Positions 1 to 29,447 of a stretch of 29,447 bases of DNA are shown here, in pieces. The notes beneath the pieces are model-generated. The model ran no database searches and was not told where the DNA came from. It was given only the letters and a program-made list of their open reading frames with translations. This stretch comes from a virus. Position 1 is the first letter of the stretch; the number at the start of each line of letters is the position of its first letter. The DNA lies in the IMG/VR virus record IMGVR_UViG_3300047461_000038, positions 1-29,447 of that record; one strand, given 5' to 3'. Made by a program: the position numbers and the translations under genes.

Positions 1-128
1 TTGAAGTCCTGCAACGTATCACCTGAGAATACAATAGTCTCGCGGTTAGCTAGGTCGCAAGCCACGATTACCCAAACCTTAGTAGGCTTCAGTCCGTTGG
101 CTTCTATATCAAATACAACTTGCTTCAC
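1..128 (-). CDS. T7-like DNA polymerase, N-terminal fragment (runs off left edge)
   Basis: The first 42 codons of a gene that continues beyond base 1. Translation begins (V/M)KQVVFDIEANGLKPTKVW, the first exonuclease motif (DxE, here D8-I-E10) of the 3'-5' proofreading domain of family A phage polymerases; T7 gp5 begins in the same way with a DIEAN motif. The start is GTG (128-126), directly after the TAA of the primase-helicase gene. An AGGAG lies 6 nt upstream inside that gene, so the two are translationally coupled. The enzyme would copy phage DNA together with the upstream helicase. The polymerase domain is outside the window, so a fused or unusual architecture cannot be excluded. Identification rests on a short N-terminus plus gene order. 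Confidence 0.85.
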   Translation of the reverse strand, partial: MKQVVFDIEANGLKPTKVWVIVACDLANRETIVFSGDTLQDF

Positions 129-1751
129 TTAGAACTCCTGTTTATCGTCTGCTACAGGACACGATGTTTCAATCATACGACCTGTGTCCTTATCATAGTA
201 CAAGTAACAAGCAGGACCAGTTAGACCCGCGAACCTGTTCTTCAGTACGCGCACCGTAGTGGTGTTTCGTACCGTTGGGTCAGCGTTCTGTTGGTCGCGC
301 TCCAGACCAATCACCATGTCAGATAACTGTGCAATAGATGCCGAACCTCGCAACTCTGCCAAGCTAATCTGTCCACCGTCTTCGTGTGCTTTGCCTGACG
401 GTCTGCGTAGGTGAGACACCAAGAACAAACCAACGCCTGTCTCCTGTACCAACTGACGTAGCTTGGTCATAATAGAGTCAATGGCTTTACGCTCATCTGC
501 AATCTCTTGGTCGGACACAACGATGCTCAAGTGGTCAAGAATAATCCATTTGCAATCAAGACCTTTCGCCATATACCTAATGCGACTTAGTAAGTTATCC
601 TCATTGGTTGAACCCCAATGGTCAAACATAAAGATACGTCCTGTACCCAACGTCTTGTCCCAAAAGACTTTCTTGGTTTCCCTGTCAAACTCTCGGCTAA
701 GATGTAAAGTCTGATTAGCCTCGATGCTCATAATCCCTAGAGCCGTCTTTGGTATGTCCTCCTCTAGTGCAAGTATGCCAATGTTGTCGTCAGTCGCACC
801 TAGTAAGTAGTGTTCCAACTCTCTGACAATCTGTGATTTACCCATACCTGAACCACTGGTTATTGTTACTAGTTCTCTTTCTCTGAATCCATAGGTGAGG
901 TCGTTGAGGCATTCCCACGGGTAAGGGATAGATTGGACTTCTTCTTGCTCAATGATTGACTCCCATGTATCGCTACCAGAGATAATACCATCAGGGCGAT
1001 AAGTTTTAGCATTCCACCACTCCTTTATAAAACCTTGTACATTACGTTCCTTCAGCATTTCACCTGCGTCCTTTACAGGCAACTTTACGTTCTTCGCTTT
1101 GTTGGGTGTAAATAAATCTAACACCGCACGAGATGCTTCCTGACCCGCTGTATCGTTATCAAAACATATTACTACGTTCTCAAAGGATTCAAGCCATTCC
1201 AAGTTCTGCTTGATGTCCTTTACTGCTCCTGACGCGCCTGACCGTATTGACACAACTGCCCACTTACTGTCAAACATTTCCGACACCGCTAGGGCATCAG
1301 CCTCTCCTTCTACTACTGTAATGTATTTACCACCACCCTTGAACGCTTGTTGACCGAACAGACCTACGTTATCAAACGTACCGCTAGAGTAGAATGCTTT
1401 GTTATCTACAATGCGCGACTTAGTCCCTGTCTGTGTGCCTGTGTCCTTGTCAAAGTAAGGGTAGTGGTGCTTGCTTATGTTCCCTTCTGTGTCGTATTCA
1501 ACGGTAACGCCAAACTTCCTGCACGTTGCCTCTGATATACGTCTGTCTGGGATTGATGCTATAACACCTGTCATTTCTAGTTTCCTATTTGCCTTCGGTT
1601 TACTCTCTATAACTTCGCCAGTTGCTCTCTCGTAGTGGTCACAACCGCCTGAAAAACAGACGGCATGACCATCGGAGTACCTCGCTAAGTTATTCCTAGA
1701 GCCACACGATGGGCATGGCTCATGTCTAACAAAGTGAGAGTCATTGGACAT
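129..1751 (-). CDS. Primase-helicase, T7 gp4-like
   Basis: 540 aa, close to T7 gp4 (566 aa). Domains in order: N-terminal zinc-binding domain with C13, C16, C32, C37 (last pair spaced Cx4C rather than Cx2C); TOPRIM primase domain with the acidic motif VVEGEADAL around residue 145 and CFDND near 197; RecA-like helicase with Walker A GSGMGKS at about 300-306, Walker B-type WIILDHLSIVVS, and LFLVSHLRRP and ELRGSASIAQLSD motifs. The C-terminus is acidic and ends in Phe (ADDKQEF), like the T7 gp4 tail that docks on the polymerase. It unwinds the fork and makes RNA primers. The ATG (1751-1749) overlaps the ssb stop as TAATG, and the polymerase GTG follows the stop directly. The high similarity in all motifs makes the call safe. 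Confidence 0.96.
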   Translation of the reverse strand: MSNDSHFVRHEPCPSCGSRNNLARYSDGHAVCFSGGCDHYERATGEVIESKPKANRKLEMTGVIASIPDRRISEATCRKFGVTVEYDTEGNISKHHYPYFDKDTGTQTGTKSRIVDNKAFYSSGTFDNVGLFGQQAFKGGGKYITVVEGEADALAVSEMFDSKWAVVSIRSGASGAVKDIKQNLEWLESFENVVICFDNDTAGQEASRAVLDLFTPNKAKNVKLPVKDAGEMLKERNVQGFIKEWWNAKTYRPDGIISGSDTWESIIEQEEVQSIPYPWECLNDLTYGFRERELVTITSGSGMGKSQIVRELEHYLLGATDDNIGILALEEDIPKTALGIMSIEANQTLHLSREFDRETKKVFWDKTLGTGRIFMFDHWGSTNEDNLLSRIRYMAKGLDCKWIILDHLSIVVSDQEIADERKAIDSIMTKLRQLVQETGVGLFLVSHLRRPSGKAHEDGGQISLAELRGSASIAQLSDMVIGLERDQQNADPTVRNTTTVRVLKNRFAGLTGPACYLYYDKDTGRMIETSCPVADDKQEF

Positions 1752-2119
1752 TAGAAGTCACCGCCACCGTCAGATGGTTCTGCTAACTCTAACACCTTTA
1801 CCTTAGACAGGTAGGTTGACGTTCCATGTACTGGGTGGGGTTTACCCTCGGCGTACTGTACCCGTACCTTAGAACCTCGCGTTAGGCGACCACTAAAGTC
1901 GTTACCGTCTGCATCGTAAATAGGTACTTCATACTTAGTGCTAAACTTACGCTGTGCCGTACCTTCGTACTCGCGTAGCTTGACACCCTTGTTGGCTAGA
2001 TTATCCGCATCAGCGGGTTCTAGTGATAAAACTAGGGAATACTTCCCAGTAGATTGACCCTGATATTCTTCATGTTCGTCAAGGTTAGCGAACGCTACGT
2101 TACCTTCTAATACTGCCAT
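1751..2119 (-). CDS. Probable single-stranded DNA-binding protein
   Basis: 122 aa. It starts MAVLEGNVAFANLDEHEEYQ and is rich in predicted beta strands (KYSLVLSLE, SKVRVQYA, YLSKVKVLEL), consistent with an OB fold. It ends in an acidic tail finishing with an aromatic residue (EPSDGGGDF), the hallmark of phage and bacterial SSBs such as T7 gp2.5 that recruit polymerase and helicase. It is the first gene behind a strong promoter and overlaps the primase-helicase start by one base. The ATG has GAAGG about 9 nt upstream. Expected role: coat ssDNA at the fork and stimulate synthesis and annealing. The family is inferred from size, tail and position; the sequence is not a close T7 gp2.5 match to my eye. 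Confidence 0.75.
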   Translation of the reverse strand: MAVLEGNVAFANLDEHEEYQGQSTGKYSLVLSLEPADADNLANKGVKLREYEGTAQRKFSTKYEVPIYDADGNDFSGRLTRGSKVRVQYAEGKPHPVHGTSTYLSKVKVLELAEPSDGGGDF

Positions 2120-2161
2120 AGTAATTTACCTTCATATAATTAATTAAAGATTACCTAAGGA

Positions 2162-2200
2162 TACTTTAGAATATAACTTTAAAGGTTATAAACTAAAGTA
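2162..2200 (-). repeat. Imperfect palindrome / 5'-leader stem-loop upstream of ssb
   Basis: TACTTTAG (2162-2169) pairs with CTAAAGTA (2193-2200), then TATAAC (2172-2177) with GTTATA (2185-2190), giving 8 + 6 bp around a TTTAAAG loop with an AA/AA internal loop. It is flanked by CCTAAGG (2154-2160) and CCTAAG (2201-2206). It begins 2-3 nt after the expected start of the minus-strand promoter at 2210-2238, so it is either an mRNA 5' hairpin or an operator for a dimeric regulator. Confidence 0.7.
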
Positions 2201-2209
2201 CCTAAGAAT

Positions 2210-2238
2210 ATTATATCATGTTTATTTGCCGATTGCAA
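2210..2238 (-). promoter_or_regulatory. Sigma70-type promoter for ssb, primase-helicase and polymerase
   Basis: On the minus strand: -35 TTGCAA (2238-2233), 17-nt spacer, extended -10 TGaTATAAT with TATAAT at 2215-2210. Predicted start near 2203, about 84 nt before the ssb ATG. It has the same extended -10 and spacing as the two rightward promoters at 6566 and 11661. Confidence 0.75.
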
Positions 2239-2283
2239 CTCCTATATAGTTAATTTGAATTAGGTACTGGTAATGTAGGAAAA

Positions 2284-2460
2284 CTAATTGTTACTCCTAA
2301 TTATATCACGTTCCTCGGCTGTTGACCAGTTCTCCTCTATCGCCTCGTCAGATGCCGTGTGGCAATCTGAACATAGGTCGATAAATTCGTCTGTAACTCT
2401 GTCTCTCTTACGCAATTCTGCCTCAGTCAGTATGACATCACAGGCTTTACATCTACTCAT
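2284..2460 (-). CDS. Small zinc-finger protein
   Basis: 58 aa from the preferred ATG at 2460; an in-frame ATG further upstream at 2496 would add 12 residues but has no ribosome site and lies inside the neighbouring gene. Two CxxC knuckles (CKAC near the N-terminus, CSDC around residue 31-34) separated by about 25 residues form a typical zinc ribbon or treble-clef scaffold. The rest is charged, with an acidic helical C-terminus. GGAG lies 10 nt before the ATG, and the start overlaps the end of the 49-aa gene. It could bind DNA, RNA or a host protein; no specific function can be assigned. It is the last minus-strand microgene before the ssb promoter. Confidence 0.75.
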   Translation of the reverse strand: MSRCKACDVILTEAELRKRDRVTDEFIDLCSDCHTASDEAIEENWSTAEERDIIRSNN

Positions 2461-2602
2461 CTTTAATACACTCCAATATTTTCTTACATTCGTCATAGCT
2501 AAAAACTACGCCATTAAATTCAAACTCTACAGGATAACAGTGAAAAACACTTATATGGTCGTCAAAATATTTTTTCATCTCTCCTATTAAATCTTTATTC
2601 AT
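2453..2602 (-). CDS. 49-aa microprotein, unknown
   Basis: Encodes MNKDLIGEMKKYFDDH... ending ILECIKDE; a compact acidic protein with three Cys. The ATG at 2602 is preceded by AAGGAG at 8-nt spacing, a strong ribosome site embedded in the end of the 67-aa gene, whose TAG is 2 nt upstream. It overlaps the zinc-finger gene start by 8 nt. Tight packing and the ribosome site support it as a real gene; I do not recognise the family. Confidence 0.7.
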   Translation of the reverse strand: MNKDLIGEMKKYFDDHISVFHCYPVEFEFNGVVFSYDECKKILECIKDE

Positions 2603-2604
2603 TC

Positions 2605-2808
2605 CTAAATCTCCTTGTATGGTCTGCCGTATGTAATCACTAGGAATGGTAGCAACACTACTAGTCCCTCATAGGGCATTGTGCTATGTTCCTCAGTCTC
2701 GCTATTATAGACCCACACTGGTCTGCTGTCCACAAACTCAAGGTCAATGCCTACTCCGTTTCGTATCTCGACTGTCAATAGTCTATTAAATAATGTTGTA
2801 TTAATCAT
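2605..2808 (-). CDS. 67-aa protein, unknown, possible membrane anchor
   Basis: Starts MINTTLFNRLLTVEIRNG; the C-terminal part contains a hydrophobic stretch (YEGLVVLLPFLVITYG) long enough for one membrane segment, though interrupted by Pro, followed by a short basic tail. The ATG has AGGAG 9 nt upstream. Its first 8 nt overlap the end of the 61-aa gene. Not recognised. It is part of a coupled run of early microgenes, which in lytic phages often encode host-takeover factors (inference). Confidence 0.65.
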   Translation of the reverse strand: MINTTLFNRLLTVEIRNGVGIDLEFVDSRPVWVYNSETEEHSTMPYEGLVVLLPFLVITYGRPYKEI

Positions 2809-2986
2809 CTTGTTTAACTCCTAGTCTGGTTTTAACTTCTTTAATTCGTTCCCTCATTTCTTCTTCATCTATAGGGTCATAGTCTGGCTCTGTCTCCTCG
2901 TATGGTTTGTAATAGCCTTTTTGTTCTTCGTAATCGCTGTAATCATAACTAGGGCAATCGTCTACCCTGCAATATTCTCTACTCAT
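2801..2986 (-). CDS. 61-aa acidic Tyr/Glu-rich protein, unknown
   Basis: Starts MSREYCRVDDCPSYDYSDYEEQ; about a third of the residues are Asp or Glu, with many Tyr, then a charged helix at the end (EEEMRERIKEVKTRLGVKQ). A C-x4-C pair sits at the N-terminus (C6, C11). GGGAG is 7 nt before the ATG, and the ATGA junction overlaps the stop of the upstream 70-aa gene by 4 nt. Strong negative charge could mimic nucleic acid, but this is speculation; no family recognised. Confidence 0.65.
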   Translation of the reverse strand: MSREYCRVDDCPSYDYSDYEEQKGYYKPYEETEPDYDPIDEEEMRERIKEVKTRLGVKQDD

Positions 2987-3195
2987 CTATCTGCTCCCAT
3001 CATCTGTAAATATTCGTAAGCCTTAGCGTACCCGTCATAATAATCATTATCTTCAGCCTCCATAGCGGGATAGCCATGAATACAATCATATTCCCCGCGT
3101 TCATAGCTTGATAACTCTTTAAAGTACTGATACATATTGTACGCCTTATCAGCTATATCCTCAAGCTGTGCCTGTTCTCTGTAGTCTTTACTCAT
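2983..3195 (-). CDS. 70-aa acidic protein, unknown
   Basis: Preferred start ATG at 3195 (MSKDYREQAQLEDIAD), with GAGAGG 7 nt upstream; a TTG at 3216 would lie inside the preceding gene and has no ribosome site. Mostly helical, Tyr- and Asp-rich, with AYNMYQYFKELSSYERGEYDCIHGYPAMEAEDNDYYDG in two parts separated by a Gly/Pro turn. ATGA overlap with the 61-aa gene. No family recognised. Confidence 0.68.
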   Translation of the reverse strand: MSKDYREQAQLEDIADKAYNMYQYFKELSSYERGEYDCIHGYPAMEAEDNDYYDGYAKAYEYLQMMGADR

Positions 3196-3209
3196 TTTAA
3201 AACCTCTCT

Positions 3210-3377
3210 TTACCAATTATGAATGACACCCGCTATTATAAACAAACAGGTTATAAAATTCAACCCCACGATTACACTACGCACAATCGCAATGTAATCA
3301 GCCTCGCGGTCTGAAGCACCTGACTTGTCGCCCAGTGCTTTAGCCCAGATGCGCCACAGTTTAAGAACGTTATGCAT
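3210..3377 (-). CDS. 55-aa single-span membrane microprotein
   Basis: MHNVLKLWRIWAKALGDKSG, then ASDREADYIAIVRSVIVG and a hydrophobic stretch (NFITCLFIIAGVIHNW). The first 20 residues form a basic amphipathic helix, then a polar linker, then one transmembrane helix of about 20 residues ending at the C-terminus. The ATG at 3377 overlaps the end of the 46-aa gene. The motif WAKALGDKSG...READY...(V/I)IVxxNFIT resembles, from memory, a widespread family of small phage membrane proteins of unknown function; not verifiable here. Too short for common ORF cut-offs. Confidence 0.75.
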   Translation of the reverse strand: MHNVLKLWRIWAKALGDKSGASDREADYIAIVRSVIVGLNFITCLFIIAGVIHNW

Positions 3378-3510
3378 AGGGCTTATACCTCTCTATTATA
3401 ACATCATCATAGCCGTCATTGCGCCAGTTACTAGCTATCCTGTGGGCTTCCTCTCTATTCGTTAGGTGAGCGTTTACCTCTACACCACCCACCCATACTG
3501 TATAAAACAT
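3370..3510 (-). CDS. 46-aa microprotein, unknown
   Basis: MFYTVWVGGVEVNAHLTNRE, then EAHRIASNWRNDGYDDVIIERYKPYA: two beta strands, a helix carrying an EEAhrIA motif, then a C-terminal strand. The ATG at 3510 shares a base with the stop of the 59-aa gene (TAATG), so it is read by coupling; GAGGAG lies 8 nt upstream inside that gene. The strand-EEA helix-strand plan recurs in its neighbours at 3510-3689, 4310-4489 and 4678-4800, suggesting one small fold diversified by duplication. Confidence 0.72.
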   Translation of the reverse strand: MFYTVWVGGVEVNAHLTNREEAHRIASNWRNDGYDDVIIERYKPYA

Positions 3511-3689
3511 TATAGCAACTCCTCTATTATATCTACCGCCCACTCTCTTTGTATCGGGTCAGCGTCATTAGGTACTCCCTCATCATCTAGCATATCAAAT
3601 ACCATTAGATGTGCCTCCTTTTTGTTATTTGCCTCTACCTCTATACTGGCATTCTCTACATAGTGAAAACCTACTTTATATTTTTTCAT
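3510..3689 (-). CDS. 59-aa microprotein, paralogue of the one at 4310-4489
   Basis: Starts MKKYKVGFHYVENASIEVEA, contains MLDDEGVPNDADPIQREWAV, ends DIIEELL. It aligns end to end with the 59-aa protein at 4310-4489: YKV, Y.E.A.IEV.A, ML..EGVP.DA, R...VD.(I/V)E, about 25 identical positions by eye. The fold is probably two strands plus a helix and loop. The ATG overlaps the TAA of the membrane microprotein as TAATG; GGGGG lies 4-8 nt upstream. Function unknown; the KYKV...IEVEA...EA plan loosely recalls the DpnD/PcfM-like small proteins, but I would not assign it. Confidence 0.75.
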   Translation of the reverse strand: MKKYKVGFHYVENASIEVEANNKKEAHLMVFDMLDDEGVPNDADPIQREWAVDIIEELL

Positions 3690-3832
3690 TACAACCCCCT
3701 AATTGCTTGAACGGCTAATAGTACCACATAACCGCCAATAGTTAGATTAAATAACACCGCACGTATTTTATCGCGCTGTTGCTCCCGTTCAAACTGTTTT
3801 AACGCCAAGTAGCGTTCTGCTGTATAACTCAT
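3689..3832 (-). CDS. 47-aa single-span membrane microprotein
   Basis: MSYTAERYLALKQFEREQQR, then DKIRAVLFNLTIGGYVVLLAVQAIRGL. A charged helical N-terminus is followed by one transmembrane helix at about residues 25-43 with a short basic end. GAGG is 7 nt before the ATG (3832). Four genes follow in near-continuous overlap (3689, 3510, 3377, 3195), so this ATG starts a coupled unit of small proteins, two of them membrane proteins. No family recognised. Confidence 0.73.
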   Translation of the reverse strand: MSYTAERYLALKQFEREQQRDKIRAVLFNLTIGGYVVLLAVQAIRGL

Positions 3833-3901
3833 AATAAAACCTCATATAATCAATTTTAAGCCATTTTACGGCTTACCTATAGTTACCTACTAATAAACAC
3901 T

Positions 3902-3933
3902 AGAAAACGCCCTAGAGGCTAATCTAAGGCGTT
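3902..3933 (-). terminator. Intergenic hairpin, likely terminator or processing signal
   Basis: On the minus strand an 11-bp stem AACGCCTTAGA/TCTAGGGCGTT (one U-G pair; 3933-3923 with 3916-3906) with a 6-nt loop, followed by TTTTCT. It lies just after the stop of the 119-aa gene. A second, smaller hairpin (3858-3874, 6 bp with a G-U pair) without a T-tract follows in the leader of the next gene. Confidence 0.65.
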
Positions 3934-3948
3934 CTGTGGTGCTTACTC

Positions 3949-4308
3949 CTATGATGGGTTCTTTATTCTGTTGTCATACTCAAGGTTGTTGATGGCTTCG
4001 TTGTAACCTATGACAAAGCCGAGCATTTCTTCTTTACTGTTGAAGTTTTTAAGGTCATAGCCGTACTGATGCCCAAGCGTGATACTGTGCTTGTTGAATA
4101 TCAAACCCTCTTCTAATATACGCTCCCTTGTCGCTACATGGTCAAAACCATAGTGCGCCAGATTGTTTTCAAACTTGACACATTGCCAAGCGTAAAAGTC
4201 TCGGTTATTACCGCGGAGGGAAAACGTCATTTTTTCTCTGCCCTCTTTTAACTCGCGGTCTCTTTGCTCAAAAAATGCTTCTTTTTCAATTTCGTAGTCT
4301 GTTTTCAT
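3949..4308 (-). CDS. 119-aa protein, unknown
   Basis: Starts MKTDYEIEKEAFFEQRDREL. A long charged N-terminal helix (about 1-28) is followed by a mixed domain with FYAWQCVKFENNLAHYGFDH and a C-terminal helix (EEMLGFVIGYNEAINNLEYDN). The ATG at 4308 has GAGGATAAATAAA upstream, and the same 19-nt junction precedes the ATG at 4676. A hairpin follows the stop, so it is the last gene of its group (4800 down to 3949). No family recognised; soluble protein by composition. Confidence 0.75.
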   Translation of the reverse strand: MKTDYEIEKEAFFEQRDRELKEGREKMTFSLRGNNRDFYAWQCVKFENNLAHYGFDHVATRERILEEGLIFNKHSITLGHQYGYDLKNFNSKEEMLGFVIGYNEAINNLEYDNRIKNPS

Positions 4309-4309
4309 T

Positions 4310-4489
4310 TTATTTATCCTCTACATAATCAACAGAGTAATCTCTATCAGTAGTGTTAGCGTCATGCGGAACGCCCTCTTGCTCCAACATTGTATAAGCT
4401 ATATTTTCCGCATCTTGTTCACTTGATGCATTAACTTCAATGATTGCGTATTCAGTGTAACTAATTGTTACTTTATAAGTTTTATCCAT
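4310..4489 (-). CDS. 59-aa microprotein, paralogue of the one at 3510-3689
   Basis: Starts MDKTYKVTISYTEYAIIEVN, contains MLEQEGVPHDANTTDRDYSV and ends DYVEDK. Same length as the protein at 3510-3689 and about 40% identical by eye, with the shared core YKV..Y.E.A.IEV.A and ML..EGVP.DA. GGAGAGGATATAAAC precedes the ATG. The terminal codons (VEDK) double as the ribosome site of the next gene. The similar sequence and the intervening genes suggest duplication of a two-strand/one-helix domain followed by divergence. Function unknown. Confidence 0.76.
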   Translation of the reverse strand: MDKTYKVTISYTEYAIIEVNASSEQDAENIAYTMLEQEGVPHDANTTDRDYSVDYVEDK

Positions 4490-4505
4490 GTTTATATCCT
4501 CTCCT

Positions 4506-4676
4506 CTATTTAGTGTAATAAACAGCGTCTAAGCCGTATTGTTTAGCGATTACTGGTAGCAATGGGCTAATTGAAACCTTAGCCTCTGCATCAAAATCGC
4601 GCGCAGTGTTTTGAGATACAACTGTTAGCAAAATATAGCCGTCAGCGTCAACTATGTAGTAAGTATGTTTAGTCAT
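4506..4676 (-). CDS. 56-aa microprotein, unknown
   Basis: MTKHTYYIVDADGYILLTVV, then SQNTARDFDAEAKVSISPLL and PVIAKQYGLDAVYYTK. Alternating strand pattern at the start, then a helix and a C-terminal strand. The ATG lies 2 nt after the TAA of the 40-aa gene, with GAGG at 9-nt spacing. Not recognised; probably cytosolic. Confidence 0.7.
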   Translation of the reverse strand: MTKHTYYIVDADGYILLTVVSQNTARDFDAEAKVSISPLLPVIAKQYGLDAVYYTK

Positions 4677-4677
4677 T

Positions 4678-4800
4678 TTATTTATCCTCTAGTTTATAGA
4701 CTTTACAGTTTTCGCCTGATTTTTTTGCAATGCTCACAGCTTCTTCGTAGCTACTCGCAAATTTATGATAATCATAATCAAAGAAATATATCGCATACAT
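4678..4800 (-). CDS. 40-aa microprotein, unknown
   Basis: MYAIYFFDYDYHKFASSYEE, then AVSIAKKSGENCKVYKLEDK: strand, helix with the recurring (E)EA.(x)IA motif, strand. It follows a 31-nt leader repeat carrying GAGG 8 nt before the ATG, and a hairpin terminator. Its last codons and the next ATG are identical over 19 nt to the junction at 4305-4323. Very short, but context and ribosome site are good. Confidence 0.65.
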   Translation of the reverse strand: MYAIYFFDYDYHKFASSYEEAVSIAKKSGENCKVYKLEDK

Positions 4801-4802
4801 CG

Positions 4803-4833
4803 TTATTACCTCATAAAGTTAAATTAATATAAT
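4803..4833 (-). repeat. 31-nt leader repeat, copy 1
   Basis: Identical to 5082-5112 except for one base (a/g at 4827/5106). On the minus strand it is an AT-rich leader containing TATGAGG, the ribosome site of the gene that follows, and it comes directly after a hairpin. A degenerate third version (CTCTTAAAGTTA) precedes the GTG at 5546. Confidence 0.85.
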
Positions 4834-4856
4834 AAAACCCCCTCACCTCAAGGGGG
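4834..4856 (-). terminator. Rho-independent terminator
   Basis: On the minus strand CCCCCT (4856-4851) pairs with AGGGGG (4843-4838) around a 7-nt loop, followed by TTTTATTATATT. It lies 15 nt after the stop of the 68-aa gene. GC-rich stem plus T-tract make it convincing. Confidence 0.8.
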
Positions 4857-4870
4857 CTTGATATATTAAC

Positions 4871-5077
4871 TTAGTCCGCTTCAAGTTCTACCAACATAGT
4901 TCCCTTACGTTCAGCGTAGGCGGATATGTCAGCCACCGCCTCGCGCCAGTTCTTATATGCCCCGTCAATGATGCCGTCAAACCATTCATCATCAAAACAA
5001 GCGTCAATAGTTTTAAATTCGTTGCATACTCCGAAACAGTCGACACTGTACCCGTATTTAGTCTGTATTGTAACCAT
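4871..5077 (-). CDS. 68-aa protein, unknown
   Basis: Starts MVTIQTKYGYSVDCFGVCNE, contains FDDEWFDGIIDGAYKNWREA and ends VELEAD. Predicted strands at both ends and a central helix (NWREAVADISAYAERKG), again the strand-(R)EA helix-strand plan of the neighbouring microproteins. Three Cys. GAGG is 10 nt before the ATG inside leader repeat copy 2. A terminator follows, so it is probably a single-gene unit or attenuated. No family recognised. Confidence 0.72.
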   Translation of the reverse strand: MVTIQTKYGYSVDCFGVCNEFKTIDACFDDEWFDGIIDGAYKNWREAVADISAYAERKGTMLVELEAD

Positions 5078-5081
5078 TGTT

Positions 5082-5112
5082 TTATTACCTCATAAAGTTA
5101 AATTAGTATAAT
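5082..5112 (-). repeat. 31-nt leader repeat, copy 2
   Basis: One mismatch to 4803-4833. It supplies the AT-rich leader and GAGG ribosome site for the ATG at 5077 and follows a hairpin at 5115-5136. Confidence 0.85.
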
Positions 5113-5136
5113 CAAGCCACCCCTCCTGAAGTGGCT
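5110..5136 (-). terminator. Weak terminator-like hairpin
   Basis: On the minus strand AGCCAC (5136-5131) pairs with GTGGCT (5120-5115), 6 bp around a 10-nt loop, followed by TGATTATACT. It lies 8 nt after the stop of the papain-like gene. The T-tract is poor, so it may be only a partial terminator or RNase-processing element. Confidence 0.45.
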
Positions 5137-5144
5137 CTGTTATA

Positions 5145-5546
5145 TTAACTTACTTTGAGAATACCTTGTATTCTTTTCCTGCTCCCTGTTGCCGTCCAAT
5201 CTTCGCAAATGCCGTCCCTAATTGATGCCACATGGTCATTGAGTATGACTATATAATCACCCTGCCAAGTGTGGCACTGTCTAAGCGCGGTATTCATTGT
5301 GCGCCCGTTTAACTCTGTTTTTACTAAGTCAGTGCTTCTACCTACTGACTCAATAATTTTGTTCATTAGGCGCACTGTAACGCCCCTGCCGTGCTTCCTG
5401 CCTTGCTGTTGGTATAGGCTACGCGCCTTACCAAATGACAACCTACAGGTAACAGCTACCGCGATAACACCGCAAAAATTTGTGTCCCCGTAGTACCTGC
5501 GCCCTATCTTAGCCAATTCCGAATATGAATGTTTGTAATTCTTCAC
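5145..5546 (-). CDS. Putative papain-like cysteine protease homologue
   Basis: 133 aa, starting with GTG at 5546 (GAGG 7 nt upstream). Visible features fit a minimal papain-like fold: C25 in DTNFCGVIAVAV at the start of a helix; a helix with LSFGKARSLYQQQGRKHGRG; TMNTALRQCHTWQGDYIVI; and the motif NDHVASIRDGICEDW with H105, D111 and D116. The pattern Cys ... G-x-Y-(I/V) ... (N)xHV-x-x-I-x-DG-x-x-x-D(W/T) is one I associate with small phage proteins of papain-like topology. The candidate triad is C25/H105/D116. It is the first gene of the leftward unit, so it would be made very early. The substrate is unknown, and it could be a dead enzyme used for binding. Confidence 0.6.
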   Translation of the reverse strand: MKNYKHSYSELAKIGRRYYGDTNFCGVIAVAVTCRLSFGKARSLYQQQGRKHGRGVTVRLMNKIIESVGRSTDLVKTELNGRTMNTALRQCHTWQGDYIVILNDHVASIRDGICEDWTATGSRKRIQGILKVS

Positions 5547-5563
5547 AATATCACCTCTTAAAG

Positions 5564-5607
5564 TTATTCAATATAAGCACCCTATATAGAGTGCCTATAG
5601 TGAATAA
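5564..5607 (-). repeat. 44-nt imperfect palindrome in the leader of the leftward unit
   Basis: Outer arms TTATTCA (5564-5570) and TGAATAA (5601-5607), inner arms GCACCC/GAGTGC around CCTATATAG (5577-5594); only a few mismatches across the whole 44 nt. As RNA on the minus strand it forms a long hairpin ending about 17 nt before the GTG at 5546. It could be an operator, an RNase III site or a leader hairpin. Confidence 0.7.
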
Positions 5608-5614
5608 CCTTAAC

Positions 5615-5881
5615 AGCTAGGCGGTTGAGTGGTCAGTTGCCGTTGTTTAGCACCAGTGCCTAAGCACCCTCACCGCGGGCTATTGACCCCGCCTTGCCGT
5701 TTGGCTATTCGCCTAGCTAGTAACTGTCGCTTATATATGTAGTGCCACGGCAATTCGCATATATAGCTAGAGGCTATGCTAGGGGTCGATTGTGGCTTGG
5801 GCTTGCCCTGTCTCTAACTGCGCCACCGTGGCAACGCGTACAGGGTAAGTATTTCTCCCGCCCTAGCCGTACTCAATCGAC
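5615..5881 (-). ncRNA. Candidate structured RNA or leader
   Basis: Complementary segments within 270 nt: AGCTAGGCG 5615-5623 with 5710-5718 (9 bp); TATATATG 5732-5739 with 5758-5765 (8); TGCCACGG 5743-5750 with 5826-5833 (8); GCTAGGG 5778-5784 with 5861-5867 (7); GTCGATTG 5785-5792 with 5874-5881 (8); CCCTGT 5806-5811 with 5840-5845 (6), enclosing GCG/CGC and GCCA/TGGC. The 5778 and 5785 helices cross each other, as do 5743 and 5785, implying a pseudoknot or alternative pairings. If transcribed from the possible promoter at 5891-5918 it would be the 5' leader of the leftward unit. The strand is uncertain. Chance gives roughly one 8-bp match in this length, so this is suggestive only. Confidence 0.35.
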
Positions 5882-5890
5882 TTAATGGTT

Positions 5891-5918
5891 ACTATACAGG
5901 AGTAAACAGCTATTACAA
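5891..5918 (-). promoter_or_regulatory. Possible leftward sigma70-like promoter
   Basis: On the minus strand TTGTAA (5918-5913), 16-nt spacer, TATAGT (5896-5891). Matches are 4/6 and 5/6. It is the best candidate I see for driving the 5546 gene and the microgene group, giving a leader of about 340 nt. Confidence 0.4.
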
Positions 5919-6292
5919 GCCTTTATTCCAATTTTTTATATAACTTTTTTGCATAACCTCTATGGGTTGTCATAACCAAATGTTATACCCTATGCTAGCC
6001 ACTGACTGACTACGCTACAACCCGCGCCACTACTGGGCTAGAGCAAATCCCCGCGATTAAGCCCTTACCCCTTGCCATTGTATAGGTTGACCGTAACCCC
6101 GCTTAAACCTCAATTCTGGGGCTTCTAGGACTATATAACCCAAACGCATAACGTGGGATTGTCTTTATAATTTTTTAGCATTGGACTACTTGTTGTGTTC
6201 TGTGGTAGGGCTATAGGTATCCACTAGCACACTTTCTTTCCCGCCACCAGTCCTACTAATGACCGCCTCAAGGTTTTTGGTCATAGACTACC

Positions 6293-6355
6293 TGTGGATA
6301 TCCTGTGGATAACCTGTGGATAACTCGGGGGTGCCTGTGGATAACCTGTGGACGG
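6293..6355 (+). other. Array of five DnaA-box-like iterons; candidate replication origin
   Basis: TGTGGATAA (reverse complement of the DnaA box TTATCCACA) occurs exactly at 6304, 6315 and 6336, with variants TGTGGATAT at 6293 and TGTGGACGG at 6347. All are in the same orientation and each is preceded by CC. Start-to-start spacings are 11, 11, 21 and 11 bp, about one and two helical turns, so all sites face the same side of the helix. AT-rich patches lie upstream and A-tracts downstream. The array could be an origin bound by host DnaA, a DnaA sink, or iterons for a phage initiator. Confidence 0.75.
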
Positions 6356-6375
6356 GGCGGGGGGGTGCGCGAGGG
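6354..6375 (+). other. G-quadruplex motif next to the DnaA-box array
   Basis: Four G-tracts on the plus strand: GGGG (6354-6357), then GGGGGGG (6359-6365, enough for two tracts), then GGG (6373-6375) after a 7-nt loop. It meets the usual G3-N1-7 rule. It overlaps the last iteron and stands out in an AT-rich genome. Confidence 0.55.
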
Positions 6376-6565
6376 CGTGAGGCTGGCACGGTTCCCGCAC
6401 GTATACAAAAAAAGCCTAAAATTGAAAAAAAGAATGCCTAATGTTTATACCTCTAAGTTGTTGTTTTCCTTAAGTTTTCTTAGGCGGGGATTAAGGATGA
6501 CTAATATATAAAAAAGGGTCACTTAAGTAAGGAACTAATATTTTAATCGGGGTCTAAAATAATGC

Positions 6566-6594
6566 TTGACTTTCGGTCTAAAGTATGCTATAAT
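6566..6594 (+). promoter_or_regulatory. Strong rightward sigma70 promoter
   Basis: TTGACT (6566-6571), exactly 17 nt, extended -10 TGcTATAAT with TATAAT at 6589-6594. Predicted start near 6601. It drives the packaging block. It resembles the promoter at 11661 in the -35 flank, in TATGnTATAATAT and in spacing. Confidence 0.92.
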
Positions 6595-6623
6595 ATGGAT
6601 ATAATAAAGACATTGTTTAGAGC

Positions 6624-6709
6624 CTTAAGTATACTTAAGTATTGTTTAGTTATTAATCTTTAATGTTTAATAATAAACGCTATCCTAAGGATACTTAAGA
6701 TAACTTAAG
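6624..6709 (+). promoter_or_regulatory. Paired CTTAAG operator-like sites in the leader
   Basis: CTTAAG-TATA-CTTAAG (6624-6639, a perfect 16-bp palindrome) and CTTAAG-ATAA-CTTAAG (6694-6709): two pairs with the same 10-bp period. Further single CTTAAG sites lie at 6469 and 6522. Direct repeats ATTGTTTAG (6612-6620, 6641-6649) flank the first pair. The second pair ends in the ribosome site AAGGAG, so binding there could block translation or elongation. Confidence 0.55.
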
Positions 6710-6718
6710 GAGAGTCCA

Positions 6719-7123
6719 TTGGATACTAAAGAAAATCCTCCGAAAAGGAGGGGGCGACCACCGAAGTCCTCGGTTGTGTCAAGAAAGAAAGGGGCGACGG
6801 GGTTGTCACGGGGTCGTCCCAAAGGTGACGCGGCAATAATCAACGAATACAAGAGTAGGATGTTGACCTCGCCAAAGTCAAAGAAGGTGTTGGAGTCAAT
6901 ATTTGACGCGGCACTTAACGATGACCACAAGCACCAGTCAGCCGCTTGGAAACTTATTGTAGATAGGATTGTCCCTGTAGGAGCGTTTGAAAAGGATGTT
7001 GTCAAAGGCGCAGGGAAGTCAGCAATACAGATAAACATTACTGGAGTTGGTGGAGAAACCACGGTGGTGTCAAATACAGAAGAAGAAGATGACATCTTAG
7101 AAGGGGAAACTATAGATGGCTAA
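6719..7123 (+). CDS. AT-hook protein, putative terminase small subunit
   Basis: 134 aa, TTG start at 6719 with AAGGAG 6 nt upstream; no in-frame ATG lies near. The N-terminus has two AT-hook-like cores, KRRGRPPK (about residues 9-16) and SRGRPKGD (about 30-37), expected to bind the minor groove of AT-rich DNA. The middle is helical (KKVLESIFDAALNDDHKHQS and AAWKLIVDRIVPVGAFEK), and the end is a Gly/Glu-rich acidic tail. As the first gene of the packaging block, with large terminase and portal nearby, it probably recognises the packaging site. The helical region resembles proteins I recall beside phage terminases. It could instead be another DNA-binding packaging factor. Confidence 0.6.
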   Translation: MDTKENPPKRRGRPPKSSVVSRKKGATGLSRGRPKGDAAIINEYKSRMLTSPKSKKVLESIFDAALNDDHKHQSAAWKLIVDRIVPVGAFEKDVVKGAGKSAIQINITGVGGETTVVSNTEEEDDILEGETIDG

Positions 7124-7472
7124 GTACTTCAACAGACAAGAGTTCGCTTGTCAGTACACAGGTAACAACGAAATCAAGCCTGAGTTCATTGAAAGATTAG
7201 ATGAACTGAGAGAGGCTTGTGGTTTCCCGTTTATTATTACATCAGGATACAGAGACCCAGAACACCCAATCGAAGCCAAGAAAACTAAAGCAGGAACTCA
7301 TGCACAAGGCATTGCCGCAGATATTAAAGTCAACAACGGTCTACAGCGTTTCAAAATCGTTGAGGAGGCTATCAAGTTGGGTTTCACGGGAATCGGAGTC
7401 GCTTCTAGCTTTGTTCATGTTGACATCCGCAATCCTGACGATACAACCCCTTTTGTGATGTGGACTTACTAA
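7116..7472 (+). CDS. Endolysin, peptidase M15 family
   Basis: 118 aa, a single catalytic domain. Motifs of the M15/VanY-like zinc peptidases: SGYRDPEHP (about 43-51), GTHAQGIAAD with ligands H62 and D69, and FVHVDIR with H101. These bind one zinc and cut peptide bonds in peptidoglycan stem peptides. There is no signal peptide or membrane segment, so it needs a holin to reach the wall. The ATG overlaps the upstream gene by 8 nt, and the large terminase GTG follows the stop directly. Placement of the lysin between the two terminase genes, far from the holin candidates at 17361 and 19404, is notable. A virion-associated role is less likely. Confidence 0.9.
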   Translation: MAKYFNRQEFACQYTGNNEIKPEFIERLDELREACGFPFIITSGYRDPEHPIEAKKTKAGTHAQGIAADIKVNNGLQRFKIVEEAIKLGFTGIGVASSFVHVDIRNPDDTTPFVMWTY

Positions 7473-8729
7473 GTGACGACGGAACTTAATGTTTCGTTGC
7501 TTCCGTGGCAACAAGAAGTATTCGAGGACGAGACGCGGTTTAAAGTTATAGCCGCGGGCAGACGGACAGGGAAATCCCGTCTAGCGGCATGGATGCTCAT
7601 TATTCGAGCATTACAAACTGAGAAGGGTCATGTGTTTTATGTAGCCCCTACTCAGGGTCAGGCTAGGGACATTATGTGGCAAGTCTTGTTAGAGATTGGT
7701 CATCCCGTAATCTCCTCTAGCCATGTAAACAACTTACAAATAAAACTAGTCAACGGTGCAACCATAGCACTCAAAGGTGCAGATAGACCAGAAACCATGC
7801 GTGGTGTCAGTCTTAAGTTCCTAGTTATGGATGAGTACGCTGACATGAAGCCAGAGGTCTGGGAACAAATCCTACGTCCTGCACTGGCTGACCAAAAGGG
7901 TGATGCGTTGTTCATTGGTACGCCAATGGGACGTAATCACTTTTATGATTTATATACATACGCTAGTGTAGGAGAAGACCCAACGTTTGCGGGGTATCAT
8001 TTTACTAGCTATGACAATCCACTGCTAGACCCTGAAGAGATTGAAGCGGCTAAAAACTCAATGTCTGCGTTTAGTTTCCGTCAGGAGTTCATGGCATCAT
8101 TTGAGGCGCAAGGTAGTGAGTTATTCAAAGAAGAGTATGTTAAATTTAGTGAGGAAGAACCTCAAGCAGGTAGCTACTATATTGCAGTCGACTTGGCAGG
8201 ATTTGCTGATGTGGCTAAAGCTACGACAAAGACTAAACGACTTGACCAGACTGCCATCTCGGTTGTCAAGGCGAATGAAGATGGTTGGTGGGTCGCTGAG
8301 ATTATTCATGGCAGATGGGGTGTTGAAACCACTGCAAGAAAGATTTTTGAAGCTGTCAGAGACTATCGCCCAGTGGCGGTCGGAATTGAAAAAGGAGCGT
8401 TAAAGAACGCTGTACTTCCGTACATATCGGACCTAATGAAGTCCAACAACAGGTTCTTTAGAATAGATGAGTTGACACACGGCAACAAAAAGAAAACGGA
8501 CAGGATTGTCTGGGCTTTACAAGGTAGGTTTGAACACGGTAAGATAACACTTAACAAGGGTGAATGGAACGCTACATTCCTAGATGAGTTGTTTCAATTC
8601 CCTAATCAGCTTGTACATGATGACTTGATTGACTCGTTGGCGTACATTGACCAACTGGCTAACATAGCCTACACATCAGATTATGTAGAAGAAGAATTTG
8701 AATTTTTAGACGCATACGCAGGGTACTAA
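7473..8729 (+). CDS. Terminase large subunit (packaging ATPase-nuclease)
   Basis: 418 aa. ATPase domain: Walker A GRRTGKS (29-35), Walker B LKFLVMDE (114-121) with catalytic E121, and coupling motif LFIGTPMGRNHF (about 146-157). Nuclease domain with an RNase H-like fold: YIAVDLAG (D240), AVGIEKGA (E306) and HDDLIDSLAY (D383, D384, D387) as metal ligands. It translocates DNA into the prohead through the portal and cuts the concatemer. It starts with GTG immediately after the endolysin TAA and lacks a clear ribosome site, so it relies on coupling. It is short for a terminase, as in many marine podoviruses. Very secure. Confidence 0.96.
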   Translation: MTTELNVSLLPWQQEVFEDETRFKVIAAGRRTGKSRLAAWMLIIRALQTEKGHVFYVAPTQGQARDIMWQVLLEIGHPVISSSHVNNLQIKLVNGATIALKGADRPETMRGVSLKFLVMDEYADMKPEVWEQILRPALADQKGDALFIGTPMGRNHFYDLYTYASVGEDPTFAGYHFTSYDNPLLDPEEIEAAKNSMSAFSFRQEFMASFEAQGSELFKEEYVKFSEEEPQAGSYYIAVDLAGFADVAKATTKTKRLDQTAISVVKANEDGWWVAEIIHGRWGVETTARKIFEAVRDYRPVAVGIEKGALKNAVLPYISDLMKSNNRFFRIDELTHGNKKKTDRIVWALQGRFEHGKITLNKGEWNATFLDELFQFPNQLVHDDLIDSLAYIDQLANIAYTSDYVEEEFEFLDAYAGY

Positions 8730-8730
8730 T

Positions 8731-10803
8731 ATGTTACTAGAAGATAAAGAAGAGTTTACGTTGGAACAGGACCTTGAAGGATGGGTCATTGAAAAATGTC
8801 AAGGTTGGCGTAATCACTTTGAGTCCAACTACGCAGAAAAGTTTGATGAATACTACCGCCTTTGGCGCGGACAGTGGGCGGCAGAAGATAGAACTAGAGA
8901 GTCTGAACGCTCTAAGATTATCTCTCCTGCTCTGCAACAAGCAGTTGAGTCATCTGTTGCGGAACTAGAAGAAGCAACTTTTGGTCGTGGTAAATGGTTT
9001 GACATTGAAGACGATGTTAATGATAAAGAAAAACGCGATATAGCTGTTTTGCGTGAAACCTTATACAAAGATTTTAAAAAGAATAAAATCCGTAAAAGCG
9101 TAGCTGAGTGTCTTATCAATGCCGCTGTGTTCGGCACAGGCATTGCTGAGGTAGTTCTAGAGGAAGAGAAAGAGTTTCAACCTGCTACTCAACCTGTAAT
9201 GGGCGGAGACTTAACGGCAGTAGGTGTAAACATTGTAGACAAGACCTGTGTTAAACTACGACCAGTAATGCCACAGAACTTCCTTATCGACCCACTAGCT
9301 TCATCAGTAGAGGAAGCACTAGGCTGTGCAGTAGATGAGTTTGTACCTACGCATTTAGTAGAGCAGTTACAAGAGCAGGGTGTTTACCGTGACGTTGCTG
9401 TTGGTCTAGCCGCCCCTGACTTTGATATTGAACCAGATAAAGATTTAGCGGTGTTTGAAGATGACAAAGTACGTCTTACTAAATACTATGGGTTAGTTCC
9501 TCGTCATTTATTAAAAGCGGCACAAGAAGAAGAAGAAGAAAACGAAGTAGAAGAATTAGTCGTTGAAGATGAGGATGATTCCTACTATGTAGAAGCTATC
9601 GTTGTTATTGCTAATGATGGTACTCTACTTAAGGCTGAAGCCAATCCCTACATGATGGGTGACAGACCTATCGTTTCATTCCCGTGGGATGTCGTTCCTA
9701 GCCGTTTCTGGGGCAGAGGGGTATGTGAGAAAGGGTACAACTCACAAAAGGCGTTAGACGCTGAAATACGCGCTAGAATCGACGCTCTTGCATTGACTAT
9801 ACACCCAATGATGGCTATGGACGCTACTCGTATGCCTAGAGGTGCTAAACCAGAAGTTCGTGCAGGTAAGACTATTCTAACTAACGGTTCACCTAGAGAA
9901 GTCTTACAGCCTCTTAACTTTGGTAATGTTAGTCAGGTTACATTTGCACAAGCTAACGAACTACAGAAAATGGTACAGACAGCTACAGGTGCTATTGACT
10001 CTGCGGGTATAGCGGGTTCTATTAATGGTGAAGCTACTGCCGCAGGTATCTCTATGAGCCTCGGTGCTATAATCAAGCGTCACAAACGCACCCTAATTAA
10101 CTTCCAAGAATCGTTTCTTATTCCATTTGTATCTAAAGCCGCACATCGTTATATGCAGTTTAACCCTGAGCGTTATCCTGTTGCGGACTACAAGTTCCAT
10201 ACTTCTAGCAGTCTAGGTATTATTGCTCGTGAGTATGAGGTTACACAGCTTGTACAGTTACTACAAACCATGAAGCCAGACAGCCCAATGTACTCACAGT
10301 TGATTATGTCGATTGTAGATAACATGAACTTGTCTAACCGTGAAGAATTGATAGCAGGTTTACAACAGGCTAATGAGCCTAATCCAGAGGCGCAGAAAGC
10401 ACAACAGGCTATGCAACAAGCACAGATTGAGTTCCAGAAATCACAAACTGCGGCATTGAATGGTCAGGCTATTGAGTCACAGGCTAGAGCGCAGAAACTT
10501 ACTACAGAGGCTCAGGCTGTACCACAGGAACTTGAGATTGACCGCATTAAGGCAGTTACGGCTAATCTTAAACAAGGAGATGCTGACGACAAAGAGTTTC
10601 AGAAGCGTCTTAAAATATCAGAGCAGTTATTAAAAGAACGTGAAGTAGCTGTCAAAGAAAAAGGTTTAAGTAATGATAACACAACGCCAGTTCAACCAAG
10701 CAATGGAGCAGGTCAACAAGGCATTCCAACGCCAAGACCAGAAACTAGAGGAATTGGAAGTCAAGGTCCAACACCTAGAGTCATCCCTCAAGGAGAAGTC
10801 TAA
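8731..10803 (+). CDS. Portal protein, P22-like size
   Basis: 690 aa, near P22 gp1 (725 aa) and larger than the T7 portal. It starts MLLEDKEEFTLEQDLEGWVI one base after the terminase stop. The central region carries features typical of portals (YYRLWRGQW near residue 43; PWDVVPSRFWGRGVCEKGYN around 311; GSINGEATAAGISMSLGAII around 430). An acidic low-complexity insert of Glu lies at about 265-288. The C-terminal 110 residues (from about 550) are Gln/Ala/Lys-rich and would form a long coiled-coil barrel, as in P22. It forms the dodecameric ring at one capsid vertex for DNA passage and tail attachment. Assigned by position, size and motifs. Confidence 0.9.
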   Translation: MLLEDKEEFTLEQDLEGWVIEKCQGWRNHFESNYAEKFDEYYRLWRGQWAAEDRTRESERSKIISPALQQAVESSVAELEEATFGRGKWFDIEDDVNDKEKRDIAVLRETLYKDFKKNKIRKSVAECLINAAVFGTGIAEVVLEEEKEFQPATQPVMGGDLTAVGVNIVDKTCVKLRPVMPQNFLIDPLASSVEEALGCAVDEFVPTHLVEQLQEQGVYRDVAVGLAAPDFDIEPDKDLAVFEDDKVRLTKYYGLVPRHLLKAAQEEEEENEVEELVVEDEDDSYYVEAIVVIANDGTLLKAEANPYMMGDRPIVSFPWDVVPSRFWGRGVCEKGYNSQKALDAEIRARIDALALTIHPMMAMDATRMPRGAKPEVRAGKTILTNGSPREVLQPLNFGNVSQVTFAQANELQKMVQTATGAIDSAGIAGSINGEATAAGISMSLGAIIKRHKRTLINFQESFLIPFVSKAAHRYMQFNPERYPVADYKFHTSSSLGIIAREYEVTQLVQLLQTMKPDSPMYSQLIMSIVDNMNLSNREELIAGLQQANEPNPEAQKAQQAMQQAQIEFQKSQTAALNGQAIESQARAQKLTTEAQAVPQELEIDRIKAVTANLKQGDADDKEFQKRLKISEQLLKEREVAVKEKGLSNDNTTPVQPSNGAGQQGIPTPRPETRGIGSQGPTPRVIPQGEV

Positions 10804-11093
10804 TGCCCGCAAAAAAAGACCCAAGACTAGCTAGAGCAGGAGTCTCTGGTTACAACAAACCAAAGCGTACACCTAATCACCCTAAGAAATCTCATGTGGT
10901 GGTTGCTAAGGAAGGTGATAAGATTAAGACTATACGTTTTGGTGAGCAGGGAGCAAAGACTGCGGGTAAACCTAAGTCAGGTGAATCCGCTAGAATGAAA
11001 GCTAAACGCAAGTCCTTTAAAGCTAGACACGGTAGAAATATCGCCAAAGGTAAAATGTCTGCGGCTTATTGGGCTGATAAAGTTAAATGGTAA
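10803..11093 (+). CDS. Basic 96-aa protein, conserved in phages, unknown
   Basis: Starts MPAKKDPRLARAGVSGYNKP; then HPKKSHVVVAKEGDKIKTIR and FGEQGAKTAGKPKSGESARM, and a Lys/Arg-rich end (KAKRKSFKARHGRNIAKGKM) closing with AAYWADKVKW. Strongly positive. The motif SGYNKPKRTPxHPxKSHVVVAKEGxKxKTIRFG is one I recall from a phage domain of unknown function (probably DUF6321), often beside portal genes. Starts by TAATG overlap with the portal. Might bind DNA during packaging or sit in the virion; not established. Confidence 0.8.
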   Translation: MPAKKDPRLARAGVSGYNKPKRTPNHPKKSHVVVAKEGDKIKTIRFGEQGAKTAGKPKSGESARMKAKRKSFKARHGRNIAKGKMSAAYWADKVKW

Positions 11094-11105
11094 GGAGAAA
11101 CTATT

Positions 11106-11216
11106 ATGCCAATGGTAGGAAAAAAGAAGTTCCCATACACTAAAGCAGGTAAGACTGCCGCTAAAAAAGCCGCTAAGAAGACTGGTAAGAAAGTAGTTAA
11201 GAAAAAAGGCTACTAG
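11106..11216 (+). CDS. 36-aa Lys-rich microprotein
   Basis: MPMVGKKKFPYTKAGKTAAK, then KAAKKTGKKVVKKKGY. Nearly half Lys, with the KKAAKK/KK pattern of histone H1 tails. AAGGAG is 7-8 nt upstream. It ends one base before the next ATG. Similar short MPMVGKKKFPYT proteins recur in phages as I remember them. A DNA-condensing or charge-neutralising role is inference only. Confidence 0.8.
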   Translation: MPMVGKKKFPYTKAGKTAAKKAAKKTGKKVVKKKGY

Positions 11217-11217
11217 T

Positions 11218-11403
11218 ATGCCTACGGCTAAAAAGAAATCCACAGTAAACAAGGCGGGTAACTACACCAAGCCTACTATGCGTAAGAACTTGTTTAATAA
11301 AATTAAAGCAGGTTCTAAGGGCGGTAAGGCAGGACAGTGGTCTGCTAGGAAGGCACAGATGCTCGCTAAAGAGTACAAAGCTAAAGGTGGAGGATACAGG
11401 TAA
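11218..11403 (+). CDS. 61-aa basic protein, conserved in phages
   Basis: Starts MPTAKKKSTVNKAGNYTKPT; the core is MRKNLFNKIKAGSKGGKAGQ then WSARKAQMLAKEYKAKGGGYR. The motif LFNxIKAGSKGGxxGQWSARKAQxLAxxYKxxGGGY is highly characteristic of small basic proteins I remember from many phages. The function is unknown. Positive charge and the position behind the portal suggest nucleic-acid contact. TAATG coupling to the next gene. Confidence 0.82.
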   Translation: MPTAKKKSTVNKAGNYTKPTMRKNLFNKIKAGSKGGKAGQWSARKAQMLAKEYKAKGGGYR

Positions 11404-11657
11404 TGCCACTAAAAAAACCACAGAAAAGCCTCAAGAAGTGGACTAAGGAAGAGTGGGGTACTAAGTCTGGTAAACCAAGCACTCAAGGTAAGAAAGCTAC
11501 AGGTGAACGCTATCTTCCCAAGAAGGCTCGTCAGGCTTTGACAAAGAAGGAATATGCCGCTACGTCACGCAAGAAACGTGCTGACACTAAAGCAGGTAAA
11601 CAGTTTAGTAAACAACCTAAAAAGATTGCAAAGAAAACAGCAAGACATAGAAAATAG
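11403..11657 (+). CDS. 84-aa basic protein (SLKKW...SGKPS family)
   Basis: Starts MPLKKPQKSLKKWTKEEWGT; contains KSGKPSTQGKKATGERYLPK, KARQALTKKEYAATSRKKRA and ends KQPKKIAKKTARHRK. The order SLKKWTKxxWxTKSGKPS, ERYLP, (Y)AAT(x)RKK, GKQFxxQPKxIAKKTxRxR matches a family I recall from cyanophages, other marine phages and large algal viruses, probably DUF5872. No function is known. It is the fourth Lys-rich protein in a row; the second strong promoter starts 3 nt after its stop. Confidence 0.82.
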   Translation: MPLKKPQKSLKKWTKEEWGTKSGKPSTQGKKATGERYLPKKARQALTKKEYAATSRKKRADTKAGKQFSKQPKKIAKKTARHRK

Positions 11658-11660
11658 TTC

Positions 11661-11689
11661 TTGACTTTTGTGACCAAATATGGTATAAT
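11661..11689 (+). promoter_or_regulatory. Second strong rightward sigma70 promoter
   Basis: TTGACT (11661-11666), 17-nt spacer, extended -10 TGgTATAAT with TATAAT at 11684-11689. It drives scaffold and capsid genes. The leader contains an AT-rich hairpin (TATATTA 11711-11717 with TAATATA 11725-11731), and AAGGAG before the ATG at 11760. Confidence 0.92.
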
Positions 11690-11759
11690 ATTTCTATAGT
11701 ATACATTAAGTATATTATATAAATTAATATAAAAGCTGTCCATTAAGGAGAAACAGTTT

Positions 11760-12020
11760 ATGACAGATATAGAACTTGAGAAGTACTATCGTTCCCTTGA
11801 GGAAATGTTCCGTTCAGATGGTTGGAAAAATCTAATGGAAGACCTAAAAGGAAGTGCATTAAATATCAACTCAGTAGAAGCCTGTCAAGATGACAAAGAC
11901 CTTTACTTTCGTAAGGGACAACTTGTAGTCATGGCTAATATACTGAATCTTGAAGCACAGATAGAAACAGCTAAAGAACAGCAAAACGAAAATGAACAAG
12001 AAGTGGAATTAGACTCGTGA
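11760..12020 (+). CDS. 86-aa acidic protein, unknown
   Basis: Starts MTDIELEKYYRSLEEMFRSD; helical throughout, with GWKNLMEDLKGSALNINSVE and a C-terminal Gln/Glu-rich tail. Ribosome site AAGGAG 10 nt before the ATG. First gene after the second promoter, upstream of the zinc-ribbon and scaffold genes. Similar small acidic proteins occur before capsid genes in podoviruses (memory). Possibly an assembly or packaging accessory; not recognised at family level. Confidence 0.8.
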   Translation: MTDIELEKYYRSLEEMFRSDGWKNLMEDLKGSALNINSVEACQDDKDLYFRKGQLVVMANILNLEAQIETAKEQQNENEQEVELDS

Positions 12021-12244
12021 GAGTGATGTTTGATTTTCGTTGTGACAACGGACATACTAATGATAAACTTGTAGACACAGAAACTACAGAAATAGATTGT
12101 CCTGATTGTGAACTAAAAGCTAGAAAAATCGTTACACCTGTTAAAGTAAATCGTGAAAAAAACTCTTGGAAGGAAGTCCGTAATTGGTCTAAAAAAAGAG
12201 AGTCACATATTAAACATGAACGGAAACAAGGCGTAACACTATAA
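12017..12244 (+). CDS. FmdB-like zinc-ribbon protein
   Basis: 75 aa from GTG at 12017 (overlapping the previous stop), or 72 aa from ATG at 12026; the second fits the family better because MFDFRC matches the usual (M)xxYxFRC beginning. Probable zinc ligands C9, H13 (CDNGH) and C28, C31 (CPDC), numbered from the GTG, then a basic tail (WKEVRNWSKKRESHIKHERK). FmdB-type ribbons are small single-zinc modules; in phages they often lie beside capsid genes. Role unknown, perhaps nucleic-acid or protein binding. Confidence 0.75.
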   Translation: MRVMFDFRCDNGHTNDKLVDTETTEIDCPDCELKARKIVTPVKVNREKNSWKEVRNWSKKRESHIKHERKQGVTL

Positions 12245-12319
12245 CGTAAGGACAACTCCCGACCATAGAACCCTTACACTTAATACACCTCCATAATGAT
12301 ATAATCACGGAGTTTAATG

Positions 12320-13099
12320 ATGGCAAGACTATTAGAAGAGCGTCCCGAAGACGTAGAAGCAGACACCTTAGAACAAGAGCCTCAAGAAGACGAGGGAACT
12401 CAAGCAGAACAAACTGAACCAGAAGTACCTGAGAAGTATCAAGGAAAGTCCACAGCAGAAATTGTAAGGATGCACCAAGAGGCTGAAAAACTTTTAGGTA
12501 AACAAAGTTCTGAAGTAGGTGAGTTACGAAAGGTTGTTGATGACTACATACAGACACAACTCTCCGACAAAGAAACACAAGTAACAAATTCTGACGAAGA
12601 ATTAGACTTTTTTAGCGACCCGCACGGTTCGGTTGCTAAGGCTATTGAGAATCACCCTAAGATTAAGGAAGCTGAAAAAATCAGCAACCAATATCGTCAG
12701 TCTACAGCTATGAGTAAGTTGCAAAGTAAACACCCTGATATGCAGGATATTTTGCAAGACGAAAAGTTTGTAAACTGGATTAAAGGTTCAAAGATTCGTC
12801 AACAGTTATTCGTTCAGGCTGACAAGCAGTTTGATTATGATGCCGCTGATGAACTTTTCTCTTTATGGAAAGAACGTCAACAGGTAGTTACTCAAACCGC
12901 TGTCAACGAAAAGAATGAAAGGAAACGTGCTGTTAAATCCGCATCTACAGGCAATGCCCGTGGTAGTGGTGAACAGTCAGCTAAAAAGGTTTATAGACGC
13001 GCAGACATTATTAAACTAATGCGTACTGACCCTGATAGATACCAAGCATTGTCAAATGAGATTATGCAAGCGTATGCAGAAGGGAGGGTACGAAACTAA
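12320..13099 (+). CDS. Capsid scaffolding protein
   Basis: 259 aa from the second of two adjacent ATGs; GGAG is 7 nt before this one and only 4 nt before the first at 12317. The first 40 residues are very acidic (Glu/Asp/Gln). A helical, coiled-coil-like middle (YQGKSTAEIVRMHQEAEKLL, then GKQSSEVGELRKVVDDYIQT) and a basic helical C-terminus (KKVYRRADIIKLMRTDPDRY) follow. This charge layout, a basic helix at the end that contacts coat protein, fits T7 gp9 and P22 gp8-type scaffolds. It lies directly before the major capsid gene. It guides prohead assembly and leaves before maturation. Confidence 0.85.
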   Translation: MARLLEERPEDVEADTLEQEPQEDEGTQAEQTEPEVPEKYQGKSTAEIVRMHQEAEKLLGKQSSEVGELRKVVDDYIQTQLSDKETQVTNSDEELDFFSDPHGSVAKAIENHPKIKEAEKISNQYRQSTAMSKLQSKHPDMQDILQDEKFVNWIKGSKIRQQLFVQADKQFDYDAADELFSLWKERQQVVTQTAVNEKNERKRAVKSASTGNARGSGEQSAKKVYRRADIIKLMRTDPDRYQALSNEIMQAYAEGRVRN

Positions 13100-13120
13100 T
13101 ATTATTTTGGAGAATTTAAA

Positions 13121-14083
13121 ATGAGTACAGATACAGGAACATATCCACAGGCAAATAGAATTGTGGACAACACTAGCGCGGCAACTTTCATCCCAGAAAT
13201 CTGGAGTGATGAGGTTATTGCCGCTTATCAAAAGAACCTTGTACTAGCTAACCTAGTCAAGAAACTATCTATGACTGGCAAAAAAGGTGATACTCTTCAC
13301 ATTCCTAAGCCTGTTCGTGGTACAGCTACTGCTAAAGCAGAAAACACTGCTGTTACTATTCAAAACGCTACTGAAGGCGAAGTACAAGTAACTATTGACA
13401 AGCACTTTGAGTACTCGCGTCTAATTGAAGACATCACTGAGACTCAAGCATTGTCTTCTCTTCGTCAGTTCTACACTGGTGACGCAGGTTACGCTCTAGC
13501 TAAACAAGTAGATAGCGACTTGTTTGAACTAGGTAAGCAGTTCGGTAACAACGGTGGCGATTACATTGGTACTGGTTCTTACTTCATTGATGGCACTAAC
13601 GGTCTAACTCAGTATGACGATGACACTGTTAATGGTGCTACTGATGTATTTACTGATGCAGGTTTCCGCGAGTTAATTCAAAAAATGGATGACGCTGACG
13701 TACCTATGGACAACCGTTGTTTAGTAGTCCCACCGTCGCTTCGTAACGCTATTATGGGTATTGACCGTTATACTTCTAGCGATTTCGTAGACGGGCGTGT
13801 TGTAAACAACGGTCAAATCGGTAACTTGTACGGTATTGATGTATATGTTTCATCTAACTGTCCTGTTGTTGAAGCCGCGGCTGACAACAGTGCAAGTGCT
13901 GTAGACCTTAAAGGTGCTATGTTGTTCCACAAGGACGCTATGGTTCTTGCAGAGCAAATGGGCGTTCGTTCACAAACTCAGTACAAGCAAGACTTCCTTG
14001 CTACTCTATACACTGCTGATACTTTGTATGGCACTAAAGTTCTTCGCGAAGATGCCGCGTTTAACTTAGTAGTTCCTGCATAA
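13121..14083 (+). CDS. Major capsid protein, HK97 fold
   Basis: 320 aa. N-terminal arm MSTDTGTYPQANRIVDNTSA, then IPEIWSDEVIAAYQKNLVLA, typical of coat proteins. The core KKGDTLHIPKPVRGTATAKA and HFEYSRLIEDITETQA (E-loop and P-domain-like region) is followed by the A-domain signature VPMDNRCLVVPPSLRNAIMG and GQIGNLYGIDVYVSSNC. GGAG with 7-8 nt spacing gives a strong ribosome site, and codon use is regular, as expected for the most abundant product. A strong terminator directly after it would set its high level relative to the tail genes. Family assignment is strong. Confidence 0.95.
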   Translation: MSTDTGTYPQANRIVDNTSAATFIPEIWSDEVIAAYQKNLVLANLVKKLSMTGKKGDTLHIPKPVRGTATAKAENTAVTIQNATEGEVQVTIDKHFEYSRLIEDITETQALSSLRQFYTGDAGYALAKQVDSDLFELGKQFGNNGGDYIGTGSYFIDGTNGLTQYDDDTVNGATDVFTDAGFRELIQKMDDADVPMDNRCLVVPPSLRNAIMGIDRYTSSDFVDGRVVNNGQIGNLYGIDVYVSSNCPVVEAAADNSASAVDLKGAMLFHKDAMVLAEQMGVRSQTQYKQDFLATLYTADTLYGTKVLREDAAFNLVVPA

Positions 14084-14095
14084 TAGTAGTAACTC

Positions 14096-14132
14096 AAGGG
14101 ACTTCTTCGGGAGTCCCTTTCCCTTTCTTTTT
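14096..14132 (+). terminator. Rho-independent terminator with UUCG loop
   Basis: AAGGGACTTC (14096-14105), loop TTCG, GGAGTCCCTT (14110-14119): a 10-bp stem with one G-U pair, followed by TCCCTTTCTTTTT. Ends the capsid transcript; read-through would feed the fibre and tail genes. Confidence 0.93.
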
Positions 14133-14153
14133 AACTTCACATAGGAATTGTTC

Positions 14154-17100
14154 ATGGCTATATTTAGAGGTGTAGGTAGTGTAGGCGACGTTGCTGATAA
14201 TTCCTTATTAGAAGAAATTACTGCACAAGCAGAAGCCGCAGAAGCATCCGCAACTGCCGCGGCAAACTCAGCTACTTCGGCATTAAATACAGAATTAACC
14301 TCAGCTAGTTTTAGTACATCTGACGGTGTGCTAACACTGACTAAACAAGATAACGAAACAGTGACCACAGATTTAGATGGTCGCTTTCATATTATAGGTA
14401 CAGACATACCTAATGCAGACATATCAGAGGCTAGTGTTACACAGCATCAATCAGCACTTAGTATTACTGAATCTCAAATTAATGATTTACAATCTTACAT
14501 AACAGATTACACAGTAACTCAATCAGACGTAACAGCGCATCAAGCCGCCCTATCAATTACTGAATCTCAGATTAGTAATTTGCAGTCTTATCTTACTTCG
14601 TTTGATATTACTGAACAAACTGACCCTAAGTACCTACGCTCTGATGCCAATGATACAACCACAGGCACTATTACTGCGGCAGGGTTAATTGTAGACACAG
14701 ATACGCTTTATGTTGATGCTACTAATAATAGAGTAGGTATAGGAACTACTAGTCCAATCGCGCCACTACAAGTCAATGGTACTATCTATGCAGAAGGCGG
14801 TACGTTTGATGCCCCAGACGATGGAAACGACCCAAGCGGTTCAGACAATATAGATAATGTAGCGTTTGTAATGCCGCGAAACAACAAGCTAGGCTTTTGG
14901 CATGATGGTTATTTCCGTAGTTTGCTACATCAAGACCCACAAGGTGTTACTCAAATTGGTCAAATAAATACAAACTATATTACAGCTATAAAGTTAAACT
15001 GTGGTACTAGTGGTGACGTTACCATACAAAACACAGATGGTGATGCAGGGCTTACAGTACAGGGTGCATTGACTGCCAGTAGTCTTGCTTACCCAACTGC
15101 TGATGGTACAAACGGTCAGGTTATTGTTACTGATGGTAATGGCACTCTGTCTTTTACAGACCAATCAGGTGGTATAGCACTTTCAGATTTAAGTGTAAGC
15201 GGAACAGAAGGCACTGCATCAGGTGATGGGGGTATTGCCTATAATAACTCTACTGGTGTGTTTACATATACTCCACCAGATTTATCTAGCTACTTAACAT
15301 CATTTGATATAACTACACAGACTGACCCTAAGTATCTACGCTCTGATGGCAATGATACAACTACAGGCACTATTACTGCTGTTGGATTAAACACTAGCGG
15401 TCAAATCATTTCTCAACGCACAGATAACAATGCAGGTTTAGTTTTAAAATCAAGCGACACAGATGCTCAGTCTGGTCCAGTAGCAAACTTTATAAGAAAT
15501 AATGCTGAAGCAGGTGCAACTGGAGATGCACTGGGGCATATTAGATTTATGGGTCAAGATTCTGACTCTGACTCACAAAGATATGCTTCTATAACTGCAC
15601 ATATAGAAGACCCTACTGACGCTTCACATGATGGCGGTCTTGATATTGCTGTAGCATACAACGCACAAATGAAAAACCGCATAAGCATAAAACACGTTAG
15701 CGACCAAAGTTCAGTCGTAATAAACGAAGCAGGTGATGACGTTGATTTCCGAGTAGAGTCAGACACTAATCAGAATGCGTTATTCTTGCGAGGTAGTGAT
15801 GGAAACGTAGGTATAGGCAAAAATGACCCCTCTACTGCTCTTGATGTAAACGGAACTATAACTGCTACAGGTTTGGTTTCAAGCAGTATTACTTACCCAA
15901 CTTCTGATGGCTCAAGTGGTCAAGCCTTAATAACTGACGGTTCGGGTAATCTGAGTTTTTCAAGTATTGGTGGAGCATGGACAAGTCATAGCTCGGGTGA
16001 AACTACATATAGCGACCAAGTAGGTATGGGTAGTTTTTTCCATTTGGATGAGGCTTTTGTTGAGATAACAGATGACAGTACCGATGGTAGCACATTAATC
16101 CCACAGTTTGCAATACGCACAAATACAACTACAAGCAAGCCAGTGTTCTTTACTGTTAATGACGATAGCGACCTTCAAATAAAGACTAACGAAAATGATG
16201 GTGAGATTGTATTTGTTTCAGGTTCTAATGAAAGACTGCGAATACATGAGGATGGCAATATAGGCGTAGGCATAGCAAATCCTCAATATAAACTTGATGT
16301 AAACACTGGCTCATTTAGAGCAGGTGGGCTTATTTATCCAACTTCTGACGGAACAAATGGTCAAGTGCTTGTTACTAATGGTAGTGGAACATTGTCTTTT
16401 GCAGACCAATCAGGTGGCGGTAGCGGTCTTTCCGACATAGTAGAAGATACAACCCCACAACTAGGTGGTAACTTAGATTGCCAAAACAAAGAAATACAAA
16501 ATACAGGAAAAATAAGTGGCGGTAGTGGAGCGGAACTTAGTTATTATGTGTTCAACAATGATGTAGACACTGGAATTTCTAACTTAGATTTAAACAGTGC
16601 TACTGGTAATGACTGTATTTCTTTAATTACTGGCGGCACTCATGCTATGTTTGTCAATGCTAGTCAACAAGTTGGTTTTGCCGCAGGTACTCATGCCGCC
16701 CCTTCTATTACTTTTAAAGACGACACTGACACAGGTATATCTAACTCAACAGCTAATACCTTAGACTTCAGTGTTGGTGGCAACGACAAGATGCGCCTTG
16801 ACTCTTCTGGGAAACTTCTTATAGGAACAACTTCAACAGGTTCTTATTTTGCTACAGTTAGAGCGAACGGCAGAATTGAAGGTACAGGATTTGTTGGGAA
16901 TAGCAATTCTAGTTTGTTCACGCAAGGTGGCAACATGGGCGGTGCTACTATAGAGGTGCGTAGTTACACCAGTTACTCCTCAAGCGCACAAAATCTAGTT
17001 AGCTTTCAAGGCTCTACAGGCTCTGTGCGTGGCAGTATAACAATGGCAGGTATTTCTACACAATATAACACTACATCTGATGAGCGTATGAAAGAAAACA

Positions 17101-17351
17101 TACAAGATGCGGGTGATGCAGGTGCTAAGATAGATGCTATACGAATCAGACAGTTTGACTGGAAAGAAGGTGGAGTGCATCAAGACTTTGGGGTTATAGC
17201 GCAAGAGTTAAACCAAGTAGCACCTGAAGCAGTAGCACAAGGCTTTGCTGAGGAAGATATGTGGAGTGTTGATTACTCCAAACTAGTACCAACTTTAATT
17301 AAAGAAATACAATCACTTCGCGCTCGCGTTGCAGAACTAGAGAGTGAGTAA
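14154..17351 (+). CDS. Tail fibre/spike with S74 self-cleaving chaperone
   Basis: 1065 aa; ATG at 14154 with AGGA 7 nt upstream (the TTG at 14148 has no support). N-terminus MAIFRGVGSVGDVADNSLLE, then an Ala-rich coiled coil. The long shaft has repeats: two copies of YLTSFDIT..TDPKYLRSD.NDTTTGTITA (near residues 144 and 379), three of YPT(A/S)DG..GQ.(L/I).T.G.G.LSF (near 312, 580, 728), and (V/I)G.G...P...L.VNG motifs. The C-terminal ~90 aa form an intramolecular chaperone of the S74 type: TSDERMKENI with catalytic S975 and K980, DFGVIAQELNQVAPEAV and VDYSKLVPTLIKEIQSLRAR. It trimerises and then cuts itself off. Receptor-binding fibre. Confidence 0.92.
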   Translation: MAIFRGVGSVGDVADNSLLEEITAQAEAAEASATAAANSATSALNTELTSASFSTSDGVLTLTKQDNETVTTDLDGRFHIIGTDIPNADISEASVTQHQSALSITESQINDLQSYITDYTVTQSDVTAHQAALSITESQISNLQSYLTSFDITEQTDPKYLRSDANDTTTGTITAAGLIVDTDTLYVDATNNRVGIGTTSPIAPLQVNGTIYAEGGTFDAPDDGNDPSGSDNIDNVAFVMPRNNKLGFWHDGYFRSLLHQDPQGVTQIGQINTNYITAIKLNCGTSGDVTIQNTDGDAGLTVQGALTASSLAYPTADGTNGQVIVTDGNGTLSFTDQSGGIALSDLSVSGTEGTASGDGGIAYNNSTGVFTYTPPDLSSYLTSFDITTQTDPKYLRSDGNDTTTGTITAVGLNTSGQIISQRTDNNAGLVLKSSDTDAQSGPVANFIRNNAEAGATGDALGHIRFMGQDSDSDSQRYASITAHIEDPTDASHDGGLDIAVAYNAQMKNRISIKHVSDQSSVVINEAGDDVDFRVESDTNQNALFLRGSDGNVGIGKNDPSTALDVNGTITATGLVSSSITYPTSDGSSGQALITDGSGNLSFSSIGGAWTSHSSGETTYSDQVGMGSFFHLDEAFVEITDDSTDGSTLIPQFAIRTNTTTSKPVFFTVNDDSDLQIKTNENDGEIVFVSGSNERLRIHEDGNIGVGIANPQYKLDVNTGSFRAGGLIYPTSDGTNGQVLVTNGSGTLSFADQSGGGSGLSDIVEDTTPQLGGNLDCQNKEIQNTGKISGGSGAELSYYVFNNDVDTGISNLDLNSATGNDCISLITGGTHAMFVNASQQVGFAAGTHAAPSITFKDDTDTGISNSTANTLDFSVGGNDKMRLDSSGKLLIGTTSTGSYFATVRANGRIEGTGFVGNSNSSLFTQGGNMGGATIEVRSYTSYSSSAQNLVSFQGSTGSVRGSITMAGISTQYNTTSDERMKENIQDAGDAGAKIDAIRIRQFDWKEGGVHQDFGVIAQELNQVAPEAVAQGFAEEDMWSVDYSKLVPTLIKEIQSLRARVAELESE

Positions 17352-17360
17352 GGATTAATT

Positions 17361-17519
17361 ATGACTCAAGAAGGAAAACAAGTTTTAGATTTAGCCGCGG
17401 CTTCTACAGGTATACTATCGTTAGCGGCTTGGTTGCCGCCTTTAGCTAGTTTATTTACGATTGTATGGTTAGGTATTCGTATTTGGGAATCAGACACAGT
17501 ACAGAACTTACGAAAGTGA
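17361..17519 (+). CDS. Small holin-like membrane protein
   Basis: 52 aa: MTQEGKQVLDLAAASTGILS, then LAAWLPPLASLFTIVWLGIR and IWESDTVQNLRK. One or two membrane segments (about 9-23 and 25-43) split by Leu-Pro-Pro, with a charged C-terminus. The WLPP(L/I)ASLxTIVWxGIRI(W/Y)E(S/T)DTVQ motif is one I link to small putative phage holins. AAGGA precedes the ATG, and the stop overlaps the next GTG. It would permeabilise the inner membrane or act as pinholin/antiholin with the 3-TM protein at 19404. Confidence 0.72.
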   Translation: MTQEGKQVLDLAAASTGILSLAAWLPPLASLFTIVWLGIRIWESDTVQNLRK

Positions 17520-18139
17520 TAAGACTATTTTTTTTGCTAATGATGTTGTCAGCGGCTACTTGGAGTGACAACACGCAGGAAGGTTCTCTTAACTCCTTTC
17601 ACGGTGAAAACAGCACCACAAATAGTAACAACACAACAACAGATACATCAACAAGCAACACATACAACGGAGCAGGAAGTAGTAGTGAAATACCAGTAGG
17701 TTCAGCCGTTAGTCCTAGCTATATGTCAAACGGTATGGACACCTGCCTTAAGGGTTCAGGTAATTCGCTACAAACAGTAGGTGTAGGTTTTAGCAAGGGC
17801 GGTTATGAAGTAGACCCTAACTGTGACCGTAGACGGGACGCTAAGTTGTTATCAGACTTAGGTATGAAGGTAGCCGCAGTAGCCCGTATGTGTGAAGCAG
17901 TAGAAGTGTGGAGGAGTATGTTCTTGTCAGGGACACCCTGCCCCATACTAAGTAATGGTAAGCTAGTCGTAGGTAAACGTGCAGTGCTAGTAATGAAGAG
18001 ACAACCAGAAGTATATATACCTGACTATGAAGATAATTCTGAATGGTACAACACTATACTAAACATTGGAGGAGAGGACACAGATGAAGAAGACGATATT
18101 ATCTCTGTTAGTGCTAAGTTCCGTAGCACAAAGCAGTGA
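17516..18139 (+). CDS. Exported four-Cys protein, conserved in marine phages
   Basis: 207 aa from GTG at 17516 (GTGA overlap with the holin-like gene). N-terminus MIRLFFLLMMLSAATWSDNT is a clear signal peptide, with cleavage expected near residues 14-17. A Ser/Thr/Asn-rich low-complexity linker follows (about 20-58), then a conserved domain: MDTCLKGSGNSLQTVGVGFS, EVDPNCDRRRDAKLLSDLGM, KVAAVARMCEAVEVWRS and SGTPCPIL, with four Cys that may form two disulfides. I recall the same DxNC(E/D)R...GMKVAA(V/A)xxMC...GTPCP pattern from cyanophages and other marine phages, without function. Its end overlaps the next gene by 56 nt. Confidence 0.8.
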   Translation: MIRLFFLLMMLSAATWSDNTQEGSLNSFHGENSTTNSNNTTTDTSTSNTYNGAGSSSEIPVGSAVSPSYMSNGMDTCLKGSGNSLQTVGVGFSKGGYEVDPNCDRRRDAKLLSDLGMKVAAVARMCEAVEVWRSMFLSGTPCPILSNGKLVVGKRAVLVMKRQPEVYIPDYEDNSEWYNTILNIGGEDTDEEDDIISVSAKFRSTKQ

Positions 18140-18920
18140 GTTAGACAACCTAATTAATACCTCCAATGCTATTGTTGACCAAATAGATAGAGGCATTAAG
18201 TTAGTAGGTGCGGCACAAGAGTATGCTTATACAGGCTCAGGATTGTCTGATGGTACATTGTCAAGCACAGCGCACATTAGTGCAGAACAGTTACAAGCAT
18301 ACAATAATGCTTTGACTAATATGTCTAACTACTTGCCTTACGGTGACTTACAAACTGTGTTAGAAGAAAAAGCATACACTGAGTTAGACATGATGGATGA
18401 AGCTATTGGTGTATTTACTGAAGTAGTAGTTGACATGATTGCTGTGCAGGAAGTAGCTGAAATAGCAGAGTCAGCCTCTAGTCCTCAAGAGGAAGCCGAG
18501 GTACAAACTTTTGTAGAAAACAATATAGAAGTATTAACTATTAGTCAAGAAGAAGTAGATACCTATAACCAGTCTGTAGATGACATCGAGACACACGCTA
18601 ACAACGCTAGTGCATTCCTAGCGGTAGCGGGTAACGAACAAGCTGTAGCGTTTTTAGAGCAGGGTATAGAGAATGCTAACACTACAGCAGAGCAGACAAA
18701 CATCTTTTATGATGCTAATGCTCAATGGGTAGCTATGGGTTACAACACTACTAGAAACCTTACGGCAGTTTATCTTAATGGTCAGGACTTTGGGTTAGAT
18801 TTGTATGCGTCTGAAGCTGAAGTACTAGCTTTAGGAAGTGAATCAGAATACTATTTAACTGGTCCTACTGCTCAGAGTTATAGTTGCTTTATGTACGGGA
18901 CTGACTGCGTAGAATTATGA
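18084..18920 (+). CDS. Second exported protein, unknown
   Basis: 278 aa; ATG at 18084 behind a GGAGGAGAGG ribosome site inside the upstream gene. MKKTILSLLVLSSVAQSSEL is a classical signal peptide (cleavage near residue 18). The mature part is acidic and helical (LDNLINTSNAIVDQIDRGIK; EVVVDMIAVQEVAEIAESAS), with one Cys pair near the end (SCFMYGTDCVEL). It belongs to the lysis/membrane group between two holin candidates. It is always in step with the four-Cys protein here, so the two may act together in the periplasm or at the envelope. Family not recognised. Confidence 0.78.
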   Translation: MKKTILSLLVLSSVAQSSELDNLINTSNAIVDQIDRGIKLVGAAQEYAYTGSGLSDGTLSSTAHISAEQLQAYNNALTNMSNYLPYGDLQTVLEEKAYTELDMMDEAIGVFTEVVVDMIAVQEVAEIAESASSPQEEAEVQTFVENNIEVLTISQEEVDTYNQSVDDIETHANNASAFLAVAGNEQAVAFLEQGIENANTTAEQTNIFYDANAQWVAMGYNTTRNLTAVYLNGQDFGLDLYASEAEVLALGSESEYYLTGPTAQSYSCFMYGTDCVEL

Positions 18921-19393
18921 GTTTAGAAAAGTCAGAACTAAAGATTGGTAATACGTCATTCAAAGGCATTTGGATTGCTATTGTGATGACGATTGGTACT
19001 AGCATTGGTGGAACAGTCTGGACTGCATCTAGTTTGTACTCAAGACTGGAAGCAGTAGAAGCTAAGAAGATACCAAATGTACAGCCCATGCACGAAGAAA
19101 TACAGTTAATCAAACAGCAGTTAGTAGATAACGATATTAGCCAATTAAAGTCGAAATTAGCGACTTTAGGAACAAGGCTAGATACCCTACTAAGTCAACA
19201 AGAAAAGCTGTTAGAACTTAAATCTGAGCTTTCTACGCTATCTAACGAGATAGAGGCTATGAAAGGAACAGTAGCTAAGGCTGAAATAATAATAGAAAAC
19301 ATTGGCGATGTTGACAGCAAGGTAAAGACATTGACTAAAGAGGTAGAGGATTTGTGGCAAGGTATGGATTACTTGTCTAATCCCCTTAAGTGA
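18917..19393 (+). CDS. Membrane-anchored coiled-coil protein (spanin-like topology)
   Basis: 158 aa; ATGA overlap with the previous gene. A short cytoplasmic N-terminus (MSLEKSELKIGNTSFKG) is followed by one transmembrane helix (about 17-37, IWIAIVMTIGTSIGGTVW), then about 110 residues of heptad-like coiled coil (IQLIKQQLVDNDISQLKSKL; LELKSELSTLSNEIEAMKGT). Topology and location next to holins resemble an inner-membrane spanin, but no embedded lipoprotein gene was seen. It could instead be a phage envelope protein of unknown role. Confidence 0.7.
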   Translation: MSLEKSELKIGNTSFKGIWIAIVMTIGTSIGGTVWTASSLYSRLEAVEAKKIPNVQPMHEEIQLIKQQLVDNDISQLKSKLATLGTRLDTLLSQQEKLLELKSELSTLSNEIEAMKGTVAKAEIIIENIGDVDSKVKTLTKEVEDLWQGMDYLSNPLK

Positions 19394-19403
19394 GGCGAAT
19401 ATA

Positions 19404-19802
19404 ATGTTGCAACAATTAATCGGACCTGTTACAGGATTACTTGACAAATTCATAGAGGATAAAGACAAGAAGAATGCTATCGCCTTTGAACTTTCGACAA
19501 TGGCTGAAAAACACGCGCAGGAACTTGCGAAAGCGCAACTTGAAGTTAATAAGACAGAAGCGGCACACAGAAGCCTATTTGTGTCGGGTTGGAGACCTGC
19601 TGTTGGTTGGACTTGTTGTATTGGACTTGCGAGTCAGTACATTCTTATCCCGATGGCAAATTTTGCGCTTGCTCTTGCCGATTCTACCATTGAAATCCCT
19701 GTTTTAGACATGGCTACTATGATGCCAGTGCTGATGGGTATGCTTGGTTTAGGTGCAATGAGAACTGTAGAAAAAACTAAAAAAGTACAGAGGGACAGAT
19801 AA
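19404..19802 (+). CDS. Holin of the 3-TM family
   Basis: 132 aa. A charged helical N-terminal half (MLQQLIGPVTGLLDKFIEDK; AEKHAQELAKAQLEVNKTEA) is followed by the motif SGWRPAVGWTCCIGLASQYI and hydrophobic segments at about 66-91 and 100-120 (VLDMATMMPVLMGMLGLGAM), ending in a basic tail. The SGWRPxxGW signature followed by membrane helices is characteristic of the 3-TM phage/GTA holin family. It would form the lesion that frees the M15 endolysin. GAGG 8 nt before the ATG; TAATG overlap with the next gene. Confidence 0.87.
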   Translation: MLQQLIGPVTGLLDKFIEDKDKKNAIAFELSTMAEKHAQELAKAQLEVNKTEAAHRSLFVSGWRPAVGWTCCIGLASQYILIPMANFALALADSTIEIPVLDMATMMPVLMGMLGLGAMRTVEKTKKVQRDR

Positions 19803-21760
19803 TGGCAGAACAAGAACTACTTGAACGCCCACGTTACCAAGATTATCCTCTAGGTAGAAAAGACCCTGCGTATCACGAAGCAATAGCAAGATGGAATGCT
19901 CAAGAAAGAAATATAGAATATGTTCCATTAGAAAGTCAAATAGAACAACAGTTGGCTGAAGATGCAAACTTCATGGAGGTTACGGAATTAGTGGGTAATA
20001 TACCCGCTTTAGATGATACGAATACGCATCCTACGGATGGTACTGCTCCTGTTGAATATATAGGAAACCCTGCTTATCCTGTTCAAGAGAATTACTCAAG
20101 TTTTACTACTGACCCCGCGCCTCAAGGTGCAGGAGGTTTTTACGCTGAACAGCAGATGCGGGAACAAGAAATAAAAGAATTTGAAGAAGACACACTAGCT
20201 GAAAATATTAGATATGCGGGATTAACTGATTACGAAAGAATACAGGAAGATATGCACAATCCTCAAGATTTAATCCCTCTTAGACAGCAAAATGTTGACG
20301 GATTGTATGCGGCATTTCAGGCAGGGCAAGGTAAGGTTTTTGAGCAAGGTTTTAGAGCCTCTAGCAGTCAAGATAAAATAGCTTTGTATTATAAATTTTA
20401 TCAAGATGGTACTTTTGATAAACAACAGTATAAAGAGATTGTTGCCTCACAGCTTCAGCTTGACAACCCCGACATGGTATATTACTATGATGATGAGGAC
20501 TTGTTTGTAACACCAAAAAATCCTAATCAAATAACTGGTAAGTCTCAAGGTCAGATAGTTTTATTTCCCTCAGATATTCCTTCAGAAAGTCTAATGGCTG
20601 ATTCAGATGGGAATTTTTTCAATGAAAGTATTTCTCCTGCTCCTTTAGTTGCCCAAGATACTGGTTTAACAAAAGATGAAAAATTTACTTGGACTGTAGG
20701 TGGAACTCTTGCGGCTGTAGACCCTTTAGATGATGACTCTACTTGGGTTAGAGATGTAAGACCTGTCGTACAGATGATGGGTCGTATTGTTCTTGGTATT
20801 GCAACAGGCGGGCAGTCAGAAACATGGTACACTTTATATAAACTGGCTAATGGAGAAACTCTACATGGTCCAGATTATGCTAATTTACTTATAGCAGGAT
20901 TAGAAACCGCAGGTGTAATTGCACCACCAAGCACCACAATAGACCCTGTTACAGGAGTTGAAACAGCTACTGCGGGTGTTGGTCTAGGAAATTTAGATTA
21001 CGAAACAACTGTTGGTGTAGTGAACTATTTAGGTGACGGTAATATAGTAAGTGCCGCTCTTGAATATTCAGGAAGTGACTTTAATCTATTAGAATCTACA
21101 TTTGAAGGGTTAGGGATTAATAACGAAACTTTCGGATTAGACGCAGAAGATTGGGAGAGTATTCTTGACAAAACACAAGAAGCTGGGTTTGCAGGGGAAA
21201 GCATGGGGGATGTGTTTGCACAAGAAGTGGGTGAAGATTACTTAAGTATGGGCGAAGATGCTCTTAAAGAAATAATTCCTCAAGGAGAAACCCCTGATTG
21301 GATAGACACGATTGTTGATACTACTCAAGAAGTAGGTCGTCAGATAGATGAAAATGTAATACAGCCTCTTATTGCTCCTGTAAAAGAAGTAGCAGAAGGT
21401 GCTGAAGTAATTTTAGGTGAGGTAGGTGACTTTGTTGAGCAAAATATAACATCACCAATAGATACCGCAATAGATACCTTTGGAGAAGAAGTTGTTGACC
21501 CTACTTTACAAGCACTAGATGACGCACTCCCTCATGGAGAAACACCAGAAGGACCTGACTTTGGCGATGCACCAGATATAGATTTACCTGATATAGATTT
21601 AGACCTTGATTTAAAAATAGCACAACCTAAAATGACTGACACAGAATCTTTGTTTGAACCAGAGTTAGAGGAAATTTACACAAACGAACTATACCAATTA
21701 CCTAAGCTATTTAGCGATGAAAGATTAAAGGGTATGTTTTCAAGAAAATATAGGATATAA
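19802..21760 (+). CDS. 652-aa putative virion protein
   Basis: Starts MAEQELLERPRYQDYPLGRK. Acidic throughout, with Pro/Thr/Gly-rich stretches. A hydrophobic middle region lies around residues 300-380 (DVRPVVQMMGRIVLGIATGG; YANLLIAGLETAGVIAPP), and a repeat-like end carries PDIDLPDIDLDLDLKI and a basic C-terminus FSRKYRI. No catalytic motif is visible. It lies between the holin and the tail-tube genes. Length, acidic nature and Pro-rich linkers suggest a structural or DNA-ejection protein. I do not recognise a domain. Confidence 0.75.
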   Translation: MAEQELLERPRYQDYPLGRKDPAYHEAIARWNAQERNIEYVPLESQIEQQLAEDANFMEVTELVGNIPALDDTNTHPTDGTAPVEYIGNPAYPVQENYSSFTTDPAPQGAGGFYAEQQMREQEIKEFEEDTLAENIRYAGLTDYERIQEDMHNPQDLIPLRQQNVDGLYAAFQAGQGKVFEQGFRASSSQDKIALYYKFYQDGTFDKQQYKEIVASQLQLDNPDMVYYYDDEDLFVTPKNPNQITGKSQGQIVLFPSDIPSESLMADSDGNFFNESISPAPLVAQDTGLTKDEKFTWTVGGTLAAVDPLDDDSTWVRDVRPVVQMMGRIVLGIATGGQSETWYTLYKLANGETLHGPDYANLLIAGLETAGVIAPPSTTIDPVTGVETATAGVGLGNLDYETTVGVVNYLGDGNIVSAALEYSGSDFNLLESTFEGLGINNETFGLDAEDWESILDKTQEAGFAGESMGDVFAQEVGEDYLSMGEDALKEIIPQGETPDWIDTIVDTTQEVGRQIDENVIQPLIAPVKEVAEGAEVILGEVGDFVEQNITSPIDTAIDTFGEEVVDPTLQALDDALPHGETPEGPDFGDAPDIDLPDIDLDLDLKIAQPKMTDTESLFEPELEEIYTNELYQLPKLFSDERLKGMFSRKYRI

Positions 21761-21762
21761 TA

Positions 21763-22416
21763 ATGACTTACTTGCAAATAATTAATAGTGTATTGCGTAG
21801 GCTGAGAGAAAACGAAACAGATAGTATACAAAATGCTACAGATTCTTACGTTAAACTTATTGGCGACTATGTAAACGACGCTTTAAATATTGTTGAAAAC
21901 GCTTGGGATTGGTCTGCTCTTAGAAAAACAATTACTGTAAATACCACAGAAAATGTAATTAGTTATGCTTTAACTGGAGTAAATAACGAGTTTAAAATAA
22001 TAGATGTAATCAATGATACTTCTAATGTATTTATGCGACCTGCTAGTGTGTCTTGGATGAATAATGTTTATTTAAACCAAGAACCTGCTAAAAGTTCTCC
22101 TGAGTATTATTCTTGGAATGGTGTAAATAGTTCGTCAACACCTCTAGTTGATGTATATCCTAAACCAGATAAGGAGTACACATTAAGATTTAATGTAGTG
22201 GATAGAGAAGGTATAAGGACCAACGACGGTGATGATATACACGTTCCTTCTCTTCCCGTGATTCACTACGCTGTCGCTCTTGCTTCTCGTGAGAGAGGTG
22301 AAACAGGCGGTACTACGGCACAAGAACTGTTTAGCATAGCAGACGCTAGTTTAGCCGATGCTGTTGCTTTTGACGCGGCTAGGTTTCCCTCTGAAACTGT
22401 TTGGAAGGTTTGCTAA
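21763..22416 (+). CDS. Tail tubular protein A / head-tail adaptor (T7 gp11-like)
   Basis: 217 aa. Starts MTYLQIINSVLRRLRENETD, with the helical pattern of gp11/P22 gp4-type adaptors; YVNDALNIVENAWDWSALRK is the conserved helix-WDW turn, followed by a beta-rich middle and a C-terminal helical region (HYAVALASRERGETGGTTAQ; LADAVAFDAARFP). Docks on the portal to connect the tail. AGGA 7 nt before the ATG; TAATG coupling to the next gene. Confidence 0.85.
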   Translation: MTYLQIINSVLRRLRENETDSIQNATDSYVKLIGDYVNDALNIVENAWDWSALRKTITVNTTENVISYALTGVNNEFKIIDVINDTSNVFMRPASVSWMNNVYLNQEPAKSSPEYYSWNGVNSSSTPLVDVYPKPDKEYTLRFNVVDREGIRTNDGDDIHVPSLPVIHYAVALASRERGETGGTTAQELFSIADASLADAVAFDAARFPSETVWKVC

Positions 22417-24011
22417 TGGCACAACAACTACGCAATATAACAATACAAGCACCTGCTTTTGCGGGAATAAACACAGAAGACTCGCCTGTAGATATTGACC
22501 AAACATTTGCTGAACAGGCAAATAACTGCGTAATTGATAAGTTTGGTCGTGTGGGTTCTCGAAAAGGCACGGTAAAGCTAACTACTACAGACCCCTCTTC
22601 GCTTTTAGGAAGTAGTAGGGGGATTGAGGCTGTACACGAGTATGTAAAAAACGATGGCACTAAAACAGTATTTTCTGCGGGTAACAATAAAATATTTACA
22701 GGAACTACTCAGCTAACAGAAGTAACTCTTCCTGCTAATTACACCATAACTGCAAACAACTGGAAAATTGTTACATTTAATAATAATGCTTATTTTTTCC
22801 AAAGAGGTCATAAACCCTTAGTTAGTGTCGCAGGAAGCACTACTTTAGCAGAAGTAGTAGATGGTAGCTATGACGGTCCTCAGGGTAATGAAGTATTAGC
22901 CGCCTATGGTAGACTGTGGGTTGCTGATGTAGAAGACAACAAGCATACTGTATACTGGTCTGATTTGTTAGACGGCTCTGATTTTCATAGCGGTTCGGCA
23001 GGGTCTTTAAATCTAAGCAAAGTATTCCCTACAGGAAACGATGAAATTGTTGCTCTGTCAGCACACAACGGGTTTTTAATTATTTTCTGCAAAAACTCAG
23101 TTATTATTTATCAGGGGGCTGATACTCCTAGTTCTAATACTGCTGATTTTAGAATAGCAGACACTATTGCAGGAGTAGGTTGTGTTGCTAGAGACTCTGT
23201 ACAAAACACAGGTACTGATGTTATTTTTTTAGCAAAGGACGGTGTCCGTAGTTTCAGCAGGGTTGTACAAGAAAAATCAATGCCTATGCGAGACATAAGT
23301 AAGAATGTTAGAACAGACATTATATCTCTTACAGCTAATCAAACACAACCAATAAAATCGGTATATAGTCCTGAGAATGCTTTTTACTTATTAACTTTTC
23401 CCTCTAATAATCAAATATTTTGTTTTGATATGCGAGGGTCTTTACCAAATGGGGCGCACAGGGTTACAACATGGACAGACGTAGACCCGCGTTCCTTAAC
23501 TTGTTTTCAAGACGGCACTGTTTGTTTTGGTAAGGTAGATGGAATATATAAATACGACGAGTACTCGGACGACGGTTCATCGTTTAGAATGACCTACTTT
23601 AGTAACCCCTTGAACTTTGGTGATTCATCTAGGCTTAAGTTTCTTAAAAAGTTTAACATTACTTTTATTGGTAACAAGACATCTAACAGTAATATTAAAT
23701 GGGGATATGACTATACAAACACTTATAATGAACAGCGTATTGAAGGTGCTAATTTAGTAAATGCTGTTTCAGCTGAATACGGTGTAGCTGAGTACGGAAC
23801 AAAAGAAACTACAGAAGATTCACAAGGCAACGTAGGCGACCCTTCGTTCGCAGAATCAGAATATACTTCAGGTATAGATATACAACGTCCCAAAGTAAAC
23901 ACAACAGGAAGTGGTGCTGTTGTTCAGATAGGCATTGAATCTGTGATTGAGGGACAGTCTTTTTCAATTCAACAAATAGATGTACAGGCTCTTTTAGGGA
24001 GAATTATTTAA
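22416..24011 (+). CDS. Tail tubular protein B-like / P22 gp10-like tail stabiliser
   Basis: 531 aa; ATG at 22416 (TAATG with the adaptor gene, GGAAGG upstream). Rich in beta strands in repeating units such as VFSAGNNKIFTGT, WKIVTFNNNAYFFQRGHKPL, LAAYGRLWVADVEDNKHTVY and LIIFCKNSVIIYQGAD, consistent with a beta-propeller. It contains NAFYLLTFPSNNQIFCFDMR, as in phage tail-stabilisation proteins. Together with the gp11-like protein it builds the short tail tube/nozzle. Six-bladed gp12-like or P22 gp10-like remain alternatives. Confidence 0.85.
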   Translation: MAQQLRNITIQAPAFAGINTEDSPVDIDQTFAEQANNCVIDKFGRVGSRKGTVKLTTTDPSSLLGSSRGIEAVHEYVKNDGTKTVFSAGNNKIFTGTTQLTEVTLPANYTITANNWKIVTFNNNAYFFQRGHKPLVSVAGSTTLAEVVDGSYDGPQGNEVLAAYGRLWVADVEDNKHTVYWSDLLDGSDFHSGSAGSLNLSKVFPTGNDEIVALSAHNGFLIIFCKNSVIIYQGADTPSSNTADFRIADTIAGVGCVARDSVQNTGTDVIFLAKDGVRSFSRVVQEKSMPMRDISKNVRTDIISLTANQTQPIKSVYSPENAFYLLTFPSNNQIFCFDMRGSLPNGAHRVTTWTDVDPRSLTCFQDGTVCFGKVDGIYKYDEYSDDGSSFRMTYFSNPLNFGDSSRLKFLKKFNITFIGNKTSNSNIKWGYDYTNTYNEQRIEGANLVNAVSAEYGVAEYGTKETTEDSQGNVGDPSFAESEYTSGIDIQRPKVNTTGSGAVVQIGIESVIEGQSFSIQQIDVQALLGRII

Positions 24012-24571
24012 TGAGTAATTATACTAAATCAACAAACTTTACAGCTAAGGATGCACTCCCTTCTGGCAACTCAAATAAAATTGTCAAGGGGTCTGAAATA
24101 GACGCAGAGTTTAATGCAATAGAAACATCGTCAGCTACCAAGCTAGACAAAACAGGCGGTACTTTAACAGGACTGACAACCATACAACGCGATGCGGGGG
24201 TTTCTCAAGGTGTTCTATTAAAAGTAGAAAACACTAATAGTGATAGTGCTTCAGGTGGTTATATAGAACTAGAAGGCGGTATAGCTACTGTTAATCCTAA
24301 GATAGGCGGCTTTGGTAACTTCTTCGAAATTTTTACAAGTAACAAGAGATTGGCTTTGTTTGGTAAAGGAGGGACTATATCTAGTGCTTGTTTAGTAATG
24401 CACTCAGATTCAGGAACAACGGGTGGTCAGATACATACAGGTTCGGGTAGTCCTGAAACAAACATATCAGCACCTGTTGGTTCGTTGTACATGAGAACAG
24501 ACGGTGGCGCGGGGACATCTTTATATGTTAAAGAGTCTGGTACTGGTAATACTGGATGGGTAGCTAAATAG
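24011..24571 (+). CDS. Small tail fibre protein
   Basis: 186 aa. N-terminus MSNYTKSTNFTAKDALPSGN, then KIVKGSEIDAEFNAIETSSA: a virion-attachment motif common in short phage fibres. KLDKTGGTLTG is the coil-to-shaft turn. The Gly/Ser/Thr-rich middle and end SAPVGSLYMRTDGGAGTSLY, then VKESGTGNTGWVAK, match the C-terminal knob-like piece seen in many tail fibres. No chaperone domain. Possibly an adaptor or side fibre working with the large S74 fibre. TAATG coupling. Confidence 0.85.
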   Translation: MSNYTKSTNFTAKDALPSGNSNKIVKGSEIDAEFNAIETSSATKLDKTGGTLTGLTTIQRDAGVSQGVLLKVENTNSDSASGGYIELEGGIATVNPKIGGFGNFFEIFTSNKRLALFGKGGTISSACLVMHSDSGTTGGQIHTGSGSPETNISAPVGSLYMRTDGGAGTSLYVKESGTGNTGWVAK

Positions 24572-24580
24572 GAGAATATA

Positions 24581-25360
24581 ATGAGCAATGTTTTTGATTT
24601 ATATATTGACGACAGGTCGCTTCAAGAACAACTAGAAGATATACGAGAGCGTCAAGCCGCACTCATGGGTACAGCAGAAGAGTACGGTCGTGAGTCGGCT
24701 GAGATTGCTGAGTTTAAACCCTATACAGTTGCTTCTAGTTTAGGAGGCGCACAGACATCTGTTGACCCCGAAACAGGCGCACTGTCTGTCAGTATAGACA
24801 AAAGTCCTGAAGAATTAGCCTTAGAACAAGATTTGTTGGGCGGTTCAGCTACTATGTTTGAAAGAGCAATGGCTGACCCAAATGTTGCACAAGCTGACTT
24901 ATATGAACAAATTAGAGCCGTACAGCGACCTGAAGAGGAACGTCAGGCTTTGGCTTTAGAAGAGCGTATGTTGTCTCAAGGTCGTATGGGTCTTGGTTCA
25001 GCGACATACGGTGGAACTAGTCCTGAACTATTGGCGCAAGAGCAAGCAAGACAAGAAGCTATGCTTAAGGCTAACTTAAGCGCAAGAACACAGTCTCTGG
25101 CTGAACTAAGTCAGTTTGGTGATATGGGTACTAAAATGCTTGCAGGTGCTTATACTCCGCAAACAGAAGCTATAGGTCTTCTAGGTGCAGGTACTAATGT
25201 AGCACAGCTACAAGACTTAGGTTCACGACAAGGAGCATCCTTGTATAATGCTATGATGCAAAAAGCGTTTGACCCTTATACTACTATGCTTGACGCAGAG
25301 TATGAGTTAAAGAAAAAACGCGATGAAGCATACTACGACGCTATTAAAGACTTATTTTAA
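24581..25360 (+). CDS. Internal virion protein (259 aa)
   Basis: Starts MSNVFDLYIDDRSLQEQLED. Ala/Gln/Glu-rich helices with EFKPYTVASSLGGAQTSVDP and DKSPEELALEQDLLGGSATM, then QALALEERMLSQGRMGLGSA and PELLAQEQARQEAMLKANLS. This pattern (FKP(Y/F)TVxSxxG..., then long Gln-rich helices) is recurrent just before the ejection proteins of marine podoviruses. Likely an inner-capsid/ejection component. GGAG upstream. Confidence 0.75.
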   Translation: MSNVFDLYIDDRSLQEQLEDIRERQAALMGTAEEYGRESAEIAEFKPYTVASSLGGAQTSVDPETGALSVSIDKSPEELALEQDLLGGSATMFERAMADPNVAQADLYEQIRAVQRPEEERQALALEERMLSQGRMGLGSATYGGTSPELLAQEQARQEAMLKANLSARTQSLAELSQFGDMGTKMLAGAYTPQTEAIGLLGAGTNVAQLQDLGSRQGASLYNAMMQKAFDPYTTMLDAEYELKKKRDEAYYDAIKDLF

Positions 25361-25373
25361 TTAGGAGAAAACA

Positions 25374-26858
25374 ATGGCACAACCAGATATTGTAGGAATG
25401 TTTACAGGTATTTCTTCTAAGCCTTTAAGTTATGAAGACAAAGTAGCAAAGAATATTACTAGTAGTGCTTTAGGTTTGTTCGGTAAAGAGTCTAGGGAAG
25501 TTAAACAACAAAGACAACTATCAGACCTAATAGCAGGTTTTGATTCAAGACCACCTGCTGAGCAAAAACAAATTTTAGCACAACTACAGGCTATAGGTCA
25601 GGGTGCTTTAGCGCAACAGTTAGCGGCTCAAGCGCAAGCTACAAAACAAGCTACACAAGCAGGTCAACAGAAACAAGCATTAAAAACTTTTGTTACCTCT
25701 AAGTTAGGTCAAGAGTATGGTCCTTTGGTTGAATCAGGGGCTATAACTGTGGATAACTATAAAGACTTTTTTGGGGATGCAAAGAAAGGAGACAAAAGAT
25801 ACTTAGCTATTGGTAGCAACGCTCTTGACACAGTTACAGGACAATGGCTAGTACCTCCGTCAAAGGATGAAAACTTAGTTAAAGCGGGCGACAAGCTCTA
25901 CAACTTATCAACTGGACAGTGGATAATACCGCCTAAAGAAGACCCACAGACTACAAAGATAACTGAGTATAATTTTTTGAGAGACCAAAATACTAAATTA
26001 GGTCTTCCTACTCCTACTTTTGAAAAGTGGTCTAAAGGAGAAACAAATGAAGTAAGTCCGCAAGCAAGACTTTATTATGAGGCAAAGACAGACCACGAGT
26101 TAAATAATCCAGATACTCCGTTTGGTTATACCCTCGCTGAATGGATAGACAGAAACCAAAAAGCAGACTTAAAAACTGTTGAAATACTAGACCCCTTAAC
26201 AGGTTTTGGTAATTCTTATCTTGTTAATAATGAGGGTGAAAGAGTACAAAACTTAGGTATTACTAAGCTACCTACTTATGAGATTGAAGACAACGATGAT
26301 GGTACTTACTATGTTATGAACAAAACAACAGGTAACAGAGGTAAGAGACACACGACTGTCGAATCAGCAAAGATGGAGCAAGATGCCTTTAATATAACTA
26401 TGAGTAACATCAATCAACTAGATAGTACTCTGGGTATTATTGGGGATGCTAAAGAGTTGGGTCAGGACATGGGTATTACAGGGGCGTTGGTTTATGATGT
26501 CTTTAAAACACTACCTCTGACCGCATCAAGAGAGTTGGCTAATAAAATATCAACAATACAGTCTAACTTAGCTTTTGACAGGCTTGAAAAGATGAGAAAT
26601 GAATCACCAACTGGTGGTGCTTTAGGTCAAGTCAGTAACATGGAATTGAAGTTACTTAAAGATTCTGTGTCGGCTCTTGACCCTTCGGCAGGTGTAGGGG
26701 CGTTCAATGACCAAATTAAAATTGTGGAACAACACTACAACCGTTATAGAGCGTCTTTGATAGGACAAACAGACTTTAGAGTTGCAAACGGCTTTATTTA
26801 TATAATGTCTCCTGATGGAACTCCTCATAAAGTAAAACTAGGAGCAATACAACCATGA
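25374..26858 (+). CDS. Internal virion / DNA-ejection protein (494 aa)
   Basis: Starts MAQPDIVGMFTGISSKPLSY. Residues 45-110 are Gln/Ala-rich helices (ILAQLQAIGQGALAQQLAAQ). A repeated pair, LDTVTGQWLVPPSKDENLVK and NLSTGQWIIPPKEDPQTTK, follows at about 149-195. The C-terminal helical domain includes LKDSVSALDPSAGVGAFNDQ. Together with its two neighbours it probably corresponds to the T7 gp14-16 or P22 gp7/16/20 ejection proteins by position and composition. ATGA overlap with the next gene. No enzyme motif. Confidence 0.78.
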   Translation: MAQPDIVGMFTGISSKPLSYEDKVAKNITSSALGLFGKESREVKQQRQLSDLIAGFDSRPPAEQKQILAQLQAIGQGALAQQLAAQAQATKQATQAGQQKQALKTFVTSKLGQEYGPLVESGAITVDNYKDFFGDAKKGDKRYLAIGSNALDTVTGQWLVPPSKDENLVKAGDKLYNLSTGQWIIPPKEDPQTTKITEYNFLRDQNTKLGLPTPTFEKWSKGETNEVSPQARLYYEAKTDHELNNPDTPFGYTLAEWIDRNQKADLKTVEILDPLTGFGNSYLVNNEGERVQNLGITKLPTYEIEDNDDGTYYVMNKTTGNRGKRHTTVESAKMEQDAFNITMSNINQLDSTLGIIGDAKELGQDMGITGALVYDVFKTLPLTASRELANKISTIQSNLAFDRLEKMRNESPTGGALGQVSNMELKLLKDSVSALDPSAGVGAFNDQIKIVEQHYNRYRASLIGQTDFRVANGFIYIMSPDGTPHKVKLGAIQP

Positions 26859-28906
26859 CGCAAATAGTTACTGACCCACAAGAATTAGAAGACGTACAGA
26901 AACTTTTTGGTACTCCCTCAAGAGCGCAAAATAGCTTGGAACTTCCTTCAACAACACAGGTTACTGACCCCGATGAAATGGAGGAAGTGTTGGAGTTGTT
27001 TGGTGAGCAGGTAGATGCCTCTGAAAGACAGGAACTTCTTGACGATATTACAAATGTTGATGCAGATGAAAATCCTCCTACATGGGCTGACTGGGTTTCC
27101 CCTAGCTTAAGCATAGCAGGTAGTCTGTACGCGGCAGGTAAGGGTTTTTCCCGTGGTCAACAGATTGCTTCTATGATACCGCATCCTGCGGCTCAGGCAA
27201 TCGCTAGACCTGTTTTAGGTACGATAGGTGCGGCTGTGTATACTGCTCCTGTAGTCTTCGGTACTACCTATGCAGGTAATAACATTGAAGACTTAGTGGA
27301 AGGTAGAGAGATTGACCCTGATAGAGCGTTCCAAGAGGCTGTGGATGCCGCTCAGACTGATGCAATCTTAACTTTAGCTTTTCCTGTAGTCGGTCAAACA
27401 GTTAAGCTAGGTTACAAAGCGGGAGAAAAGGGAGTAAGCAAAGCATTTAATTTTGGTAAGGCTAAGTTATCCCCTGAACAGATAGACAAGATAGTAGACT
27501 TCCAGAAAAGACTAAAGAACTTTAACCCTAAAGCTACCTTAACACCTGCGGGTTCTGCGGGAGGTCAGAGTTGGTATAGAAACTGGCTTACTTCTGTGGG
27601 TGCGGTGTCTGCGTTTACCAGAGGACAAATAAACAACTTAGTCAACAACTATGATACGTTCATGGGCAAACAACTTAATGATGTAATACAAAAGTTTAAA
27701 GGGACTACACCTTTTGAACAAGGTAAGGCTGTTCAGACTTTTGTAAATCAAGTAGACATGGCTATTGATGACATTGTTGCTCCTATGTATCAAAGCATTG
27801 AACTAGCGGGTGGTAAAGTACTGGTAAACCCAGTGTCTGCGGGTAGAGAGTTGTACGATGAGTTTCTAACTAAATACAGAGGTGCTATCAAAACTAATCC
27901 TAAAACAGGCGAACCTGTACTAGATGCATCTGGTAATATACAAAGAAACACAGCGTACCCTTCGCAAGAGATTAAGACTGCTGTTGAAGAGTTGAAGAAC
28001 CTGCCTAACGATTTGAGTTTCTTTGAAGCGCACAAAAGATTGTCTATGATTAAGAATAGACTCTATAGAGCGCAAACAACAATGTCGCCAAGTCCACAGC
28101 AAAACGAACTTATAGATATTCTTAAGAAGACTAGGGATATGTATGAGTCAGCAATGGATGATGCGGCTGATGCACTAAACCCTGCTCTTAAGAAAGAATA
28201 CGATAAAGTAACTTCTTTTTACAAGCAAGGTAAAACTAAAGTACAACAGACTTATTTACAAAAACTTTTAGAGGTAGGAGACCCTTCTCAAGTAGGTGCT
28301 TTGCTTACACAAGAAGGTACAGAACTGGGTATTAGACAGCTAAACGACTTAATGAAGTATGCTGACTCCATACGAGGTAACAAGGCTTTAGGGTTCAAAA
28401 GGAAAACTGCTCTAGGCGGAGACCCTCTAAGTAGAGTTCGTAAGGGTTATCTTGAGCAGATGTTTAAGATAGGGGGTGAAGGCGGTCAGAAATCAGTTGA
28501 AATCTTCAGAGAGAAACTGAAAGACCCTAAGTTTAGAGCAACCTTTAATGTTTTGTTTAAAGGTACTGATGTCCCTAAAAGAATGGACTCAATACTAGAC
28601 GATTTAGATATAATAGATGCGGCTCTAGTTAAGGGTCAGGGAATGCAGTTATCTATTGTATCAGCGGAACTTGGTTTGGTGAAAGGTCAAAGAAACTTCT
28701 TAGAAAAATTAAGAGATATGTTTCCAACCATTATGGCTGTTAGAGGGATAAGACAGAAAAGCATAGACTCTTACCTAGATACTCTAAAAACAGTTGCTGA
28801 CGCACAACGTAGTGGTAGTAAAATACCTCAGGAATACTTGATGCGTATACAGAACTTTGAAAACCTAGCAAAAGCAGGTGCGGTTACAGCGGCTTTAGAT
28901 AACTAA
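26855..28906 (+). CDS. Internal virion / DNA-ejection protein (683 aa)
   Basis: Starts MTQIVTDPQELEDVQKLFGT, with two related motifs TDPQELEDVQKLFG and TDPDEMEEVLELFG (about 6-50). Then a hydrophobic Ala/Gly-rich region (about 80-150: SLSIAGSLYAAGKGFSRGQQ; ARPVLGTIGAAVYTAPVVFG) that could enter a membrane, and long helices to the end. Last gene of the virion block; its stop overlaps the A-run of the terminator. By analogy with T7 gp16/gp14 it may form part of the channel that carries DNA across the envelope. No transglycosylase motif seen. Confidence 0.78.
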   Translation: MTQIVTDPQELEDVQKLFGTPSRAQNSLELPSTTQVTDPDEMEEVLELFGEQVDASERQELLDDITNVDADENPPTWADWVSPSLSIAGSLYAAGKGFSRGQQIASMIPHPAAQAIARPVLGTIGAAVYTAPVVFGTTYAGNNIEDLVEGREIDPDRAFQEAVDAAQTDAILTLAFPVVGQTVKLGYKAGEKGVSKAFNFGKAKLSPEQIDKIVDFQKRLKNFNPKATLTPAGSAGGQSWYRNWLTSVGAVSAFTRGQINNLVNNYDTFMGKQLNDVIQKFKGTTPFEQGKAVQTFVNQVDMAIDDIVAPMYQSIELAGGKVLVNPVSAGRELYDEFLTKYRGAIKTNPKTGEPVLDASGNIQRNTAYPSQEIKTAVEELKNLPNDLSFFEAHKRLSMIKNRLYRAQTTMSPSPQQNELIDILKKTRDMYESAMDDAADALNPALKKEYDKVTSFYKQGKTKVQQTYLQKLLEVGDPSQVGALLTQEGTELGIRQLNDLMKYADSIRGNKALGFKRKTALGGDPLSRVRKGYLEQMFKIGGEGGQKSVEIFREKLKDPKFRATFNVLFKGTDVPKRMDSILDDLDIIDAALVKGQGMQLSIVSAELGLVKGQRNFLEKLRDMFPTIMAVRGIRQKSIDSYLDTLKTVADAQRSGSKIPQEYLMRIQNFENLAKAGAVTAALDN

Positions 28907-28930
28907 AAAAAGGGGGGCATTGCGCCCCCT
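28905..28930. terminator. Bidirectional terminator between convergent units
   Basis: AGGGGG (28911-28916) pairs with CCCCCT (28925-28930), extended by C/G next to a short loop. To the left the minus-strand RNA ends in seven U (A-run 28905-28911), a strong terminator for the RNR gene; to the right the plus-strand RNA continues AAGUUUUACUUU. The A-run includes the last bases of the TAA stop of the 683-aa gene. Confidence 0.9.
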
Positions 28931-28940
28931 AAGTTTTACT

Positions 28941-29447
28941 TTAGACTATCTCACACGCGCCTCCCGTACACGCTAGTTCTTGCGAACCTGTCGTTGTGTC
29001 TTCCTTCTCGAAGTGTTCTAGGTCACTCCAATTAACATCAACTGGCATAGCCTTTAGTAGTTCTTCATACTTCTCTGAGGTTATGTCTTCATAAGGGGCT
29101 TGCTGATAAACATGGTCACTAACTGGCAACAAGCTGATACCACTAACAGTGTCGAAGTTTTCCCATATCCATTGGGATACTTGGAGGAACTCGTCATCTG
29201 TATAATAAACAGTGATACTTGGCTTATGTTCACACCAATAGTCTTGGTACTTCTTCCAAAGTTTTAACTGTTCCATAGCACCCACTTGCTTTACTGTAGT
29301 ACTGCTGTCGGGTGACTTGATTGGGAAGCTGAATACCAACGAGGACTTGCTCATTACGTCATCTTCGACAGGGAAACCTGCGGCTGTCATATACTGAGCA
29401 AGCGGGTCTTTTTTGTCTGAACGTACTCTACGAATGTAATGTTTAGA
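28941..29447 (-). CDS. Class II (cobalamin-dependent) ribonucleotide reductase, C-terminal part
   Basis: 168 codons plus stop; the frame is open to the right edge, so the gene continues outside and the ATG at 29390 is internal. KHYIRRVRSDKKDPLAQYMT, AAGFPVEDD, SSLVFSFPIKSP, WCEHKPSITVYYTDDEF, VSGISLLPVSDHVYQQAPYE and TTGSQELACTGGACEIV match monomeric class II RNRs. The C-terminal C-x4-C pair (ACTGGAC) is the redox shuttle that re-reduces the active site. It converts ribonucleotides to deoxyribonucleotides with adenosylcobalamin, without oxygen or a second subunit, and supplies dNTPs for the T7-like replisome. Minus strand like the other replication genes. Confidence 0.93.
   Translation of the reverse strand, partial: SKHYIRRVRSDKKDPLAQYMTAAGFPVEDDVMSKSSLVFSFPIKSPDSSTTVKQVGAMEQLKLWKKYQDYWCEHKPSITVYYTDDEFLQVSQWIWENFDTVSGISLLPVSDHVYQQAPYEDITSEKYEELLKAMPVDVNWSDLEHFEKEDTTTGSQELACTGGACEIV

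Follow-up and report, generated by a model that had tools for sequence, protein, structure and literature searches.

Does a phage with T7-type replication genes make use of host DnaA and, if so, for what? T7-type replication is the textbook case of a phage independent of host DnaA. The question arises from a 29,447-base marine phage fragment of IMG/VR (the window, meaning the whole stretch analysed), in which a group of sites resembling DnaA boxes lies in the gap between two divergent operons (Table 1).

A phased array of putative DnaA boxes between divergent operons

On recheck, the coordinates, shared orientation and spacing given in the original prediction proved correct, the site starts stepping by 11, 11, 21 and 11 bp in one orientation throughout. 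Five sites had been claimed; four stand as boxes, and the fifth is only a half-box, TGTGGA, with three mismatches over the full 9-mer. Four same-strand sites with at most one mismatch fall within 52 bp, against a maximum of two in 1000 dinucleotide-preserving shuffles of the window, and isolated two-mismatch matches elsewhere in the window occur at chance level (96 observed, 100 expected). The array in the window is real. A chance cluster was rejected on the window shuffles and on permuted motifs in relatives; together with the phase statistic (both below), these also uphold the claim that the turn-by-turn spacing exceeds chance. We likewise rejected a coding repeat, since the array is intergenic with divergent operons on either side and the sole overlapping ORF is mechanical, and a stable hairpin formed by the array strand (z = 0.18).

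Table 1. Features of the window at and around the array of putative DnaA boxes
Feature	Position	Strand	Remarks
Primase-helicase, T7-type (phrog_239)	129..1751	-	leftward operon
gp2.5-like ssDNA-binding protein (phrog_112)	1751..2119	-	
Conserved GGTATCCACTAGCAYAC element	6216..6232	-	GTRTGCTAGTGGATACC on - strand
Inverted repeat ATGACC...GGTCAT	6259..6284	.	adjoins array
DnaA box 1	6293..6301	+	TGTGGATAT, 1 mismatch to TGTGGATAA
DnaA box 2	6304..6312	+	TGTGGATAA, perfect; reverse complement of TTATCCACA
DnaA box 3	6315..6323	+	TGTGGATAA, perfect
DnaA box 4	6336..6344	+	TGTGGATAA, perfect; 21 bp after box 3
Half-box TGTGGA	6347..6352	+	continues CGG; full 9-mer TGTGGACGG, 3 mismatches to TGTGGATAA
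G cluster GGGGCGGGGGGG	6354..6365	+	directly 3' of array
Conserved element GTATACAAAAAAAGCC	6401..6416	+	3' of G cluster
AT-rich non-coding leader	6410..6718	+	six CTTAAG copies between 6469 and 6709
Sigma-70-type promoter TTGACT-17-TATAAT	6566..6594	+	serves rightward operon
134-aa ORF	6719..7123	+	immediately precedes lysis and terminase genes

Genetic surroundings of the array

The leftward genes of the window also include a ribonucleotide reductase C-terminus, and the rightward genes include endolysin, terminase, portal and major head protein. The claim of T7-type replication genes held for the primase-helicase and the gp2.5-like single-stranded DNA-binding protein, while no DNA polymerase was identified in the fragment; of 16 relative contigs, 11 encode a family A polymerase. 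The window and five relative contigs, which may be incomplete, yielded no T7-type RNA polymerase, whereas the search did detect one in phiEap-1, used as a control. Priming in the style of T7, by an RNA polymerase of the phage itself, therefore seems unavailable, and we rejected an array of promoters for such a polymerase. A temperate replicon was also rejected, there being no tyrosine integrase in 13 records.

Among the smaller elements, the 134-aa ORF is a possible small terminase subunit, judged from position alone and without a family match, and the GGTATCCACTAGCAYAC element possibly belongs to the leftward promoter region. Repeats comparable to the inverted repeat, of the form GTGAC...GTCAC, were seen by eye in relatives. 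A G-rich tract occupies the position of the G cluster in most relatives, whether boxes are present or not. Six of the 17 CTTAAG sites of the window fall within 241 bp of the leader (6469-6709), partly as CTTAAGTATACTTAAG palindromes, and are possibly operator or packaging sites.

Recurrence and turnover of the array in related phages

Eighty terminase relatives (75-98% identity) were fetched, and the comparison took in 59 upstream regions (the window among them), each 1 kb or longer, an array being defined as at least three boxes within 150 bp. An array was found at the equivalent place in 25 of the 59. The 400 permuted motifs used for comparison averaged 0.15 such loci and never exceeded 2, not counting one shifted register of the motif itself. 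In an unsupervised search of the same 59 regions, TGTGGATAA was the top array-forming 9-mer upstream of terminase, found exactly at 18 loci and ranking above every shifted register. The arrays of relatives usually lie 0.8-2.3 kb before terminase, directly ahead of the G-rich cluster and a conserved TATACAAAAAAG element. By the original prediction, a lack of conservation in relatives would have refuted it; this check came out in favour of the array, although its recurrence is patchy.

Against the 25 regions with an array, 22 relatives possess the region yet lack it. The terminase tree calls for 13 or more gains or losses of the array, at least 8-9 of them forced by well-supported branches, and even near-identical terminases differ (L005 with an array, L006 without). 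With respect to the leader, the arrays of L059, L065, L071, L074 and L078 point the opposite way. Such patchiness speaks against an origin that the family must have; the array is a modular accessory found in about half of its members. Among left-flank genes, none forms a family restricted to array carriers throughout the phage family, and a tie between the array and a particular early gene was rejected for want of such a family-wide link.

Several further observations concern the same slot. L059 (150-254) and L065 (1280-1366) hold a second cluster of DnaA boxes 2.5 kb left of the first, in both orientations and followed by AT-rich DNA. Relatives without boxes often hold other repeats there, as judged by eye: GTGTGCGCAG-type repeats in L002 and L010, CTGCACC-N5-GGTGC repeats in L073, L075 and L079, and GTGAC...GTCAC inverted repeats in L021, L026, L028, L029 and L041. 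The slot looks as if it were open to interchangeable control elements. Sigma-54-type -24/-12 sites, TGGCAY-N5-TTGC, number 37 in the upstream regions, where spacers of 3, 4, 6, 7 and 8 give 0 or 1 each. They lie 1.1-2.3 kb upstream of terminase in L012-L014, L016, L017, L035, L042, L043, L052-L054, L057 and L067, nearly all leftward, the distance to the first DnaA box often being 24-27 bp; in L042, L043, L052, L054 and L057 they come as tandem triplets spaced by 26-36 bp. The window has no exact site of this type, and no phage-encoded sigma-54 activator was found.

An attempt to identify the host via bacterial genomes turned up nothing beyond distant terminases and phage-like contigs binned with unrelated MAGs. 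Contigs L212-L218, whose terminases are 65-71% identical to the family, were binned with Sphingobacteriales, Verrucomicrobiales, Acidimicrobiaceae, Flavobacteriales, Euryarchaeota and Crocinitomicaceae; these are probably phage contigs mis-binned into unrelated MAGs.

Host DnaA as the probable binder

Same-strand spacings in relatives cluster at 11-12, 19-23, 31-34, 41-45 and 53-55 bp. Across 23 non-redundant arrays, consecutive same-strand spacings were 11 (25 cases), 12 (8), 19-23 (34) and 31-34 bp (12), and the spacing phase reached R = 0.73 at a period near 10.6 bp, the highest of 5000 null sets being 0.42. The extended repeat unit in these relatives is AACCTGTGGATAACTT. Of the single mismatches in their boxes, 25 of 47 fall on position 5, the free N of TTATNCACA. 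For comparison, 119 viral contigs were collected by the pattern CCTGTGGATAACCTGTGGATAAC, which itself imposes an 11-bp step; 90 of the 119 arrays lie outside long ORFs, where 33 were expected. Single mismatches in unrelated viral contigs concentrate on positions 3 (33 of 89) and 5 (32 of 89), as the DnaA consensus TTWTNCACA (quoted in PMC11447400) predicts.

The helical-repeat spacing and the mismatches on the N of the consensus make host DnaA almost certainly the intended binder, and we hold this with high confidence. The description of the sites as DnaA boxes on a helical phase in a divergent region is thus borne out by the 9-mer rank, the mismatch positions and the spacings. Iterons for an unknown phage initiator had been offered as an alternative. 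The lambda ori, bound by the O protein, is an iteron origin, and the present array resembles it in its phased direct repeats and as a possible origin; it differs in that the repeat is an exact host DnaA box and no initiator gene accompanies it. DnaA domain IV was not found in 16 relative contigs, and a phage-encoded DnaA-like initiator was rejected accordingly. This and the lack of a left-flank gene tracking the array weaken the proposal, and with a modular accessory array and no linked initiator, iterons of a phage initiator are unlikely.

Similar arrays in other phages

Comparison of the 74-bp array with annotated phages matched 336 records, whereas the same letters reversed matched 3. The matched phages include T7-like phages of enterobacteria, T5-like and N4-like phages, actinophages and Microviridae. 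Exact direct terminal repeats enclose the arrays in phiEap-1 (195 bp), ZK1 (292 bp) and A7 (177 bp), and a T5-like phage has its boxes in the left terminal repeat. Among the 82 records listed, the match lies within 10% of a genome end in 52, against 16 expected, a count in which related phages are over-represented, rows are not independent and some records are permuted. In L204 and L231 (phiEap-1), L203 and L232 (ZK1) and L228 and L233 (A7), a large part of the direct terminal repeat consists of the array. Phased TGTGGATAA boxes also occur at 1070-1165 of L211, a Gokushovirus (ssDNA microvirus), in an intergenic stretch beside VP4.

The terminal-repeat arrays of phiEap-1, ZK1 and A7 resemble those of the marine family in having non-coding TGTGGATAAC units separated by roughly one to three turns of the helix and in T7-type replication; they differ in their terminal location, and phiEap-1 encodes a T7-type RNA polymerase, of which none was found in the marine family (window and five relative contigs). 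PMC13250531 (citing Heusterspreute et al. 1987) describes the T5 injection-stop signal, located in the left terminal repeat, as holding DnaA boxes, and this region is the documented precedent for DnaA boxes in a phage. T5 shares with our array the boxes, a repeat-rich non-coding control region and a lytic lifestyle, but its signal is part of a terminal repeat and has been linked to DNA entry in two steps, whereas the marine array is known from a fragment interior. Literature on DnaA boxes in lytic phages is sparse, mainly origin predictions and T5, and we found no general account of such arrays in the literature searched, which did not extend to subscription papers. Recurrence in many unrelated phages looks like a widely used, hardly studied phage route to host DnaA. 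We tentatively suggest that phased arrays are a portable 'DnaA-capture' module, repeatedly gained in control or terminal regions of unrelated phages and recruiting or disabling DnaA, whose carriers may include T7-like, T5-like and N4-like phages, actinophages, Microviridae and the present marine family.

Possible functions of the array

The explanation that we favour, with confidence close to even for the whole of it, is that the array is a platform for a DnaA oligomer and for opening of the leader. Head-to-tail boxes on one helix face would seat a cooperative oligomer of host DnaA, which would help to open the adjacent AT-rich leader, where the T7-type primase-helicase and polymerase of the phage would then start; the array would be an accessory origin element in about half of the phage family. 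Few parts of the window are less stable than the leader stretch 6502-6701, a candidate unwinding element. In 13 relatives, DNA stability across the locus is lowest 37-332 bp right of the array, and in unrelated viral contigs DNA near arrays was less stable than other intergenic gaps in 37 of 47 cases (p = 0.0007, gap lengths unmatched). The check by cumulative GC skew gave a minimum at 5.5-6.5 kb of the window, which fits the array site, but the signal is confounded by divergent transcription. Sites for DnaA at E. coli oriC include low-affinity ones with 2-bp gaps. Like bacterial oriC, the array has head-to-tail sites, 11-bp steps, flanks CC...C as in R1 and an easily unwound AT-rich element alongside, although relatives without boxes have the AT-rich leader too. 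Unlike oriC, its boxes are perfect rather than weak, its orientation is not fixed, and it is dispensable in close relatives, whereas an essential origin should be in all members. DnaA-trios were not enriched beside the boxes (1 seen, 0.8 expected), and trio-type unwinding was rejected. Because the array is dispensable and reversed in some relatives, that its effect falls on replication initiation is, in our estimate, slightly less than an even chance; similar arrays under other replication modes, including the ssDNA Microviridae, also count against an origin.

Multiplying phage genomes, with 4-8 high-affinity boxes each, could instead tie up host DnaA, thereby blocking or resetting initiation in the host and freeing nucleotides and replication capacity for the phage. 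Such titration is known from datA, a locus that takes up disproportionately many DnaA molecules and depends on IHF. The array resembles it as a cluster of DnaA boxes outside oriC, but sits on a multiplying phage genome. Boxes that are mostly perfect, in either orientation, dispensable and unlinked to any one replication gene would suit a sink, as would the widely differing replication modes of array phages, which share the DnaA target and not a common origin mechanism. Yet boxes per genome are few and would take effect only once many copies exist, mere counting needs no strict helical phase, which is kept across unrelated spacers, and the adjacent AT-rich stretch is left unexplained. We consider a sink rather unlikely, and the unstable leader and the lack of a detected T7-type RNA polymerase tip the balance from a pure sink towards an origin assisted by DnaA.

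DnaA also acts as a transcription factor, and between divergent promoters it could repress or activate the leftward replication or the rightward packaging operon, by which the phage would sense the replication state of the host. The array does lie between divergent operons, near the conserved leftward element and the inverted repeat, and some relatives have sigma-54-type sites or other repeats in its slot; however, box number, position and orientation vary, and no annotated gene adjoins the terminal-repeat arrays of the T7-like phages examined. We regard transcription control as less probable still. Improbable, in our view, is a role at the genome end or as a pause in DNA entry. The arrays within the exact terminal repeats of phiEap-1, ZK1 and A7 and in the left repeat of the T5-like phage speak for it, as do the matches of annotated phages, generally near genome ends, and the T5 injection-stop signal, for which such a role has been proposed and which PMC13250531 describes as holding DnaA boxes, but the array of the window sits in a fragment interior.

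The observation itself is confirmed and the identity of the boxes as DnaA sites is strongly supported; sequence by itself does not tell origin, sink and regulatory roles apart. A selected phased array in phages that carry T7-type replication genes, as well as in T7-like enterobacterial isolates, where it occupies the terminal repeats, suggests that contact with DnaA may be a common, overlooked step of lytic infection, one that laboratory coliphages allow to be tested.
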